A stretch of DNA of 64,000 nucleotides from Natronobeatus ordinarius (GTDB taxonomy: Archaea > Halobacteriota > Halobacteria > Halobacteriales > Natrialbaceae): assembly GCF_024362485.1 (NCBI RefSeq), contig NZ_CP101456.1, forward strand, positions 496,001 to 560,000, given 5' to 3'. The notes under the pieces are model-generated. The model ran no database searches. It saw only the letters and a list, made by a program, of their open reading frames with translations, and was not told the origin of the DNA. Below are positions 1 through 64,000 of the stretch, piece after piece (within the stretch, counting starts at the first letter, position 1; each line of letters opens with the position of its first letter). The translations under genes and the position numbers were made by a program.

Positions 1-834
1 TTCGGTGGGTGGGTGGGTGCTGAACAGCTTTCCGACGACGCCCGACTTTAGCGGGATGATGAAGAAGGCGTTCATCTCGGCCTCCTCGCGCAGGTCCCTG
101 TCGGGGACCTTGTCGACCTCACCCGAGATTTTCATGAGCGCCGAGGCGAGCGCCGACGGGTTACCGGTGATCGCGGCAGCCCCGCGGTCGGCGGCGTACT
201 CGCGGTAGCGCGACAGCGCCCGGATGAGGAGGTAGCTGATGATCCAGACGAGCAGCGAGACGAGGATCGCGACGGCGATGCCGCCGCCGCCGCGACCGCC
301 CCGACCGCGACCACCGCCGAAGATCGCGCCCCAGCGAACCATCATGAACGCGATCGTCGAGAGGAACGATGCGATCGTCATCACCATCATGTCCCGGTTT
401 TTCACGTGGGCGAGTTCGTGAGCGATCACGCCGTCGAGCTCCTCGCGGTTCAGCGTCCGCATGAGTCCCACCGTCACCGCAACGGCGGCGTTCTTCTGGT
501 TTCGACCCGTGGCGAACGCGTTGGGAACTTGCGAGTCGATCACGGCGACTTTCGGCTTCGGAAGGTCGGCCTGCTGGGAGAGGCGCTCGACCGAGGCGTG
601 GAGCTGTGGATACTCCTCGGCCGAGACCGTTTTCGCACCCATACTCTTGAGGGTGAGCGTGTCGCTGAAGTAGTACTGTACGAGCGAGAAACTCGCGAAG
701 AGCACGATGAAAAGCGACGGTCCGCCGCCGACGTAGGCGGTGATCACGCTCGCGAAGACGATGTAGAGGACGAACAACAGGAACATCGTGACGAACATCC
801 GGAACCGTAGTCCCCAGTCCGGCTTCCAGTCCAT
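1..834 (-). CDS. htpX: HtpX-like M48 zinc metalloprotease (partial, 3' end outside window)
   Basis: Membrane-bound M48 protease expected to degrade damaged membrane proteins. Starting at the ATG whose complement ends at 834, two hydrophobic segments lie in the first 60 residues. The zinc site HELAH is at residues 139-143 (complement of 406-420), preceded by DGVIA and followed by VKNRD, as usual for HtpX. Two more membrane segments follow, with a Gly/Arg-rich loop between them, then the third-ligand region YAADRGAAAITG. The stop codon lies beyond base 1; about 278 of an expected 285-300 residues are present. It is transcribed away from nmd3. Confidence 0.93.
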   Translation of the reverse strand, partial: MDWKPDWGLRFRMFVTMFLLFVLYIVFASVITAYVGGGPSLFIVLFASFSLVQYYFSDTLTLKSMGAKTVSAEEYPQLHASVERLSQQADLPKPKVAVIDSQVPNAFATGRNQKNAAVAVTVGLMRTLNREELDGVIAHELAHVKNRDMMVMTIASFLSTIAFMMVRWGAIFGGGRGRGGRGGGGIAVAILVSLLVWIISYLLIRALSRYREYAADRGAAAITGNPSALASALMKISGEVDKVPDRDLREEAEMNAFFIIPLKSGVVGKLFSTHPPTE

Positions 835-1275
835 GGTCGACTAGAGGCGGCCCGACGAGTTAAGTGCCACCGGCGTGCTCTACGCGAAACCGGGGCCTGT
901 GAGTCGATCACTCGAGCGCGCCGGACCCCCTCGTTTCGCATGGAAACCGGGCGACTGAAACACGTCTGACACGACCTGTCTCGCGATCGTCTGACGGCCG
1001 TCAGACCTGCGGGGGAGCGTTCCACTCGAGAGGAAGGTCCAGCCGGTGTGGCTCGTCCTCGCATGGACGTTCGAAACACCGGAAGCCTGCCGAAACCACT
1101 CAACGGAGGCTGATTGAACGGAGTGTGGTCCAGCACTGCTCCAGAACGTGCCTGAATAATCGTTCGGAAACCAACCCCTCGATTTCGTGTGGAGTTCTCA
1201 CGTGGTGAAATCGAACGCGGGAGCCGGGAAACGACGAACGCACCGCTTAACTCGGTCTGCCTCAAAGTGGGGGGC
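835..1275. other. Intergenic region, no gene seen
   Basis: This 441-bp gap separates the divergent htpX and nmd3 genes. Open frames cross it but none has haloarchaeal-type codon bias together with a recognisable protein. It should hold the promoters for both flanking genes; no clear TATA box or repeat was picked out. Confidence 0.5.
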
Positions 1276-2406
1276 ATGACCGATACGCGTGCGTTTTGCC
1301 CCCGCTGTGGGGCACCGGTGCCCGACCGGTCCGAGAGCGACGCGTCCGATCCGCTCAGGCCGGGGGCGGAGGTCGATCTCTGTGATGCCTGTTACTTCGA
1401 CGACTTCGAGTTCGTCGACGCTCCGGACCGGATCGACGTGCGCGTCTGCTCGCAGTGTGGGGCGGTCCACCGCGGCCGACGGTGGGTCGACGTCGGGGCG
1501 AAAGACTACACCGACGTCGCCATCGATGAAGTGAGCGAGGCGCTCGCGGTCCACGTCGACGTCGAGGACGTCGCCTGGCAGGTCGAACCCGAGGAGGTCG
1601 ACCAGAACACGATCCGGATGCACTGTTACTTCACCGGGGTCGTGCGGGGAACGCCGGTCGAAGAGCAGGTGACGGTTCCCGTCAAGATCTCCCGGCAGAC
1701 CTGTACCCGGTGTGGCCGAATCGCCGGCGACTACTACGCGAGCATCGTCCAGATTCGCGCCGAGGATCGGACGCCCTCGAGCGAGGAACTCGAGCGAGCG
1801 AAAGAGATCGCAGAGCGCATCGTCGCCGACATGGAAGCGACGGGCGATCGCAACGCGTTCATCACCGAAACGAACGAGACACCCGACGGGCTGAACATGC
1901 GGGTCTCGACCAACAAGATCGGGAAAAAGATCGCGAACAAGATGGTCGAGGAGTTCGGCGGCACCGTCACCGACGCGGAGACGCTCGTGACCGAAGACTC
2001 CGACGGCAACGAGGTCTACCGCGTCACGTTCGCCGTCCGCCTGCCGCCGTACGTGCCCGGCGACGTCATCGAGTTGAAAGACGACGGCGACGGACCCGTC
2101 CTCGTCCGCAGCGCCCACGGCAACCTCAAGGGGACGCGGCTGACGACCGGCGAACGCTACGAGGCGAGCTACGAGGAGGGAAACTCGCCCGACGCCCGAC
2201 GACTCGGCGACGTCGACGACGCCGTCGAGACGACCGTCGTCACCGTCGAGGACGAGAACGCCGTCCAGGTGCTCGATCCCGAGACGTACCAGGCGAAGAC
2301 GATCGCCCGTCCCGACTACTTTGCCCCCGACGCCGAGACGGTTCCCGTCCTCAAGAGCCGCGCCGGACTCCACATCCTCCCCGACAACGGCACCGGCAAT
2401 GGGTGA
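1276..2406 (+). CDS. nmd3: NMD3 family ribosome-biogenesis protein
   Basis: Archaeal homologue of Nmd3, which in eukaryotes is the export adaptor of the 60S subunit; in archaea it probably binds the large subunit during assembly. 376 residues from ATG 1276, chosen because the zinc-binding N-terminus begins there (MTDTRAFCPRCG); an in-frame start 87 bp upstream would add a sequence unlike the family. Four CxxC pairs are visible at about residues 8/11, 36/39, 58/61 and 145/148, the treble zinc layout of the Nmd3 N-terminus. The rest is an acidic OB-like/SH3-like region. The stop overlaps the start of taw2 by 8 bases, so the two are probably cotranscribed and translationally coupled. Confidence 0.92.
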   Translation: MTDTRAFCPRCGAPVPDRSESDASDPLRPGAEVDLCDACYFDDFEFVDAPDRIDVRVCSQCGAVHRGRRWVDVGAKDYTDVAIDEVSEALAVHVDVEDVAWQVEPEEVDQNTIRMHCYFTGVVRGTPVEEQVTVPVKISRQTCTRCGRIAGDYYASIVQIRAEDRTPSSEELERAKEIAERIVADMEATGDRNAFITETNETPDGLNMRVSTNKIGKKIANKMVEEFGGTVTDAETLVTEDSDGNEVYRVTFAVRLPPYVPGDVIELKDDGDGPVLVRSAHGNLKGTRLTTGERYEASYEEGNSPDARRLGDVDDAVETTVVTVEDENAVQVLDPETYQAKTIARPDYFAPDAETVPVLKSRAGLHILPDNGTGNG

Positions 2407-3565
2407 CGACGACGCCGACCCGAGACGATCTGACTCCGACTCGAGGCGGCCCGGCGCCGACTCGAGCGTCGATTCGACCGTCGAACCGGGCAACGATCCG
2501 GAACCGCTCGCCGTCGTCGTCGACAAACCCCGTTCCGAGGCCGCCATCGAGTCTTTGCGCGCCGAGTGCGTCTACGACGACTCGAGGCGCGTTCGCGAGT
2601 ACGACGTCGACACCGTGGCGTTGCCGGTGACCGACCCACCGGCAGAGACGCGGGTTCGCGAAGTGATCCGGCAGGTCGATCCCGAATCCCGGAACCGGGG
2701 CCTCGAGGGCCGCCTCGCCGACCGCGGCTGGAGCGACGCCGACCTCGAGTCGGCGCCGAAGTCCTGGGCCGTGATCGGCGACGTGATCGTCGTCCGCGTT
2801 CCCGAGGGCTGTCCCGACGAGGGCGAGCTGGGCGAGACGCTGCTCGAGGTCCAGGGGGCCGAGTCGGTGCTGGCGGACGAGGGAGTCGCGAACGACGGCA
2901 CGGCGGGAACCCACCGCGAGCCGAGGCGACGGCTGCTCGCGGGCCGGCGGGACACCGAGACGATCCACACCGAGCACGGGACGCGCTACGCGCTCGATCC
3001 GGCGCGGGTGCTGTTCTCGCCGGGTAACCAGGCCGAACGGGCGCGCATGGGCGAGGTCGTCGAGCCGGACGAGCGCGTCTTCGACATGTTCGCCGGCATC
3101 GGTTACTTCACCCTGCCGATGGCTCGTGCCGGCGCGACTGTGACGGCGACCGAAGTGAACCCCGCCTCGTTTCGCTACTTACTCGAGAACGCGGTGCTCA
3201 ACGACGTCGCCGACCGCGTCGACGCCTACCGTGCCGACTGTCGCGACCTCGCCGGCGAGGTTGAGGCCGACCGCGTCGTCATGGGCTACTACGGCAGCGC
3301 CGACGGGATCGACGCCGAGGGTCACGGAACGCGCCGCGAGGAGGCTCAGGAGTTCCTTCCGGACGCCCTCTCGTCGCTCGTTTCCGGAGGAATCCTCCAC
3401 TACCACGAGGCCACGCCCGACTCGCGACTGTGGGAGCGGCCGCTCGAGCGCCTCGAGTCCGCGGTCGACGAGGCAGAGCGAACGTTCGAGGTGCTCGAGA
3501 CGCGCCGGGTGAAAAGTCATAGCGCCGGCGTTTCCCACGTCGTCGTCGACGTGCAGGTCGAGTGA
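2399..3565 (+). CDS. taw2: Taw2-like tRNA(Phe) wyosine aminocarboxypropyltransferase (Trm5/TYW2 family)
   Basis: 388 residues from an ATG that overlaps the nmd3 stop. Class I SAM-binding fold of the Trm5/TYW2 family: N-terminal region with AVVVDKPRSEAAIESLR, motif I FDMFAGIGYFTLPMA, and motif II ATEVNP. Trm5 methyltransferases carry N-[LP]-P at motif IV; here the position reads VVMGYYGSA (near base 3277), the pattern I associate with Taw2, which transfers the 3-amino-3-carboxypropyl group of SAM to 4-demethylwyosine at G37. An acidic, disordered head of about 35 residues is typical of haloarchaea. A Trm5-type methyltransferase is the alternative. Confidence 0.85.
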   Translation: MGDDDADPRRSDSDSRRPGADSSVDSTVEPGNDPEPLAVVVDKPRSEAAIESLRAECVYDDSRRVREYDVDTVALPVTDPPAETRVREVIRQVDPESRNRGLEGRLADRGWSDADLESAPKSWAVIGDVIVVRVPEGCPDEGELGETLLEVQGAESVLADEGVANDGTAGTHREPRRRLLAGRRDTETIHTEHGTRYALDPARVLFSPGNQAERARMGEVVEPDERVFDMFAGIGYFTLPMARAGATVTATEVNPASFRYLLENAVLNDVADRVDAYRADCRDLAGEVEADRVVMGYYGSADGIDAEGHGTRREEAQEFLPDALSSLVSGGILHYHEATPDSRLWERPLERLESAVDEAERTFEVLETRRVKSHSAGVSHVVVDVQVE

Positions 3566-3590
3566 TGGTAACTGGTGGGTCGTGAGATTC

Positions 3591-3707
3591 ATGCATCAGG
3601 AGCGCAATGCGTTCCGTATGAGCAAGATGAACAAGGCCATCGCGCTGCTGTTCGCCATCCTGATGGCGACCTCGATCGTCGCCATGCCGGCGATGTATCT
3701 CTTCTAA
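3591..3707 (+). CDS. Very small hydrophobic protein
   Basis: Reading ATG 3591 to TAA 3707 gives 38 residues; the likelier start is ATG 3618, giving 29 residues beginning MSKMNKAIALLF. It is one lysine-flanked hydrophobic helix with AMPAMYLF at the end, like a signal peptide without a mature part. It follows taw2 by 25 or 52 bp on the same strand. Codons are haloarchaeal in style. I remember similar orphan mini-proteins in haloarchaeal genomes but not a function. It may be a membrane micropeptide. Confidence 0.55.
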   Translation: MHQERNAFRMSKMNKAIALLFAILMATSIVAMPAMYLF

Positions 3708-3742
3708 GCGGTCGATACACCGGTTGAAGGTGGGCTCTGGCG

Positions 3743-4108
3743 TCACCGTCGGTCGTTTCGGTCACCGTCGGCTGGCTGCTCGAGGCTCGAGCCGTTCGCG
3801 TAGATCGCACAGAGCAACAGCGCGGCGATGACGACGTCGAGGCCGTGCTCGACGAGGTGGTGGAGCCCCATCGGAACGATTCCCAGGACGGTCCCGGTCC
3901 CGACGATCGTCCTGACGACGAGGGCGCCGAGTGCCAGCGTGATCAGCAGGTAGGTCGTCGATCGCCGCCGGTAGTAGGCACTCACTCCCAGCAGAAAGAG
4001 GACAGTCGTCCCGGTTCCGGCCAGCAGGAGGACGCCGTGGAGGAACGGCGAGTGGCGTACCTCGTCCCAGCACAGCATCGAGAGCGCGAGCGTTACATCT
4101 GGAGTCAT
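3743..4108 (-). CDS. Small haloarchaeal membrane protein (DUF7471-like)
   Basis: 121 residues with four predicted membrane helices: about 22-42 (GVLLLAGTGTTVLFLLG), 52-66, 72-84 and 90-106, and a short charged cytoplasmic tail ending PADGDRNDRR. It matches in length and layout the haloarchaeal family I know as DUF7471, often found beside winged-helix regulators as here (the regulator gene begins 170 bp away, divergently). Histidines (HHLVEH) between helices 3 and 4 could bind metal, but function is unknown. Confidence 0.75.
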   Translation of the reverse strand: MTPDVTLALSMLCWDEVRHSPFLHGVLLLAGTGTTVLFLLGVSAYYRRRSTTYLLITLALGALVVRTIVGTGTVLGIVPMGLHHLVEHGLDVVIAALLLCAIYANGSSLEQPADGDRNDRR

Positions 4109-4277
4109 GGTCGAATCACTGGCTCGTGGACCGCGGTGTGTCGTCGTTCTAGGGCACCAGAACGGTCGGTGAAACCGGCACCGAACGGCGACTGTGACGG
4201 ACGATCGGAATATTAGTCAGCAGACGTGTATAACCCCTCCAGCCATTCCCAGATTCTGGTAACCAGAGATACCCCCA

Positions 4278-4865
4278 TTGTCACGTCGTGGCTGGTTTTC
4301 TGTAAGGAGTCTACTGGCGAGGCACCAGAACATGAGTGACGTACGACACAATATCAGGATGCGAGTTAGTACCGATCCGGGAATTCACTTCAACGCGCTG
4401 GTCCGGGAGCTCGATCTGGCTGCCGGACAGACGCAGTATCACGTCCGGCGGCTGTTGCGCTCGGGCGAGATCGTCTCCGAGGAGCTCTACGGACGAACCC
4501 ACTACTACCCGACCGACTACGACGACTGGGACCGACGGGCGCTCGCACTGTTTCGCCGGGAGACCTGCCGCGACGTCCTCGTCTACCTCATCGAGTACGG
4601 CCCGGCCCGGCCGGACGAGGTGGCCGACGAACTCGAGATCGCCCGCAGCACGCTCGAGTGGCACCTCGGCCACCTCCTCGAGTGCGAGCTCGTCGAGAAG
4701 CAGTACGGCGAGCGAAATCGGGTGACGCTTCACCTCGCCAACCCCGAGCGAACCGGCAAGCTACTGGCGCGCGTCACGCCCTCGGTCGCCGACCGGCTCG
4801 TCGATCGCTTCACCCGCCTCGTCGACCAGCTCCTCGAGGACGCGGCGCCGGTCCAGAGCCGGTAG
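4278..4865 (+). CDS. Tandem winged-helix transcriptional regulator
   Basis: 195 residues if the TTG at 4278 is used, 177 from ATG 4332. Two winged helix-turn-helix domains are evident. The first (about residues 22-80) contains DPGIHFNALVRELDLAAGQTQYHVRRLLRSGEI and a wing THYYPTDY. The second (about 90-150) contains ARPDEVADELEIARSTLEWHLGHL. This double MarR/ArsR-like layout is common in haloarchaea for membrane-stress or sugar-linked regulators. The longer start matches homologues that begin with a short hydrophobic-basic lead such as SVRSLLARHQN. A TATA-like stretch lies near 4229. Target genes are not evident; the divergent membrane gene is a candidate. Confidence 0.83.
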   Translation: MSRRGWFSVRSLLARHQNMSDVRHNIRMRVSTDPGIHFNALVRELDLAAGQTQYHVRRLLRSGEIVSEELYGRTHYYPTDYDDWDRRALALFRRETCRDVLVYLIEYGPARPDEVADELEIARSTLEWHLGHLLECELVEKQYGERNRVTLHLANPERTGKLLARVTPSVADRLVDRFTRLVDQLLEDAAPVQSR

Positions 4866-5063
4866 GCGCTCGAGGGGGTCCGGCTGAGACTGGCGTGACG
4901 AGCGCTCTCCCATCGAAACCGGGAGTCGAAACGTGACGGTTCTGAGGATCGCCGAGCACGGTTTCGTCGTGGCTCACGATCGAGTGCTCCAGTTGCGGTC
5001 GGACGCCGCACACCCGGTGATTCCCGAGCGAGGCGACGATCGGTCACGGGAGCGTCGTGGTCG

Positions 5064-5228
5064 TTACAGCTCCTCGTCTTCGAACAGCTTCGCTCGTTCT
5101 TCGTGTTCCATCTCCCGTTTTTTCAGCTCCGCCTCCGCATCGATCTTGCGTACCGAAATACGGTAGAGCAGGAGTACAGCCACTAACCCGAGCAGGAGGA
5201 GCCCGGCGAAGAACACGGCCCTAATCAT
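5064..5228 (-). CDS. 54-residue membrane/coiled-coil partner of the SPFH protein
   Basis: Starts MIRAVFFAGLLLL, giving one membrane helix, then RISVRKID and a highly charged helix (AEAELKKREMEHEERAKLF) ending in an acidic tail. Its ATG (5228-5226) overlaps the stop of the SPFH gene by 8 bases, so translation is probably coupled. SPFH genes commonly sit with a small membrane partner such as NfeD; this one is not NfeD but fills the same position. The charged helix could pair with the long helix of the SPFH protein. No family recognised. Confidence 0.72.
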   Translation of the reverse strand: MIRAVFFAGLLLLGLVAVLLLYRISVRKIDAEAELKKREMEHEERAKLFEDEEL

Positions 5229-6072
5229 CCGTCGCCTCCACGTCCTCCGGATCGAGGATGACCGGCGTCTCGCCGTCGATCACGTAGACCGTTCCCTCGT
5301 CGTAGGCCCGGATCTGCTCGAGTGCGAGGTTCTCTTCCGTGAGCGCCTCCTGCACTTCTCGGAGTGCGTCGGCCTCACCTTCGGCGCGAATCCGTTCGGC
5401 GTCCGCGTCACCTTCGGCACGGGTCCGTTCGGCATCGGCTTCCTGCTGGGCGATCTCTACCTCTTCGAGGGCCGATTCGAACGACGGGTCGAAGTGGATG
5501 TCTCGGACCTGGACGGATTCGATCTCGACGTACGACGGCGACTCCGATCGCAACTCTTCGGCGATGATATCGCCGAGCCGCTCACGACCGTCCCGCGAGT
5601 TCGCTTCGGTGGCGTTGAGCGCCGACGCCTCCCGCGCGACGGTATCGATCGTCTCGGGACGAAGCAACCGCTGTTCGTACTGATTGATGGTGTTCCACTC
5701 TCGATGGAACTCGTGTACTTCGTCTTCGACGACGGCGTACCGGACGGTGATGTCCGCACCGACGTGCTGTTGGTCGGCCGAGCGGAAGTCCACTGCGTCC
5801 TCTTCGTCGACGTCACCGTCGTGGATGTCACCGCTCATCGTGTACGTCTGCGGTCGAATCTCGATGTACTCGACCGAGTGATAGAACGGAATCAGTGGAA
5901 AGTGCCAGCCCGGGTCCAGAATGTCGCCGGTCACCGCACCCTGTGCTTTCATCACGCCACGTTCTCCCTCGTCCACGCTGGCCACCATGGCGAGGTAGCC
6001 GATCCCGCCGAGTAAGACCATGACGAGACCGATTACCGCCAGGATCTGTAACTGTCTCTCTGCTTTCATCAC
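5221..6072 (-). CDS. SPFH/Band 7 (prohibitin-like) membrane protein
   Basis: 283 residues. A membrane anchor at about 8-30 (LQILAVIGLVMVLLGGIGYLAMV) is followed by the SPFH domain: VDEGERGVMKAQGAVTGDILDPGWHFPLIPF, and later DITVRYAVVEDEV and IDTVAREASALNATE. Then comes a long helix built from near repeats of AERTRAEGDADAERIRAEGEADA, the flotillin/prohibitin coiled coil that builds ring oligomers. The role is probably membrane-domain scaffolding or protease regulation. Two consecutive ATGs open the gene; either could be used. Followed by the overlapping 54-residue gene. Confidence 0.93.
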   Translation of the reverse strand: MMKAERQLQILAVIGLVMVLLGGIGYLAMVASVDEGERGVMKAQGAVTGDILDPGWHFPLIPFYHSVEYIEIRPQTYTMSGDIHDGDVDEEDAVDFRSADQQHVGADITVRYAVVEDEVHEFHREWNTINQYEQRLLRPETIDTVAREASALNATEANSRDGRERLGDIIAEELRSESPSYVEIESVQVRDIHFDPSFESALEEVEIAQQEADAERTRAEGDADAERIRAEGEADALREVQEALTEENLALEQIRAYDEGTVYVIDGETPVILDPEDVEATDD

Positions 6073-6356
6073 TCGTAGTTGTTTAGTACGAACATTTGGG
6101 TGTATCGATTCACTGCTAAAACATCAGTATTGAGTGTTGTTAACTAGCTTCTCATAGACTGAAGCGCCTCATAAAATACCATCTATCGTATAGCTTTGAC
6201 AAAAAACTGGCCGATACGTGGTGCGCAGCGGTTCTCCTTCTCTAACCGTGAGAGCACAGCCAGTTTCGGAGTGTGTGCGCACGTGTGGCCGGCGACGTCC
6301 CACCGTCGAGAACGCTGCCCGTGGACCACCCGATCCGACTGACGATCGAGCTGTCG

Positions 6357-8171
6357 CTAGCCGTCCGTCTCCCAGACGTCCGCGAGCGGACTGTCTCTCG
6401 AGGACCGCCGGCGACGACGACGCCCGTAGCCCTGGCCGGAGCGCTCGAGGCCGCCGGAGTCGTCCGGGCCGCTCGAGGAGCCACCTGACGACCCAGTGAG
6501 CGCCGCCCGCGGCTCGAATTCGGGGAGGTCGGGTCGGGTCATCCGGTCGACGCCCGCGGCGAACCAGTCGGGCATGTCGGTTCGCGCGCGTTCGAAGCAG
6601 TCGAGCAGGCTCGAGTCTGCGAGGTAGGTCGCCCCGTGGTCGTCGGGGGCGCGGACGACGCGGCCGCAGGCCTGGATGACGGTCCGGAGGGCGGCGCGGT
6701 AGTACCAGGCCCACTGGCCCTCCGCGAGTCGGTGGGCGACGCGGGAGTCGCTCGTGTTGAGGAAGGGAGCCTTGCAGATGACCTGCCAGCGACAGAGGTC
6801 GCCTTTGAGGTCGAGCGCTTCCTCCATCTTCACCGAGAGGAAGACGTCCGGCTCGGGCGAGGCCTTCCAGGCCTCGAGGTCGGCGTCCCGGCTGTCGCGG
6901 TCGTGGGCCCGGACGCGCTCGCCGACGCCGAAGTCTGCGAGCAGCGAGGCGAGGCGTTCCTGAATGTCGTAGGAGTGGGCGTGGATCAGCCCCTTCTCGT
7001 CGGGGTGGCGTTGCATAATCTGAACGATCGTGCGGGCGATCTTCGGGAGGGTCTCCTCGCGGTGCTCGTAGGTCATCTTCCCCTGGGTGACGTCGTAGAA
7101 CGGCCGGTTCTCGACGGGGAACGTGTGGTCGACGTCGACGAGCGCGACGGTCGACGGGTCAAGTCCGACGCCCCGGCAGAAGGCCTCCTTGTTGAGGATG
7201 GTTGCCGAGAGGAGGGCGAACTTGTTGCCCCGGTCCCAGATCGTGTGGTGGAGGTAGCGTTCGGGGTTCATCGGCTTGATCGTGAGCGGACCGCCCTCGT
7301 CGTCCTCGGTCCCGTCGTCGCTCCCTCGAGCGCCCGAGGGGTCGGCCTGATCGACCAGCCACGTCGTCGGACTCATCGGATCGCGGTAGTCTTTGACGAA
7401 CCACTCGAGCTCGCCGATCAGCTCCTGGAGGCGGTCGCGTTCGCGCACGTCGGCCGGGGTGAGCGTCTCCTGGGCGAGCAGCTCGTCCTTGCGGCGGGCA
7501 CAGACCTGGGCGAGGTTCTCGGCGTAGCGGGCAGCGCGTTCGACGCCGTCGACCGCGGGCACTCGCAGCTCGTCCCAGAACGGCACCGTGCGGGGGCCGA
7601 GCTGGATCGTCGCGTACATCTCGGCCCACTCGGCGAGGCCGTGGGCCTCGTCGATGACGACCACGTCTCGCTTGCGAAACACCTCACTGCCCGCCGTCTG
7701 CATGAAGTACGCGAGCGTCATCGCCGCGATCTCGCGGTTCGAGGCGATGGCTCGATCGGAGAAGTACGGACACCGATGCTGCACCGAACAGTCGTAGCCT
7801 CGCTCGCGAACGCAGGGGGCCTGGTTCACCGGCGTGTCGAGTTCGCCCGGCAGGATGCAGGTGTAGTTCGACTTCCCGCGGATGACGTTGAGGTCTGCCA
7901 GCAGGTCGTCGCCGGCGACGTCGTCGAGCTGGGAGACCTGTGGCGTCGTGTAGTAGGCGCCGCTGGCCTCGCTCGGCTCGGCCTCCTCGACGCGTCGGGC
8001 ACAGCCCGCGACCGCCCGCGCGAGCAGGGACTTACCGCTGCCTGTCGGCGCACGAACCAGCACGACGTCGTTTCCCGCGAGGAAGGCGTCGCGGATGTCA
8101 CGGAGGGCTCCTTCCTGGTTGCCGCGGTAACTCGGCGCGGGGAAGGCTTCGAATATCCGCTCGGGGTTCAC
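6357..8171 (-). CDS. XPD/DinG-like superfamily 2 DNA helicase with Fe-S cysteine cluster
   Basis: 604 residues, GTG start. Walker A APTGSGKS near residue 40, Walker B DEAH (VVVIDEAHGLAEW) near 180, and the C-terminal arginine-finger motif ACGRVVRAPDDHG near 505. Between motifs I and II are four cysteines (YTC, APC, YDC, HRC) spaced C-x14-C-x7-C-x5-C, the 4Fe-4S cluster of XPD/Rad3/DinG helicases. So it is probably a 5'-3' DNA helicase for repair or R-loop removal. The C-terminus from about 545 is a low-complexity Gly/Ser/Arg tail (SSGGSSSGPDDSGG). It stands alone; the next gene downstream is convergent or distant. Confidence 0.9.
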   Translation of the reverse strand: MNPERIFEAFPAPSYRGNQEGALRDIRDAFLAGNDVVLVRAPTGSGKSLLARAVAGCARRVEEAEPSEASGAYYTTPQVSQLDDVAGDDLLADLNVIRGKSNYTCILPGELDTPVNQAPCVRERGYDCSVQHRCPYFSDRAIASNREIAAMTLAYFMQTAGSEVFRKRDVVVIDEAHGLAEWAEMYATIQLGPRTVPFWDELRVPAVDGVERAARYAENLAQVCARRKDELLAQETLTPADVRERDRLQELIGELEWFVKDYRDPMSPTTWLVDQADPSGARGSDDGTEDDEGGPLTIKPMNPERYLHHTIWDRGNKFALLSATILNKEAFCRGVGLDPSTVALVDVDHTFPVENRPFYDVTQGKMTYEHREETLPKIARTIVQIMQRHPDEKGLIHAHSYDIQERLASLLADFGVGERVRAHDRDSRDADLEAWKASPEPDVFLSVKMEEALDLKGDLCRWQVICKAPFLNTSDSRVAHRLAEGQWAWYYRAALRTVIQACGRVVRAPDDHGATYLADSSLLDCFERARTDMPDWFAAGVDRMTRPDLPEFEPRAALTGSSGGSSSGPDDSGGLERSGQGYGRRRRRRSSRDSPLADVWETDG

Positions 8172-8270
8172 TGATTACGTCACCGATCGGTCGAACCCTA
8201 AAGGCTACGAAGCGTCTCGGACGCTGATGGGTACGATCGGTGTCGAGCCGACACCGACTCCTCGGCCGCG

Positions 8271-9407
8271 TTACTCGCGACCTGTGGACTGAAACAGCGT
8301 CGAGAGCTGTTCCCATCGCTCCGTGAGCGTTTCGACCTCGGTCTGGATGGCCTGCTGGCGGTCCTCGAGACGGTCGACCGACGCCGACACGGAGTCTTCG
8401 ACGGCGGCGACCTGCGTCGTGGTCTGGTCGTCGAGGCGCTCGAGTTCCTCGTCGATCGCCGTCAGCCGGCTCAGCTGCGCCGACTGGCACCGCTCGAGTG
8501 CCTCGACGGCCTCCCCGAGCGCATCGAGATCTGCGCGCAGCTCCTCGAGGAGCGTCGCGGCGTCGCCGTTGTCGTCGATGAACGCCTCCATCGCGTCGAT
8601 GTACGACGACAGTTCGTGAAACCGAGACTGGAGGTGTGTAACCCGCGCCTCGAGGCTCGGTGGGGGCGCTGTACCGAAGAGTTCCCGAAGCTGCTGTCGC
8701 TGCTCGTCGCTCACCTGCTCGCGCTCGAGTTCGTCGATGAGCCGTTCGGCGACGGTACGACGGGCTGTCGACTGGCTTTCTCCGTCGACGGTCGCGTCGT
8801 TCGAGGAGTCGACAGCCGACCGATCGCTCGCCTCGCTCGAGTCGGCGTCGGTCAGCAGCTCGGTAAGCGTCACCTCGTCTTCGGGACCGGTGAGCTCGCC
8901 GAAGTCGTCGAGAAACTCGATGTACTCCGGATCGTCGAGCAGTTCGTGGACGTCGAGCGCATCGGTCCGTCGCTTGACGTCACCGAACGCCGTCCGCGAC
9001 GAGCCGGAGCGCTCGTGATCGGCCGCCAGCGCCGATCGCTGCGCCGCGGTCAGCCGGGACGCGATGCGGTCGTCGTCGGTCACCGTGACGTGATCGACGA
9101 TCGGAAGTTCCTCGAGCGCGGTTCGGACGACTGCGACGTCGTGTTCGGTCGCGACCGGAATCGAGACGGATCGATCGGCCAGCGAGGACCGGCTATCGTG
9201 ATCCGACAGGACCACGAGGTACTCGGCCAGTTCGCGCACCACGGCAGCTCGATCGCTCGGCGACGACGCCGTCGCGAACCGAATCGTCACCCTGTAGACG
9301 TCGAACCCGGAGTCGAGACGCGGTCGATCGCGGCCCGACGACGTCTGCGCCCCACCGTCGCCAGTCGCCGACTTCCGACAATCGGCGGTCGTCCCTCCGT
9401 CGGTCAT
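8271..9407 (-). CDS. Coiled-coil hypothetical protein
   Basis: 378 residues from ATG 9407; an in-frame GTG at 9455 would add 16. The N-terminal third (VYRVTIRFATASSPSDRAAVVRELAEYLVV, then a VPVATEHDVAVVRTALEEL stretch) looks like an alpha/beta domain shared by some haloarchaeal two-component regulators. A middle region is acidic and Ser-rich. The last 150 residues are strongly helical, with heptads such as DALGEAVEALERCQSAQLSRLTA and VEDSVSASVDRLEDRQQAIQ. I recognise no named family. A chemotaxis-like or scaffold role is possible but not shown. Confidence 0.72.
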   Translation of the reverse strand: MTDGGTTADCRKSATGDGGAQTSSGRDRPRLDSGFDVYRVTIRFATASSPSDRAAVVRELAEYLVVLSDHDSRSSLADRSVSIPVATEHDVAVVRTALEELPIVDHVTVTDDDRIASRLTAAQRSALAADHERSGSSRTAFGDVKRRTDALDVHELLDDPEYIEFLDDFGELTGPEDEVTLTELLTDADSSEASDRSAVDSSNDATVDGESQSTARRTVAERLIDELEREQVSDEQRQQLRELFGTAPPPSLEARVTHLQSRFHELSSYIDAMEAFIDDNGDAATLLEELRADLDALGEAVEALERCQSAQLSRLTAIDEELERLDDQTTTQVAAVEDSVSASVDRLEDRQQAIQTEVETLTERWEQLSTLFQSTGRE

Positions 9408-9409
9408 CG

Positions 9410-9912
9410 TCGGTGCCGTCGATGGCTTGTTGTCGACGCGGTTACTCGGCCCCACATTCGATTCCCCCCCTGGTTCGTATCCCCGAGCGATTCGCGCGCG
9501 AATCGCCCGTTTCGGGACTCCCCTACCCGGTACTTCATATTGCAGTACACCTCACCACAACTGACTTTATAATTGTTTGGAGTGATTGGTTAGTGTGGGA
9601 TACTTTTCATATCGGCGCGTAAGGTTAGCTTTTTCACGCACACTGGTCCGCGCCGAGGTTCGGAAATCTCCGGTAGCAGGTCGAGCAACGCCGGTTTGTC
9701 GACGACCGATTTCTCTCTGAACAGTAATCACCGCTGGTGACAACCTATCCGAGACGTCGGGAGAAGTAGGCCGGCTACAGACCACCACTTCCAGGACGAA
9801 CCGTCGTCCGCCAGTCGCCGGGCGGGGGTGGCCGACTCGAGACCGAAATCGTCACGTACGCCTGAGTAACCGGTCGATTACTAATACCAACTCGACCCAC
9901 AGCTGCGTGTAC
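9410..9912. other. Intergenic region with AT-rich promoter stretch
   Basis: About 500 bp between the coiled-coil gene and the tRNA-like element. The only striking part is 9560-9616, which is AT-rich and contains TTATAA, usable as a TATA box on either strand; on the minus strand it would drive the coiled-coil gene with a leader of over 80 bases. No credible gene is seen. Confidence 0.5.
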
Positions 9913-10000
9913 GGAAGGGTAGCTCAGTGGTAGGGCACCGCGGTGTCATCCGACCCGCGGCGGCTTCTGGCCTCGTGGCGTTCGAATCCCACCCCTTCCG
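9913..10000 (+). tRNA. Aberrant tRNA-like gene (possible pseudogene, GTC register)
   Basis: Bases 9913-9919 (GGAAGGG) pair perfectly with 9993-9999 (CCCTTCC). A normal D arm follows (GCTC/GGGC, loop AGTGGTA) and a T loop TTCGAAT at 9981-9987. A CCGCGG/CCGCGG stem (9938-9943 with 9955-9960) is in anticodon position, but its loop has 11 bases; read from a 5-bp stem, U33-GUC-A37 would be an Asp anticodon followed by six extra bases. The variable region is about 14 bases and the T stem closes only if C9979 is bulged. A TATA-like TACTAATA lies about 30 bp upstream. It fits no normal haloarchaeal tRNA; a decayed tRNA or a tRNA-like RNA is likely. Confidence 0.45.
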
Positions 10001-10035
10001 CTCACCACCCCTGTCGGACGCCAGTCGTCACGGGT

Positions 10036-10269
10036 TCACGATTCGTCCGCGGCGTCGGGCGTCTCGAGCGCGTCGATGTCCTCGAGCGATGGGTTCTCCG
10101 GCAGCGCCTCGACGCAGGGAAAACACAGCGTGTGGGTTGTCCCGTCCTCGAGTTCGAGCGTCAACGCGGTTCCATCACTGCCGTCGCGATCGCCGAACGT
10201 CCAGAGGTTGGCGACGCCACCGGCAACCGTGATCGCTCGACCACAGCCGTCGCACGCTGCTTTCGCCAT
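10036..10269 (-). CDS. Small zinc-ribbon protein (DUF7561-like)
   Basis: 77 residues. Two zinc knuckles, CDGCG near residue 6 and CFPC near 49, bracket a beta-rich segment with ANLWTFGD; the tail (NPSLEDIDALETPDAADES) is acidic. Length and layout match the haloarchaeal family I know as DUF7561. It probably binds a protein or nucleic-acid partner through the zinc ribbon; the role is unknown. It is divergent from the cysteine-cluster gene that begins 99 bp away. Confidence 0.78.
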   Translation of the reverse strand: MAKAACDGCGRAITVAGGVANLWTFGDRDGSDGTALTLELEDGTTHTLCFPCVEALPENPSLEDIDALETPDAADES

Positions 10270-10368
10270 GGACGACCGTCAGTCTCGAGTGGTGAAAACC
10301 GTTCCCCTGCGTCACAGCCACGGTCGGCCAGCACACCCGTTAAGGAGTCATCGATCGTACACCGAACC

Positions 10369-11289
10369 ATGGAGGTGGACTGTGCTGGCTGTGCGGGCTG
10401 TTGCATCGACTGGCGGCCGTTACTCGACGTAGCGGGCCGTGCGCAGGTCGAACACGAACGACACGGGCCACGCGAACCGCTCGACGAGACGTACAACCTC
10501 GTCCCGCTCGAGCGCGACGAAGTTCGGTCGTTTCTCGAGTCTGGCCTCGCTGACGCGCTGACGCCGCGGCTGTGGAAGGCCGCGGACGACGCGGAGGGAG
10601 TCGTCATCGACGGCCGAGAGGTCGCGGCGGTCGCGGGGCGCCCGGCGTTCTTCGTCGGGCTCAGAAAGCCACCGAAACCCGTCGCGCCGTTCGACCTGGA
10701 GACGGCGACGTGGCTGCCGACCTGCGTCTTCCTCGACCCGACGACGCTCCAGTGTCGGATCCACGACGACGACCGCTACCCCGCCGAGTGTGGCGAATAC
10801 CCCGCCCACAACCTCGCGCTCGAACAGGAAACCGAGTGTGAGCGCGTCGAAGGTGCCTTCGGCGGCGAGCGGCTGCTGGACGACGATCCCGGTGAGACCG
10901 ATGGCTTGCTCCTCGGGCAGCAGGCGATCGGCGGGAAGGTGTTCGTCCACCCCCGACCCGACGACCTCGAGGGCGTCGTCGAGCGCGCTGTGCGCGGCGA
11001 GCTGACGACCGAAGACCGCGCGGAGTTCGTCGCTGTCGCCGCCGCCTCGAGTCCCGGCACGCTCGCGATCTCCGAGCCACACTACGAGGACGCGAAAACA
11101 CGGGCGCTCGAGGCCGACTCGTGGGCTGGCCGGGCGATCGACGAGTGGAACCGGCTCGAGGGGGAGAACCCGGACGCGACGCTGGCCGACCGCATCGAGG
11201 ACGCACGGGGTGCGCCGGGGACGCCCGGCTGGGACGCCCTCGAGGGAGGATCGTCGGAGACGACACGTGGCCGAGACGGCTCGCTGTGA
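10369..11289 (+). CDS. YkgJ-family cysteine-cluster protein
   Basis: 306 residues from ATG 10369, just before the first cysteine motif. N-terminal CAGCAGCC (residues 5-12) and a later TCVFLDPTTLQCRIHDDDRYPAECGEYP give the eight-cysteine-type pattern of the YkgJ (CxxCxxCC) family, expected to bind zinc or Fe-S. The C-terminal 130 residues are an acidic helical extension found in haloarchaeal members. The biochemical role of the family is not settled. TTAAGG about 30 bp upstream (10340) may be the TATA element. Confidence 0.85.
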   Translation: MEVDCAGCAGCCIDWRPLLDVAGRAQVEHERHGPREPLDETYNLVPLERDEVRSFLESGLADALTPRLWKAADDAEGVVIDGREVAAVAGRPAFFVGLRKPPKPVAPFDLETATWLPTCVFLDPTTLQCRIHDDDRYPAECGEYPAHNLALEQETECERVEGAFGGERLLDDDPGETDGLLLGQQAIGGKVFVHPRPDDLEGVVERAVRGELTTEDRAEFVAVAAASSPGTLAISEPHYEDAKTRALEADSWAGRAIDEWNRLEGENPDATLADRIEDARGAPGTPGWDALEGGSSETTRGRDGSL

Positions 11290-11394
11290 CTGTCCCCGGA
11301 GCAACCGCAGGGCGGGTCGGGGCTGCTCGGTGGCTGGACTCCAGTCCGTAGACGCCGCTTGCGTGGTCGTCACGGCGTCGGAACGAAAAGGCGA

Positions 11395-11568
11395 CTAACT
11401 CGATTTGATCTCCTCGAACTTGTCTAGGAGCGCTTCCGCGGAGTCGCCGGAGTCGTACTCGACTTTTCCGTGATAGATCGTCCGCTCGTCGTCGAAGTCG
11501 GTGTCGACCTTGGAGGCCTGCATCTCACGGCGCTCGTGCTCGTCTTCGTCATAGGCACCCATTGACAT
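11395..11568 (-). CDS. Small acidic DUF5786-type protein
   Basis: 57 residues starting MSMGAYDEDEHERRE; an in-frame start 15 bases upstream is possible but homologues that I recall begin here. The conserved core is SKVDTDFDDERTIYHGKVEYDSGDSAEALLDKFEEIK. The protein is soluble, acidic and without metal motifs. It is widespread in haloarchaea; function unknown. The promoter-like TTATTAATG lies just upstream near 11600. Confidence 0.85.
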   Translation of the reverse strand: MSMGAYDEDEHERREMQASKVDTDFDDERTIYHGKVEYDSGDSAEALLDKFEEIKSS

Positions 11569-11723
11569 GGTAACTACACTCATTTGTTGGCAGTTCTCGG
11601 TTATTAATGTAACGGTCGTTCACGCTTCGTACACTTCTGGAGGCGGACGTGACCCACGCCGACCGGATCGGCGGCCGTTCGGCGGTCGGAAGACGTATGC
11701 CGCCGGCTCACCTACCAACCGCC

Positions 11724-12731
11724 GTGGCACGGCCGCTTCGCTTTCGATATTCGCCTCAGTCCTGGAGTGCAGACCGGGTTCGACAAGAGATCCTGCACCC
11801 GCTTCGGAGAAACATCGGCGCTCGAGCCGTCTCCCCCCGCTTCGACGTCAACGGCGGGTGGGAAACCCACCGCTTCGAGATGAAAAACGGCGACGTCGCG
11901 CTGTTCGCTCGTAGGGACGGCGAGGCCTACTGGATGGGGAACACCGAGACGCCGAGTTCACTCTGGCGGACTGATAAATACGGCTGGCGCGAGATTCCCT
12001 TCAAGGTGTCGCGATGGGCCCAGCGCGAACTCCTCGCGGACCTCCACGAGGAAGATCCGTGGCTCGCCGACTACCCCTACATCTCGTGGTACTTCCTCCC
12101 CGTCTTCATGTCCAAAGACGGTCGGGAGTCGACGCGGGCCTTTTTCCGCGAACACGCCGCCGGCTTCCCCGACGCCGGCCGCCGGGAGTCGATGCGCTTT
12201 TTCGAGGACTTCTTCCGGGCGGGGGTCCTCGACGAGTACCGGCACGTCATGTCGGGCAAGCTCGGCACGAGCAACCACGTCGATCGGGTACGCATGAGCG
12301 CCACGATGGGCGAGTTCATCGCCGCGAAACTGCTCGCCGACGCGGGCTACGACATCACCCCCGAGATCGAGGTGGCGACCGGTCACTCGCTCGATTACCG
12401 CGCGAGAGACGATTCGACGAACGTCTTAGTCGAGGTCACCCGTCCCCAGCCGCCGGCGAACCGCGCCGCCGCCGGCCCCGTCGCCGCCGTTCGCGACACC
12501 GCCGAGACCAAGACCAACGGCCAGCTCGCCGAACACGGCGGCGGCGCCGTCCTCTTCGTCGACTGCTCGAGCTTCCGCGACGACAGCTGGGCCGCCGTCA
12601 AAGGCGAACGACCCGAGGTTCGTCATCGCCCGGCCGTCGTCTACCGCGCCCGGCCGAACGGCCGCATCGAAGCCTACAGCAAGGGCTCGGTCCCGCTCAA
12701 GCTCGCCGACGCACTCCAGTTCGTCGACTGA
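11724..12731 (+). CDS. DUF5784-type haloarchaeal protein
   Basis: 335 residues from GTG 11724 (VARPLRFRYSPQSWSADRVRQEIL), which I prefer because the family's conserved block begins there; ATG 11697 is in frame and possible. Conserved blocks include FEMKNGDVALFARRDGEAYWMGNTETPSSLW, aromatic-rich DYPYISWYFLPVFMSKDGRES, and near the end a nuclease-like stretch GYDITPEIEVATGHSLDYRARD..VLVEVTRPQ. The D..EV pattern with upstream MGEFIAAKLLADAGY recalls PD-(D/E)xK endonuclease folds, so a nuclease is a reasonable guess, not a proven one. Confidence 0.78.
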   Translation: MARPLRFRYSPQSWSADRVRQEILHPLRRNIGARAVSPRFDVNGGWETHRFEMKNGDVALFARRDGEAYWMGNTETPSSLWRTDKYGWREIPFKVSRWAQRELLADLHEEDPWLADYPYISWYFLPVFMSKDGRESTRAFFREHAAGFPDAGRRESMRFFEDFFRAGVLDEYRHVMSGKLGTSNHVDRVRMSATMGEFIAAKLLADAGYDITPEIEVATGHSLDYRARDDSTNVLVEVTRPQPPANRAAAGPVAAVRDTAETKTNGQLAEHGGGAVLFVDCSSFRDDSWAAVKGERPEVRHRPAVVYRARPNGRIEAYSKGSVPLKLADALQFVD

Positions 12732-12856
12732 CCCGTTCGGACCAACACTCATCAGCCATCCCACCTCGAGCGGAGGCACCGCTCTTGCGTTCTGGTGACA
12801 GTGGGATCGAAAACAGCGTGTACTGGATCTCGAACTCGCGTCGGACGCGGTGGCGC

Positions 12857-12944
12857 CTAGTACTCCGTCAAGCGTCGACTGCAGGGTCGAACCGGCCTTC
12901 GGCGACGGATTCGACCCTGCAGATCTGGCTTGACAAAGCACTAG
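12857..12944. repeat. 88-bp nested inverted-repeat element (MITE-like)
   Basis: The ends CTAGTACTCCGTCAAGC (12857-12873) and GCTTGACAAAGCACTAG (12928-12944) are inverted copies matching at 14 of 17 positions. Inside lies a second, perfect 13-bp inverted repeat, CTGCAGGGTCGAA at 12879-12891 against 12910-12922. Both ends carry CTAG. No coding capacity. The right CTAG contains the stop codon of the next (minus-strand) gene. It looks like a non-autonomous transposon-derived element; a bidirectional terminator for the two convergent genes is the alternative. Confidence 0.7.
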
Positions 12945-13228
12945 AACGACATCGGCTCGGGCGCGTGGGGGCTGCCGAGCGGGGTCGGGTCGCGGTCGCT
13001 GTAGCCGACGCGGCCGACGGCCTTGTCGCTCACCGCGGAGTAGACCGCGAAGCGAGCGTCCTCCGGCGACTCGAACGTTTCGGACTCGAGCCGGCCGAGT
13101 ACCTCGGCGACCGTCTCGGAGCCGTTGGGGAGCTCGAGACAGTGCTCGCCGCACGTCTCGATCAGTTCCTCGGTGGTCGCGGGATACTCGTGGGCGTCGA
13201 TGACCTCGCCGGTGCCATTGAGCAGCAT
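12941..13228 (-). CDS. Small haloarchaeal protein (DUF5789-like)
   Basis: 95 residues starting MLLNGTGEVIDAHEYPATTEELIE. The upstream in-frame ATG at 13264 is rejected because a clear TATA box (13252-13261) lies between it and 13228, about 28 bp before the chosen ATG, which fits a leaderless transcript. Conserved features are LPNGSETVAEVLGRLESETFESPEDAR, DKAVGRVGYSDRDPTP and a C-terminal MSF. It resembles a haloarchaeal family I know as DUF5789; function unknown. Its TAG stop lies in the end of the inverted-repeat element. Confidence 0.78.
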   Translation of the reverse strand: MLLNGTGEVIDAHEYPATTEELIETCGEHCLELPNGSETVAEVLGRLESETFESPEDARFAVYSAVSDKAVGRVGYSDRDPTPLGSPHAPEPMSF

Positions 13229-13251
13229 TACGCCCGAACTTCTGTGAACGA

Positions 13252-13261
13252 TAATTATAAA
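13252..13261 (-). promoter_or_regulatory. TATA box of the DUF5789-like gene
   Basis: TTTATAATTA on the minus strand, centred 28 bp upstream of ATG 13228. The spacing predicts a start of transcription at or next to the ATG. Confidence 0.65.
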
Positions 13262-13279
13262 CATTGTCCATAAACGTTC

Positions 13280-13321
13280 TCTAGGCCTCCGGAAGACCTT
13301 ATCTTCCCTAGGTGGCCTAGA
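13280..13321. promoter_or_regulatory. Nested hairpin between divergent genes
   Basis: TCTAGGCC (13280-13287) and GGCCTAGA (13314-13321) form a perfect outer inverted repeat. GGAAGA (13291-13296) and TCTTCC (13302-13307) form an inner one. The site lies upstream of both divergent genes, 20 bp behind the TATA box of the minus-strand gene. It could be an operator or the footprint of a small mobile hairpin. Confidence 0.5.
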
Positions 13322-13403
13322 ATGACCGCCGTGAACACGACCCTCGATGGGCATGAAGCGTGACGGAGAAACGGCTATAGGGCGTCCGTGATTCGAGTTG
13401 CGT

Positions 13404-14183
13404 ATGCCGTACGCCGACCTCCACGTGCACACGACCCGCTCCGACGGGACGCTCGAGTTCGAGGCCGTTCCCGCCGCCGCCAGGCAGGCCGACGTCAGCG
13501 TCGTCGGGCTCACGGACCACGAGCGGCTGCAGCCTCTCGAGCGACCGGTCGTCGAACGTGATGGCGTGACGATCGTCCACGGGATCGAACTCCGCGTCGA
13601 GCCCGATGGGGGCGACCGAGTCGACCTGCTCGGCTACGGCGTCACGCCGACGACTGCCCTCGAGGAACTCGTCGAGGACATCCAGCGCAACCGTCTCGAG
13701 CGTGGACAGGCGATCGTCGACTGCGTGGAGGACCGACTCGGAATCGATCTCGCGATCGACGTCGAGGGCGGCTTCGGTCGTCCCCACGTCGCCCGCGCAA
13801 TTGCTGACCATCCCGACGCCGACTACGACTACCAGGGCGCGTTCGACCACCTGATCGGTGCCGGGAAGCCGTGTTACGTCCCCCGATGGGTCCCGTCGTT
13901 CGACCGCGGTCGACGGACCCTGGAGGAGGCGTGTCCGATCGTCTCGCTCGCCCATCCGCTTCGCTACCGCGACCCGGCGAGTGCACTCGAGCTGGTCGCC
14001 GACCTCGACGCCGTGGAGCGACACTACCCCTACGGGCGCGCGGTCGACACCGAACCGGTCGAACGGGTCGTCGACCGCCACGACGTCCTCGTCACCGGCG
14101 GTAGCGACGCCCACGACGAGCGCCTCGGGCTCGCCGGCCTCTCGGCGGCGCAGTTCCGGGCGCTCGAGCTCCCGGCGCCGTGA
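13404..14183 (+). CDS. PHP-domain phosphoesterase
   Basis: 259 residues from ATG 13404. PHP metal motifs in order: DLHVHTTRSDG (residues 5-15), GLTDHE (about 38), HGIELRV (about 60), then PHVARA (about 135), SLAHPLRY (about 185) and GSDAHDE (about 240). This is the full set of the YciV/RNase AM-type subgroup, which hydrolyses nucleoside 3',5'-bisphosphates or trims RNA 5' ends. The exact substrate cannot be told here. It starts 83 bp after the nested hairpin. Confidence 0.9.
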   Translation: MPYADLHVHTTRSDGTLEFEAVPAAARQADVSVVGLTDHERLQPLERPVVERDGVTIVHGIELRVEPDGGDRVDLLGYGVTPTTALEELVEDIQRNRLERGQAIVDCVEDRLGIDLAIDVEGGFGRPHVARAIADHPDADYDYQGAFDHLIGAGKPCYVPRWVPSFDRGRRTLEEACPIVSLAHPLRYRDPASALELVADLDAVERHYPYGRAVDTEPVERVVDRHDVLVTGGSDAHDERLGLAGLSAAQFRALELPAP

Positions 14184-14220
14184 TGACGTCTACGTGAGCG
14201 CGGGTTCGCGAGCAGGGGTG

Positions 14221-14280
14221 AGAGGCGGGTAATGCGCCGGGGAGAGGCGGGTAATGCGCCGGGGAGAGGCGGGTAATGCG
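14221..14280. repeat. 22-bp tandem repeat, 2.7 copies
   Basis: The unit AGAGGCGGGTAATGCGCCGGGG begins at 14221 and 14243, with a 16-base partial copy at 14265. The copies are identical. They lie between the PHP gene and a small zinc-finger gene and contain no ORF of note. Confidence 0.85.
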
Positions 14281-14315
14281 GAGGGTTCAAACCGAACGCC
14301 CCCGTACGTGTGGGC

Positions 14316-14480
14316 ATGAAGTGTCATTACTGCGACCGCGAGGCCGCCTTCGCTGCCGAATCCGACGGAGTCAAGGTCGGTCTCTGCGAGGAACACTTCC
14401 GCGAGCGGTTGCAGGAACTCGCCGAGGCTGACGGGCTCGAAGCCCTGAAAGAGAAAGTCGACGTCGACCGCGCGGAGTAA
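14316..14480 (+). CDS. 54-residue zinc-finger protein (DUF6757-like)
   Basis: Starts MKCHYCDREAAF; CHYC at residues 3-6 and LCEEHF at about 25-30 form a CxxC...CxxH zinc site. The rest is a charged helix (RERLQELAEADGLEALKEKV). This matches a very small haloarchaeal family I know as DUF6757. It follows the 22-bp tandem repeats by 35 bp; the region before the ATG contains no obvious TATA box. Function unknown. Confidence 0.75.
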   Translation: MKCHYCDREAAFAAESDGVKVGLCEEHFRERLQELAEADGLEALKEKVDVDRAE

Positions 14481-14510
14481 CAGACGGCGGTTGCCGAGAG
14501 TAACGACTGC

Positions 14511-14981
<471 letters not shown>

Positions 14982-15410
14982 TCAGACGGTGAACACCGGC
15001 CGATCGGTGCTCCGGATCACCCGGTCGGCGACGCTGCCGAGGTGGGGCGTCTCCGCCTGGCCCTCGCCGTGTTTCCCCATCACGACGAGGTCGGCGTCGA
15101 CGTCCTCGGCGAGTTCGACGATCCGCTCGTGGGGCGTGCCGCGCGAACAGTGACACTCGACGGTCAGGCCGCGCTCGCGGGCGCGCTCGGCCATCGACTC
15201 CAGTTCCGACGCCGCCTCGTCCTCGAGTTTTTCGAGGGCGACTTCGTAGCTCGTCAACGCCGTTGCCTCGCCGTAGCGCCCGCTGTCGACGATCCTGACG
15301 AGGTGGACGTCGGCGTCGTTGTCTGCGGCGATGGCGAGTGCGTGCTCGAGTCCCCGGTTCGCCGGCCGACTGCCGTCGGTCGGCACGACGATTGTGTCGT
15401 ACGTTGGCAT
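14982..15410 (-). CDS. Universal stress protein (UspA family)
   Basis: 142 residues from MPTYDTIVVPTDGS. The N-terminal VPTDGS binds the nucleotide base, and the C-terminal GKHGEGQ..HLGSVADRVIRSTDRPVFTV is a version of the G-x2-G-x9-G-[ST] ATP motif, with Gly-Glu-Gly-Gln where Gly-Arg-Ser-Gly is common. Single-domain, so it probably dimerises. An in-frame start 48 bp upstream is rejected because the family begins at MPTYDT. Confidence 0.92.
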   Translation of the reverse strand: MPTYDTIVVPTDGSRPANRGLEHALAIAADNDADVHLVRIVDSGRYGEATALTSYEVALEKLEDEAASELESMAERARERGLTVECHCSRGTPHERIVELAEDVDADLVVMGKHGEGQAETPHLGSVADRVIRSTDRPVFTV

Positions 15411-15479
15411 ACTATCACTCGAGAGTGCCGCGCGGGGCAAAAGTGTACTGCTCGTCACAGTATTCGGTGGCCGTTCTGC

Positions 15480-15601
15480 TATAGTACTCGTTGAAACGAT
15501 TTACACCCGGTCACAGCCGAACGGGCAGCCTCGGTCTCGTTGGCGAGGCTGCCCGCCAACGGTCGTGACCGGGTGTGCAATGACTTTCAACGGTTACTAT
15601 A
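15480..15601 (+). repeat. 122-bp palindromic dispersed repeat, copy 1
   Basis: Begins TATAGTACTCGTTGAAACG and ends TTTCAACGGTTACTATA, which are imperfect inverted copies. Next inwards, ACACCCGGTCAC and GTGACCGGGTGT form a perfect 12-bp inverted repeat. The centre has an 11-bp stem, GGGCAGCCTCG with CGAGGCTGCCC. No coding capacity. Copies 2 and 3 (38780-38901, inverted; 49343-49464) have exactly the same length. Just after the right end, 15602-15627 carries another related half-end (CGTTTCAACGGGTACTATA-like), suggesting a nested or deleted further copy. Confidence 0.88.
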
Positions 15602-15712
15602 TCGTACTCGTTTCAACGGGTACTATACCGGCCGACGGCAGGATCGTCCGTCCCCGGAGACCGTCCGGCTTCGACACACGATTTCAAGAACCCCCGTCGC
15701 GTCGGTTGGGAT

Positions 15713-16600
15713 ATGCCACGGGCGACTCGAGACGGCGTGTCGATCTACTACGAGCACGAGCAGGGAGCGGGCGAGCCCGTCGTGTTCGTCCAGGGGCTCG
15801 GTTACGGACGGTGGATGTGGCGCTGGCAACGCGAGGCTGTCGCCGGCGGGCACGAGGTGGTCGCACCGGACAACCGGGGAACCGGCCGATCCGACGACGG
15901 CCTCTCGAGGCTCGTGACGAAGCTCCCCGGGAAGCTCCGGACGCCGATCATCTACACACTCGCCGGCTACTCGGTCGAGGGGCTGGCCGCCGACCTCGAG
16001 GCCGTCCTCGACGACGCCGGCCTCTACGACGTTCACCTCGTCGGCGCGAGCTTAGGTGGAATGATCGCCCAGCAGTACGCCCTCGAGTACGGCCGGGCGA
16101 AGACGCTCACGCTGCTGTCTACGACCCACGGTGGCGAGGACGCGGTGGCGATGCCCGAGGAGACCCGGGAGGTGATCTTCGACGCTCCGAAGGGGGCCAG
16201 CGAGCGCGAGACGATCCGTCACCGAATGCGCCCCGCGTTCAGCGACCGCTTTACCAACCGCAACCCGCACCTGATCGATCGCATCCTCGAGTGGCGACTC
16301 GAGCAGGACGCCGCCGAACCGGCACGGGTGGCGCAGGCGGCTGCCGGAGCGAACTTCGACGTGCGCGATCGCGTCTGGGAACTCCGCACGCCGACGCTGC
16401 TCCTCCACGGAACCGACGACCGCGTGGTGCCGGTCGAGAACGCGCGCCTGCTCCACGAGAAGCTCCCGAACAGCCGTCTCGAGACGATCGAGGGTGGCTC
16501 ACACCTCTGTTTCATCGAGGAGCCCGATCGGGTGAACGAGACGCTGCTCGCGTTTCTCGACGAACACGAACGATCGACGGCTCGCTCGCGGTCGCCGTAG
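15713..16600 (+). CDS. Alpha/beta hydrolase
   Basis: 295 residues. Oxyanion-hole region FVQGLGYGRWMW, nucleophile elbow GASLGG (Ser near residue 113), acid region TDDRVVPVENA and catalytic His in GGSHLCFIE near 265. A cap insertion of roughly 80 residues lies between. It belongs to the 3-oxoadipate enol-lactonase/lipase-like group of soluble hydrolases, substrate unknown. It begins 85 bp after the half-end that follows palindromic copy 1, so its promoter may lie in or beside the repeat. Confidence 0.9.
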   Translation: MPRATRDGVSIYYEHEQGAGEPVVFVQGLGYGRWMWRWQREAVAGGHEVVAPDNRGTGRSDDGLSRLVTKLPGKLRTPIIYTLAGYSVEGLAADLEAVLDDAGLYDVHLVGASLGGMIAQQYALEYGRAKTLTLLSTTHGGEDAVAMPEETREVIFDAPKGASERETIRHRMRPAFSDRFTNRNPHLIDRILEWRLEQDAAEPARVAQAAAGANFDVRDRVWELRTPTLLLHGTDDRVVPVENARLLHEKLPNSRLETIEGGSHLCFIEEPDRVNETLLAFLDEHERSTARSRSP

Positions 16601-16608
16601 CTCGCGGC

Positions 16609-16893
16609 TCACTCGAGTCGAACGACGCCGTCGCCGCGAACCTGGACGTCGAACCCGGCGTAGGAGAACCGAATGCGGTGCTCGCCGGGGGCGCCGGTGC
16701 GCTGGGCGTGGGCGACCAGCGAGTCGAGTGCGTCGGGTTCGATCGCGTCGAAAAGCGGCTCGAGCGCCGTCGGTGAGACGCCCGAAACCGCCGCGACGGC
16801 GGTGACGACGGCCTCGCTCGGCCGCTCGGCCGGATCGAACCGCCGTTCGTGCGCTGGCGCGGGCTCCGGTGTGTCGTCGATGGGGTCGGCCAT
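16609..16893 (-). CDS. HalOD1-type output-domain protein
   Basis: 94 residues. The body SEAVVTAVAAVSGVSPTALEPLFDAIEPDALDSLV plus a beta pair RIRFSYAGFDVQVRGDGVVRLE is the haloarchaeal output domain HalOD1, which occurs alone or fused to receiver domains and is thought to carry signals in two-component systems. An acidic 25-residue head precedes it. The minus-strand TATA-like element GATAAAAG lies near 16950. Converges with the alpha/beta hydrolase gene. Confidence 0.85.
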   Translation of the reverse strand: MADPIDDTPEPAPAHERRFDPAERPSEAVVTAVAAVSGVSPTALEPLFDAIEPDALDSLVAHAQRTGAPGEHRIRFSYAGFDVQVRGDGVVRLE

Positions 16894-17013
16894 TGTCGTT
16901 CCGTGAACGGGATGCGAGGTAGAATCGATCCTTACTATGTGGCTCTTTTATCCGTCCGGACGAGTTGACGGTCAGCCGGCCCGGAACGGATGAACTACCC
17001 CTGCAGACGGCCG

Positions 17014-17757
17014 TCAGTCACTCTGGATGCGCGGGGCGAGCATGTACGTGACCTGCCCCTGTCCCTCGGCGAACGCGAAGTGGAGCTTGATCGGGAACTC
17101 CTCGCCGAGCTCGAGGGTGACCTCGGTGTCGCCGGGGATCGCCTTGTTCATGTCCTTTAAGTAGTCGAGGCTGAACAGCGAGTGGGCGGGGCCGACCTGG
17201 AGGTCGATCAGGTCCGCGTCGGTGAGCTCTAAGTGGACGTCGTCGGTGTCGCCTTCCGCGTCGACGTAGAAGTACTCCGCCCCGTCGTCGACGCCGAGGG
17301 CGATGTGGTCTGAGACCATGTCCGCCGCCTTCACCGATCGGTTGACGTCCTTGCCCTCTAAGACCACCTGGGCGGGCAGGTCGAGGTCCGGGATGTCGGG
17401 TTCCTGTCGAATCGAGTCGGGGTCGATGAGCGCGAGCGTGTACTCCAGCCCGTCGATCTGGATGTGCAGCTTGCGGGTCTCCTCGTCGAGTTCGAGCTGG
17501 ACGAGCTGGCCGGATTCCGCCATGCCGGCGATGTCCTCGAGCCGCGAGAGGTCGACGCCGATCAGCCCGCCGTCGGCCTCGTAGGACTCGAACGCGGTCG
17601 CGTCGAGCGAGAGGTCGACCATCCCGACGTTGGCGGGATCGACGGCCCGGATCGCGAGGCCCTCCTCCTCGAGGTGGATCTTGCACTCGTCGACCAGCAC
17701 ACTCACCGAGTCGAGCGCGCTGGAGAGCGTTTCCGCGCTCACGATGGCCTTGAACAT
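17014..17757 (-). CDS. pcn: DNA polymerase sliding clamp PCNA
   Basis: 247 residues from [11 protein letters not shown], the usual haloarchaeal length and start; an in-frame ATG 27 bases upstream overlaps the TATA box (17782-17790) and is unlikely. The two clamp domains are complete: [30 protein letters not shown] in the first, the interdomain connector [10 protein letters not shown], and [30 protein letters not shown] plus the C-terminal YMLAPRIQ in the second. As a homotrimeric ring it tethers polymerases, Fen1 and ligase to DNA. Confidence 0.97.
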
Positions 17758-17781
17758 ATGACTCGGGATACGAACGGTCGG

Positions 17782-17790
17782 CATAAAAAG
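17782..17790 (-). promoter_or_regulatory. TATA box of pcn
   Basis: CTTTTTATG on the minus strand, about 29 bp before ATG 17757. It supports a leaderless pcn transcript and the shorter protein start. Confidence 0.65.
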
Positions 17791-17830
17791 CCACCCGTTA
17801 CGCGCGCGGGATGACCGACGTCACATTGGC

Positions 17831-19309
17831 TCAGCGACCGGGTCCAGCGATCGCAGCCGCTCCCGCAGCGGGCGTCCGGGGAACGGTCTCGAGCCCCGCC
17901 GCCACGGGCCCAGCGACGCTCTGCGTCGAGACCGACGGCTCGAGCGACCCGTCGACCTCGACGCCGTGGATTCCCTCGTGTGCCTCCACGTCCGGGCCGC
18001 CGACGATCGTGACCACGTCGCCCTCCAGAGCGACGTAGTAGGCGCCGGCGAAGTCGCCGTCGGGAATCCGGTAGAGGCCGTCCTCGAGTTCCGTCGCGCC
18101 GTTTTGCTCGAGGAGGTTGCCGTAGGCCGCCGCGAACCGTTCGGCGTCCTCGTCGGTCTCCCAGGCGAGCGTCCAGACGTGGCCCGTCTCACCGTCCTCG
18201 TGCTCGTAGGCGACGAACGTGTCGCCAGCCCAGCCGTCGGTGATCGGGTGGGAGTAGTTGTACGGCGAGTACTCGCCGGCGCCCTCGGTCAGCGGTCGGT
18301 CGATGACGCCGTTGGCCCACAGGGTCGCAAAGAGCGTCGCCTCGCCGACGGTTTCGGTCCGGACCACGGCCTCGCTCTCGTTCTCGTCCCCGTCCTCGAC
18401 GATGGGCGCCCAGCCGCCCGACGATCGGTCCTCGACCGTCACCTCGAGGGGTCGGTCGTCCGGGTACCGTTCGGGGTGGATCACCTGCGAGGTGCTCGCC
18501 GGTCGCTCGTCGTAGGCGGCGTCGACCGCTTCCCAGCCGCCGGTCTCGTGGAGGTGGGCGACGAACGTCGGCCCCTCGCTGTAGGGGGCGAAGATCGAGA
18601 GGAAGAGACCGACGTTGAACCCCCGGTCGGTGGGCTCGGCGACGGTCCGGGAGGGCGTCTCGAGACACTCCCACTCTTCCCCACAGCGCTCGTCGTAGCG
18701 CTCCGGGAGGTACTCGGCCTCGCCCTCGATCAACCCGAGCTCGGCTCGCCGCTCGTCGAGGGTCTCGCCCTCTCGGCCGAGTCCGAAGTGCTGGTCCTGC
18801 AGGGCGTGGACGAGTTCGTGGACCAGCACCCGTCGATCGACCGTGATGGCGTCGGGATCGTCGGCGACGAGCACGATCTCCCCGTTCGAATAGTAGCCGG
18901 CGACGGCCGCACCGTACAGTTCGTCGTACGCCTCGTTGACGTCCGTCTCGCCGTCGACGACGAACGTGGCCCGCCAGAGCTCGTTCGTGAACGCCGACGC
19001 CGGCTCGTCCGCCCATCCGGTCTCCTCGCGGTACTCCTCGCGACTCACGATCTCGACCTCGACGTCCTCCTCGAACTCGAGGCCGCGGAGCACCTCGAGT
19101 CGAGCCATCGCCCGGTAGGTGACGGCCTCGAGTTCGGCCTGGCTCAGCGCTTCGGTCCCGTCGACGCCGAGGACGTCGTCGTGGGCGTAGCCGGCGATGG
19201 TGCCGAGTGAACCGTCGGCCTCGACGGGATCGACGGGGCCCGAAACCGGCGCCGCACAGCCGCTCAGCACGACGAGCGCGACGACAGCGATGAGTGTGTA
19301 TCTTCGCAT
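17831..19309 (-). CDS. Hvo_1808-family surface lipoprotein, paralogue 1 (HExxH)
   Basis: 492 residues from MRRYTLIAVVALVVLSGCAAP, a signal peptide with lipobox LSGC, so it should be anchored by lipid on the outer face. A central HELVHALQDQHF near residue 165 carries HExxH, and about 30 residues later GLIEGEAEY supplies a possible third ligand (Glu), like gluzincin peptidases. Two cysteines (ERCGEEWECLE) probably form a disulfide. Further blocks shared with the two upstream paralogues are GGWEAVDAAYDERPASTSQVIHPERY and ITDGWAGDTFVAYEH. Lacks the C-terminal membrane anchor of the other two. Protease activity is inferred. Confidence 0.85.
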   Translation of the reverse strand: MRRYTLIAVVALVVLSGCAAPVSGPVDPVEADGSLGTIAGYAHDDVLGVDGTEALSQAELEAVTYRAMARLEVLRGLEFEEDVEVEIVSREEYREETGWADEPASAFTNELWRATFVVDGETDVNEAYDELYGAAVAGYYSNGEIVLVADDPDAITVDRRVLVHELVHALQDQHFGLGREGETLDERRAELGLIEGEAEYLPERYDERCGEEWECLETPSRTVAEPTDRGFNVGLFLSIFAPYSEGPTFVAHLHETGGWEAVDAAYDERPASTSQVIHPERYPDDRPLEVTVEDRSSGGWAPIVEDGDENESEAVVRTETVGEATLFATLWANGVIDRPLTEGAGEYSPYNYSHPITDGWAGDTFVAYEHEDGETGHVWTLAWETDEDAERFAAAYGNLLEQNGATELEDGLYRIPDGDFAGAYYVALEGDVVTIVGGPDVEAHEGIHGVEVDGSLEPSVSTQSVAGPVAAGLETVPRTPAAGAAAIAGPGR

Positions 19310-19351
19310 TGGTGGATGGTGGGGCATGTCTGATGGCGCCCGCCCCAGCGG

Positions 19352-21010
19352 TTAGCGACGGCGGATCGCCATCGCGATGAGGAGGGCGACGACCGTAGCG
19401 GTAACGCCGAAGCCACGCACCTCGTCGTCGGCGTCGCCGGGTTCGATTGCGTGGATTTCGAAGTCGAGTCTGTCCTCGCCGTCGGGGGCGGCCCCTTCGT
19501 AAATCTTCGGCAGGGCGTCGACCGACGGTCCACGGACGATCGTCACCGTCTCGCCGTCGATGTCGACGTAGTACGCCCCGGGGAAGCCGGTCTCGATGAC
19601 GAACGTATCCTGACGGTCGTCGACGTCGACGGCGCCGTTGATGGCGAGCAACTCGAGGTAGCCGTCGGCGAACGCTTCGGCGTCGGTCACGGAGGTCCAC
19701 GTCGTCTGCCAGACGTATCCGCTCTCGTCGATCGTCTCCGCGTCGGTGGCGTAGGCGACGAACGTATCGCCCGCCCAGCCGTTCGTGTACGGCTGGTCGT
19801 ACTCGATCGAATCGATGTATCCCTGCTCGTCGGTGGCGACGAACTCCCCGAGCGTGACGACGGACGCGTCCGCGGAGCGATCGAGAGCGCCGTGGGAGAG
19901 CATCGACACCATCGCCGCCTCGCCGAACGACTCGTACGCCGTCTCGTTCTCGAGTTCGAGACGATTCCAGTCGTCGCTCGAGGTGTCCTCGAACTCGATC
20001 GGCGCCGGTTCGCGCTCCTCGCCGGGACGGATGACTTCCGAACTGCTCGCCGGCGGTTCGTCGTAGGCGGCGTTGACGGCGTCCCAGCCGCCCTCCTCGA
20101 GGAGGTACTCGATGTAGGCGGGGCCGTCGCTGTAGGGCTGGTAGAGGGTGAAGTAAATCCCCCAGTTGAACTCCGCCGGCAGTTCGCTGAGACTCTCGTC
20201 AACGCCCTCCCCGGCCTCGTCGTCGCTCGGGAGGACGCAGACCCACGTCTCCTCACAGCGCTCCTCGTACTCGGTTTCGACCCAGACGGCGTCGCCCTCG
20301 ATGAGCCCGTTCTTGGCGTTGTGCTGGTCCTGTGTCTGCCGTTCGTAGCGTTGCAAGTCGAAGCGCTGGTCCTGGAGGGCGTGTAGCAACTCGTGTGCCA
20401 GGATGACCTCGTTCAACGCGGGCGTCTCGGGATCGTTCGAGACGAGCACGATCTCGTCTGCGTTCGGGTCGTAGTAGCCGTTGGCGGCGCCGCCGTACAG
20501 CGCCTCGGACGCCGCGACGGCGTCCGTCTCCCGATCGACCATGAACAGCGCTTCGAATCGCAGGTTTTCAGCGAGTCGTTCCTCGTCGGTCACGTTCTCG
20601 AACCGCTGTTCGGTCTCCTCCTGGAACTCCTCGCGGCTGCTGACCTCGACTGGCACGTCTTCTTCGAAGGTGAGTTCGCGGAGCACCTCGATGCGGGCCA
20701 TCGACCGGTAGACGACCGCCTCGAGTTCGGCTTCGGCGACGACGGCGTCGTCGCGCTCGTCGATCGGTAACTCGTCGTCGTACCTGATCCCCTCGACGTA
20801 GCCGATCGTGCGGTTCGTACTCGGATCGTCGTCCTCACCGACGTACGTGACGTTGGTGACGGTGGCCGGCGGTGTTTCCGGATCGGCAGTCTCGGAGACG
20901 TTCTCCTCCGCGTGCTGGCTCCCGGGATCGACGGCGGCTGCCGAGAGCGGAACCGCCGTCATCGACACCGCCACGAGGAGCGCGAGAACCAGCGCGCGTC
21001 TCGAGATCAT
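19352..21010 (-). CDS. Hvo_1808-family surface protein, paralogue 2 (HExxH)
   Basis: 552 residues. Sec signal peptide MISRRALVLALLVAVSMTAVPLSAAA, no lipobox. HELLHALQDQRF and downstream GLIEGDAVW form the putative zinc site; ERCEETWVC the disulfide. It ends with DEVRGFGVTATVVALLIAMAIRRR, a C-terminal membrane helix after a GFG motif, close to a PGF-CTERM sorting signal. About 117 bp near its 5' end (20693-20809) is identical to paralogue 3. Starts on the same strand 103 bp after the stop of paralogue 3. Confidence 0.86.
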   Translation of the reverse strand: MISRRALVLALLVAVSMTAVPLSAAAVDPGSQHAEENVSETADPETPPATVTNVTYVGEDDDPSTNRTIGYVEGIRYDDELPIDERDDAVVAEAELEAVVYRSMARIEVLRELTFEEDVPVEVSSREEFQEETEQRFENVTDEERLAENLRFEALFMVDRETDAVAASEALYGGAANGYYDPNADEIVLVSNDPETPALNEVILAHELLHALQDQRFDLQRYERQTQDQHNAKNGLIEGDAVWVETEYEERCEETWVCVLPSDDEAGEGVDESLSELPAEFNWGIYFTLYQPYSDGPAYIEYLLEEGGWDAVNAAYDEPPASSSEVIRPGEEREPAPIEFEDTSSDDWNRLELENETAYESFGEAAMVSMLSHGALDRSADASVVTLGEFVATDEQGYIDSIEYDQPYTNGWAGDTFVAYATDAETIDESGYVWQTTWTSVTDAEAFADGYLELLAINGAVDVDDRQDTFVIETGFPGAYYVDIDGETVTIVRGPSVDALPKIYEGAAPDGEDRLDFEIHAIEPGDADDEVRGFGVTATVVALLIAMAIRRR

Positions 21011-21113
21011 GACGATGCCTCCTATTTGGAGGCGACTGTCAAAAATACGGCGGTCACCCTCACGAGCCGTCTCTGGACCGTCCTCGAACGCGGAGAACGT
21101 CTCTCACTCGGCC

Positions 21114-22757
21114 TCAATCGCGGTAGACGATCACGAACAGCACGCCGAACACGGTGGCGAACGCGACGACGATGCCGAACCCGGGAACGGGGTCGTCCGC
21201 TCCACTTGCGTCTTCACCATCGACGTCCGCTCTACTCGTTTCCTCACCGCCGACGTCCGCGTCAGTCATGTCTTCCTCGTCACCGTCCGCGTCAGCCGGC
21301 TCGAGCGCTTCTACGTCGACGTCCGCGCGAACGTCGGCGAGGTCGTCGACCGAGGGCGAACGAACGATCGTCACCGTCTCGCCGTTGTGGTCGACGTCGT
21401 ACGCACCGGGAAAGCCGTCGTCGATCACGAACGTCGTTTCGCCGACCTGCTCGGCGCCGTGGTGCTCGAGTAGCTCGCGGTATCCCGCGTGGAATGCCTC
21501 GGCTTCGTCCTCGTCGAGCCACTCGGTCTGCCAGACGAACGCGGCCTCGTTGGGCGTCTCGCCTGCAGTGTAGACGACGAACTCGTCGCCGGCCCAGCCG
21601 TCGGTCACGGGGTGATCGAAGTTGAGGGAGGTGAACCCGTCGAAGATCGCCTCCTGCTCGACGCCGATCGACCCCGGCGACTCGAGCGTCTGGTGCATGA
21701 AGATCGCGGCAATCGCCGCCTCTCCGAACACGTCGTAGTCGGGGGCGCGCTCTCGTTCGAGAGGCTCCCAGTCGTCACTCGAGGTGTCCTCGAGGTCGAT
21801 CGCCACCGGTTCGCGCTCCTCGCCGGGGCGGATGACCTCCGAACTGCTCGTCGGCGGTTCGTCGTAGACGCCGTTGACGGCCTCCCAGCCGCCGTCGAAC
21901 CGGAGGGCGTCGATGTAGTCGGGCCCGTCGTCGTACGGTTGGATCAGCAGCAGGTAGAGCCCGACGTTGAACTCCGCGGGCGGCTCGGGCGACGTCTGTG
22001 GGGTGACACAGTCCCAGTCCGACTCACATCGCTGTTCGTATCGGGTGTCGATCCAGACGGCGTCACCCTCGATGAGCCCGAGTTTGGCGTGGTCTTTGTT
22101 CGTCGTGTCGCGGCTGTACTGCTGGAGGTCGAAGTGCTGGTCCTGGAGGGCGTGTAAGAGCTCGTGACCGAGCGTGACCTCGTTCAGCTCCGGGTTTTCG
22201 AGGTCGTCCGAGACGAGCACGATCTCGTCTGCGTTCGGATCGTAGTAGCCGTTGACCGCGTCGCCGTAAAACGTCTCGAACTCGTCGATGGCGTCAGTCT
22301 CTCGATCGACCATGAACAGCGCCTCGAGCCGTACCTCCTCGAACAGGCGGTCCGCCTCGGAGCGGTCGCCGAACTGGGCGTCCTCCGCGGCGAACTCCTC
22401 GCGGGTGATGACCTCGACCGGAACGTCTTCTTCGAAGGTGAGTTCGCGGATCACCTCGACGCGGGCCATCGACCGGTAGACGACCGCCTCGAGTTCGGCT
22501 TCGGCGACGACGGCGTCGTCGCGCTCGTCGATCGGTAACTCGTCGTCGTACCTGATCCCCTCGACGTAGCCGATCGTCCCGTCGGTGCTCGGATCGTCGT
22601 CCTCGCCGACGTACGTGACGTCGGTGACGACGGGTGCGTCGGCGTGGACGTTCGCGACGTCCGTCGACGGCCCGCCATCGCCTGCGACGGCCAGCGGCAT
22701 CGCCGCCAGCGACGTCACGACCAGCAGTGCGAGGACCAGTGCACTCGATCTCTTCAT
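21114..22757 (-). CDS. Hvo_1808-family surface protein, paralogue 3 (HExxH)
   Basis: 547 residues from MKRSSALVLALLVVTSLAAMPLAVAG (signal peptide); longer in-frame starts are rejected as they would put this peptide inside the protein. HELLHALQDQHF with GLIEGDAVW gives the possible zinc site, and RCESDWDC the disulfide. An acidic, repeat-like stalk follows (EDMTDADVGGEETSRADVDGEDASGADD), then PVPGFGIVVAFATVFGVLFVIVYRD, a good PGF-CTERM-like signal for processing and lipid attachment by an archaeosortase. First gene of the three tandem paralogues. Confidence 0.86.
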   Translation of the reverse strand: MKRSSALVLALLVVTSLAAMPLAVAGDGGPSTDVANVHADAPVVTDVTYVGEDDDPSTDGTIGYVEGIRYDDELPIDERDDAVVAEAELEAVVYRSMARVEVIRELTFEEDVPVEVITREEFAAEDAQFGDRSEADRLFEEVRLEALFMVDRETDAIDEFETFYGDAVNGYYDPNADEIVLVSDDLENPELNEVTLGHELLHALQDQHFDLQQYSRDTTNKDHAKLGLIEGDAVWIDTRYEQRCESDWDCVTPQTSPEPPAEFNVGLYLLLIQPYDDGPDYIDALRFDGGWEAVNGVYDEPPTSSSEVIRPGEEREPVAIDLEDTSSDDWEPLERERAPDYDVFGEAAIAAIFMHQTLESPGSIGVEQEAIFDGFTSLNFDHPVTDGWAGDEFVVYTAGETPNEAAFVWQTEWLDEDEAEAFHAGYRELLEHHGAEQVGETTFVIDDGFPGAYDVDHNGETVTIVRSPSVDDLADVRADVDVEALEPADADGDEEDMTDADVGGEETSRADVDGEDASGADDPVPGFGIVVAFATVFGVLFVIVYRD

Positions 22758-22843
22758 TTCGTTCGTGGTTGCCGTTTGGACGGGGCCGAAATAAAGGCTC
22801 TGGCGGCGAGGGCGTTTTTTGCGTCGCGTCCGTAGCACCTCGT

Positions 22844-23425
22844 ATGCACCTCGAGCCAGACACCACCGCGGTCGTCGTCGTCGACATGCAAAACGGCTTC
22901 TGCCACCCCGACGGCTCGTTGTACGCTCCCGGCAGCGAGGCGGTGATCGAGCCGATCGCCGAACTCGTCGGCCGGGCCCAGGCGGCCGGCGTGACGGTCG
23001 TCTACACTCGCGACGTCCATCCACCCGAACAGTTCGAGGACGCCCACTACTACGACGAGTTCGAACGCTGGGGCGAGCACGTCCTCGAGGGCTCGTGGGA
23101 GGCCGAGATCGTCGAGGAACTACCCGCCGAAGAGGCCGACCTGATCGTCGAGAAACACACCTACGACGCGTTCCACGAGACCGAACTCGAGGGCTGGCTT
23201 TCCGCCCGCGGAATCACGGACCTCGCCCTCTGTGGCACGCTCGCAAACGTCTGCGTGCTCCACACCGGCGGTAGCGCCGGCCTGCGAGACTTCCGGCCGC
23301 TGCTGGTTCACGACTGTATCGGCGCGATCGAAGACGACCACCACGAGTACGCCTTAGCGCACGCCGACTGGCTGTTCGGCGAGGTGGTCGAGAGCGAGGA
23401 CCTCGAGTTCTCGAGTCCCAGTTGA
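22844..23425 (+). CDS. Nicotinamidase/isochorismatase-family cysteine hydrolase
   Basis: 193 residues from MHLEPDTTAVVVVDMQNGF. The triad is visible: Asp in VVDMQNGF (about 14), Lys in VEKHTYDAF (about 104) and Cys in LANVCVLHT (about 137). The metal site typical of PncA (D-x-H-x-H) may be met by RDVHPPEQFEDAHYYDEF. So nicotinamidase is the best guess (nicotinamide to nicotinate in NAD salvage), but other amidohydrolases of the family cannot be excluded. Confidence 0.88.
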   Translation: MHLEPDTTAVVVVDMQNGFCHPDGSLYAPGSEAVIEPIAELVGRAQAAGVTVVYTRDVHPPEQFEDAHYYDEFERWGEHVLEGSWEAEIVEELPAEEADLIVEKHTYDAFHETELEGWLSARGITDLALCGTLANVCVLHTGGSAGLRDFRPLLVHDCIGAIEDDHHEYALAHADWLFGEVVESEDLEFSSPS

Positions 23426-23537
23426 TACGGACCGCTGTGAGTCAGTTCCGGCCCAACCGCGGCCGTGGGGCGATTGGGTCGGTACATCGTCACATCGATC
23501 CGTCTGAACTGACGGCCACCACCCCCGTGTGGACTCG

Positions 23538-24269
23538 CTAGTCCCACTCGATCCACTCCTGTTCCCAGCCCCGTCGTGATTCGGCGCGCTGGCGGGCAAA
23601 CTCGAGGTCCTCTCGCTCGGTCCGGTTCCGTTCGATCGCCCCCGTCTGTTCGCCCTCGATCAGCAGCGGGTCGAACGAGACGGGGCCGTACGTCTCGCGG
23701 CTGCCGTCGGCCTCGATCGCCTCGAGTCGCTGTTTTTGTCCGCCTCGCGGGAACACCAGTCGCCCGTCGGGGCGCAGTTGCTCGAGCAGCGGCCGCGGCG
23801 GGTCGAACGCGGCCGCCTCGACCAGGATTCGGTCGAACGGCGCGTACTCCGCCAGCCCGTGCGCGCCGTCCCGGCAGTCGACGAGCACGCCCTCGTAGCC
23901 CGCCCGGGCGAGGTTCTCGCGGGCCTCGTACACCATCGGCCGCGAGATATCGATCGCGTGGACGTTCGTCTCGCCGACGAGTTCGGCGACGACGGCCGCC
24001 GTGTAGCCGACGCCGACGCCCACGAGGAGCGTCGCGTCTCCCGGCCGCGGCTCGAGTGCCTGCACCAGTCGCGCGACGGCGCTCGGTGCGAGCACGCGCG
24101 TGCCGAGGCGTTCGTGCTCGCGATCTTCGTAAGCGGCCCGCTCGTCGTCGAGGAACGCGTGGCGGGGGGCGTCTCGCATCGCGACGCCCACGGCGTCGTC
24201 GGTGAGGACGGCCTTGGCCTCGTGCTCGAGGCTGTCGACCATGTCCTCTCTAAGCACCGCGGGGTCCAT
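23538..24269 (-). CDS. Divergent protein-L-isoaspartate methyltransferase paralogue
   Basis: 243 residues with a SAM-binding core: PGDATLLVGVGVGYTAAVVAEL, then HAIDIS and RPDGRLVFPRGG. It aligns in order with the canonical Pcm next door but the active-site loop GDGQTISAPHM is replaced by LGTRVLAPSAV, and the glycine loop reads VGVGVGY instead of IGTGCGY. A C-terminal 40-residue extension is rich in charged and Trp residues. So it may have lost isoaspartate repair and gained another methyl-transfer role. 158 bp downstream of pcm on the same strand. Confidence 0.83.
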   Translation of the reverse strand: MDPAVLREDMVDSLEHEAKAVLTDDAVGVAMRDAPRHAFLDDERAAYEDREHERLGTRVLAPSAVARLVQALEPRPGDATLLVGVGVGYTAAVVAELVGETNVHAIDISRPMVYEARENLARAGYEGVLVDCRDGAHGLAEYAPFDRILVEAAAFDPPRPLLEQLRPDGRLVFPRGGQKQRLEAIEADGSRETYGPVSFDPLLIEGEQTGAIERNRTEREDLEFARQRAESRRGWEQEWIEWD

Positions 24270-24427
24270 AGCCAGGCTACCGCTCCGACGCTAATCAATG
24301 GCGCGCTTACGCCCGTCCCTGTCGTCCCTCAGTCGCGCGATTCGGCCGTTCACCGGCGCGTTCGGCCTCGGCGGCGTCGACTCGTCGCTCGAGGACGCTC
24401 GTTCTCGTTCAGCGTTGATCGCCCGAA

Positions 24428-25063
24428 CTAGCCGCGCATTCGGACGAACTGGACGCCGCCGTGCTCGCGCGTCTCGAGCGAGCCGTCCTCGCGCTTGCGG
24501 GCGAACACCAGCGTCTGGAACGCCGTCCCGAGCGGGGCGAGCAGTCGGCCGCCGGGGCGGACCTGGTCGACGACGGCGTCGGGGAACGCGGGGGCCGCAC
24601 AGGTGAGGTAGGCGGCGTCGTATGGCGCGTGCTCGGGCCACCCCTCGCGGCCGTCGCCGACCCGGACCGCCACGTCGTAGCCGAGGTCGGCGAGCCGGTT
24701 CTCGGCCTCGCTGGCGAGCTCGTCGCTGTACTCGACGCTGTAAACCGCGCCCTCGTCGCCGACCAGTTCGGCGGTGACGGCCGCGTGGTAGCCACAGCCG
24801 GTGCCGATCTCGAGGACGCGCTCGCCGGGCTCGAGGTCGAGCTTCTCGGCCATAATCGCGACCATGTGGGGGGCGCTGATCGTCTGGCCGTCGCCGATGG
24901 GCAGCGGCCGATCGTCGTAGGCGCGGTCGCGCTGGGCTGGCGGGACGAACTCGTGGCGCGGAACGGTCGCGAGCGCATCGCGGACGCGCTCGTCGGTGAC
25001 GCGGGAGCGGCGAGCGAGCGCGTTGGCCATTTGCCGGCGTTCGTCGGCGTACTCGTCGCTCAC
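24428..25063 (-). CDS. pcm: Protein-L-isoaspartate O-methyltransferase
   Basis: 211 residues. The PCMT active-site motif is intact: GDGQTISAPHMVAIMAEKL, followed by SAM motif I RVLEIGTGCGYHAAVTAELVG and later APYDAAYLTCAAP. It methylates L-isoaspartyl side chains to repair aged proteins using SAM. The N-terminal LARRSRVTDERVRDALATVPRHEFVP is the family's usual lead. The stop codon is followed after 158 bp by a divergent paralogue; upstream lies the zinc-finger gene, 11 bp away, probably cotranscribed. Confidence 0.95.
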   Translation of the reverse strand: MSDEYADERRQMANALARRSRVTDERVRDALATVPRHEFVPPAQRDRAYDDRPLPIGDGQTISAPHMVAIMAEKLDLEPGERVLEIGTGCGYHAAVTAELVGDEGAVYSVEYSDELASEAENRLADLGYDVAVRVGDGREGWPEHAPYDAAYLTCAAPAFPDAVVDQVRPGGRLLAPLGTAFQTLVFARKREDGSLETREHGGVQFVRMRG

Positions 25064-25074
25064 GATCGGTCACC

Positions 25075-25728
25075 TCACCAGGCGGACCAGGCGGAACTCG
25101 ACTGATCGTAGCTGTAGACGCGCTTTGCGTCCTTTGCGAAGACGACGTCGCCCTCGATTTCGTACCGATCACGGTCGTAGCCCGTGGCGTCCTTGCGGAC
25201 GACGACGGCGTCGATCTCGAACTCCTCGTCGCCGCGTTCCTCGACGGCGCCGACCTCGAGTTCGTAGTCGCCGGGAACGTACATCGTGACGCTCCGACTG
25301 TCGTCTCTCGAGCCGTCTTTCGGGTGGACCGTGACGTTCACTTCGACGTTGTCGACCTCACGGGTCCAGACGGTCTCGATCTCCTCGGCCGGCGCCGCCT
25401 CGAGGCGACGCTGTTCGTCGACCTCGACGCTCGTGACGCGGACGGTCGCGAGTAGCTCTTCGGTCTCGAGTAAGAACTCGTCGCCGACGGCGACGGTCTC
25501 CTCGGCGGGCGTCGTGACGTTCGCGGTGAACGACTCACCGCCCTGGGAGACGACGACGTCGAGGGTCTCCTCGCGTTCGGGTTCGGGCTGGACCTTGTGG
25601 ACGTGGCCACACTCCCCACAGCGGACGGTCAGCGCGCCGCCGCCGGGTGAGAGGACCTCGTGGACCGTCTCGAGGTCCGGTGAACACGCCGGGCACGGCG
25701 TCGCCAGTCGGTCCGGTATCTCGCTCAT
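25075..25728 (-). CDS. HVO_0476-family zinc-finger protein
   Basis: 217 residues from MSEIPDRLATPCPACSP. CPAC near residue 12 and CGECGH near 37 make a zinc ribbon. The remaining 170 residues are beta-rich and acidic (TLDVVVSQGGESFTANVTTPAEETVAVGDEFLLE and similar). The family is known in haloarchaea as HVO_0476; a transcription or translation factor role has been proposed by context only. Runs into pcm with an 11-bp gap. Confidence 0.85.
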   Translation of the reverse strand: MSEIPDRLATPCPACSPDLETVHEVLSPGGGALTVRCGECGHVHKVQPEPEREETLDVVVSQGGESFTANVTTPAEETVAVGDEFLLETEELLATVRVTSVEVDEQRRLEAAPAEEIETVWTREVDNVEVNVTVHPKDGSRDDSRSVTMYVPGDYELEVGAVEERGDEEFEIDAVVVRKDATGYDRDRYEIEGDVVFAKDAKRVYSYDQSSSAWSAW

Positions 25729-25869
25729 GGTCGGCGTAGACGGCCCGGCCCTAAAAGGCGATTGGACGGGCTCGCGGGTCGTCCCACCAGTCTGCCTGTC
25801 TCGAGTCCGGACGGCTCGGACCTCGATTCTGTAAACCACTATGTGGTTCAACATAAGTAAATTGACGCG

Positions 25870-28527
25870 ATGGCTGATACCCCAGTGCTGAAGGTAGCTG
25901 ACTGCCTGGGCTACCGTGTGCAGGAGGCAAACGGAGCGTCGACGGCGGACCAGGGGCGTCGGAACGAACCCGACGCGGCCGAGGTCCTCGTCGTCTCCGA
26001 CGACCACGAGCAGTCCTGGCGGATTGGGTCACGGGTGGCGGCGACGGACGAACCGATCACGGTAGAGACGGCGACGGTCGACGCGCTCGACGACCGATTC
26101 GACGGTGACGGACCGAACTGCGTCGTCTCGGTGACCTCGACGTCGGAGCCGAGCCCAGCGGGCCTCGACGTCCTCGAGCGCGTTCGACGCCACGATCCGG
26201 AGCTCCCGGTCGTGCTGGTCGCCGGCGACGGGGTCGCCGTCGATCCGCTCGACGCGCTCGAGGCGGGGGTGACCGACGTCTTCGAGGGGCCGCTCGACGA
26301 GCGGCGGGCACCGCTCCTCGCGCGACGGGTCCGGAACTACGCGGAGCGACACCGGTGTGAGCGGGCCGAACGGCGCCTCGAGTCGCTCTTTCAGCACTCG
26401 CCGGACGCCATCATCGTTCACGACGAGGCAGGGGCGATCCTCGAGGCGAACGACCGGGCCTGTGAGAGCCTCGGCTACGATCACGAGGAGCTACTTGAGC
26501 TGACCGTCCAGGACGTCGAGGTCGGCATCGACCACGACGAACTCGATAAGCTCTGGGCGACCTACGAGTTCGGCGAGCCGTTGACCCTCGAGGGTCGACA
26601 CCGGCGAGCGGACGGCTCCGAGTTCCCGGTCCAGGTCAACCTGGGCCGAATTCAGCTGCCCGACGGGGAGCAGTTCCTCGCGATCGCCCGGGACGTCACC
26701 GAGGTGAGACACCGCGAGTGCGAACTGGAGGAGGCGCGGGCGCTGTACGAGACGCTGGTCGAGCAGAGCCCGGACGGGGTGGTCATCGTCCAGGACGGCG
26801 AGTACGGGTTCGTCAACGACGAGTTCACCGAGCTGACCGGTCGCACCGAGTCGGCGCTGCTCGGTCGTCCGTTCGAGGAGATCATCGCCCCTGAGCACCG
26901 TGAACTCGTTCTAGCCCGCTACGAGCGACGAATTCGGGGCGAATCGCCACCGCGACGGTACGACGTCGACCTCGTGACGGGCGACGGCGAGCGCGTGACG
27001 ACCGACGTTCGAATCTCACGCATTCGGTACGACGGCGAGCCGGCGACGCTCGCGACCCACCGCGACGTCACCGAGCGGCGGCGACACGAACGCGAACTCG
27101 AGCGCTACGAGCGCATCGTCGAGAACGTTCCCGTCGGCGTCTACCGGAACACGCCCGGGGACGACGGCGGATTCGAGCTCGTCAATCCGGGGATGGTCGA
27201 GCTGTTCGACGCCGCCGACGAGACGGCACTCCTCGAGCGCCCCGTCAACGAGCTGTACGACGATCCGGACGAGCGGGCGGCGTTCAGCGAACGGCTCCTC
27301 GAGCAGGGCCTTCTCGTCGACGAGGAGCTCCGCCTCCGGACGCTCGAGGACGAGGCGATCTGGGTGTCGGTCACCGCCTTGCGGGTCGAGGAAGACGGCG
27401 AGGTGTTCTTCGACGGCGTCATCCAGGACGTCACCGAGCGCAAGGAAGCCGTCGCCGAACTGCGCGAACGCGAGGCGCACCTCCGACAGGCCCAGGCGGT
27501 CGCCACGCTCGGGAGCTGGTACACGGACGTCACCGCGGACGAGATCCGGTGGTCTGCGGCGGTGCACACAATCTTCGGTCGGTCGCCCGAGGAGGGACCG
27601 TTGAGCCACGACGAGTTCCTCTCGTTCGTCCATCCCGACGATCGGGCGTTCGTCGACCGGGCCTGGGAGGGCGCGCTCGAGGGCGAGCCCTACGACATCG
27701 AACACCGGATCGTGGTCGACGGCGGGACCCGGTGGGTCCGCGAGAAAGCCGAGATCGAGTTCGACGACGAGGGCCAGCCCCGACGGGCCATCGGCGTCGT
27801 CCAGGACGTCACCGAGCGTCGCGAACGCGAGCGGACGCTCGAGGACCAACACCGGCGTCTCGAAGAGTACACCGACCAGATCGAGTTCTTCAACAGCCTG
27901 CTGCGCCACGACATGCTGAACGGCATGACGATCGTCCTGGGGAACGCCGAGTTCCTGCTCGACTCGCTCCCCGAGGACGACGATCGATACCCGTACGCCG
28001 AGGCCGTCTACGAGCGCGCGGGCGACGTCGTCGAGCTGACCCAGCGGGTTCGATCGGTGCTCGAGCGGCTGTCAGACGACCACGAACCCTCGCTGTCGCC
28101 GGTGGACCTCGCTACGATCGTCGATGAGCGAGCCGACGCGCTCGCCGACTCCTGCCCCGATGCGGTGGTATCAGTCGACGCACCGTCGAACGCGCCGGTG
28201 CTGGCCGATTCGCTGCTCGCGGACGTCCTCGATAACCTGGTGCTCAACGCGGTAAAACACCACGATGGGGACGAACCGCACGTCTCGATCGCCGTCGACC
28301 GGGATTCAGAGACGACGACGCTGCGCGTCGCCGACGACGGGCCGGGCGTCCCGGACGACCTCAAAGAGCGGATCTTCGACCGCGGCGAGACCGGCGCCAC
28401 CAGCGCCGGGACGGGCTTCGGGCTCTACTTCGTCGACGTCATGGTCTCGGCGTACGGCGGCGACGTCTGGGTCGAGGACAACGATCCCAGCGGCGCCGTT
28501 TTCGTCGTCGAGCTGTCGACGGCGTAG
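25870..28527 (+). CDS. Multi-PAS sensor histidine kinase
   Basis: 885 residues. The first 150 residues resemble a degenerate receiver domain (AEVLVVSDDHEQSW, then LPVVLVAGDGVAVDPLDALEAGVTDVFEGPL). Four PAS modules follow: about 163-280 (LFQHSPDAIIVHDEAG), 285-400 (LVEQSPDGVVIVQDG), 405-530 (IVENVPVGVYRNTPG) and 535-655 (VATLGSWYTDV). The kinase region has the H box LLRHDMLNG with His680, N box DNLVLNAVKHH and G boxes ADDGPGVP and GTGFGLYFV. No membrane helix, so it is a cytoplasmic sensor, perhaps for light, redox or small ligands. No partner response regulator is adjacent. Confidence 0.93.
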   Translation: MADTPVLKVADCLGYRVQEANGASTADQGRRNEPDAAEVLVVSDDHEQSWRIGSRVAATDEPITVETATVDALDDRFDGDGPNCVVSVTSTSEPSPAGLDVLERVRRHDPELPVVLVAGDGVAVDPLDALEAGVTDVFEGPLDERRAPLLARRVRNYAERHRCERAERRLESLFQHSPDAIIVHDEAGAILEANDRACESLGYDHEELLELTVQDVEVGIDHDELDKLWATYEFGEPLTLEGRHRRADGSEFPVQVNLGRIQLPDGEQFLAIARDVTEVRHRECELEEARALYETLVEQSPDGVVIVQDGEYGFVNDEFTELTGRTESALLGRPFEEIIAPEHRELVLARYERRIRGESPPRRYDVDLVTGDGERVTTDVRISRIRYDGEPATLATHRDVTERRRHERELERYERIVENVPVGVYRNTPGDDGGFELVNPGMVELFDAADETALLERPVNELYDDPDERAAFSERLLEQGLLVDEELRLRTLEDEAIWVSVTALRVEEDGEVFFDGVIQDVTERKEAVAELREREAHLRQAQAVATLGSWYTDVTADEIRWSAAVHTIFGRSPEEGPLSHDEFLSFVHPDDRAFVDRAWEGALEGEPYDIEHRIVVDGGTRWVREKAEIEFDDEGQPRRAIGVVQDVTERRERERTLEDQHRRLEEYTDQIEFFNSLLRHDMLNGMTIVLGNAEFLLDSLPEDDDRYPYAEAVYERAGDVVELTQRVRSVLERLSDDHEPSLSPVDLATIVDERADALADSCPDAVVSVDAPSNAPVLADSLLADVLDNLVLNAVKHHDGDEPHVSIAVDRDSETTTLRVADDGPGVPDDLKERIFDRGETGATSAGTGFGLYFVDVMVSAYGGDVWVEDNDPSGAVFVVELSTA

Positions 28528-28573
28528 TCGCTCGACGCGGCGTCCGGTCCGTAGTCGCTCGACGCATCCCGGC

Positions 28574-29047
28574 TCACCTGAGATCCCGGATCATCACGAT
28601 GGCGTCCTCGCCGTTCTCGTAGTAGCCCGGCACGCGCCGGAGTTCGTCGAAGCCGAAGCGACGGTAGAGTCGCTGTGCGCCGTCGTTCGACTCGCGAACC
28701 TCGAGTTTGACCGTGTCGGCGCCCTGTGCCGCCAGGGACGAGATCGCGTGCGTGAGTAACGCCGATCCGACGCCCGTCTGTCGCCGATCCGGGTGGACGG
28801 CGACGTCCTTGACGTGGCCGATCCGGTATCCGTGCGTCGGCGTCACGTCGGCGACCACGTAGCCGGCGATCGCCCCGTCCGGTTCGACGGCGACGAGAAA
28901 ACCCGGCTCGCCGAGAAAGCCCTCGAACGCGTCGTACGGCCAGGGTTGTGGAAACGACGCTCGCTCGATGCGAACGATCGCGAGCAGGTCGGCACGCTCG
29001 GCCTGGCGCACGACGAGGTCGTTCACGCCGGCTGCCGAGAACGTCAC
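28574..29047 (-). CDS. rimI: GNAT acetyltransferase, RimI-like
   Basis: 157 residues from GTG 29047; this start lies about 27 bp after a TATTTTACA element and matches RimI length. Acetyl-CoA binding motif A is VKDVAVHPDRRQTGVGSALLTHAI, then VRESNDGAQRLYRRFGFDELRRVPGYYENGEDAIVM, the classic RimI/Naa10 C-terminus. ASFPQPWPYDAFE matches the substrate loop of ribosomal-protein S18 or archaeal N-terminal acetyltransferases. It probably acetylates protein N-termini. A longer in-frame start exists at 29164 but would lie inside the promoter. Confidence 0.88.
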   Translation of the reverse strand: MTFSAAGVNDLVVRQAERADLLAIVRIERASFPQPWPYDAFEGFLGEPGFLVAVEPDGAIAGYVVADVTPTHGYRIGHVKDVAVHPDRRQTGVGSALLTHAISSLAAQGADTVKLEVRESNDGAQRLYRRFGFDELRRVPGYYENGEDAIVMIRDLR

Positions 29048-29166
29048 GGCCGAACTGACGGCTCGGCGTGTAAAATACCCCCCGGTCCCGGCGTCGTTCC
29101 TGCTGGAGCCGGCCCCAATCTCCTCGAGAAGCAACCCTTTTGGAGTCGCTCGTCGGGAGTTCACGT

Positions 29167-29871
29167 ATGACCGGAGGATCGGACGAGATCTTGCTCGCGT
29201 TGCTCGCGGGCAACGCCGACCACGTCGCCGAACTGCCAGCGGGCTACTTCGAGGACGTCCGCGAGGAACAGCACCCGGACGTCGTCACGATCTGTTGTTC
29301 GGACTCACGAGTCCCACAGGAACGGATGTGGCACACGGAGCGTCCGGGATCGGTGTTCACCCCGAGCAACATCGGCAACCAGGTCTGGGACGACCACGAG
29401 GGCGAGCGGATCGTCGACGGGAGTCTCCTTTACCCAATTCACTACACCGGAACCGAGGCGGTCGCCGTCGTCGGCCACACCGGCTGCGGCGCGGTGACCG
29501 CCGCCTACCAGGTTGCGACGGGTGCCGAACCGCCGGGTCCCCTCGGCGTCACGAAGTGGGTCGAGTTACTCGTCCCCGTGATCGAGGCGGGCCTCGAGAG
29601 CGGCCTGGTCGACCGCGACGCCGACGAGGAGACGGTGATCAACCAGCTCGTCGAGTACAACGTGGACCACCAGGCGCAGTTCCTCCGAGAGTCCGAGGAC
29701 GTCCCCGACGACGTTCCCGTCTACGGCTTCGTCTACGACTTCCACGGCGTCTACGGGGAGGACGCCGGCCGGGCCTACCTCGTCAACCACGACGGCGTGA
29801 CGGAGCCGTCGGCGATCGCCGAGGGACTGCCGACGGAGTACGAACCCGCCGTCTCGAGTCTGCTCTACTGA
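29167..29871 (+). CDS. Beta-class carbonic anhydrase
   Basis: 234 residues from MTGGSDEILL. Zinc ligands: CCSDSRVP (Cys and the Asp-Arg dyad, about residues 43-49) and VVGHTGCGAV (His and Cys, about 103-108). It interconverts CO2 and bicarbonate. Length and motifs are those of the prokaryotic beta class. An in-frame start 27 bases upstream is less likely. Followed after 51 bp by a small membrane protein on the same strand. Confidence 0.94.
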   Translation: MTGGSDEILLALLAGNADHVAELPAGYFEDVREEQHPDVVTICCSDSRVPQERMWHTERPGSVFTPSNIGNQVWDDHEGERIVDGSLLYPIHYTGTEAVAVVGHTGCGAVTAAYQVATGAEPPGPLGVTKWVELLVPVIEAGLESGLVDRDADEETVINQLVEYNVDHQAQFLRESEDVPDDVPVYGFVYDFHGVYGEDAGRAYLVNHDGVTEPSAIAEGLPTEYEPAVSSLLY

Positions 29872-29922
29872 CGACTCGCCGCTGCCAGCAGCGTTTTGCG
29901 GTCGCCTCCCCAATCGGACGGT

Positions 29923-30138
29923 ATGCGAACGATCCTCGAGTCGGACGCCCGATTCTACTACGCCGTCGGCGCGTTCACGGTCGTCGTCTTCGCCCTCGCA
30001 CTGGCCGTCCTCGCCGTGGTCCGTCCGGGCGCCATCGGGACCGTCGAACTCGTCGGCCTCGTCGTCGGCTTTCTCCTCTACATCGTGGTGTACGCCGTTT
30101 CGCTGTCGATCTACCGACTGGCCGACGACGGTGCGTGA
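29923..30138 (+). CDS. Small two-helix membrane protein
   Basis: 71 residues: a short head MRTILESDARFYY, helix at about 15-35 (GAFTVVVFALALAVLAVV), a short loop PGAIGTVE, then a second helix LVGLVVGFLLYIVVYAVSL and a tail IYRLADDGA. It is 51 bp after the carbonic anhydrase gene and may share its transcript. No family recognised. Confidence 0.7.
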   Translation: MRTILESDARFYYAVGAFTVVVFALALAVLAVVRPGAIGTVELVGLVVGFLLYIVVYAVSLSIYRLADDGA

Positions 30139-30220
30139 CAACTAGTGGCACCATTTCGGCGAGTATCCGTTCGAGGCGACTCACCGAACCCGGGAACGGC
30201 GTTTCCCTCGAGACGGAAGT

Positions 30221-30228
30221 ATTATACG
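30221..30228 (+). promoter_or_regulatory. TATA box of cspA
   Basis: ATTATACG, about 30 bp before ATG 30254, in an otherwise GC-rich stretch. Spacing predicts a leader of only a few bases. Confidence 0.6.
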
Positions 30229-30253
30229 TGGTGGGCCGTTCTCTTTAGAAGCA

Positions 30254-30448
30254 ATGGCGAAAGGAACCGTTGATTTCTTCAACGACACTGGCGGCTACGG
30301 ATTCATCTCGACTGAGGACGCGGACGACGACGTGTTCTTCCACATGGAAGACATCGGCGGCCCGGATCTCGAAGAAGGACAGGAGCTCGAGTTCGATATC
30401 GAGCAGGCCCCCAAGGGCCCGCGCGCGACGAACGTCGAGCGCCTGTAA
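30254..30448 (+). CDS. cspA: Cold-shock protein CspA
   Basis: 64 residues, a single CSD fold: MAKGTVDFFNDTGGYGFISTEDADDDVFFHMEDI. The RNA-binding motifs RNP1 (GGYGFI) and RNP2 (VFFHM) are present; glycine-aspartate richness is the haloarchaeal form. It binds single-stranded RNA or DNA and acts as an RNA chaperone. Complete and typical in length. Confidence 0.95.
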   Translation: MAKGTVDFFNDTGGYGFISTEDADDDVFFHMEDIGGPDLEEGQELEFDIEQAPKGPRATNVERL

Positions 30449-30654
30449 GGCGAATTCGCGGACGAATCGGCACTTAACTGCAGTATTTTACGCCCTCGAG
30501 CGACGGCCGTATCCGTCGGTCGAACGGCTCGCGTCATACACACCACTGTCGGCCAGTTCGGACTCAGCCGTAGCACGGTCGCAGTCGGGTCGGTAACCCG
30601 GTACAGCAGCCCGTATGAGCCAACGTTTTGTTCCCTGCCCGCCCACACTGGGAC

Positions 30655-31026
30655 ATGACCGACCCCGAACCGCTGATCCGCCGACGCAACGAAATCGAGT
30701 ACGAAGCCGTCGGGGCTGCCGACGGGATGGAGAAGGGCGTCCTGATCGGCGACGAGCACGGCGCGCCGAACTTCGCGATCCGCCGGTTCAGACTCGAGCC
30801 CGGTGCCGAGGTGCCAAAGCACACGAACGAGGTCGAACACGAGCAGTACGTCCTCGAGGGCGAGTACACGGTCGGCATCGGCGAGGAGGAGTACCCCGTG
30901 AGCGCCGGCGACTCGCTGTTGATCCCCGCCGGCGTCGTCCACTGGTACCGCAACGAGGGCGACGAGTCGGGTGCGTTCATCTGCGCCGTGCCCAACGGCG
31001 ACGACGAGATCCAGCTACTCGAGTGA
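30655..31026 (+). CDS. Cupin-domain protein
   Basis: 123 residues from MTDPEPLIRR. Cupin motif 1 is PGAEVPKHTNEVEHEQYVLEGEYTVGIG (metal ligands His, His and Glu), and motif 2 is SAGDSLLIPAGVVHWYRNEG (His). The small single-domain beta barrel could be an isomerase, dioxygenase or a sensor; the substrate is not evident. It ends 15 bp before a 20-bp tandem-repeat array. Confidence 0.9.
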   Translation: MTDPEPLIRRRNEIEYEAVGAADGMEKGVLIGDEHGAPNFAIRRFRLEPGAEVPKHTNEVEHEQYVLEGEYTVGIGEEEYPVSAGDSLLIPAGVVHWYRNEGDESGAFICAVPNGDDEIQLLE

Positions 31027-31040
31027 GTCGACCGGGGCTC

Positions 31041-31120
31041 GAGCAGCGAGTAGCTTCCTGGAGCAGCGAGTAGCTTCCTGGAGCAGCGAGTAGCTTCCTG
31101 GAGCAGCGAGTAGCTTCCTC
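31041..31120. repeat. 20-bp tandem repeat, four copies
   Basis: GAGCAGCGAGTAGCTTCCTG repeats four times without gaps from 31041; the last copy differs only in its final base. It lies between the cupin stop and the methyltransferase start and is probably a minisatellite made by slippage. Confidence 0.93.
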
Positions 31121-31188
31121 GAGTACCGGCTGCGGTCGTTGCTCGTGCACGGCCAACCGTTATGCCTGCTTGTCCCCATCGAACCGCC

Positions 31189-31833
31189 ATGGGAGTCCTG
31201 CAGGAACGCGAGGCTGCTCGCCGCTGGTTCGACCTGCTCGCGCCGGGCTACGACGCCGTCGTCCCGTCGCTGTTTTGGCCCGACGCGATCCAGCAGTCGG
31301 CGATCGATCGGCTCGACCTCGAGTCGGCCGAGCGCGCCCTCGACGTCGGCTGTGGGACGGGTGAGACGACCCGCCACCTCGAGCCGGACGTCCCGTCCGT
31401 CCACGGGCTCGACCTGAGCGTTCCGCAGCTCGAGACTGCCGCGGGGAAAGCCGACCTCGAGGACGTCTCGTTCGTCTGTGGCGACGTCGACCGCCTCCCC
31501 TACGCGGACGGGACGTTCGACGTCGTGGTCTCGGTCGGCTCGATCCTCTACTGGGACGACCCACTCGAGGCGCTGCGGGAACTCCGCCGGGTCACGAAGC
31601 CGGGCGGCGAAGTGCTCGTGATGGGGTTCAATCGACGGCCGTTCTCGCCGTGGAACCCGGCGCGGAACGTCCAGGAGTGGCTCAACGCGACGTGTTTCTT
31701 CCGCTACGACCCCGAGGAAGGGACGCGGCTCTTCCGCGAGGCGGGATGGACCGACGTCGATCACGCGGTCACCGGCCCCGTCTGGGGTCCCGACCTCGTG
31801 ATCGCCACGACGGCGCGAGCTGACCGGCCGTGA
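31189..31833 (+). CDS. SAM-dependent class I methyltransferase
   Basis: 214 residues from MGVLQEREAARRWFDLLAPGYD. Motif I ALDVGCGTGETTRHL near residue 52, motif II GLDLSVPQLETA, motif III VCGDVDRLPYADGTFDVVVSV and a C-terminal LRELRRVTKPGGEVLV are of the UbiE/Coq5-like methyltransferase group. Substrate unknown; WPDAIQQSAIDRLDL and the C-terminal WGPDLVIATTARAD are family-typical. It follows the 20-bp repeats and stands alone. Confidence 0.9.
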   Translation: MGVLQEREAARRWFDLLAPGYDAVVPSLFWPDAIQQSAIDRLDLESAERALDVGCGTGETTRHLEPDVPSVHGLDLSVPQLETAAGKADLEDVSFVCGDVDRLPYADGTFDVVVSVGSILYWDDPLEALRELRRVTKPGGEVLVMGFNRRPFSPWNPARNVQEWLNATCFFRYDPEEGTRLFREAGWTDVDHAVTGPVWGPDLVIATTARADRP

Positions 31834-32026
31834 CCCCTCGAGCGTGCTCCCCGATTACGACTGGCTCCACGCCCGAACTCGAGGGTGTGCAGCCGTCTCC
31901 CGTCGATACCGGGGAGGGCTGGGTGCAGCCGAATCCACGCCTGCGTAGACTGTCCCTTCCGCGGAGTCACAACTCTCACACCAACCGATATTACTATCAA
32001 TCTGGTTTGTATATTTACATTTACCA

Positions 32027-32917
32027 ATGAGATGGTACCCCCTTGCCCGCGAGGAGTGCAAGGCGTTACTCTCCTCGAAAGGCGTCTGGCTGCTCGCGTT
32101 GGCCCTCCTCCTGTGGACGTATCGACCGTCGTACGACACCTGGGACGGGCTCGGTCCCGACATGACGATTGGATTCGTGCAGTTCGGTGCCGGGCTGTTG
32201 CTCCCGCTCGCGGCCGTGGTGCTCGGCTATCAGGCGATCGTCGGCGACCGGACGTCCGGTAGCCTCACGTTCGTCCTCGGACTGCCGCTCACCCGCGGCG
32301 AGATCCTGGCTGGGAAACTCGTCGGGCGGACGGCCGCCATTGCGATTCCGGCCGTCCTCTCGTTCGTCGCCGTCACCGTCCTCGGCGCGGTCCAGTACGG
32401 CCTCTTCTCGCCGCTGCGCTACCTGGCGGTCCTCGCGGTGACGCTCGTCTACGTGACGGTGCTCGTCTCGATCGTCGTCAGTGTCTCGGCACTGGTCGAG
32501 CGAACGACGACTGCGGCGGCGACGCTGTTCGTCGGTCTGATACTGATCTTCGAACTCGCCTGGCAGTTCCTGTCCGTGACGCTTTACTCACGACTCACGG
32601 GCGTTCCCGTCGATCCGTCGAATCCCCCGGCGGAAGGCGGGCTGTTCCTGCTCGCGCGCCTTTCCCCGTCCGGAGCGTACAACACCGTGACGAACTGGAT
32701 CCTCGACGTCGGCAACTCCGCCGATTTCCACAATAGCGTGTTACAGGAACGCCAGCCGAACGTGAACACGAACGTCCTCGTCGTCGAGACGACGTTCGAT
32801 CCCGGAACCGTCCCGCCGTACCTCCACGAAGCGGGTGGGTTGCTCGTCCTCGCCGCCTGGGGGCTGGTGCCGCTCGCGATCGCGTACTACCGGTTCAGCC
32901 GGGGTGATCTCACGTGA
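32027..32917 (+). CDS. ABC-2 type transporter permease (system 1)
   Basis: 296 residues with six membrane helices: about 20-34, 55-75, 100-125, 130-160, 168-188 and 265-285. The cytosolic N-terminus WYPLAREECKALLSSKGVWLLALALLLW and the loop GDRTSGSLTFVLGLPLTRGEILAGKLVGR are typical ABC-2 permease features. An extracellular loop of 70 residues lies between helices 5 and 6. The gene is overlapped by 4 bases with its ATPase gene. AT-rich promoter TTGTATATTTAC lies just before the ATG. Probably exports a lipid, peptide or antibiotic-like compound. Confidence 0.9.
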   Translation: MRWYPLAREECKALLSSKGVWLLALALLLWTYRPSYDTWDGLGPDMTIGFVQFGAGLLLPLAAVVLGYQAIVGDRTSGSLTFVLGLPLTRGEILAGKLVGRTAAIAIPAVLSFVAVTVLGAVQYGLFSPLRYLAVLAVTLVYVTVLVSIVVSVSALVERTTTAAATLFVGLILIFELAWQFLSVTLYSRLTGVPVDPSNPPAEGGLFLLARLSPSGAYNTVTNWILDVGNSADFHNSVLQERQPNVNTNVLVVETTFDPGTVPPYLHEAGGLLVLAAWGLVPLAIAYYRFSRGDLT

Positions 32918-33924
32918 CGTCGGCCGACGGCGACTCGAGGCCCGCCATCGAGACGGACGGGCTGACGAAACGCTACGGCTCGACGGCGGCCGTCGACGAC
33001 CTCTCGCTCACCGTCGAGGCGGGCGAGATTTACGGCTTCCTCGGACCGAACGGCGCCGGCAAGTCCACCGCGATCAATCTGCTGATGGACTTCGCCCGAC
33101 CGACCGACGGCTCGATTCGCGTCCTCGGGCGCGATCCACGCGCGGACGTCGTCGCCGTCCACCAGCGGGTCGGCATCCTTCCGGACGGCTTCAGCGTGTA
33201 CGGGAATCGAACCGGTCGCGACCACCTGCGGCTGGTGATCGACACGAAAGGAACGGACGACAGTCCGGCAGCCCTCCTCGAGCGCGTCGGACTCGCGGAC
33301 GCGATCGACGACGCAGCCGGCGGCTACTCGAAGGGCATGCGCCAGCGGCTGGCGCTCGCGATGGCGCTCGTCGGCGACCCCGACTTGCTGATCCTCGACG
33401 AGCCGTTCTCCGGCCTCGACCCCCACGGCGTCCGGACGATTCGCGAGGTCGTCCACGAGGAGAACGACCGTGGCGCGACGGTCTTTTTCTCGAGTCACGT
33501 TCTGGGGCAGGTCGAACTCGTCTGTGACCGACTCGGCATCCTCCACGAGGGTCGGCTCGTCGCCGAGGGAACGCTCGAGGAGCTTCGCGAGCGCGCGTCG
33601 GTGGCGACCGAACTCGAACTCGTCGTCGACGGTGACCTCGAGCGCGCTCGCCGGATCGCCGCCGACGTCGACGGCGTCGTCGACGCGTCGGTGCCGGCCG
33701 AGCGGGCGGTTGCAGCGGCGGCCCAGCCGACCCAGCGTGGGGGCGATCGAACAGACGAGACGCTGGTCGTTCGACTCGGGTCGATCGACCGTCGCGAGGC
33801 CGTCCTCGAGGCGGTCGAGCGGGCAGGAATCCCGGTCACGTGGTCGGCGGTTGACGAACCGTCGATCGAGTCGATTTTCGTCGCCCACACGGACGAGGCG
33901 CCGACCGGAGGTGAGCGCCGATGA
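32914..33924 (+). CDS. ABC transporter ATP-binding protein (system 1)
   Basis: 336 residues, GTG start overlapping the permease stop. Walker A GPNGAGKS (about residue 49), signature YSKGMRQRLALAMAL, Walker B LLILDEPFSGLD, and an H loop FFSSHVLG. A C-terminal 100-residue regulatory region follows the ATPase core, as in DrrA/NatA-type exporters. Also overlaps the following lipoprotein gene by 4 bases, so the three form one operon. Confidence 0.94.
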   Translation: MTSADGDSRPAIETDGLTKRYGSTAAVDDLSLTVEAGEIYGFLGPNGAGKSTAINLLMDFARPTDGSIRVLGRDPRADVVAVHQRVGILPDGFSVYGNRTGRDHLRLVIDTKGTDDSPAALLERVGLADAIDDAAGGYSKGMRQRLALAMALVGDPDLLILDEPFSGLDPHGVRTIREVVHEENDRGATVFFSSHVLGQVELVCDRLGILHEGRLVAEGTLEELRERASVATELELVVDGDLERARRIAADVDGVVDASVPAERAVAAAAQPTQRGGDRTDETLVVRLGSIDRREAVLEAVERAGIPVTWSAVDEPSIESIFVAHTDEAPTGGERR

Positions 33925-34592
33925 GCGACCAACGCGCCGGCCAGTCGACGCTTCGACGTCGAGCTCTCCTGGCGTCGGCCGTCGGTGCCACCGCCTCGCT
34001 CGCAGGGTGTCTGGCCGACACCGAGTACACGATCGTCGACGTGAGACGGGAGTCGACGACCACCGACGAGCCGCTGTCGTTCGACGTCGCGGTGCTCGAT
34101 CCCGACATCCGAATCGGCTCGCCGGGTTCGTTCGAACTCGCAGCGACCAACGACGGCGACGAGCCACTCGAACTCGTGAGCAGGGGCGTCGCCCCGTTCG
34201 GGATGCTCCAGTTGCAAACCGAGACGGACGTCGGGAGCGCCCGCGTCGGGCTGTGGAGCGAGGAGTACGAAGCAAGCCCCCACGTGGACGTCAGATCCGA
34301 TGGCACGAGCGTCGACAGCGACGAACTCCTGACGCCGATCGAGCCGAACGAAACGGTCTCGTTCGACTACGATATCCACGGTGACGACGTCCCACGGGAT
34401 GGGGGCGTGTACACGCTCGCCGGTGGGTGGGGCGACGACGTCGTCACGTACCGTCGGGCCAATTCGGACGAGCGAAACGGCGATGACGCGGCCGACGCCG
34501 ACGGTGACGACGACTCCACGCTCGCGGGTACCGGCCTCAATCCACCGATCCACTTCGAGATCGACACCCGGAGCCGGATTCCGTTCGTCTAA
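33921..34592 (+). CDS. Tat-type lipoprotein of ABC system 1 operon
   Basis: 223 residues. Twin-arginine signal with lipobox: TLRRRALLASAVGATASLAGC, so it is exported folded and lipid-anchored at Cys30. The mature part is beta-rich and acidic (SFELAATNDGDEPLELVSRGVAPF), like an immunoglobulin-type fold seen in DUF4352-like proteins. Because its ATG overlaps the ATPase stop it probably works with the transporter as a sensor or accessory factor. No named family recognised. Confidence 0.84.
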   Translation: MSDQRAGQSTLRRRALLASAVGATASLAGCLADTEYTIVDVRRESTTTDEPLSFDVAVLDPDIRIGSPGSFELAATNDGDEPLELVSRGVAPFGMLQLQTETDVGSARVGLWSEEYEASPHVDVRSDGTSVDSDELLTPIEPNETVSFDYDIHGDDVPRDGGVYTLAGGWGDDVVTYRRANSDERNGDDAADADGDDDSTLAGTGLNPPIHFEIDTRSRIPFV

Positions 34593-34683
34593 CCCCACGA
34601 CGACCGATTCTCGAGGCTCGAACCGACGCGTGTGAAACGCCGTTTCGAACCGCTCAAGTACGCCGCGCGAGTACGAACGGACA

Positions 34684-36738
34684 GTGTCCCAGCAGGTCGC
34701 CGCGCTCGATACCCTGTTCTGTCACGAGACCGGGAACGACTACTTCGTGGTCGCCATCCGGGACGACGAGCGGCTGTTCCGGGCGAAACTCGGCCTCGCA
34801 GAAACCGACGCAGGCCCCCGCCCATCGAAGTTCCGCGTCAAGCGCGGCTCGAGCGAGGAACCCCGCCAGCCAAACGAGTTCGTCGAACTGGCCCGGCGGG
34901 CCGAACGCATTCGCATCTCAGAGCAGACCTCCCGTGAGGGGCGACGGGAGCTCCAGGCGATGCTCGACGGCTACCAGCTCGAGGCGAAGGTCGTCCGGAC
35001 CTGTCGCTACTGCGCCTCGGCGGGACGGTACTCGCCGATCACGACGGAGACGGCGATCAAGGACGGCGACGACTGGATCTGTGCCGACTGCGCCCGACAG
35101 GAACTCGAGCGCCAGCTCTCCTACACTGGCTCGGTGACCGGCGCGGCGAAAGAGCGCCTCGAGGAGCTCATGTTCGAGGTGCAGGACTTAGAGCGGATCG
35201 TCAACCTGCTCAAGGGACGGCTCGATCCCGACCTGACGAAGTTCGACACGATCAGCGCGACGACCGACGAAGTCGACCCCGTCAGGGTCGACACCCTCGA
35301 CCTCCACCCCGACCTCCAGGCGCTGCTCGAGGACCGCTTCGAGACGCTCCTCCCCGTCCAGAGCCTCTCAGCCGAGAACGGTCTGTTCGAGGGCGACGAC
35401 CAGCTGGTCGTGAGCGCGACGGCGACGGGGAAGACCCTCGTCGGCGAACTCGCGGGGCTCAACCGCGTCCTCGAGGGCAAGGGGAAGATGCTTTTTCTCG
35501 TCCCGCTCGTCGCGCTGGCGAACCAGAAACACGAGGACTTCGAGGACGAATACGGCCACCTCGTGGACGTCTCGATCCGGGTGGGCGCGAGCCGGATCAC
35601 CGACTCGGGCAACCGGTTCGACCCGAACGCCGACGTCATCGTCGGCACCTACGAGGGGATCGACCACGCCCTCCGGACGGGCAAGGATTTAGGCGACATC
35701 GGCACGGTGGTCATCGACGAGGTCCACACGCTCAAAGAAGAGGAGCGCGGTCACCGCCTCGACGGTCTGATCTCGCGGCTCAAATACACCTGCGAACGAC
35801 GTGCGAAGCGACAGGACGACTACGAGGGGGCGCAGTGGATCTACCTCTCGGCGACCGTCGGCAACCCCGAACAGCTCGCGGGTGCACTCGAGGCGACGCT
35901 CATCGAGTTCGAGGAGCGGCCGGTCCCCATCGAGCGCCACGTCACCTTCGCCGACGGCCGAGAGAAGATCAGCGTCGAGAACAAGCTGGTCAAACGCGAG
36001 TTCGACACCGAGTCCTCGAAGGGCTATCGCGGCCAGACGATCATCTTCACCAACTCGAGACGGCGCTGTCACGAGATCAGCCGCAAACTCGAGTATTCGG
36101 CCGCCCCGTACCACGCCGGACTCGATTACAGGCGCCGGAAGACGGTCGAGCGCAAGTTCGCCGACCAGGAGCTGGCGGCGGTCGTCACCACGGCGGCGCT
36201 GGCGGCGGGCGTCGACTTCCCGGCCTCGCAGGTGGTCTTCGACTCGCTGGCGATGGGTATCGAGTGGCTCTCCGTCCAGGAGTTCCACCAGATGCTCGGG
36301 CGGGCGGGTCGGCCCGACTATCACGACGAGGGGAAGGTGTACGTTCTCGTGGAGCCGGACTGTTCCTACCACAACTCGATGGAGGGAACCGAGGACGAGA
36401 TCGCTTTCAAACTCCTCAAGGGGGAGATGGAGTCGGTGATGACCTACTACGACGAGGACGCCGCCGTCGAGGAGACGCTCGCGAACGTCACCGTCGGCGG
36501 GAAGGCAGCCAAACGGCTCAACGACCGGATGCTCGGCGAGGTCCCGACGAAACACGCTCTCGGCAAGCTCCTGCAGTACGACTTTCTCGACGGCTTCGAG
36601 CCGACGCCGCTGGGTCGGGTCGTCACCGAACACTTCCTCGATCCCGGCGAGGCGTTCGCGCTGCTCGATGGCATCCGCAAGAACGCCCACCCCTACGACC
36701 TCGTCGCGACCATCGAACTGCGCGACGCCGATCGGTGA
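34684..36738 (+). CDS. Ski2-like DEAD/DEAH helicase with N-terminal zinc ribbon (DUF5814 type)
   Basis: 684 residues, GTG start. N-terminal 190 residues form the haloarchaeal DUF5814-type region with a zinc ribbon, CRYCASAGRYS...WICADCARQ. Helicase motifs: Walker A SATATGKT near 240, DEVH (VVIDEVHTL) near 345, SATVG, then motif IV IIFTNSRRRCHEI, and motif VI HQMLGRAGRPDYHDEGK. The C-terminal section (winged-helix-like) recalls Hel308/Ski2. Probably unwinds DNA or RNA in repair or RNA turnover. Confidence 0.92.
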   Translation: MSQQVAALDTLFCHETGNDYFVVAIRDDERLFRAKLGLAETDAGPRPSKFRVKRGSSEEPRQPNEFVELARRAERIRISEQTSREGRRELQAMLDGYQLEAKVVRTCRYCASAGRYSPITTETAIKDGDDWICADCARQELERQLSYTGSVTGAAKERLEELMFEVQDLERIVNLLKGRLDPDLTKFDTISATTDEVDPVRVDTLDLHPDLQALLEDRFETLLPVQSLSAENGLFEGDDQLVVSATATGKTLVGELAGLNRVLEGKGKMLFLVPLVALANQKHEDFEDEYGHLVDVSIRVGASRITDSGNRFDPNADVIVGTYEGIDHALRTGKDLGDIGTVVIDEVHTLKEEERGHRLDGLISRLKYTCERRAKRQDDYEGAQWIYLSATVGNPEQLAGALEATLIEFEERPVPIERHVTFADGREKISVENKLVKREFDTESSKGYRGQTIIFTNSRRRCHEISRKLEYSAAPYHAGLDYRRRKTVERKFADQELAAVVTTAALAAGVDFPASQVVFDSLAMGIEWLSVQEFHQMLGRAGRPDYHDEGKVYVLVEPDCSYHNSMEGTEDEIAFKLLKGEMESVMTYYDEDAAVEETLANVTVGGKAAKRLNDRMLGEVPTKHALGKLLQYDFLDGFEPTPLGRVVTEHFLDPGEAFALLDGIRKNAHPYDLVATIELRDADR

Positions 36739-36814
36739 CGCCGACTCCCGGGACCGAACGGCCACAACGACCAAGGTACGGTTCTCCCTCCATCAAAACG
36801 GAAGGGGGAGAGTC

Positions 36815-37456
36815 ATGGAGGGACGGGCACCGACCGTGCTCGAGCCGTCGTCGAGCGTCCTGTTCGTCAACACCGGCGGGACCGAACCGGGTAACCCTCG
36901 AGCGATCGATCCCGGCAACGGCGACCTGGCCGAGCTCACGGTTACGTTCCCCGATCAGCGAGCTGCGGTGGGAACTGCTGACGACGCGTCGGTAACACGC
37001 GGCGTCGTCGCCGTGGGGGACGTCCTCCAGTCTGTCGCCGACTCTCTTCCAGAGTGCTCGGCGCCGGTCGCCATCGACGTGATCTCCGATCCGACTGACC
37101 TCGGGGCGATCGGCGTCTCGGTGAGCCGCTTTTGTGAACGCTGGGCGGGCGTCGACCGGATCGTCGTCTCCGTTCGATCGCTCGAGCGCCTCCTCCGCGT
37201 CGCTCCCCCCGAGAAGGCCTTCCGGTTCGTTCACGCCCTCCTCGCCCGACTCGAGCAGGTCGGCGCGACCACGTACGCCGCTGTCGATCGATCGCGGTTC
37301 GACGACGCCAGCGAACCGCTTCCGGAGGCTTCAGACGAGGACGTCGCCGAGCTGTTCGCCACGCCAGCCTCGGACGATCCGCTCGAGGGCATCACCACAG
37401 CCGGGTCGATCTCGGAGGCGACGGACGAGGAACTCGCACGACGCCTCGAGAACTAA
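36815..37456 (+). CDS. DUF7504-like signalling protein
   Basis: 213 residues. Blocks VLEPSSSVLFVNTGGTEPGN, PVAIDVISDPTDLGAIGVSVSRFCERW and DRIVVSVRSLERLLRVAPPEKAFRFVHALLARLEQVGATTYAAVDRSRFDD are of a haloarchaeal RecA/KaiC-like degenerate ATPase group that I know as DUF7504, often coupled to HalOD1 proteins. A P-loop is not recognisable. The C-terminal 40 residues are acidic. Function unknown. Confidence 0.78.
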   Translation: MEGRAPTVLEPSSSVLFVNTGGTEPGNPRAIDPGNGDLAELTVTFPDQRAAVGTADDASVTRGVVAVGDVLQSVADSLPECSAPVAIDVISDPTDLGAIGVSVSRFCERWAGVDRIVVSVRSLERLLRVAPPEKAFRFVHALLARLEQVGATTYAAVDRSRFDDASEPLPEASDEDVAELFATPASDDPLEGITTAGSISEATDEELARRLEN

Positions 37457-37458
37457 CG

Positions 37459-37716
37459 TCAGGGGACGAACGCGAGTCCGAACGCCGACAGCAAGAGGAC
37501 GAGCGCCGCCCCCGGGGCACCGCCGAGGACGACGATCGCCACCGCGAGCACCGTCAGTGCGACCTCGAGTCCGAAGAGCACGTCGGCGAGAACGAACACG
37601 AGCAGCCCCACGACCGCGTTGGCGATGAACGGCCTGACGGCGTTGATCACTGCCGCCACGCCGGCGACCAGTACGAGGAGGACACTCAGGACGGCGAGCT
37701 CGAGGACACCACTCAT
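37459..37716 (-). CDS. BofA-family membrane protein
   Basis: 85 residues, three helices: about 3-24 (VLELAVLSVLLVLVAGVAAVI), 29-49 (PFIANAVVGLLVFVLADVLF) and 53-78. The NAVRPFIANAVVGLLVF motif matches the pro-sigmaK-processing inhibitor family BofA, which occurs in many archaea where no sigmaK exists, so the role here is unknown. It converges with the DUF7504 gene, leaving 2 bases between stops. Confidence 0.85.
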   Translation of the reverse strand: MSGVLELAVLSVLLVLVAGVAAVINAVRPFIANAVVGLLVFVLADVLFGLEVALTVLAVAIVVLGGAPGAALVLLLSAFGLAFVP

Positions 37717-37770
37717 GCCAGCAGTTACGCTCGGTAGCGCGAAAAGCGGTTCCGACGCAGAACGAAACCC

Positions 37771-37778
37771 TTTATGGT
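37771..37778 (+). promoter_or_regulatory. TATA box of the tRNA-Pro gene
   Basis: TTTATGGT centred about 27 bp before the first base of the tRNA. Typical placement for a haloarchaeal tRNA promoter. Confidence 0.6.
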
Positions 37779-37800
37779 GCTCGCTCGAAAGTGTTGGTGC

Positions 37801-37873
37801 GGGACCGTGGGTTAGCCTGGTATACTTCGGGCCTTGGGTGCCCGTGACCGCGGTTCAAATCCGCGCGGTCCCA
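37801..37873 (+). tRNA. tRNA-Pro (TGG)
   Basis: 73 bases. Acceptor GGGACCG (37801-37807) pairs with CGGTCCC before discriminator A37873. The anticodon arm is CGGGC-CTTGGGT-GCCCG with anticodon TGG. The T arm contains GGTTCAAATCC. No CCA is encoded, as usual in haloarchaea, and no intron is seen. Its 3' half is repeated 103 bp downstream (37949-37988). Confidence 0.96.
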
Positions 37874-37885
37874 TTCTCGCTGCGA
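37846..37885 (+). repeat. tRNA-Pro 3' end repeat, original copy
   Basis: The 40 bases covering the T arm, the acceptor 3' strand and 12 bases of flank occur again at 37949-37988 with one difference (C to T). This is the usual look of an attachment site of an integrative element that targets tRNA genes. Confidence 0.8.
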
Positions 37886-37948
37886 ACAATCCCGTGAGCA
37901 GCGGGACTGGAAAGCGCGCGGATTTGAATCAGGGAGGAGCTTCGCTCC

Positions 37949-37988
37949 GACCGTGGTTCAAATCCGCGCGGTCCCATTCTCGCTGCGA
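37949..37988 (+). repeat. tRNA-Pro 3' end repeat, displaced copy (att-like)
   Basis: Direct copy (39 of 40 bases) of 37846-37885. Between the two, at 37915-37928, an inverted 14-base copy CGCGCGGATTTGAA of the T-arm segment also occurs. Only 63 bp separate the direct copies, so whatever once integrated here is gone; no integrase was found in the window. Confidence 0.75.
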
Positions 37989-38164
37989 GCAACTCCACGA
38001 GAGACGAGTACAGAACGCACGAGCGCCCGTTCATACGGATTGCGGTACCGAGTGCCCGGCACACCCGAGATCGAGTTACGGGTGGGTCAGAACCGACGGA
38101 CAGCGGTGCGTATCGGGCTCGGACTCGAGCCACGAGTCGTCGAGACGCCGTCTTCCGATCCCGC

Positions 38165-38602
38165 TCACCTCACCTCCGGAAACGCACCGAGCTGGGCGAA
38201 GAGGCCGAACGCGTCCCACGAATCGGTGGTTTCGGCGAGTTTGCCGTCTTCGACCTGGTGGACGTAGACGCCGTCGACCTCGATCGATCGGCCGGTCGGC
38301 GCGATTCCGAGGATGTCGCCCTCGTGGGTGGCCGTCGCGGTGTACGTGACGATCACCGCATCGCCGTCCACGTACGTCTCGCCGACGGTCTTCGTCAGGT
38401 CGGGTGCTCCCTCCCGAACCGTCTCGATCCACTCTTTCAGCGGCTCCCGGCCCTCGAGCGGCTCCGGAAGGAGCGGCTCGTGGTGGACGTGATCGTCCGT
38501 GAGCAGGTCGTCGATCAGCGCCACGTCGCCCGTGCTCCAGACCTCTCGAAGTATCAGGTGGGCGGGGGTCACCTTCGATCCAGATTCGCGTGGAGTAGTC
38601 AT
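38165..38602 (-). CDS. SnoaL-like ester cyclase family protein
   Basis: 145 residues. A small alpha+beta barrel of the SnoaL/NTF2 type: WSTGDVALIDDLLTDDHVHHEPLLPEPLEGREPLKEWIETVREGAPDLTKTV, then VTYTATATHEGDILGIAPTGRSIEVDGVYVHQVEDGKLAETTDSWDAFGLFAQLG. That is the ester-cyclase pattern with conserved His, Trp and Asp. Substrate unknown. Confidence 0.88.
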   Translation of the reverse strand: MTTPRESGSKVTPAHLILREVWSTGDVALIDDLLTDDHVHHEPLLPEPLEGREPLKEWIETVREGAPDLTKTVGETYVDGDAVIVTYTATATHEGDILGIAPTGRSIEVDGVYVHQVEDGKLAETTDSWDAFGLFAQLGAFPEVR

Positions 38603-39446
38603 CGGAAACTGCTATTCACTCGACCGTGACCGTGATAAGTGATTCCTGTATGAAAGTACTGTCGCGTCGATTGCTGTATCGCCCTATAGTCGCCCAGGAT
38701 ACGGTTTGGCAGCCACCGACGAACGCGATGGCTCGAGCGTAATCTCCCAGTCAGCCGGTTCCCTTCTGGGCGTCCGACCTATAGTAACCGTTGAAAGTCA
38801 TTGCACACCCGGTCACGACCATCGGCGGTCAGCCTCGTCGACAAGGTCGAGGCTGACCGCTCGGCTGTGACCGGGTGTAAATCGTTTCAACGAGTACTAT
38901 AGCGGTCAGGCGACGAACTGTGTCGTCAGTGGTTCCACTATCTGATTCTAACTGAACCCGGCTCGAGTTCGACGGCTGTCGGCGATACGTCTCCCTTACG
39001 TGGTTGCGATGCATCCGGTGCCGCAGCCGAAATCGCGTCGAAACGTTCACGAACGCCGTCGCGTTCTCCGGTGTCGATTGCAGCCACGGCCACGTCGACA
39101 TCGGTGTTTTGATCGGATACGGGGACAGTCACGATTGGCGTCGTGAACGACGAGCGTACGCTCGCCACCGACGTGATACGGACGGATTGAACGGGCGTGT
39201 GATGGGAACCCTCTGAGCACGGGCGACCAGTGGAACGCGCGAACGCTGGACACCGCCTCGGTGGTGGTCTCGTCACCTCGTCGCGCCGGTCTCGAGACGG
39301 CTGGCAACGCCCCGTCCGTCGGTTCCGAGCTCGGTCCCACCCGTTCGATTCGGTTACTGGTGACCCTGTTCGCAGTAAGAACGTTCGATTCTGACTACCC
39401 CCGCGCATAACAATTCGTCTGGCCTGAGTCACTGCAGGATGTACCA
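38603..39446. other. Long non-coding stretch holding palindromic repeat copy 2
   Basis: 844 bp without a credible gene. Apart from the 122-bp palindrome (38780-38901) the sequence is less GC-biased than its neighbours and the open frames in it have irregular codon use. It may be the scar of lost genes. Confidence 0.6.
38780..38901 (-). repeat. 122-bp palindromic dispersed repeat, copy 2 (inverted)
   Basis: Same element as 15480-15601 but in opposite orientation: begins TATAGTAACCGTTGAAAG and ends GTTTCAACGAGTACTATA. The central stem is GGTCAGCCTCG with CGAGGCTGACC, a base-pair change from copy 1 that keeps the pairing. Confidence 0.88.
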
Positions 39447-40751
39447 ATGAAGCGACGAACGTATCTCACGACTGCGACGGTGACGGCTACTGGGCTCGTG
39501 CTCGCTGGGTGTGCGGGCGGCGAGAGTCCCGACGACGGGGACGACGATGTCGGTGACGACGACGGACTCGAGGACGAAAACGGGGACGAGGAACTGGAAG
39601 ACGAGGAAGAATCGGAGGGAGAAGACGAGGACGAAGAGTCGGACGGGGACCACTCGGAACTGGTCGGAACGTTCGACGACTTCGAAGCGCTCGACCCGTG
39701 GTACGAATTCATCGGCTCCATCGACGCCGAGACGGAATTTTACTACGAAGGCTCCCAGTCGGCGCTCCTCGGGCCGAGAGAAGACGACGGCCAGGTCCGG
39801 GTCCGCCGCGAGCTGGACGACTCGATCGACGTCACCGACGTCGCTCCCGGACTCGCTATGGCCGCCGATCGCACCGGGACGGTCCTCATCCAGCTGCAAG
39901 ACAGCGATGGCGACTACGTCGAGTACAGCCAGCGAGTTCGTCCCGGACTGCCACTGGTTCGCCACAACTTCGGGCTCACTCGAGTTCGTGGAGCGCCCGA
40001 CCTGACCGAGGTGACGCTCCTCCAGATCATCCACTGGTTCGGCGAAGACGTCGAGGGGTCGCTGTGGGTCGACGACTTCCACTTCGTCCCCAGACCCACC
40101 ACCGGCAAGGTGATGCTCCAGTTCCACGGCGGCTTCGAGACGCACTACACGGAGGGGCTCTCGATCCTCGAGGAGTACGACCTCCCGGCGACCGTGTTCG
40201 TCCCGACCGACCGAATCCGCCCCGACGACCAGGCCTCGGGTGACCGACTGACCGAGGCGCAGGTCGAGACGCTCGCCGGTGCAGGCTGGACGATCGGAAG
40301 CTACTCGGCTCGCGGGGCTCCCCTGGACGAAGCTGGCTCGACCGAGCGGGAGTCGGACATCGTCGATCCGATCGACTGGCTCGAAGAGCACGGCTACGAG
40401 GACGGCGCTCGGTTCTTCGCGTTCCCGGGCTCGCGATACGACGCGGAGTCGTACCAGCTCGTCCAGGAGCACTACGACCTGGCGTTCGCAGGTGACGCCC
40501 GATCTCAGGGCTACGCGGCGAACCCGCATCTCTGCTCGGTGGCCTCTAGCCCCGACGCCGGGGAGGCAGCGGAACTGCTCGACTGGACGGCCGAACTCGG
40601 CGGCATCACGACGATTCCGTTCTACCGACTCGAGGAGAGTGAGTCGATCGAGGGCCTCGAGGAGACGGCCGCCCACCTCGACGAACTCGTATCGGCAGGC
40701 GAACTGGACGTAATCACGCCCCAGGAGATGGCCGACGAGTACGTCTACTGA
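39447..40751 (+). CDS. Polysaccharide-deacetylase-like lipoprotein with altered metal site
   Basis: 434 residues. Signal MKRRTYLTTATVTATGLVLAGC carries a lipobox; Cys22 would be lipid-modified. An acidic stalk of about 50 Asp/Glu/Ser residues follows, then a beta-rich carbohydrate-binding-like region (about 75-220), then a NodB fold: VMLQFHGGFETHYTEGLSILEEYDLPATVFVPTDRI. The NodB motif 1 (usually FDDG) reads FHGG and motif 2 (usually S/THxxxH) reads SYSARGA, so the metal ligands are largely missing. Enzymic deacetylation is doubtful; binding to glycan is an alternative. Confidence 0.84.
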   Translation: MKRRTYLTTATVTATGLVLAGCAGGESPDDGDDDVGDDDGLEDENGDEELEDEEESEGEDEDEESDGDHSELVGTFDDFEALDPWYEFIGSIDAETEFYYEGSQSALLGPREDDGQVRVRRELDDSIDVTDVAPGLAMAADRTGTVLIQLQDSDGDYVEYSQRVRPGLPLVRHNFGLTRVRGAPDLTEVTLLQIIHWFGEDVEGSLWVDDFHFVPRPTTGKVMLQFHGGFETHYTEGLSILEEYDLPATVFVPTDRIRPDDQASGDRLTEAQVETLAGAGWTIGSYSARGAPLDEAGSTERESDIVDPIDWLEEHGYEDGARFFAFPGSRYDAESYQLVQEHYDLAFAGDARSQGYAANPHLCSVASSPDAGEAAELLDWTAELGGITTIPFYRLEESESIEGLEETAAHLDELVSAGELDVITPQEMADEYVY

Positions 40752-40810
40752 TACTGTCGGACCGGTTCACACATCGATCGCACGCGACCGACCGTCAGCG
40801 AGTCCGACGG
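40749..40810 (-). repeat. 62-bp dispersed repeat, copy A
   Basis: The complement of this stretch matches 45440-45506 almost base for base apart from a 5-base insertion there and a few substitutions. It begins exactly at the stop codon of the deacetylase-like gene. Shared blocks include TCGCGTGCGATCGATGTG and CCGTCGGACTCGCTGACGG. Confidence 0.75.
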
Positions 40811-40933
40811 CCCGGCCGAGCGGCCGACTCCGTCGTCGCCGACCGATTCGATTCCGCTCACCACGTGCCAACGGCGTCAGACCGGCCGCTACCGGTCCGT
40901 TGGCGCCACAGCGTTCGCTGCCGGCGTGCTGGA

Positions 40934-40989
40934 GTGGTCCTAGAAAATTCAGGAACACGTGGGCGACGTGTCGTCCGTTCTAGGACCAC
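40934..40989. repeat. 56-bp nested hairpin with 12-bp perfect arms
   Basis: GTGGTCCTAGAA (40934-40945) and TTCTAGGACCAC (40978-40989) are perfect inverted repeats; inside, ACACGT and ACGTGT form a smaller hairpin. It lies between convergent genes, so it may be a bidirectional terminator or a small mobile hairpin. Confidence 0.7.
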
Positions 40990-41041
40990 AATACTGTACG
41001 CACTCGAGCAGAAAAAGCGGCCGTTCTTACTGTGCAACCCC

Positions 41042-41713
41042 TTAACACGGCTCCTGCTCGAGGCCGACGTCGAGCAGGGCGGCGTTGAGCAGGCCGCCTC
41101 CGATCGCGAGGAGGTTGAACAGGCTGAGCGCGAGCACCGTGAGGACGACGCCAGTACCGGAGAGGACGAGGGCGGCCGGCAGCGTCTCGACGGTGTACGT
41201 GCCGAACTGGTAGGTCACGCCGGGCTGGTCGTACGCCAGCGGCGCCGCGAGCAGCGTGGCGACGACCGCGCCGACGGTGACCAGCAGGGTGAACGCGACG
41301 ACGCCGTAGACGAACTTGACGACCAGCAACAGCACGCTCGTCCAGGTCGTCGGCGCGGTCAGCAGCCGCTTCAGGGCCTCGAGGACGCCGTCGTCCTCGT
41401 CCATGAGAAAGCCGTCGCGGACCGCTTCCGGGAGCGGGACGTCGACGCCGACGAGGTGGGTCGCCAGGCGGGCTTCGAACGCCGCGACGATGGTCGCGCC
41501 GAGGATCGTCGCGATCAGCAGCGGGATACCGACGAGCGTGATCGCCATTCCCACCCCCGTCGAGAGTCCCACCACCACGCCGACGAAGTACGCCAGCCCG
41601 AGCGGGAACGCCAGCACGAGGTAGATGAGGTTCAGGTAGGTTCGCGCCCGCAACGGGGCGGTCACTAGTCGACGGGGTGAGAGTTCTGAATCGAGTGTCT
41701 CGGTTGCGTGCAT
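41042..41713 (-). CDS. Membrane protein with putative sensor domain
   Basis: 223 residues from MHATETLDSELSPRR. Six hydrophobic segments. The N-terminal YLNLIYLVLAFPLGLAYFVGVVVGLSTGVGMAITLVGIPLLIATIL matches the 'Sensor' domain (PF13796 type) found at the head of bacterial histidine kinases and alone in haloarchaea. The GG-rich last helix (LAIGGGLLNAALLD) is followed by a short acidic tail. No kinase part is attached, so it may sense or scaffold. Role unknown. Confidence 0.8.
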   Translation of the reverse strand: MHATETLDSELSPRRLVTAPLRARTYLNLIYLVLAFPLGLAYFVGVVVGLSTGVGMAITLVGIPLLIATILGATIVAAFEARLATHLVGVDVPLPEAVRDGFLMDEDDGVLEALKRLLTAPTTWTSVLLLVVKFVYGVVAFTLLVTVGAVVATLLAAPLAYDQPGVTYQFGTYTVETLPAALVLSGTGVVLTVLALSLFNLLAIGGGLLNAALLDVGLEQEPC

Positions 41714-41820
41714 CGCTACCTGAGCGTAGCGGCCCAACGGCCGTATAACGGCTCCCACGACTCCCGGCCCGCTAACCCTGCACAACAGTTATATGTTAGA
41801 TTCATCGACTCGCCGCTCGC

Positions 41821-42083
41821 ATCCAGTCCGCCAGTCGCGTCCGTCCAGTCTGCCGGTCGCATTGCGTCCGTCCGTCGAGTCCGCCAGTCGCATCGCGTCC
41901 AGCTTGAGTCCGCCAGTCGCATCGCGTCCAGCTCGAGTCCGCCAGTCGCATCGCGTCCAGCTCGAGTCCGCCAGTCGCATCGCGTCCAGCTCGAGTCCGC
42001 CAGTCGCATCGCGTCCAGCTCGAGTCCGCCAGTCGCATCGCGTCCAGCTCGAGTCCGCCAGTCGCATCGCGTCCAGCTCGAGT
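41821..42083. repeat. 29-bp minisatellite, seven regular copies plus degenerate lead
   Basis: From 41881 the unit of 29 bp (core CCGCCAGTCGCATCGCGTCC, then AGCTCGAGT) repeats every 29 bases at 41881, 41910, 41939, 41968, 41997, 42026 and 42055; the first carries one change. Diverged units precede it from about 41821 and half a diverged unit follows. All frames stay open through it because the unit has no stop, but 29 is not a multiple of three and no start or signal supports a gene. No spacers, so it is not CRISPR. Confidence 0.93.
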
Positions 42084-42167
42084 TCGGCGGTCACCGACCG
42101 CGTGGTTAAATTCCTCCCCAATTCCTAGTACGGCACCGTTATCACTCGCCGTAGGGTCGTTCGACCG

Positions 42168-42443
42168 ATGACCCGTTCAGCTTCGTCGCCGGATGAGCGA
42201 CCGCGGTCTCGAAAGTCGGTGCTCTTCTGTCTCGAGTGTGAGCACGAGAGTCTCGTCGACGGCGACTGGCTCGTTCGTCGCGAGCGGGGAGCGCTGGTCT
42301 ATCAGTGTCCCGTCTGCCGAACGACGATCGCGAGCCGGCCGGCTCACAGTGCGACGGGGGCGGCCGCCCAGTGGACGTCGCTGTACGCCGACTGGGTCGA
42401 ACAGTGGACGACCTGGTACTGTCGAGCGACGCCGTCGTTCTGA
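42168..42443 (+). CDS. Small zinc-ribbon protein (DUF8106-like)
   Basis: 91 residues. CLECEHES near residue 21 and CPVCRTTI near 47 are the zinc knuckles, with GDWLVRRERGALVYQ between. The tail is rich in Trp (QWTSLYADWVEQWTTWY). This resembles a haloarchaeal zinc-ribbon family I know as DUF8106. It starts 85 bp after the minisatellite. Function unknown. Confidence 0.72.
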   Translation: MTRSASSPDERPRSRKSVLFCLECEHESLVDGDWLVRRERGALVYQCPVCRTTIASRPAHSATGAAAQWTSLYADWVEQWTTWYCRATPSF

Positions 42444-42504
42444 CGCCGTGGTCACTTCTCCGATGGGACGGTCGTCGAAAACGTACTGGATCGATTCGCG
42501 TCGG

Positions 42505-43170
42505 TCACTTCGCCTCGATCGGCGGGGCGTCCCCGTCCTCGGCGGCGTTCAACTCCGTGGCGACGAGCGCACGGTAGGCCCGGCGCAGCCGTTCGGAGAG
42601 CGCCTGGTGTGAGACGCCGAGCTGTTCGGCCAGCTCCTGCATCGACGTCTCCCGGGGGATCCCGAAGTAGCCGTACTCGTGGGCGGCGACGAGCGTCTCG
42701 TACTGTTTGGGCGTCAGTCCGGTCGTGGACGACTGCGTCTCGGTGAGGTCGGTGAGTCGAACGAGGTTCGCGGTGACGTCCCGGTCGACGAGCCGATCGT
42801 AGACACGGCTGACGTCCTCGCGATCCGCGAACCGGGCCGTGAGGTGCCACCGCCCGTCGGCGGCCGACGCGGAGAGCACCGTCCCCGTTTCGTCGGCGAT
42901 CAGCTCGAAGACGTTGACGCCGCTGTCGGCGAACTCGACCTCGTACAGCCACCGCTCCTCGCTGTCCAGCACGGGCGTGTGCGACGCCACGGATGGTGCG
43001 GCCTCGAGCGCGGATTCGATCTCCGCTCGCGTCGCACCGGCGAGCCACAGCCGGTGGCCGCTGGATGCGATCACCTGCTCCATCTCACAGACGATCGACG
43101 GGTTCGATTCGAACACCGATCCCAGTACGGTGTCCGTCGCGGGTACGTGGAGATCTGCTACTGTCGTCAT
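42505..43170 (-). CDS. Bat-like HTH transcriptional regulator
   Basis: 221 residues. N-terminal 145 residues form the Bat/GAF-like sensor region (LGSVFESNPSIVCEMEQVIASSGHRLWLAGATRAEIESALEAAPSV), and the C-terminus is the HTH_10 domain: GLTPKQYETLVAAHEYGYFGIPRETSMQELAEQLGVSHQALSERLRRAYRALV. This is the family of the bacterioopsin activator; haloarchaea hold many paralogues. It probably responds to redox or light. Targets unknown. A minus-strand promoter should lie at 43180-43210, though no strong TATA box was seen. Confidence 0.9.
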   Translation of the reverse strand: MTTVADLHVPATDTVLGSVFESNPSIVCEMEQVIASSGHRLWLAGATRAEIESALEAAPSVASHTPVLDSEERWLYEVEFADSGVNVFELIADETGTVLSASAADGRWHLTARFADREDVSRVYDRLVDRDVTANLVRLTDLTETQSSTTGLTPKQYETLVAAHEYGYFGIPRETSMQELAEQLGVSHQALSERLRRAYRALVATELNAAEDGDAPPIEAK

Positions 43171-43368
43171 GGGTCTTCAGCCATCGTAGCCGGACCAGCG
43201 AATTAACCCCGTTTCCAAAACAGTTAGCGAGGGTCTACCTGAACGTCTCCGCCGAACGACGGTCGTCTCGAGTGGGGTGCTCATCGGACGAGCGTCCACG
43301 ACTGGCCTCGCGGGCGCTGTCCCGCTGGAACCACACGCTTAAGCGCCCGCCACGCTTCTGACCGCCGA

Positions 43369-44100
43369 ATGACCGATGAACTCGAGAGAGCCGTCGACGA
43401 GGCCGACGAGGCGGCGACCCGTCGAAACGAGGTCGCAGCTCGCGTTCGCGCACATGCGGGCCGCATCGCACGCGAACTCGCCGTGCTCGACGGCGGCGAG
43501 TACGGGAGCGAGACGTTCGAGACGGACGCCGGGACGTGGACGCTGAAGTTCGAAGCGGGCGACGTCGAGTACCTGCGGTACAAGCCGCGCTCGGGGTCGG
43601 AGACGTACGTCGTCTCCTCGAAGTCGCCGCCTGAGCCGGAGGCGCTCGCGACGGCGATGACCGACTACGGGGCGTTCGTCGACGCCTACGCGGACCACGT
43701 CGCGTCGCTCGAGGGCGTCCTCGACGACGTGCCGACGGAGTTTCCGGAACCCGCGTCGACGGCGTCGCTGGTCGCTGAGCGGGATCGGATCGCCGACCGC
43801 ATCCGCGACGTCGCCGACGCGATGGCCGGCGAACTCCACCGACACGACGGCGAGTACGGCACGTTCACCGCGCGCGTCTCGGGAACGCGCTGGGAGCTGA
43901 AGTGGGACGGCGACGCCGCCTCCTACCTGCGCGTCGGCGGGGAAGGCGGCACCTACCTCGTCTCACAGTACGGCCAGCCGTCGGCGCTCGACGTCCGCCG
44001 CTACGCCGAGGAGGTCGCCGGCTTCGTCGAGGCGTTCAACGACCACGTCGACGAGCTCGAGGCGGACGTATCACGGATCACGTTCGACTCGTCGACGTGA
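43369..44100 (+). CDS. Hypothetical protein with internal duplication
   Basis: 243 residues built of two similar halves. First half: RVRAHAGRIARELAVLDGGEYGSETFETDAGTWTLKFEAGDVEYLRYKPRSGSETYVVSSKSPPEPEALATAMTDYGAFVDAYADHVASLEG. Second half: RIRDVADAMAGELHRHDGEYGTFTARVSGTRWELKWDGDAASYLRVGGEGGTYLVSQYGQPSALDVRRYAEEVAGFVEAFNDHVDEL. The repeated unit has a helix, a beta sheet, then two helices, which recalls a profilin-like or PAS-like module. I recognise no named function. Alone in its strand context. Confidence 0.75.
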   Translation: MTDELERAVDEADEAATRRNEVAARVRAHAGRIARELAVLDGGEYGSETFETDAGTWTLKFEAGDVEYLRYKPRSGSETYVVSSKSPPEPEALATAMTDYGAFVDAYADHVASLEGVLDDVPTEFPEPASTASLVAERDRIADRIRDVADAMAGELHRHDGEYGTFTARVSGTRWELKWDGDAASYLRVGGEGGTYLVSQYGQPSALDVRRYAEEVAGFVEAFNDHVDELEADVSRITFDSST

Positions 44101-44231
44101 CCGTCACGTGTAGCCGGCCGTTTCCGACGTCATGGACACCCTACGCCGGGGTCGCTCGAGTAAACGACTCGACAATCAGGACTACTGACTAACGAGTTTT
44201 TCCGGTCAGCACCCCCCGTATCGGGTGCATC

Positions 44232-45329
44232 ATGAGCGTAACACGACGCACGACGCTGAGAGCCCTCGGGGCGGCTGGCGCAACCCTCGCCGCGAGCGGC
44301 ACCGTCCTCGCCGTTGGCGAACACGAAGACGACGAACGCGAGCCGGACGCCGAGGAAGAAGACGACGAGGTCGAACCAGTCGACCCGGCCGGTGCGGCCG
44401 TCCGCGTCGGACACTTCTCCCCCGACGCCCCGAACGTCGACGTCTACGTCGACGGTGAGCAGGTCCTCGCTGACCTCGCGTACGACGAGGTTTCCGACTA
44501 CCTCGAGATCGATCCCGGCACCTACACCGTCGAGGTGACGGCCGCCGGCGACCCCGAGACGGTCGCCTTCGAAGGCGACGTCGAACTCGGCCAGGCGTTC
44601 TACACGATCGCGGCCATCGGCGAACTCGAGGCCGGCACCTTCGAACCGCTGGTGCTCGTCGACGCGGGCGCCGCACTCGCCCGGCTCGTCCACGCCTCGC
44701 CCGACGCCCCGGCGGTCGACGTCTTCCCCGCCGGTGCCGAGGAATCCCTGTTTGCGAACGTTTCCTTCGGCGACGCCACCGACTACGTCCCACTGCCGGT
44801 CGGCGAGTACGAACTCGAGGTTCGCCCGGCAGCGGACGAACCGATGGCGAACGACGCCACCGACGACGCTGCCGATCACGACGAGAACGCCGCTGACGAC
44901 CACGACGATGTCGAGGAGAACGACGTCGACGACGATGCCGATCACGACGAGAACGACGTCGACGACGACCTCCCAGTCGACGAGATGGAGGAGGCCGTCT
45001 TCACGGTCAGCGTCGACCTCGCGCCCGCAACGGCCTACACCGGCTACGCGATCGGCTACCTGATGCCCGAGGGCGACCAGCCGGCGTTCGACGTGAACGT
45101 CACCGTCGACGGCCCGTTCGCCGACGAGGAGCCACCCGAGGTGATGCCGGACGAGCCGCCGGAAGAAGCGCCCGAGGAGGAGCCTGAGGACGAGCCCGAA
45201 GAGGACGTCCCGGAAGACGACCCCGACGACGATGCTGTCCCGGAGGACGAGCCCGAAGAGGACGTCCCGGAAGACGATCCTGACGAACCCGTCGAAAACG
45301 ATCACGACGACGAAGAGAACGACTACTGA
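44232..45329 (+). CDS. Tat-exported DUF4397 protein with acidic repeats
   Basis: 365 residues. Twin-arginine signal VTRRTTLRALGAAGATLAASGTVLA without lipobox. Two DUF4397-like modules: AAVRVGHFSPDAPNVDVYVDGEQVL and ALARLVHASPDAPAVDVFPAGAEES, each with the HxSPDAP.VDV signature. An Asp/His-rich insertion (DDAADHDENAADDHDDVEEN) sits in the second module and the tail is nearly all Asp, Glu and Pro with repeats of EPEEDVPEDDP. Probably a cell-surface or secreted protein; the His/Asp stretches may bind metal ions. Confidence 0.88.
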   Translation: MSVTRRTTLRALGAAGATLAASGTVLAVGEHEDDEREPDAEEEDDEVEPVDPAGAAVRVGHFSPDAPNVDVYVDGEQVLADLAYDEVSDYLEIDPGTYTVEVTAAGDPETVAFEGDVELGQAFYTIAAIGELEAGTFEPLVLVDAGAALARLVHASPDAPAVDVFPAGAEESLFANVSFGDATDYVPLPVGEYELEVRPAADEPMANDATDDAADHDENAADDHDDVEENDVDDDADHDENDVDDDLPVDEMEEAVFTVSVDLAPATAYTGYAIGYLMPEGDQPAFDVNVTVDGPFADEEPPEVMPDEPPEEAPEEEPEDEPEEDVPEDDPDDDAVPEDEPEEDVPEDDPDEPVENDHDDEENDY

Positions 45330-45433
45330 TCGTCTGGGGCGTCGACCGGTCGGCGCGTTCACCGACGTCCTCCATCACCGTGGTGGGTTTTCATACTACT
45401 GGACAACAGTCAGTAACCACTCGATCGCGCTGT

Positions 45434-45464
45434 GACCGGCCGTCGGACTCGCTGACGGCCGGTC
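45434..45464. terminator. GC-rich hairpin between convergent genes
   Basis: GACCGGCCGTC (45434-45444) pairs perfectly with GACGGCCGGTC (45454-45464) around a 9-base loop, between the ends of the DUF4397 gene and the zinc-ribbon gene. It fits a bidirectional terminator. It is also part of dispersed repeat copy B. Confidence 0.5.
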
Positions 45465-45506
45465 GCGTGCGATCGATGTGTGAACCGTTTTTGTCCGGCA
45501 GTATCA
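45440..45506 (+). repeat. 67-bp dispersed repeat, copy B
   Basis: Matches the complement of 40749-40810. Differences are a few substitutions and five T/G-rich bases inserted here (TTTTTG in place of G). Each copy sits just downstream of a surface-protein gene. Confidence 0.75.
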
Positions 45507-45523
45507 GCTGCCGCCGTCGACCG

Positions 45524-45754
45524 TCACAGCGGCCGGCTGTGTCCACAGGCCGGACACTCGAGCACCCCATCCCGGACGAGTAACAGACTCCGCTGACAGC
45601 TCGCACAGGGGCCGGCGACCGAGACGCCCGTCGCGTCGCGCGTGACTGCCGCCAGCGTCCGCTCGACCTGCTCGAGGCGACGCCCGAGCGCGTCGACTCG
45701 CTCAGCCAGTTCCGCGTTCGATTCGAGCCGTGGTGGCATGCGACGTTGGGTCAT
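45524..45754 (-). CDS. Small coiled-coil/zinc-ribbon protein
   Basis: 76 residues from MTQRRM (71 from the second ATG at 45739). An N-terminal heptad helix (ELAERVDALGRRLEQVERTLAAVTRD) is followed by a zinc ribbon, CASCQRSLLLVRDGVLECPACGHSRPL. A weak TATA-like element near 45783 favours the longer start. Function unknown; similar small zinc-ribbon proteins are common in haloarchaea. Converges with the DUF4397 gene. Confidence 0.72.
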   Translation of the reverse strand: MTQRRMPPRLESNAELAERVDALGRRLEQVERTLAAVTRDATGVSVAGPCASCQRSLLLVRDGVLECPACGHSRPL

Positions 45755-45910
45755 CCACTTCTGTAGATCACCGACGGACAAAAGTCTCCCTAGTGGCCTC
45801 TCGCGGCTACATTCGGGAGTTCCTGATGGTTTCGTCTCTCGGGCAGTCGGCACTCGAGCGACCCGGTCGACACCTGTTCGCCCGACCACTTCCGGTCCGG
45901 TTTGCGACCC

Positions 45911-45918
45911 TTTATACC
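45911..45918 (+). promoter_or_regulatory. TATA box of mcm
   Basis: TTTATACC, about 28 bp before ATG 45943, preceded by a C-rich BRE-like run. It predicts a very short leader. Confidence 0.65.
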
Positions 45919-45942
45919 GTATGGCGGACCTAGCCACCTGCA

Positions 45943-48900
45943 ATGGCGCAAGCGGGAAACTCCGAACTCGTCGACGCGTTCGAGCAGTTCTTCCGGAACT
46001 ACTACGACAACGAGGTCAAACAGCTTGCGCAACGGTACCCCAACGAACAGCGCTCGCTCTCCGTCGACTGGAACGACCTCTACCGGTTCGACCCCGATCT
46101 GGCTGACGACTACCTCAACCAGCCCGAACAGCTCCAGCGCTACGCCGAGGAGGCCCTCCGACTGTACGACCTCCCGATCGACGTGAGCCTCGGCCAGGCA
46201 CACGTCCGGATCCGGAATCTCCCCGACTCCGAGTCGCCCGAGATCCGTGAGATCCGCGCCCGCCACATGAACAGACTCGTGCAGGTGCGCGGGATTATTC
46301 GCAAGGCCACGGACGTCCGCCCGAAGATCGAGGAGGCCGCCTTCGAGTGCCAGCTCTGTGGCACCTTAAATCGCGTCCCCCAATCGACCGGCGACTTCCA
46401 GGAACCCCACGAGTGCCAGGGCTGTGAACGACAGGGACCCTTCCGGGTAAACTTCGACCAGTCCGAGTTCGTCGACGCCCAGAAACTCCGCATCCAGGAG
46501 AGCCCCGAAGGGCTCAGAGGGGGGGAGACTCCTCAGGCGATCGACGTCCACGTCGAAGACGACATCACCGGCGAAGTGACCCCTGGCGACCACGTCTCCG
46601 CTGTGGGCGTCCTCCGCCTCGAGCAACAGGGCAACCAGCAGGAGAAGTCGCCCATCTTCGACTTCTACATGGAGGGCATCTCCGTCGACGTCGACGAAGA
46701 GCAGTTCGAGGACATGGACATCACCGAGGAGGACAAACAGGAGATCGTCCGCCTCTCGGGTGAGGACGACATCTACGAGAAGATGATCGGCTCCATCGCG
46801 CCGGCGATCTTCGGCTACGACGACGAGAAACTCGCGATGATCCTCCAGCTCTTTTCCGGCGTGACGAAGCAACTGCCCGACGGCTCGAGGATCCGGGGTG
46901 ACCTGCACATGTTACTGATTGGTGATCCTGGTACTGGTAAATGTGTCTCGGGTGATACATGTGTGACACTGGCCGACGACCGCGAGGTGCCCATCCGAAC
47001 TCTCGTGGAATCGAACCTCGAGGATCCCAAACCGATCGATGACGGCTGGTGGGACGAGATCGATCTCGAGGTTCCATCGGTACAGGACGACGGATCGATC
47101 GCCCCACAGCGTGCCACGAAGGTCTGGAAGCGCGAGGCTCCGGATCGGATGTACCGGATTCGAACCTCGAGTGGACGAGAACTCGAGGTGACGCCGTCCC
47201 ATCCCCTGTTCGTCTTTGATCCGACTGATGGATACGAAGCGATCCGTGCCGACGAACTGTCCGTCGGGGATGGTGTCGCGGCAGAGCCCAAAGGGGGAGT
47301 CTCCGGAGAGGTTGCGGATGACGTGATTGCCGACGGTGGTGTACACCGTCGTCGGGCAACGACCGACTCGATCGTCTCGATCGAGACGAGTGAACCCGAT
47401 TACGAGTGGGTGTACGACCTCGAGGTCGAAGGCACGCACAATTACGTCTCGAACGGGATCGTCTCGCACAACTCCCAGATGCTCGGGTATATCCAAAACA
47501 TCGCCCCCCGCTCCGTCTACACGTCTGGCAAAGGTAGCAGCTCAGCTGGGCTTACCGCCGCTGCGGTACGCGACGACTTCGGCGACGGCCAGCAGTGGAC
47601 GCTCGAGGCCGGCGCACTCGTGCTCGCCGACCAGGGGATCGCGGCGGTCGACGAGCTCGACAAGATGCGGTGTGTGACGGGCGAGACACTCGTCGAGCTG
47701 GCCGACGGATCGACCGTTCCGATTCGGGACGTGGCGCGATCCCACGAGCTGGAAGGGACGATCGAACACCTCGAGAACGGTCGGACAATTCGCGACGTGG
47801 ACATCTCCGTTCGGACGATGACCGAAGACGGCGCGATCATCGAACGTCCGGTGACGGCCGTCCATCAGTACGACGCTCCGGCGGAACTGATCGAAGTCGT
47901 CACCGAAGACGGGAATCGGCTTCGATCGACGTCCGACCACCCGTTCTTCGTCTACGAGAACGGCCACGTCGTCGAACGAGCCGCGGAGCACCTCGAGCCT
48001 GGAGACGACACGCTCGCGCCACGCAGTGAGTCCATCGCTGCGACGGACGGCGGTGCCGTACTCGCCGATTCGTCGGTCGACTCGAGTCTCCGTGACGTCG
48101 AGCCACGAGAGATCGTCGAGGTCCGACGAATCGACGGCGGCGACCGGGAGTCCGTCTACGACCTCACCGTTTCCGGAACCCACAACTTCCTCGCAAACGG
48201 CATGGTCGTCCACAACTCCGAAGACCGCTCGGCTATGCACGAGGCCTTAGAGCAACAGAAGATCTCGGTGTCGAAAGCCGGCATCAACGCGACGCTCAAG
48301 TCCCGCTGCTCGCTGCTCGGCGCGGCGAACCCCAAGTACGGCCGGTTCGACCAGTACGAGCCGATCGGCGAGCAGATCGACTTAGAGCCGGCGCTCATCT
48401 CGCGGTTCGACCTCATCTTCACGGTCACCGACCAGCCCGACGAGGAGAAAGACCGCGACCTCGCAGAGCACATCATCAACACGAACTACGCGGGCGAGCT
48501 GACGACCCAGCAACGGGAGATGACCTCCCTCGAGGTCAGCACCGAGGAGATCGAGGCGATGACCGCGAAGGTCGACCCGGTGATCGACGCCGAGCTGTTG
48601 CGCAAGTACATCGCCTACGCCAAGCAGAACTGCCACCCGCGGATGACCGAGGCGGCCCGGGAGGCGATCCGGGACTTCTACGTCGATCTGCGTTCGAAGG
48701 GGACCGACGAGGACGCGCCGGTGCCCGTGACGGCGCGAAAGCTCGAGGGACTGGTTCGGCTCTCGGAGGCCAGCGCGCGGGTGCGCCTGTCGGATACGGT
48801 CGAACTCGAGGACGCCCAGCGAGTGATCGAGATCGTGCGCTCGTGTCTGCAGGACATCGGGGTCGATCCCGAGACGGGCGAGTTCGACGCGGACATCGTC

Positions 48901-49122
48901 GAGGCGGGCACCTCGAAGTCCCAGCGCGACCGGATCAAGAACATCAAGGGACTGATCGCCGACGTCGAGGAGGAGTACGACGACGGGGCGCCGATCGACG
49001 TGGTGCTCGAGCGGGCAGGGGAGATCGGCATGGACGAGTCGAAAGCCGAGCACGAGATCGAGAAGCTCAAACAGAAAGGCGAGGTGTACGAGCCGAGCAC
49101 CGATCACCTGCGGACGACCTGA
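45943..49122 (+). CDS. mcm: Replicative MCM helicase with two mini-inteins
   Basis: The full frame has 1059 residues; removing the inteins (residues 334-510 and 577-758) leaves 700, normal for haloarchaeal MCM. The N-terminal domain has a zinc ribbon (FECQLCGT...ECQGCERQ). The AAA+ part has Walker A GDPGTGK-S, split by intein 1, Walker B LVLADQGIAAVDELDKM, split just after by intein 2 (before SEDRSAMHEALEQQ), sensor 1 LLGAANPKYG and arginine finger SRFDLIF. The winged helix is at the C-terminus. It is the 3'-5' hexameric helicase of the replication fork. Both inteins must be spliced out for the ATP site to form. Confidence 0.97.
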   Translation: MAQAGNSELVDAFEQFFRNYYDNEVKQLAQRYPNEQRSLSVDWNDLYRFDPDLADDYLNQPEQLQRYAEEALRLYDLPIDVSLGQAHVRIRNLPDSESPEIREIRARHMNRLVQVRGIIRKATDVRPKIEEAAFECQLCGTLNRVPQSTGDFQEPHECQGCERQGPFRVNFDQSEFVDAQKLRIQESPEGLRGGETPQAIDVHVEDDITGEVTPGDHVSAVGVLRLEQQGNQQEKSPIFDFYMEGISVDVDEEQFEDMDITEEDKQEIVRLSGEDDIYEKMIGSIAPAIFGYDDEKLAMILQLFSGVTKQLPDGSRIRGDLHMLLIGDPGTGKCVSGDTCVTLADDREVPIRTLVESNLEDPKPIDDGWWDEIDLEVPSVQDDGSIAPQRATKVWKREAPDRMYRIRTSSGRELEVTPSHPLFVFDPTDGYEAIRADELSVGDGVAAEPKGGVSGEVADDVIADGGVHRRRATTDSIVSIETSEPDYEWVYDLEVEGTHNYVSNGIVSHNSQMLGYIQNIAPRSVYTSGKGSSSAGLTAAAVRDDFGDGQQWTLEAGALVLADQGIAAVDELDKMRCVTGETLVELADGSTVPIRDVARSHELEGTIEHLENGRTIRDVDISVRTMTEDGAIIERPVTAVHQYDAPAELIEVVTEDGNRLRSTSDHPFFVYENGHVVERAAEHLEPGDDTLAPRSESIAATDGGAVLADSSVDSSLRDVEPREIVEVRRIDGGDRESVYDLTVSGTHNFLANGMVVHNSEDRSAMHEALEQQKISVSKAGINATLKSRCSLLGAANPKYGRFDQYEPIGEQIDLEPALISRFDLIFTVTDQPDEEKDRDLAEHIINTNYAGELTTQQREMTSLEVSTEEIEAMTAKVDPVIDAELLRKYIAYAKQNCHPRMTEAAREAIRDFYVDLRSKGTDEDAPVPVTARKLEGLVRLSEASARVRLSDTVELEDAQRVIEIVRSCLQDIGVDPETGEFDADIVEAGTSKSQRDRIKNIKGLIADVEEEYDDGAPIDVVLERAGEIGMDESKAEHEIEKLKQKGEVYEPSTDHLRTT
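46942..47472 (+). mobile_element. MCM intein 1 (mini-intein at Walker A)
   Basis: 177 residues, Cys334 to Asn510 of the frame. Block A CVSGDTCVTLADD begins with the nucleophile Cys. Block B is ELEVTPSHPLFVF with the T-x-x-H splicing residues. Block F/G is VYDLEVEGTHNYVSNGIVSHN with penultimate His, terminal Asn and Ser as the +1 residue. No LAGLIDADG endonuclease domain fits in this length, so it cannot home by itself. The flanking extein codons are unusually A/T-ending. Confidence 0.95.
47671..48216 (+). mobile_element. MCM intein 2 (mini-intein after Walker B)
   Basis: 182 residues, Cys577 to Asn758. Block A CVTGETLVELADGS, block B RLRSTSDHPFFVYENG, and block F/G VYDLTVSGTHNFLANGMVVHN, again with Ser at +1. 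No homing endonuclease. Middle part is acidic (DGGAVLADSSVDSSLRDVEPREIVEV). Sequence differs from intein 1 outside the splicing motifs, so the two are old and separate, not a recent duplication. Confidence 0.95.
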
Positions 49123-49342
49123 TAGGGTGGGTGTAACTGTGTACCGATGATCGTCCCACCGGGACGGCGAGAATCGGTACGAGCCGCCACCCAGCGGGCT
49201 GAGAGGCGACGACCGGCGTCGTATCGACTCGCTGGCGAGCGTCGGTTCCCGGGTTCTCAGGTCGTATCCGTTTCGACGACCACCATCGCTCCCAACTGGA
49301 GCGGCGTACACACTCCTCGCAGGTGCACTGGTGACCAGTTGC
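49123..49342. other. Intergenic stretch before palindromic repeat copy 3
   Basis: About 220 bp after the mcm stop, with no credible gene or hairpin beyond the palindrome that follows. Confidence 0.5.
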
Positions 49343-49464
49343 TATCGTATTCGTTGAAACGAGTTACACCCGGTCACAGCCGAGCGGTCTACCTCGGCTT
49401 CGTCGACGAGGCAGACCGCCGATGGTCGTGACCGGGTGTGCAATGACTTTCAACGGTTACTATA
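49343..49464 (+). repeat. 122-bp palindromic dispersed repeat, copy 3
   Basis: Same orientation as copy 1: begins TATCGTATTCGTTGAAACG and ends TTTCAACGGTTACTATA. The central stem is GGTCTACCTCG with CGAGGCAGACC; compared with copy 2 it has one paired change and one mismatch. The right end lies about 45 bp before the TATA box of the next gene. Confidence 0.88.
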
Positions 49465-49509
49465 TCTTGTGGCGAACCACACTGCCAAATTTGACAGTAT
49501 GCCAAGGAA

Positions 49510-49518
49510 TTTTATAAT
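49510..49518 (+). promoter_or_regulatory. TATA box of the 132-residue gene
   Basis: TTTATAATG in an AT-rich stretch, about 27 bp before ATG 49541. It makes that ATG the best start and suggests a leaderless transcript. Confidence 0.6.
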
Positions 49519-49540
49519 GTGGAGATTACTTATGGTTGAA

Positions 49541-49939
49541 ATGAACGGGAATTTAGGGGGCGCGATGCTCGTCGTCGCCGATTCGCCGAACGCGCGACGG
49601 ACGCTCTGGAATACCTGTAACGCGTACGAAACAGCCGTCGTGAGACGGTTCGGTCGCGCGGTGCTGTTCGAGGGGACCGAGTTCGGCGCGTTTCTTGCGC
49701 TCCGATTGCAGGTGAAACACGGCGATTCGGTCACCGTCGTGCGGACGGTGCCAGTCGACAGCCAGCGTGAGGCGTTCCGACGCGCACGAGAGGCGGCGGT
49801 GGCGTTCGAACGCCGAGAGCACAAGAGTACGCCGTATCCGAAGTTCGCGTCGGGCACCGACCATCCGATGCCAGAGGAGATGCGCAGCTGCGAGCTGCCG
49901 ACTCCCGCTGACAACGCCGAGGCAGCCGAGACGAGCTGA
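49541..49939 (+). CDS. Haloarchaeal hypothetical protein
   Basis: 132 residues from MNGNLGGAMLVV; ATG 49532 is in frame and close. The protein is soluble, with NARRTLWNTCNAYETAVVRRFGRAVLFEGTEFGAFLALRLQVKHGDSVTVVRTVPVDSQREAFRRAREAAVAFERR as the ordered core; the tail is acidic. Earlier in-frame starts reach back into the palindromic repeat and are rejected. I do not recognise the family. It stands alone between mcm and tspO. Confidence 0.65.
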   Translation: MNGNLGGAMLVVADSPNARRTLWNTCNAYETAVVRRFGRAVLFEGTEFGAFLALRLQVKHGDSVTVVRTVPVDSQREAFRRAREAAVAFERREHKSTPYPKFASGTDHPMPEEMRSCELPTPADNAEAAETS

Positions 49940-50063
49940 TCGAGGTACTATCGGTGATTGTCAGCCTCGAGGACGTCGCTGCTCGAGGCAACTACCGATA
50001 CCCGGTCGAGCCGTTCCCGCTGATCGATTTCTTCGGTCCGAAAACTGTCGAGACAGGGTGACG

Positions 50064-50564
50064 TCAGGCGTTCAGCCGCCAGAGTTCGGCGTTGAGCACG
50101 GCGGCGAACGTCACCCACGCCAGGTAGGGGACGAGCAACGCCGCGGCCCGACGATCGACCCGGTCGAACGCGACGATCGTGGCGACGACGAGCATCCATA
50201 GGACCACGATGACGAGGAGGGCGAGGAGCAGTTCCTCGAGCGTGAAAAACGCGGGCGTCCAGGCGACGTTGAACGCCATCTGGAGGACGAACAGCCCGAG
50301 TGCGAGCCGCCGGCCGGCCGCGTCGCTGCGCCAGACGAGCCACAACGCGACGCCCATCAGGGTAAAGAGGAGCGTCCAGACGACCGGAAAGGCGATCTCG
50401 GGCGGGTAGAAGGTGGGCTTCTCGAGGGCGCGAAACCACGGGCTGTCGGGACTCGAGAGGATGCCGGGAACGCTGCCGACGACGTTGATCAGGAGGACGA
50501 AACCGATCGCTCGCAGGAGCTCGTCGCGCTCGAGGGAGCTGCCACTCGCCGTGTCCGTCGCCAT
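50064..50564 (-). CDS. tspO: TspO/MBR family membrane protein
   Basis: 166 residues, five helices at about 17-36, 55-75, 85-105, 108-130 and 140-160. Typical TspO features: FYPPEIAFPVVWTLLFTLMGVALWLVWR, LGLFVLQMAFNVAWTPAFF and the last-helix PYLAWVTFAAVLNAELWRLN. The family binds tetrapyrroles and cholesterol-like ligands; in haloarchaea it may take part in carotenoid or porphyrin handling. It begins 45 bp after the HTH gene, on the same strand. Confidence 0.93.
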   Translation of the reverse strand: MATDTASGSSLERDELLRAIGFVLLINVVGSVPGILSSPDSPWFRALEKPTFYPPEIAFPVVWTLLFTLMGVALWLVWRSDAAGRRLALGLFVLQMAFNVAWTPAFFTLEELLLALLVIVVLWMLVVATIVAFDRVDRRAAALLVPYLAWVTFAAVLNAELWRLNA

Positions 50565-50609
50565 GTCCCCACTACGGGTCGAACGCGGATAACGTGTTCC
50601 TCGAGGTCG

Positions 50610-50909
50610 TCATCCGTCGTCGTCCGCCGACAGCCCCTCGATGAGCGACTCGAGGGCCGCGACGTGCTCTTCGAACAGCTCGCGACCCTCGTCGGTCAGC
50701 TCGTAGGTCGTCTGGGGCTTGCGGTCGACGAACTGCTTTTCCACGTGGACGGCCCCGGCGTCTTCCATCCGGCCGAGGTGACTCGAGAGGTTCCCCTCGG
50801 TGACCTCGAGTGCCTCGACGAGTTCTGGGAACGCCGTCTCGCCGTGGCGATAGAGGTACGCGAAGATCTGTAACCGGGTCGGCTGGTGTACGAGTTTGTC
50901 GAGGTCCAT
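50610..50909 (-). CDS. ArsR-like winged-helix regulator of ABC system 2
   Basis: 99 residues from MDLDKLVHQPTRLQIFAYLYRHG. The helix-turn-helix is FPELVEALEVTEGNLSSHLGRMEDAGAVHVEK and the wing is VDRKPQTTYELTDEGRELFEEHV, close to the 'transcriptional regulator TrmB/ArsR, DUF4423-like' group that represses neighbouring ABC genes. It is 2 bp after the membrane-protein gene, so the two are coexpressed. A palindrome at 53453-53467 upstream of the permease gene could be its site. Confidence 0.88.
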   Translation of the reverse strand: MDLDKLVHQPTRLQIFAYLYRHGETAFPELVEALEVTEGNLSSHLGRMEDAGAVHVEKQFVDRKPQTTYELTDEGRELFEEHVAALESLIEGLSADDDG

Positions 50910-50911
50910 CG

Positions 50912-51544
50912 TCAGCTGTCTCGAGCCAGCGAAAGGTACGCGAGGACGCCGTAGACGGCGTAGCAGACGCCGAAGACCGCGTATCCCCACTCCTGGAGGA
51001 AGGGGATCCGTACCATCGCAACTGCGAACACCAGAATCCAGGCACCGCCGATATAAAAGGCGTACCTGTCGCGGTCGCGGACGTAGTAGGCGGCGAGGGT
51101 CGCTCCCGTCACGACGTAACTCGCCCCGACGGCGCCGACGACGAGCGCGAAGATCGTGGCGCTCTCGACGAGTGCCGTGGCGTCCTCGAGGAACGGGCTC
51201 ACGACGAACAGGACCGCGAGCAGGTAGCCGACGATCGCCAGGAGCTGAACCCTCGTGCCCGGTTTCGGTGGGCCACGTTCCGGTTCGTCGTACTCGTCGC
51301 CGACGTACCACGCGTAGAGAGCACCGGCGCCCATGAACCCTCCCCAGGCGGCGGCGTGGCCCCAGCCGGGAAGTTCGTATGTGACGACGGCCTGTGAGCC
51401 GAAGGCGGCGAGCATCGTCAGCGGCGCGTAGACGAGCCACAGCTGGAACTGCGAGGGATAGCGCTCGTGGAGCCCCATCGCGTCTTTGATCCCCTCGAGG
51501 TCGGCCCGGAGCGCGTCGACGTCGACCTCGCCGTCGTCGGTCAT
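50912..51544 (-). CDS. Six-helix membrane protein next to ABC system 2
   Basis: 210 residues. A charged N-terminal 35 residues (DVDALRADLEGIKDAMGLHERYPSQFQ) precede six hydrophobic segments: LWLVYAPLTMLAAFGSQAVV, AAAWGGFMGAGALYAWYV, LLAIVGYLLAVLFVV, ATIFALVVGAVGASYVVTGATLAAYYV, YIGGAWILVFAVAMV and VFGVCYAVYGVLAYLSLA. Haloarchaea often place such a protein between an ABC pair and its ArsR-type regulator. Function unknown. Confidence 0.8.
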   Translation of the reverse strand: MTDDGEVDVDALRADLEGIKDAMGLHERYPSQFQLWLVYAPLTMLAAFGSQAVVTYELPGWGHAAAWGGFMGAGALYAWYVGDEYDEPERGPPKPGTRVQLLAIVGYLLAVLFVVSPFLEDATALVESATIFALVVGAVGASYVVTGATLAAYYVRDRDRYAFYIGGAWILVFAVAMVRIPFLQEWGYAVFGVCYAVYGVLAYLSLARDS

Positions 51545-51647
51545 CTCCTCACCTCAGAACGGATCGTTCCGGCCTCGGAGGGGATGAGACGTGGCGGCTC
51601 CGTTTTGTTGGCAGTTCGTGGGTTTGTCGGTCCGTAGTGTCGATCGG

Positions 51648-52535
51648 TCATGGCTGGACGTGGACGTAGTAGTTGAACAGGTCGGTGTAGTTCGGTTCGA
51701 CCTCGGTCACGCGGGCGTTGTCGCCTCCCTCGATCGCCGCCCGGAGGGTCTCGAGGTCGCTGTCGGCGGCGAGGAAGCCGCGTGCCTCCCCGCCAAGCGG
51801 GAACAACTCGCCGTCGACGACGTACGTCTGTGCAGTGCGGATCGCCGACCGCCCGCTGACGCGAACCACCGGCGGCACCGACTCGAGTAACTCCTCGGGA
51901 GTGCCGACCGTTGAGATCGTCCCGTCGGGCATGAAGGCGATGCGGTCGGCGAGGGTGGCGTCGATCGGGCGGTGACTCGAGAGCACGACCGTCGCGCCGG
52001 CCGCGTTGCGCTCGAGGACGACGTCGTGAAACCGCTGGACGTTCGTCAGGTCGACGCCGGCGGTCGGCTCGTCGAGCAAGTAAAGCGGAACGTCCGCGCT
52101 CATCGTCAGGGCGAACTCGAGTTTCCGTTTCATCCCTTCGGAGTAGGTCTCGACGAGTTTTCCGAGGTCGGCCGTGAGCCCGAGCTCCTCGACGTAGCTC
52201 TCCCAGCGGTCGGTAAATCGGGGCTGAACTCGGCCGTAGAAGTCGACGTTCTCCCGGCCGGTCAGCGTCTCGACGGCGACCGAATCCTGGAGCAGAAAGC
52301 CCAGCGTGTCGCCGGCGGCCGCCTGCGGAGGCTGTCCGAAGACCTCGATCTCCCCCTCGGTGGGCCGTTCGCTCCCGGCGAGACACGACAGCAGGACCGT
52401 CTTCCCGACGCCGTTGGGACCCATCAGAAGGAGGATCTCGCCCTCGTGGACCTCGAGGTCGACGCCCTCGAGGATCTGGTCGTCGGGGCCGAACGTCTTG
52501 TGTAGGCCCGTTCCGGACAGTGCGAGGTCGGTCAC
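51648..52535 (-). CDS. ABC transporter ATP-binding protein (system 2)
   Basis: 295 residues. Walker A GPNGVGKT, signature YSEGMKRKLEFALTM, Walker B YLLDEPTAGVD and the switch SSHRP. The N-terminal DLALSGTGLHKTFGPDDQILEGVDLEVHEGEILLLMG is typical. The C-terminal 80 residues form a small regulatory part. Its start overlaps the permease stop by 4 bases. The export substrate is unknown. Confidence 0.93.
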   Translation of the reverse strand: MTDLALSGTGLHKTFGPDDQILEGVDLEVHEGEILLLMGPNGVGKTVLLSCLAGSERPTEGEIEVFGQPPQAAAGDTLGFLLQDSVAVETLTGRENVDFYGRVQPRFTDRWESYVEELGLTADLGKLVETYSEGMKRKLEFALTMSADVPLYLLDEPTAGVDLTNVQRFHDVVLERNAAGATVVLSSHRPIDATLADRIAFMPDGTISTVGTPEELLESVPPVVRVSGRSAIRTAQTYVVDGELFPLGGEARGFLAADSDLETLRAAIEGGDNARVTEVEPNYTDLFNYYVHVQP

Positions 52536-53398
52536 GGCATCACCTCCCGTTTGTAGAGGACGCGACGCGTCGTGGCGATCCCGACGCCGAGGGCGAGTAC
52601 GGCGTAGGCGGCGAGCACGGCGAGCCCGACGGCCGCGTCGGGGGCCACCGGCGGCGCGATTCCAATCTCCGCCGACGGCGGGACCACGAGGTGGTGGGCG
52701 ACCAGTCGCGTGGCGAGGGTGTGTGGCATCCAGTTGAGCAACCAGTCGGGCCCGTGGAAAACGGAGGGATCCGTGCCGTTGTACCCCGAGAGCATGAACG
52801 CCACCAGCGCGAGGCTGACGGTGATGATCGAGGCGTAGCGGGAGTTACGAACGGCGACGGAGACGACGACGGCGACGACCATCCAGAAGACCGCGAACGT
52901 GACGAGCGCTGCGAGGACGTAAAGCGGCGAGAACCCAGAGCGGAGGTCGAAGCTCGCGCCGGTCGCGACGCCGATCGGAAGGACGACCGCGAACGCGACG
53001 AGCGCCAGGGTGGCCCCGGCGACCATCCGTCCCGCCAGGTCAGCAGTGGGTGCGATCGAGAGTGCCCGGAAGTGGACGTAGCGGTCAGCCTCGAGGTCCG
53101 CCCCGAGCTGTTCGCTGAAACTGTTGAGCGCGGCGATGATGGCTCCAAAGGTGCCGTAACTGACCGCAATACTGGCTTTCACGTACGGTTCGACGTCCGC
53201 TGGAACGTCGCCGGGGACGAACACCAGGATGGTCAGCAGGTAGAAGCCGGCGGGAAAGCCGATGGTCCAGAACAGGACGCCGGTGTCCCGGAACAGCTCC
53301 CGGACGTAGCGCTCGGTGAACGCCCGCGACTGGCTCGTCCACCGCTCGAGGTCGCGTCTCCCGGTCGGGGTCGACAGCGTGGTCGTGTCGGCCGTCAT
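52532..53398 (-). CDS. ABC-2 type transporter permease (system 2)
   Basis: 288 residues from MTADTTTLSTPTGRR; an in-frame start 108 bp upstream crosses the promoter and is rejected. Six membrane helices at about 40-62, 77-98, 127-150, 158-187, 195-212 and 252-275. The N-terminal RYVRELFRDTGVLFWTIGFPAGFYLLTILVFVPGDVP is typical of ABC-2 exporters. First gene of the unit permease-ATPase-(gap)-membrane protein-regulator. Confidence 0.9.
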   Translation of the reverse strand: MTADTTTLSTPTGRRDLERWTSQSRAFTERYVRELFRDTGVLFWTIGFPAGFYLLTILVFVPGDVPADVEPYVKASIAVSYGTFGAIIAALNSFSEQLGADLEADRYVHFRALSIAPTADLAGRMVAGATLALVAFAVVLPIGVATGASFDLRSGFSPLYVLAALVTFAVFWMVVAVVVSVAVRNSRYASIITVSLALVAFMLSGYNGTDPSVFHGPDWLLNWMPHTLATRLVAHHLVVPPSAEIGIAPPVAPDAAVGLAVLAAYAVLALGVGIATTRRVLYKREVMP

Positions 53399-53452
53399 CG
53401 TTCTCGTGTTACAAATAACTCTCCTGTGCAATAAGCATTGCCAATAAATGTA

Positions 53453-53467
53453 CTTTGTAGCACAAAG
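53453..53467. promoter_or_regulatory. Palindrome upstream of ABC system 2 promoter
   Basis: CTTTGT and ACAAAG separated by three bases (AGC), about 60 bp before the permease ATG and directly behind the minus-strand TATA-like CATTTATTGG (53441-53450). Placed over the BRE region, it is a likely operator, perhaps of the ArsR-like regulator encoded in the same cluster. Confidence 0.5.
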
Positions 53468-53547
53468 CAAATGGGCAGCTAAACAACAGATGTACTCGAA
53501 CGTCACCCGTAACCCGGTGGTGTCGACCGTATCGCCGTGTAGGGTGC

Positions 53548-53766
53548 CTACAGGAAGTCGACCTCGAGAACGTCGGTGATCCCGGGAGCGTCGAAATCGG
53601 TGTCGAAGTCCGCGGGTCCACTCTTGAACACCTCACCCTGGTAGCCCTCGAACAGTACCAGCGGTGGGGCGACGGCACGCTCGTCGAGGTGGTCGTCGAC
53701 GTACGTGACGGCCTCATCGACGCCATCGAGGCAGTCGATGAGGACGCTGCTGTCGTAGACCGTCAT
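53548..53766 (-). pseudogene. VapC-like PIN toxin, internally deleted
   Basis: 72 residues against the usual 125-135. The start MTVYDSSVLIDCLDG has the first PIN aspartate, and APPLVLFEGYQGEVF the second acidic residue (Glu). The C-terminus DTDFDAPGITDVLEVDFL is the normal VapC end, but the 55 or so residues between GPADF and DTDFDAP, which carry the third and fourth acidic ligands' helix, are missing. The reading frame is kept. So the RNase is probably inactive. The ATG overlaps the antitoxin stop by 4 bases. Confidence 0.7.
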
Positions 53767-53957
53767 CGGTCGCCGACGCCGCGTTTCATCTCCTTGCGCT
53801 TCTCCCGTGCGCGTTCGGCCGCGTCGGTACCGGCCCAGAGCCCGGCCCCGTCCCGGACCGTCTCGCGCCGGTCCTCGACGAGACGCGAGAGCAGGTCGTC
53901 GAAGGTCTCGTCCTCGCCCTTGAGTGCCTCGAGCGCCGCGTGCGTCTCGTCGTCCAC
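53763..53957 (-). CDS. VapB-like antitoxin, N-terminus uncertain
   Basis: 64 residues from GTG 53957, starting VDDETHAALEALKGEDETFDDLLSRLVEDRR. In-frame bases upstream read ISKTIR before VDDE, which would complete the ribbon-helix-helix strand, but the codon where an ATG is expected (53975-53973) is ATA. A TATA-like TATAC sits about 26 bp before the GTG, so a GTG-started leaderless protein with a shortened DNA-binding strand is possible. It ends EKRKEMKRGVGDR, overlapping vapC. Confidence 0.7.
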   Translation of the reverse strand: MDDETHAALEALKGEDETFDDLLSRLVEDRRETVRDGAGLWAGTDAAERAREKRKEMKRGVGDR

Positions 53958-54083
53958 GCGGATGGTCTTGCTTATAGCCGTTTGTATACGGACCAGTGTA
54001 CAGGGCCGTTTTCCCGATCCGGCCTGACCACTTTCACCGCGGTACGAGAACCCTTAACCACGGCGCGCTCGAATCCCGTCCCA

Positions 54084-56504
54084 ATGGCTACGACGGACGA
54101 GGAAGTCCCTTCCATCGAGCACCCGCTGCTCGAGTCGAACTTCCTCGAGCGACGCCTCTACCAGCTGAAACTCGCCGGAACAGCGGCGAACGATCACACC
54201 CTCGTCTGTCTCCCGACGGGGCTGGGTAAGACGACGGTGAGTCTGCTCGTGACCGCTCGACGGCTCGACGAAGTGGGTGGGAAGTCGCTGATGCTCGCAC
54301 CCACCAAGCCGCTCGTCCAGCAACACGCCGACTTCTACCGCGAAGCGCTCCGGATTCCCGACGAGGAGATCGTCGTCTTCACGGGCGACGTCAGCCCCGA
54401 CGATCGGGCCACACTGTGGGAGGAGGCGACCGTGATCATGGCGACGCCGCAGGTGATCGAGAACGACCTCGTCGGCTCGCGAATCTCCCTCCGGGACGTG
54501 ACCCATCTCACCTTCGACGAGTGTCACCGCGCCACCGGCGACTACGCCTACAACTACATCGCCGAACGCTACCACGCCGACGCACGCGAGCCGCTGGTGA
54601 CGGGGATGTCCGCGTCGCCGGGCGGCGACGAGGAGGCCATCCTCGAGGTCTGTGAGAACCTGGGCCTCCACGAGGTCGAGGTGATGACCGAGGAGGACGC
54701 CGACGTCGCCGAGTTCACCCACGAGACCGACCTCGAGTGGGAACGCATCGAGTTGCCCGAGGAGGTGCTCGAGATCCGCGACGCGCTGAACGAGGTGATC
54801 ACGGACCGACTCGAGAAGCTCAAAGAGCTCGGGATCGCCCGCTCGACGAAGCCGGATCAGTCCCAGTCGGACCTGAACCGGATGCGCGCGGAGCTTCAGC
54901 AGCTGATCGGCAACGACCAGTCGACGGGCTACAAGGGGATGTCGATCCACGCGGAGGTGATGAAACTGCGCCAGGCCGTGACCCTGGTCGAGACTCAGAG
55001 CGTCGAGGCTCTGCGGCGGTACTTCGAGCGCCAGCGCAACCAGGCCCGGACGTCGGGCGCCTCGAAGGCGAGCCAGCGGATGGTCTCCGATCCCCGGGTT
55101 CGAGAGGCGATGCGCAAAGCCGAGTCGTTCGACCAGCTGCACCCGAAGTACCGCAAGACGCGGATGCTCCTGGCCGAGACGCTCGGCCTCGAGGGCGGCG
55201 AGCGCGTGATCGTCTTCACCGAGTCGCGGGACACGGCCGAGGCGCTGACTGACTTCCTGTGCACGAGCTTCGACGCGAAGCGCTTCGTCGGCCAGGGCGA
55301 CCGCGAGGGCTCCGATGGCATGACCCAGAACCAACAACAGGCGGTGCTCGACGAGTTCCGGGCTGGCGAGTTCGAGGTGCTCGTCTCGACGTCGGTCGCC
55401 GAAGAGGGCCTCGACGTCCCCGAGGTCGATCTCGTGCTCTTTTACGAGCCCGTCCCCACCGCGATCCGGTCGATCCAGCGCAAGGGCCGAACCGGCCGGC
55501 AGTCGAAAGGGCGCGTCGTCGTCCTGATGGCCGAGGACACTCGTGACGAGGCGTACTTCTGGATCTCCCGCCGGCGCGAAAAGGAGATGGAGTCGGAGTT
55601 GCGTCAGCTGAAGGGTGTGGCCGAGGAGATCGAGGAGGAACTGGACGCGAGCCAGCAGTCGCTCGAGGCGTTCGAGACCGGGGCGAAAGTGAACGACGGA
55701 ACGGAAAAACCCGGTGACGGAAGCGGGGTCTCGAGTGGAAGCAAGGGGGTTGCGAAGCAGCCGGGGCTCGAGGACTTCGCCGACGTGGACGACGGCGACG
55801 CCGAAGCCGGCACCGGGGACGTCGAGCCACCGACGCCGGACGAGGAGGCGGAAACGATCGAGATCGTCGCCGACCAGCGAGAGATGGATTCGGACGTTCC
55901 ACGGGAGCTCTCGAGGCGCGCGGACGTCGAGATTCGCCTCGAGACGCTCGCCGTGGGCGACTACGTGCTCTCCGATCGCGTCGTCGTCGAGCGCAAGTCG
56001 ACGGCGGACTTCGTCGACTCGCTCGTCGGCGACGATCGGTCGGTGTTCGAGCAGGTCGGCGCGATGGCACGAAACTACTCGCGGCCGATCGTGCTCGTCG
56101 AGGGCGAGGGGCTCTACGAACAGCGCGACATTCATCCGAACGCGATCCGCGGGGCGCTCTCGAGCCTCGCGGTGGACTTCGGCGCGAGCGTGCTCAGAAC
56201 CGAGAGCGAGGCCGACACGATGGAGCTGCTCGCGGTGATCGCCGGCCGGGAACAGGAGACCTCGGGTCGGTCGGTGTCGGTCCACGGCGAGAAGGGGACC
56301 AAGACGCTCGGCGAACAGCAGGAGTACGTCGTCTCCTCGATCGCCGAGATCGGGCCGGTGACGGCACGGGCGTTACTCGAGGAGTTCGGCTCCGTGGAGG
56401 CGGTGATGATCGCCACCGAGGAGGAGTTGATGGAAGCCGACGGCGTCGGGAAGGTGACGGCCGAGCGAATCCGCGAGGTCGTCGGGAGCGACTACACGGG
56501 CTGA
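54084..56504 (+). CDS. hef: Hef helicase-nuclease
   Basis: 806 residues from ATG 54084. N-terminal superfamily 2 helicase: Walker A LPTGLGKT (about 46), DECH (TFDECHRATGDYAY) near 145, SASPGG, and motif VI QRKGRTGRQSKGR near 470. A linker with acidic residues follows (560-610). The C-terminal XPF-type nuclease has VVVERKSTADFVDSL (ERKxxxD site) near 660 and tandem helix-hairpin-helix motifs (IAEIGPVTARALLEEFGSVEAVMIATEEELMEADGVGKVTAERI). It processes stalled replication forks and is the archaeal FANCM/XPF relative. Confidence 0.96.
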   Translation: MATTDEEVPSIEHPLLESNFLERRLYQLKLAGTAANDHTLVCLPTGLGKTTVSLLVTARRLDEVGGKSLMLAPTKPLVQQHADFYREALRIPDEEIVVFTGDVSPDDRATLWEEATVIMATPQVIENDLVGSRISLRDVTHLTFDECHRATGDYAYNYIAERYHADAREPLVTGMSASPGGDEEAILEVCENLGLHEVEVMTEEDADVAEFTHETDLEWERIELPEEVLEIRDALNEVITDRLEKLKELGIARSTKPDQSQSDLNRMRAELQQLIGNDQSTGYKGMSIHAEVMKLRQAVTLVETQSVEALRRYFERQRNQARTSGASKASQRMVSDPRVREAMRKAESFDQLHPKYRKTRMLLAETLGLEGGERVIVFTESRDTAEALTDFLCTSFDAKRFVGQGDREGSDGMTQNQQQAVLDEFRAGEFEVLVSTSVAEEGLDVPEVDLVLFYEPVPTAIRSIQRKGRTGRQSKGRVVVLMAEDTRDEAYFWISRRREKEMESELRQLKGVAEEIEEELDASQQSLEAFETGAKVNDGTEKPGDGSGVSSGSKGVAKQPGLEDFADVDDGDAEAGTGDVEPPTPDEEAETIEIVADQREMDSDVPRELSRRADVEIRLETLAVGDYVLSDRVVVERKSTADFVDSLVGDDRSVFEQVGAMARNYSRPIVLVEGEGLYEQRDIHPNAIRGALSSLAVDFGASVLRTESEADTMELLAVIAGREQETSGRSVSVHGEKGTKTLGEQQEYVVSSIAEIGPVTARALLEEFGSVEAVMIATEEELMEADGVGKVTAERIREVVGSDYTG

Positions 56505-56532
56505 CCCGCTCGAACCGTTCGTGGGGCTCGCC

Positions 56533-57264
56533 TCACCGACCCAGCACCGCGAGCGCTTCCGCCGCTTCGCGGGCCGCCTCGAGGCAGTCGCGCGCGTACC
56601 GGGGGTCGTCGGTCTCGGCCGCCTCGCGGGAGAAGCGTTCGAGCGCTTCGGTGAGCGACGCCCGGGCCGTCTCGAGGTCGGCGTCGACCGGTGGGCTCGA
56701 ACGGCGGCCCGTTCGCTCGCGGGTTCGCCGGCCCCTGTCGACGCGTTCCTCGCGACGGCCGGACGACTGCTGTGACGGCGGCGTCCGACGGGGTGGTGTC
56801 GTGTGGCGGACGACGCTCGCGTCCGCGGTCCGACTCGAGTCCGTCCGTTCTTCCTCGGAGGCGGACGCCGGCGGTTCGGTCGCTTTCTCCTCGTCGGCCG
56901 TCGGGGTGGCCGGCTCCGGCTCGGCTCGCGACTCGGCGGCCGTGGCGTCCTCGGCCTCGGCCTCGCCCTTGTCAGCCGTCTCTGCCGCCGACTCTTCTTC
57001 GGCTGCCGATTCAGCCACCTCGTCGTCCGACTCCTCGAGGTCGGGTCCTTCGACGGCCTCGGGCCCCCCGTGACAGGAGGGACAGAAGGTCACCCCGTTC
57101 TGGCGAAAGAGGGGGTCCGCACAGGTGTCACAGTGGGTGTTGGTCATCGTCGCCCCCTTGAGCAGGAGGTCGCTCATCCGCTGGGTGGCTTCCCGGTCGC
57201 GTTTGTCGCGCTCGTACTTCTTCCGAAGCTTCTCGCGCTCGGCTTCCTTGTCGAAGTCGCTCAT
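56533..57264 (-). CDS. Sjogren-autoantigen-like zinc-finger protein
   Basis: 243 residues. A charged coiled N-terminus (DKEAEREKLRKKYERDKRDREATQRMSDLLLKGATM) leads into a zinc ribbon THCDTCADPLFRQNGVTFCPSCHG, the Auto_anti-p27 (Sjogren/scleroderma autoantigen 1) domain. About 110 acidic and Ser/Thr-rich, probably disordered residues follow, then a C-terminal helical bundle (LETARASLTEALERFSREAAE). Widespread in haloarchaea; role unknown. Confidence 0.87.
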   Translation of the reverse strand: MSDFDKEAEREKLRKKYERDKRDREATQRMSDLLLKGATMTNTHCDTCADPLFRQNGVTFCPSCHGGPEAVEGPDLEESDDEVAESAAEEESAAETADKGEAEAEDATAAESRAEPEPATPTADEEKATEPPASASEEERTDSSRTADASVVRHTTPPRRTPPSQQSSGRREERVDRGRRTRERTGRRSSPPVDADLETARASLTEALERFSREAAETDDPRYARDCLEAAREAAEALAVLGR

Positions 57265-57307
57265 GGAAGAGACAAGGCCGTCATCGGTCGAAAAGGCTAC
57301 GGATAGT

Positions 57308-58666
57308 TCACCAGGCCGTCAGCGCTCGACGGCCGTGGTCGGCGACGAGGATCGCAAGGAAGGTGAGCGCGCCGGTGAGCGCGAACGCGCCACCGACGTA
57401 GAACACCGACGCCATGCTCACCTCGACCATGAGCCAGCCGGCGATGAGCGGCCCCAGCACCGAGCCCGGCCGCCAGACGAGTTCTCGGATGCCGAAACTC
57501 GAGGCGACGCCACCCTGGTCCGTTCCCTCGTCGGCGAACAGTGCCATGCTCGCCGGCTCACGAAAGGAGTCGGCCACGCCGAGCAGCCCCGAACAGACGA
57601 CCAGCGGCAGGTACGCCGGGGGAACGTCGCCGAGGACGGGCAGGCTCACTCCGGTCCCGATCGCGGCGCCGATCGCCGGTGAGAGCGGAATCGCGATCGC
57701 GATCAGGCCGTAGGTGCCCCCGCCGGCGAAGACGAACAGCGAACGGCCGTAGCCGTCCGAGAGCCGGCCGGTGAACAGCTGGCCGACCATGTTCGTCGCC
57801 TTCTCGGCGGTGACGGTGACGGCGACGGCGGTCGCCGCAACCCCGAGCCCGCCGCCGGCGAGGGCCGTCCCCGCGTAGATCGGAACCCACGTCCGGACCA
57901 TCGTCACCGCGAAGGCGTACTGGGCCCGGAAGCTCGTGATCGTCAGGAGCTTGCGATTGAGCGCGAGGTCGGCGAACGGAAAGCCCGTGATCCGGGTGTC
58001 GTCGGACTCGAGGGTGGTGAACAGGCCGATCCACGCGACGACCACGAGGACGACGATGATCGTGAAGATCGGCCCGAAGCCGACGGCGTCGAAGATCCAG
58101 CCCGCCGAGAGCGAGCCCACGATCGAGGCGAGAAAGGACGCGGCGTTCGCTTTCCCGATCCGGTCGGCGCGCGTCCCGACCGACGCGAGTTCGCCAACCA
58201 GCGAGAGCGTCATCAGCCCGGCGCCGGTGACGGCGATCCCCTGCAGGGCCCGGACCAGAATGAACGACCCAGAGGAGTCCACGAGCGGGAAGAGCGCGTA
58301 GACGACGGCACCGACGGCGAGCACGCACAGCAGTACGGTCCGTTTGTCGAACCGGTCCCCGGCCCAGGCCAGCGGAACGACCGCGAGCGTCTGTGCGAGG
58401 GTGAACCCTGTCGTGTACATCCCGATGACGAACCCGGCGCTGATGGTGATCCCGAGGATCGTCGTCGCCTGCGGATCGAGGACGTTGATGTACGTCGGCA
58501 GCAGCGTCAACAGCGTTATGAAGCCGAATCCCTCGGCGAATCGCGTCAGATAGAGGATCCAGAACTGGGTGGCGTCGGCCCCCGAATCCGACCGTCCGCC
58601 TTCAGTGGCTCCTGAATCCGTCGACTCAGCGGGTGCTCCCCGGCTTCGGTCCTCGCGCGGTCTCAC
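57308..58666 (-). CDS. Major facilitator superfamily transporter
   Basis: 452 residues, GTG start. About 30 charged disordered residues precede twelve membrane helices. The cytoplasmic loop between helices 2 and 3 has AWAGDRFDKRTVLL, the MFS motif A-like element (GxxxDRxxxR). A second half starts after RKLLTITSFRAQYAFAVTMVRTWVPIYAG; GRLSDGYGRS is the repeated motif. Substrate unknown; the pattern is that of multidrug or metabolite exporters. Confidence 0.9.
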   Translation of the reverse strand: MRPREDRSRGAPAESTDSGATEGGRSDSGADATQFWILYLTRFAEGFGFITLLTLLPTYINVLDPQATTILGITISAGFVIGMYTTGFTLAQTLAVVPLAWAGDRFDKRTVLLCVLAVGAVVYALFPLVDSSGSFILVRALQGIAVTGAGLMTLSLVGELASVGTRADRIGKANAASFLASIVGSLSAGWIFDAVGFGPIFTIIVVLVVVAWIGLFTTLESDDTRITGFPFADLALNRKLLTITSFRAQYAFAVTMVRTWVPIYAGTALAGGGLGVAATAVAVTVTAEKATNMVGQLFTGRLSDGYGRSLFVFAGGGTYGLIAIAIPLSPAIGAAIGTGVSLPVLGDVPPAYLPLVVCSGLLGVADSFREPASMALFADEGTDQGGVASSFGIRELVWRPGSVLGPLIAGWLMVEVSMASVFYVGGAFALTGALTFLAILVADHGRRALTAW

Positions 58667-58720
58667 ACCGACTCTCTCGAGAGTCGGTCAAAAACGGTTG
58701 TGATCTGTGACGCGAACTCC

Positions 58721-59167
58721 TCACCGATCCCGGGCGTCCTCGAGTCGGTCCACCGCCTCGGCGGGCGTCTCGACGGGCTCGACGCCGGGGACGTCGTGGC
58801 TCTCGAGGCCGACGACCGGGCGGTCGTAGATGCCCGCGAAGCCGATCTCCGTGAGCGTGCCGTGGCTCCCCGAGAGGGCGACCACACCGTCGCCGTTGAG
58901 CACGACGAGGGCGTTTCGGGCGTGGCCAAGTCCGGTCGCGATCGCCGTGTCGACGTACTCGTTCGCGGCGCCGCGGTCCTCGACGGGGAGGATTCCGATC
59001 GTCTCGCCACCCTCGGTTTTCGCCCCGCGACAGACCGCTTCCATCGTGCCACCGAGTCCACCGCAGACGACCGCGTGGCCGCGTCGGCCGAGTTCCCGGC
59101 CGACGGCCTCCGCGACGGCCGCCTCGTCGTCCGTGATCGATCCGCCGCCGATGACGCTCACGCGCAT
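58721..59167 (-). CDS. TIGR00725-type (LOG-like Rossmann) protein
   Basis: 148 residues. MRVSVIGGGSITDDEAAVAEAVGRELGRRGHAVVCGGLGGTMEAVCRGAKTEGGETIGILP and later VVALSGSHGTLTEIGFA. The GGLGGTMEA and GSHGTLTE motifs are the nucleotide/phosphoribose-binding elements of the LOG/MoCo-carrier-like family; the catalytic PGGxGTxxE of cytokinin-activating LOG appears as SGSHGTLTE, so phosphoribohydrolase activity is not certain. Confidence 0.88.
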   Translation of the reverse strand: MRVSVIGGGSITDDEAAVAEAVGRELGRRGHAVVCGGLGGTMEAVCRGAKTEGGETIGILPVEDRGAANEYVDTAIATGLGHARNALVVLNGDGVVALSGSHGTLTEIGFAGIYDRPVVGLESHDVPGVEPVETPAEAVDRLEDARDR

Positions 59168-59295
59168 GTCCTCGAGCGCGGCGCCGGCACGGATGAACGT
59201 GACGGGTTGGGTCGGGACACGACACCCGGCCTTTCATCACAAATCATACAGTATTCGACGGATTTAACGCCGTACCGGCTGGAGCTTCACGTGGT

Positions 59296-60210
59296 ATGAC
59301 GAAAGTTAGCGTGGTCGGCGCGGCCGGCACGGTCGGCGCCGCGGCCGGCTACAACATCGCACTGCGAGGGATCGCCGACGAGCTCGTCTTCGTCGACATT
59401 CCGGACATGGAGGACACGACGGTCGGCCAGGCAGCCGACGTCAACCACGGCGTCGCCTACGACGCCAACACGGTCGTCCGGCAGGGCGACTACGAGGACA
59501 CCGCGGGCTCGGACGTCGTCGTCATCACGGCGGGCATCCCGCGAAAGCCGGGCCAGACCCGGATCGACCTCGCCGGCGACAACGCGCCGATCATGGACGA
59601 CATCGGTGCCTCACTCGCCGAGTACAACGACGACTTCGTCACGATCACCACCTCGAACCCGGTCGACCTCCTGAACCGCCACCTCTACGAGGTCGGCGAC
59701 CGCGCTCGCGAGCAGGTGATCGGCTTCGGCGGCCGACTCGACTCCGCCCGATTCCGCTACGTCCTCTCCCAGCGCTACGACGCGCCGGTGCAAAACGTCG
59801 AGGCGACGATCCTCGGCGAACACGGCGACGCCCAGGTCCCCGTCTTTTCGAAAGTTCGGGTCGACGGCCAGGACCTCGACGTTTCCGAAGACGAAAAAGA
59901 AGCGATCCTGGGCGAGCTCAAAACCAGCGCGATGAACGTCATCGAGAAGAAGGGCGCGACGGAGTGGGGGCCCGCCACGGGGGTCGCTCACATGGTCGAG
60001 GCCGTCCTGCACGACACCGGCGAAGTGCTGCCCGCGAGCGTCGTCCTCGAGGGTGAGTACGGCCACGAGAACACCGCCTTCGGCGTCCCCGTCAAGCTCG
60101 GTTCCGGGGGCGTCGAGGAGATCGTCGAGTGGGAGCTCTCGGCGTTCGAGCGCGAACAACTCGGCGAAGCCGCCGAGAAGCTCGCAGAGCAGTACGAGAA
60201 GATCGCGTAG
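59296..60210 (+). CDS. mdh: Malate dehydrogenase
   Basis: 304 residues. NAD-binding [19 protein letters not shown], then [20 protein letters not shown], substrate-loop arginines in [26 protein letters not shown], and the proton-relay His in [18 protein letters not shown]. This is the [LDH-like] MDH subgroup known from haloarchaea. It interconverts malate and oxaloacetate in the TCA cycle; the acidic surface is typical of halophilic enzymes. A TTTAAC promoter element lies about 33 bp upstream. Confidence 0.96.
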
Positions 60211-60391
60211 GTGCCGGGGCGCTCACCATCTCACTGGCCGCTTTTCGCAGTCCAGGCCCTCGAGCGTGACGCTCGATCGGCGTCGCCATCGTCGACGTCA
60301 GATCGGAGCCGCGCTCGGTCTCGATAGAAGCAGTGCGTCTCGGCTACTCGAGTCGACATCGGTCGCTCGAGTCATCAGTACCAGCTCGTCG

Positions 60392-60679
60392 TCACTGGAT
60401 GTGCCCTTCCCGGCGCAGCTGGTCGGCCTCGTTCTTCTCGTAGCGCCAGGTGATGTCCGCCTTCTCGTCCTGCCAGTCCCAGGGGGAAACGAGCACGACG
60501 TCGTCTTCGCGGATCCAGATGCGCTTTTGCATCTTGCCGGGAATGCGCGCGGTGCGCTCTTTCCCGTCCGCACAGCGTACTTTGACGCGGTTCGCCCCGA
60601 GCATGTCCGTGACGGTCGCGAAGACTTCGTCCTCCTCGGGCATTCGGAGGTTCTTGCGACCGCCCTCGTCGCCACTCAT
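60392..60679 (-). CDS. eif1A: Translation initiation factor eIF-1A
   Basis: 95 residues. An OB-fold S1-like domain: [83 protein letters not shown]. The [19 protein letters not shown] stretch is diagnostic. It binds the A site of the small subunit during initiation. Complete. Confidence 0.97.
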
Positions 60680-60781
60680 GGCCCGACGTTTGCGGCCGAG
60701 GCGTTTAACGTTTTATCGTTTCTGGCGGCTGAACCGGCTTACGGCGCGGGCTTCGTGTGCCCTCTGTGAATCACGGCGTTT

Positions 60782-60988
60782 ATGGCGCTTCCACGAGCAG
60801 TCCGGGTCATGCTCAGGAACCTCGGCCCAGTCGGCATCGTCGGCGTCCTGTCACTCGTCGTCGGAATCGCCGTCGTGGCCCACGCGAACCTCCAGATCGC
60901 TGCCGGCATCGCCCTCGTGCTCGCCGGCCTCGGCCTCGTCGTGAAGTCGCTCGTCACCAGCATGCTCAGCGCCTGGGGGATGTTCTGA
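60782..60988 (+). CDS. Small membrane protein (DUF7470-like)
   Basis: 68 residues with two helices: about 13-33 (LGPVGIVGVLSLVVGIAVVAH) and 37-60 (LQIAAGIALVLAGLGLVVKSLVTSM). It ends in LSAWGMF. Short basic head MALPRAVRVMLRN. Resembles a haloarchaeal family I know as DUF7470; function unknown. Confidence 0.72.
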   Translation: MALPRAVRVMLRNLGPVGIVGVLSLVVGIAVVAHANLQIAAGIALVLAGLGLVVKSLVTSMLSAWGMF

Positions 60989-61066
60989 TCGACCGGCGAG
61001 ACGTCACCCCCCTCGAGAGCGTCACGGACACCCATCGCTCCGAACGATTTTGAGGCTCGAGCCCGT

Positions 61067-61333
61067 ATGGCCACCATGGCTTACTCGCTTCACTACTACG
61101 ATCTCGTGTTGCTCTGCATCATCGCCAGCCTCGGACTCGGCGCTGTGATCGGGCTCACGACGGCGATCGCGTTCGAGGTCGCCGTCCCGCTGTTCGGCGT
61201 CGTCGCGATCGCGTTCGTCGCCCACGCGCTGTTCGTCAACGGCCCCGTCGACGAGGCCGAGGACCTCACCGAGGAAGTGGCGGTCGAGGAGGTGCCGAAG
61301 GTGCTGTCGCCGCTCGAGTCACCCTCGGAGTGA
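61067..61333 (+). CDS. Small membrane protein with acidic tail
   Basis: 88 residues, or 85 from the second ATG at 61076. Two or three helices: YDLVLLCIIASLGLGAVIGLTTAIAFEVAVPLFGVVAIAFVAHALFV, then an acidic tail VDEAEDLTEEVAVEEVPK. Conserved-looking haloarchaeal membrane protein; function unknown. It follows the DUF7470-like gene by 78 bp. Confidence 0.72.
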   Translation: MATMAYSLHYYDLVLLCIIASLGLGAVIGLTTAIAFEVAVPLFGVVAIAFVAHALFVNGPVDEAEDLTEEVAVEEVPKVLSPLESPSE

Positions 61334-61460
61334 GTCGGTCGCGTCAGGCACTCGAGCGTTTGGCTGCTTCGGTCTCACTGACCAAACGTTTTAATTCATA
61401 GGCCATTAACCATTTAAATAATTTTGTCATATATATATTTAGGAAGGGATAAATAATAGA

Positions 61461-61868
61461 GTGTCGAATCGGATATGTATGGAATATCTACTGGCCCTCC
61501 CAGTATTGAACACGATACTGTCTCTCGTCTTGCTAGGCTGGTGGGTTACGATCGATGCAAGTGACAGAGGCAGTAAGACGCCAGTTTTCTGGGGGATCGC
61601 TGTTATCGCGCTTGCAGGAATCCCGGCGGTTCTCTACCTTGTCTATCGAAAGAAGATTGGACCTCGGCGTACCTCCCCTGGTCGAAAAGAGAGCGCAGTC
61701 GGAACGGTGTTTGTTGCAACCCTTATCGGTTATGTCGGAGTGTTAGTAGCCCCTCCCGACCCCGTAACCGCTGGCCTGTACCTTCCAGTCGCGTTCGTAG
61801 TCGGCTTGATTTTCGGCTATCTACTCATCTGGCAAGGTGGCGTTCAGTTTATCCAAAGCACTCGATAA
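61461..61868 (+). CDS. Small membrane protein of AT-richer composition (PLDc_N-like)
   Basis: 135 residues from GTG 61461 or 129 from ATG 61479. Four helices; the first two, NTILSLVLLGWWVTIDASDRGSKTPVFWGIAVIALAGIPAVLYLVYRKKIGP, look like the PLDc_N/immunity-type membrane hairpin. Codons are clearly more A/T-ending than in neighbouring genes, and the 120 bp upstream is AT-rich with a TATATATATTTAGG promoter. So it may have been acquired by transfer. Function unknown. Confidence 0.68.
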   Translation: MSNRICMEYLLALPVLNTILSLVLLGWWVTIDASDRGSKTPVFWGIAVIALAGIPAVLYLVYRKKIGPRRTSPGRKESAVGTVFVATLIGYVGVLVAPPDPVTAGLYLPVAFVVGLIFGYLLIWQGGVQFIQSTR

Positions 61869-61986
61869 TGTGGTGTGGTCGGTGCTGTTTTCCTCGTAGA
61901 CGAGCGGCGGATCGCAGCCACGGCCGGGTTCGCGACGCGGCGCTCGAGTGCCATCCAGAACCGGACGAGCCGGCCGCGAAGCGACA

Positions 61987-63960
61987 TTAGGCCTCGTTGT
62001 CGCCGGCCCGGTGTTCGCTGATGAGCCGGTCGACCATCGCGGTCGTCCGGCGTTTCTTGCGATCTTTCGCGCGGTCGTGCCAGTCGTCGATCACGGCCTC
62101 GACGTCGTCTTCCCGGGCGACGGCGAGTTCGTCGACTTCCTGCATCGCGACGTCGTCGGCGGGACCGACGGGGATCCCGTGATCGAACAGGATCCGGTCG
62201 GCGACCTGCGAGAGGCCCCCGTCTTTGAGGACGACCCGTGGCTCGAACTCCGCGAGCTGTTCGGCCGTCGACGTGCCCGCGCCGCTGGCGTCGCGCAGGT
62301 AGACGACGTCGCCGGGAACGAGTCCGTAGCTCTCGTGTGCTTCACGGATCGCCCCCTTCGTGAACTTCTCGACCACCTTCACCGGAACGAGCCCCTCCTT
62401 TTTCGCCGAGACGTCGCTGAAGTTCGAGTGATCGAGTTTCCACAGCGCCTTCATCCGCTCGACTTTCCGCTCGAGTTCTGCGACCTCGTCGCGGGCCTCG
62501 TCACGTTCGCGCTCGAGTCGATCGGCCTTTCGCTCGAGGCGAGTGACCTCCCGCTCTTTCAGCACCTTCCGGCGCTCCTCGCGACGGGTGACGGCGAGTT
62601 CGGCCTCGAGGTCCTCGATCTGCTCGTCGCGGTCCTCGACTCGTTCCTCCAGCGTCGAGACGTGCGACTGGAGCCGGTCGACCTGGCGCTCTAAGTCGCG
62701 GATCCGCTGTTCTTCCTCGGTGGGTTCCCGCGGCTGGTGGTCGGATTCTTCCTCGTCGGGTTCCTCCTCGCCCTCGAGGTCGCGCAGGACGGCCTCGACG
62801 CTCTCCTCACCGGCGACGACGCGGGCGATCACCTCGCCGCGGTCGATCCCCGGCGGGAGCTTTCTGGCGATGCGTTCGAACTGGTCTTCGTGGGCGTCGA
62901 ACGCCGACAGCGCGGCGGCCATCGCGTCGCGCTGGTGGTCGTCCTCGTAGGGATGTTCGCGGGTGCGGTGTTGCTTCTCGTCGATCGGCAGGTCCCGATC
63001 CGGCGTCCAGCCCGCGGCGTCGAAGCTCCGGCGGAACTTTTCGACCGTTTCGGGCATCGGCGTCACGTCCGCGGCGACGATCACCGGCCGGCCGCGCTCG
63101 ACGATCCACTCGATGACCCCGGCGGGATCGGTCAGCCGCGAGCTCCAGACGTCGAGGACGTCGCCGTCGAGGCTCACGATCGCGACCGCGGTCGTCGTCC
63201 CGGGGTCGACGCCGACGATGACGTGGTCGCGCCGTTTCGCCAGCGGGCGGAACTCGATGCCGTCCCGCCGGAGTCGCTCGATTTCGATCCGGACGTCGCC
63301 CGAGCGACGGGTCGAGACGGGGATGTCGGCTGGTCGGGCCTCGACCGTGAAGACGGCATTCGCGTAGCCGCCGTAGGCCTCACGGATCTCCGTCTCGTAC
63401 TCGAGGTTCGCCGCCTCGAGTGCTCCCTCCACCTCGCGGGCTTCGCGCTTGACCGCGCCGTGGATGCGTCGGGTGTACCGGTCGGCGCTCCAGCCGCCCT
63501 TGCCGGTCGAGCGACCCCTCGAGACCTTGACCTCCGTGGTGTCGGTGAACGCGGAGACCTCGTGACCGACGTTGTGGGCGGCCAGCCGGGCGGCGGCCTC
63601 GGCTTCGGCCATCGGCTCTTTGGCGTAGGGGATGCCGTGACGCTTTGCGACCCGCGAGAGCGGTTCGGGCTGCTCGGCACCCGTCACCTGGACGAGCTTC
63701 GTTTCGGCGGGAAGCGAGCCCAGAAATCGGACGAGCGCGTCCTTATCCGTCGCGAGCTCGTACATGTTGTCCGTCGCGACGATGGCGGGCTCCTCGGCCT
63801 CGATCAACCGACACAGCTTCCGGTAGGAGACGACGTCGCGCTCGAGGTCCTCGCCGTCGTAGACGACCAGCGCGTAGGAGGGCGAGTCACCACGCACGTC
63901 GCCGCTCTGGATGTCGACCCCGAAAACGACCGCGTCCAGCGCACTCGTTCGCGTGCTCAC
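61987..63960 (-). CDS. DUF460 protein with RNase H-like domain and coiled coil
   Basis: 657 residues, GTG start with a TATA box at 63983-63992 (minus strand) about 28 bp before it. N-terminal region VVFGVDIQSGDVRGDSPSYALVVYDG and central HVIVGVDPGTTTAVAIVSLDGDVLDVWSSRL are the two RNase H-like beta strands of the family. A long coiled coil spans about 410-520 (EEEQRIRDLERQVDRLQSHVSTLEERVEDRDEQ, then a basic section). The C-terminal part is a small alpha/beta domain with GLVPGDVVYLRDASGAG. The family is archaeal; nuclease activity is inferred. Confidence 0.9.
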   Translation of the reverse strand: MSTRTSALDAVVFGVDIQSGDVRGDSPSYALVVYDGEDLERDVVSYRKLCRLIEAEEPAIVATDNMYELATDKDALVRFLGSLPAETKLVQVTGAEQPEPLSRVAKRHGIPYAKEPMAEAEAAARLAAHNVGHEVSAFTDTTEVKVSRGRSTGKGGWSADRYTRRIHGAVKREAREVEGALEAANLEYETEIREAYGGYANAVFTVEARPADIPVSTRRSGDVRIEIERLRRDGIEFRPLAKRRDHVIVGVDPGTTTAVAIVSLDGDVLDVWSSRLTDPAGVIEWIVERGRPVIVAADVTPMPETVEKFRRSFDAAGWTPDRDLPIDEKQHRTREHPYEDDHQRDAMAAALSAFDAHEDQFERIARKLPPGIDRGEVIARVVAGEESVEAVLRDLEGEEEPDEEESDHQPREPTEEEQRIRDLERQVDRLQSHVSTLEERVEDRDEQIEDLEAELAVTRREERRKVLKEREVTRLERKADRLERERDEARDEVAELERKVERMKALWKLDHSNFSDVSAKKEGLVPVKVVEKFTKGAIREAHESYGLVPGDVVYLRDASGAGTSTAEQLAEFEPRVVLKDGGLSQVADRILFDHGIPVGPADDVAMQEVDELAVAREDDVEAVIDDWHDRAKDRKKRRTTAMVDRLISEHRAGDNEA

Positions 63961-63982
63961 GGACGGTGGTAAGGGGTACCGC

Positions 63983-63992
63983 GGTATAAATC
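63983..63992 (-). promoter_or_regulatory. TATA box of the DUF460 gene
   Basis: GATTTATACC on the minus strand, 24-33 bp before GTG 63960. It agrees with a leaderless start at the GTG. Confidence 0.6.
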
Positions 63993-64000
63993 CGGCGCGG

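Follow-up and report, generated by a model that had tools for sequence, protein, structure and literature searches.

The 122-bp palindromic unit that occurs three times in the 64,000 nucleotides analysed here (the window) is very probably a non-autonomous, near-palindromic MITE of the IS630/Tc1-mariner type which is moved in trans. The analysis established its multi-copy mobility, the duplication of TA at sites that can be compared with empty ones, a preference for CTAG, the asymmetry of the two ends and the presence of an IS630 with the same end plan. The kind of element is an ordinary one. Our search of the open literature, ISfinder aside, returned no prior description, and as far as that search reaches the element is undescribed.

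A sequence-only reading of the window had pointed out three equal-length copies, two in one direction and one inverted, and this is borne out: each is exactly 122 bp, with copies 1 and 3 on the plus strand and copy 2 on the minus strand (Table 1). Their pairwise identities are 91.8%, 87.7% and 92.6%, and the predicted fold is in each case a single long hairpin (-65 to -76 kcal/mol). All three have the features which that reading had noted: the common ends, CGTTGAAA/TTTCAACG, and an inner stem of 12 perfect pairs, ACACCCGGTCAC/GTGACCGGGTGT. It had also described the differences in the central stem as mostly paired, and there are indeed two true pair changes, at columns 46-73 (G-C or T-A) and 48-71 (A-T or T-A), beside one A.C mismatch in copy 3 (columns 49-70). 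The subterminal GTGTGCAATGAC in the right end is the least variable part of the element across genera. The "half-end" reported after copy 1 exists, but it is a remnant with both tips and not a half; a similar tips-only remnant (28-30 bp) adjoins another full copy elsewhere (locus L006). Copy 1 lies in a divergent gap between a Usp gene on the minus strand and an alpha/beta-hydrolase gene on the plus strand. The MCM helicase gene directly upstream of copy 3 (45943-49122) carries an intein with an Intein_splicing domain. No transposase was seen in the immediate surroundings of the three copies.

Table 1. Positions in the window of the three MITE copies and of the parts of copy 1
Feature	Position	Strand	Description
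MITE copy 1	15480..15601	+	122 bp including the terminal TA on each side (duplicated target)
MITE copy 2	38780..38901	-	122 bp; intergenic, upstream of a minus-strand SnoaL-like gene
MITE copy 3	49343..49464	+	122 bp; intergenic, downstream of the intein-containing MCM gene
Left end, copy 1	15480..15506	+	TATAGTACTCGTTGAAACGATTTACAC
Right end, copy 1	15573..15601	+	GTGTGCAATGACTTTCAACGGTTACTATA
Central stem, copy 1	15522..15555	+	15522-15533 pairs with 15544-15555; 10-nt loop 15534-15543
28-bp remnant	15600..15627	+	TATCGTACTCGTTTCAACGGGTACTATA; both element tips; TA shared with copy 1

The unit is not confined to the window. At least 40 copies are present in the host genome, which is 4.2 Mb in two contigs; this is a lower bound, since scoring covered 40 of the 121 candidates from a first look. 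Nearly all copies are 121-122 bp, with E-values down to 1.5e-58. Palindromes in such numbers and with such E-values are far beyond chance. A loose search of the same genome with the 17-bp tip gave 197 matches, against 10 with the reversed pattern. The ends of the 122-bp family recur in a sister family (120-123 bp) and in shorter forms (67-103 bp). At one place (loci L013 and L014, which overlap; G000:C1:4020108-4020839) two copies stand 610 bp apart, where a local duplication probably included the element. The search among relatives which the sequence-only reading had proposed turned up cousins in other haloarchaea. Among the matches listed, 84 bp is the usual form in other genera, with the same ends and another inner stem and loop. 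These shorter cousins, mostly of 84 bp, were found in 102 of the 292 haloarchaeal genomes searched and in 30 of 77 genera; plasmid records with the 84-bp form number 61, and virtually all, if not all, are haloarchaeal (from Natrinema, Haloarcula, Halomicrobium, Natrialba and other genera). The element is thus short, multi-copy and without coding capacity, and its terminal inverted repeats pair over 17 positions, as is typical of a MITE.

Movement was followed by searching the joined flanks of ten Natrinema elements in 29 genomes of Natrinema; these elements are 84-bp cousins, and all the empty sites described here are theirs. Occupied sites differ from empty ones by 82 inserted bp and a duplicated TA, where the empty site has a single TA. 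One pair reads GGGGCCC-TA[element]TA-GAGCGG occupied and GGGGCTC-TA-GGGCGG empty, another CCGAACTGC-TA[element]TA-GTTGGACAGCG occupied and CCGAACTGC-TA-CTCCGACAGCG empty. A third Natrinema site agrees save for one indel, and one additional site fits a target of 2 bp. The target-site duplication which had been suggested as a check is present in these cousins. A tandem pair at locus L190 shares TATA, while the related locus L128 holds one element; dimers of this sort are expected from insertion into the element's own terminal TA.

The target is more than a bare TA. The flanks have C before the element and G after it, and 76 of the 111 insertion sites of the 84-bp form are CTAG, compared with 1.65% of all TA contexts in the same loci. 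In the 122-bp family 13 of 41 sites are CTAG, within a broader preference for GC-TA-GC. CTAG itself is scarce in the window (22 observed, 202 expected from the base composition) and is rare in haloarchaea generally (PMC6471742). According to Tenzen and Ohtsubo (1991), as cited in PMC2170065, IS630 prefers the TA within 5'-CTAG-3'. Insertion at TA with a 2-bp duplication and a preference for CTAG are features of IS630/Tc1-mariner elements, and the unit has them.

An extragenic palindrome could also be a transcription terminator or a protein-binding boundary which is immobile today. The elements are almost never found in genes (one lies inside an ORF), and the best plasmid places are nearly all without an annotated feature, as such a role would have it. 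Many copies, however, sit in divergent gaps where there is nothing to terminate, and presence and absence at the same site between species means movement. Empty sites and gene arrangement have already largely refuted this explanation, which we regard as almost certainly wrong.

The transposase was sought among IS630 elements. A profile search with PF13358 (DDE_3) found IS630 transposases in 19 of 41 genomes. In the host genome an IS of 1,059 bp has two overlapping reading frames with HTH_33 and DDE_3 domains (NCBIfam transpos_IS630). It has the termini TATAGTA...TTAGAA, and its right end carries ATTGCnCAC, in keeping with the end plan of the MITE. Over 36 IS630 copies, which remain of 37 end pairs once a spurious one is set aside, left and right end mostly match at positions 1-7 and 12-17, are variable at 8-11 and disagree at 18, 20 and 21; the MITE ends are likewise mostly alike at 1-7 and 12-17 and unlike at 18, 20 and 21, so that the left/right asymmetry at positions 18-21 is common to both. 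At the right end ATTGCTCAC in IS630 stands against ATTGCACAC in the MITE, at the left end CTATTTACTCA in one IS630 copy against CGATTTACACA in the MITE. When a matrix made from MITE right ends was run over 110,732 windows from 16 IS630 loci, the IS630 right ends came out on top, one true MITE aside, with scores of about 10-22 bits where the 99.9th percentile was -22. The flanks of IS630, counted by eye, are also mostly C...G.

The sequence-only reading had asked for an IS with the same ends. The host IS630 has the same plan, but an exact match was not found: none through unpaired ends in the host genome, none among the IS630 loci of 41 relatives and 125 genomes of the family, none among divergent IS630 copies and none in a scan of viral contigs. 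In nearly every copy examined IS630 has TTAGAA where the MITE has TTGAAA or CTGAAA. In view of this constant difference, and of the want of an IS with exact ends, the IS630 of the host genome is a candidate source of the mobilising transposase and no more. Some MITE-bearing genomes searched (e.g. G007) gave no match to the IS630 subgroup of the host genome. Other IS630 subgroups were rejected as end matches because their ends are different. An end beside an IS630 in genome G001 was likewise rejected as a cognate element, since it belongs to a fragment of a MITE that lies 48 bp beyond the IS. At L268:1379-1427 an IS630 copy of genome G001 stands beside a truncated MITE right end, and the IS630 has apparently inserted into the MITE. 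The most likely mover of the MITE is an IS630-type transposase encoded elsewhere in the genome, and the driver may be the host's own IS630 subgroup acting loosely or a sister which is rare or extinct.

The mechanism we propose is the following. A transposase supplied in trans is predicted to bind two similar but non-identical ends, the left one with CGATTTAC and the right one with GTCATTGC, both of which follow TTGAAA in the inward direction. If it acts like the IS630 elements that have been studied, it would excise the unit and place it in a TA, preferably that of CTAG, with duplication of this TA. We infer this cut-and-paste chemistry as well as the supplier, which would be the IS630 subgroup of the host genome or a close sister. 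The near-perfect palindrome may need no special function; the short interior would bring both ends together, and template switching between the arms during replication would homogenise the stems and flip the loops.

The last step bears on the paired changes, from which the sequence-only reading had concluded that the folded form matters, as DNA for a transposase or as RNA. The arms do not drift without pairing: 97.7% of the central-stem cells are paired. In an alignment of 38 sequences 96.1% of the cells are paired against 94.2% in shuffles, and 7 pairs show double changes against 2.6. The double changes are concentrated at the two pairs 46-73 and 48-71; the former has three types and two type changes on the tree, the latter is changed in three copies of one clade. 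The 10-nt hairpin loop is inverted in 6 of the 38 copies, by at least 3-4 independent flips on a tree built without the loop, and some inverted loops are the exact reverse complement of the loop in another copy (L027/L032, L020/L036, L024/L037). Loop inversion together with homogenised arms is a known signature of template switching (PMC8794818). Template switching makes paired changes unaided, so that they would be expected even if the fold were not under selection. As they are few on the tree and the inverted loops show template switching, they argue only faintly that the fold matters; there is strong support for a mobile element which a transposase recognises, and none for an RNA role. Two rearranged copies should be mentioned. 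In one (L226:2083-2205) everything that lies between the 12-bp inner stems is inverted, with both ends in normal order; the other (L219:5672-5791) is a hybrid which combines a left end of one sister family with a left end of the other.

The 84-bp cousins show covariation too; the RNAalifold consensus for this set is poor, and pairs were counted on a hand-written structure. TGAC is kept at the right end in 46 of 48, and subterminal variability is 1.6-3.6% compared with 17-22% in the covarying stems. The left/right asymmetry is thus kept against homogenisation, which fits a protein that recognises two distinct ends.

It could still be argued that selection acts on the folded DNA, and that the transposase, as for IS200/IS605 and REP, takes as its substrate a hairpin or cruciform formed by the element when excised or single-stranded. 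Palindromy is kept across genera despite changes in stem sequence, and outer-stem symmetry at positions 8-12 is 82% in the 84-bp MITE against 53% between IS630 ends 1 kb apart. In the 122-bp family, however, the same symmetry is only 62%, and loop inversion reveals a mutational process that rewrites the arms. As in IS630, the two ends differ, and this makes the subterminal loop asymmetric; TA duplication with terminal inverted repeats belongs to IS630 and not to IS200/IS605. We consider selection on a DNA fold quite unlikely.

Slightly less likely still is that the unit spread as a mobile element but is selected as an RNA hairpin, in a small RNA or in mRNA stability or processing, as is reported for the bacterial Correia and ERIC elements. 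The predicted fold is very stable, covariation exceeds that of shuffles in the 84-bp cousins as well, and tandem G.A pairs could arise in the internal loop CGAT/TGAC; RNase III cleaves the transcripts of Correia elements (PMC10969869), which also counts for this explanation. Against it, many copies have CGGT for CGAT and with it lack one of the two G.A partners, and template switching accounts for the paired changes, which are few. All kinds of gaps are used (44 divergent, 60 convergent, 93 tandem), and in tandem gaps 42 elements have the direction of the genes and 51 the opposite one, as counted with a simple gene finder. This random orientation argues against an RNA role, and an RNA gene was rejected on it and on the lack of any Rfam match over the elements of ten loci at the gathering threshold. 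The placement relative to genes is what one would see for a selfish element that is tolerated between them.

A broader scheme, to which we give a little more credit than to selection on a DNA fold while holding it unlikely, would see a haloarchaea-wide MITE superfamily without any gene, in which template switching keeps rewriting stems and flipping loops, the subterminal left/right asymmetry stays fixed, methylation of CTAG gates insertion, and the hairpin is also a folded substrate. CTAG, rare in haloarchaea, is likely the target of a conserved orphan methylase.

An unannotated, abundant palindrome carried by about one third of the haloarchaeal genomes searched now has an explanation, with the TA of CTAG as its target rule and IS630 as the likely driver. 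RNA biologists should be cautious: paired substitutions in a hairpin family can stem from template switching and need not imply a selected RNA structure. Inverted loops are the telltale of this process in hairpin families, and the MITE family is a clean natural example.

Among known systems, ERIC, Correia/NEMIS and RUP are high-copy intergenic elements of about 100-130 bp forming one long hairpin, and several of them insert at TA. The unit resembles them in size, copy number, intergenic setting and hairpin; sequence and host differ. Cleavage of transcripts by RNase III is known for Correia (PMC10969869). The SMR-A and SMR-B elements of Haloquadratum walsbyi are multi-copy, about 80-110 bp, with prominent inverted ends and no gene; they are reported to make no target duplication, to have ends unlike those of any transposon and, for SMR-A, to target IS605-type palindromes (PMC3119063). 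That description sets them apart from the unit, which duplicates TA and has IS630-like ends. REP/PATE elements derived from IS200/IS605 have neither inverted ends nor target duplication, and the unit has both. ISH2, MITEHsal1/2 and HqIRS of Halobacterium and Haloquadratum are, like the unit, non-autonomous and mobilised in trans, but by another transposase family; ISH2 and MITEHsal2 are about 410-520 bp and make 6-10-bp duplications (PMC10264941, PMC3119063). From the IS of the IS630/Tc1-mariner group the unit differs in having 122 bp and no transposase gene, and in TTGAAA where the local IS630 has TTAGAA. It is like IS630 and ISY100 in the TA duplication and the preference for TA in CTAG, and with the IS630 subgroup of its own genome it has in common the TATAGTA-type ends and the left/right asymmetry.
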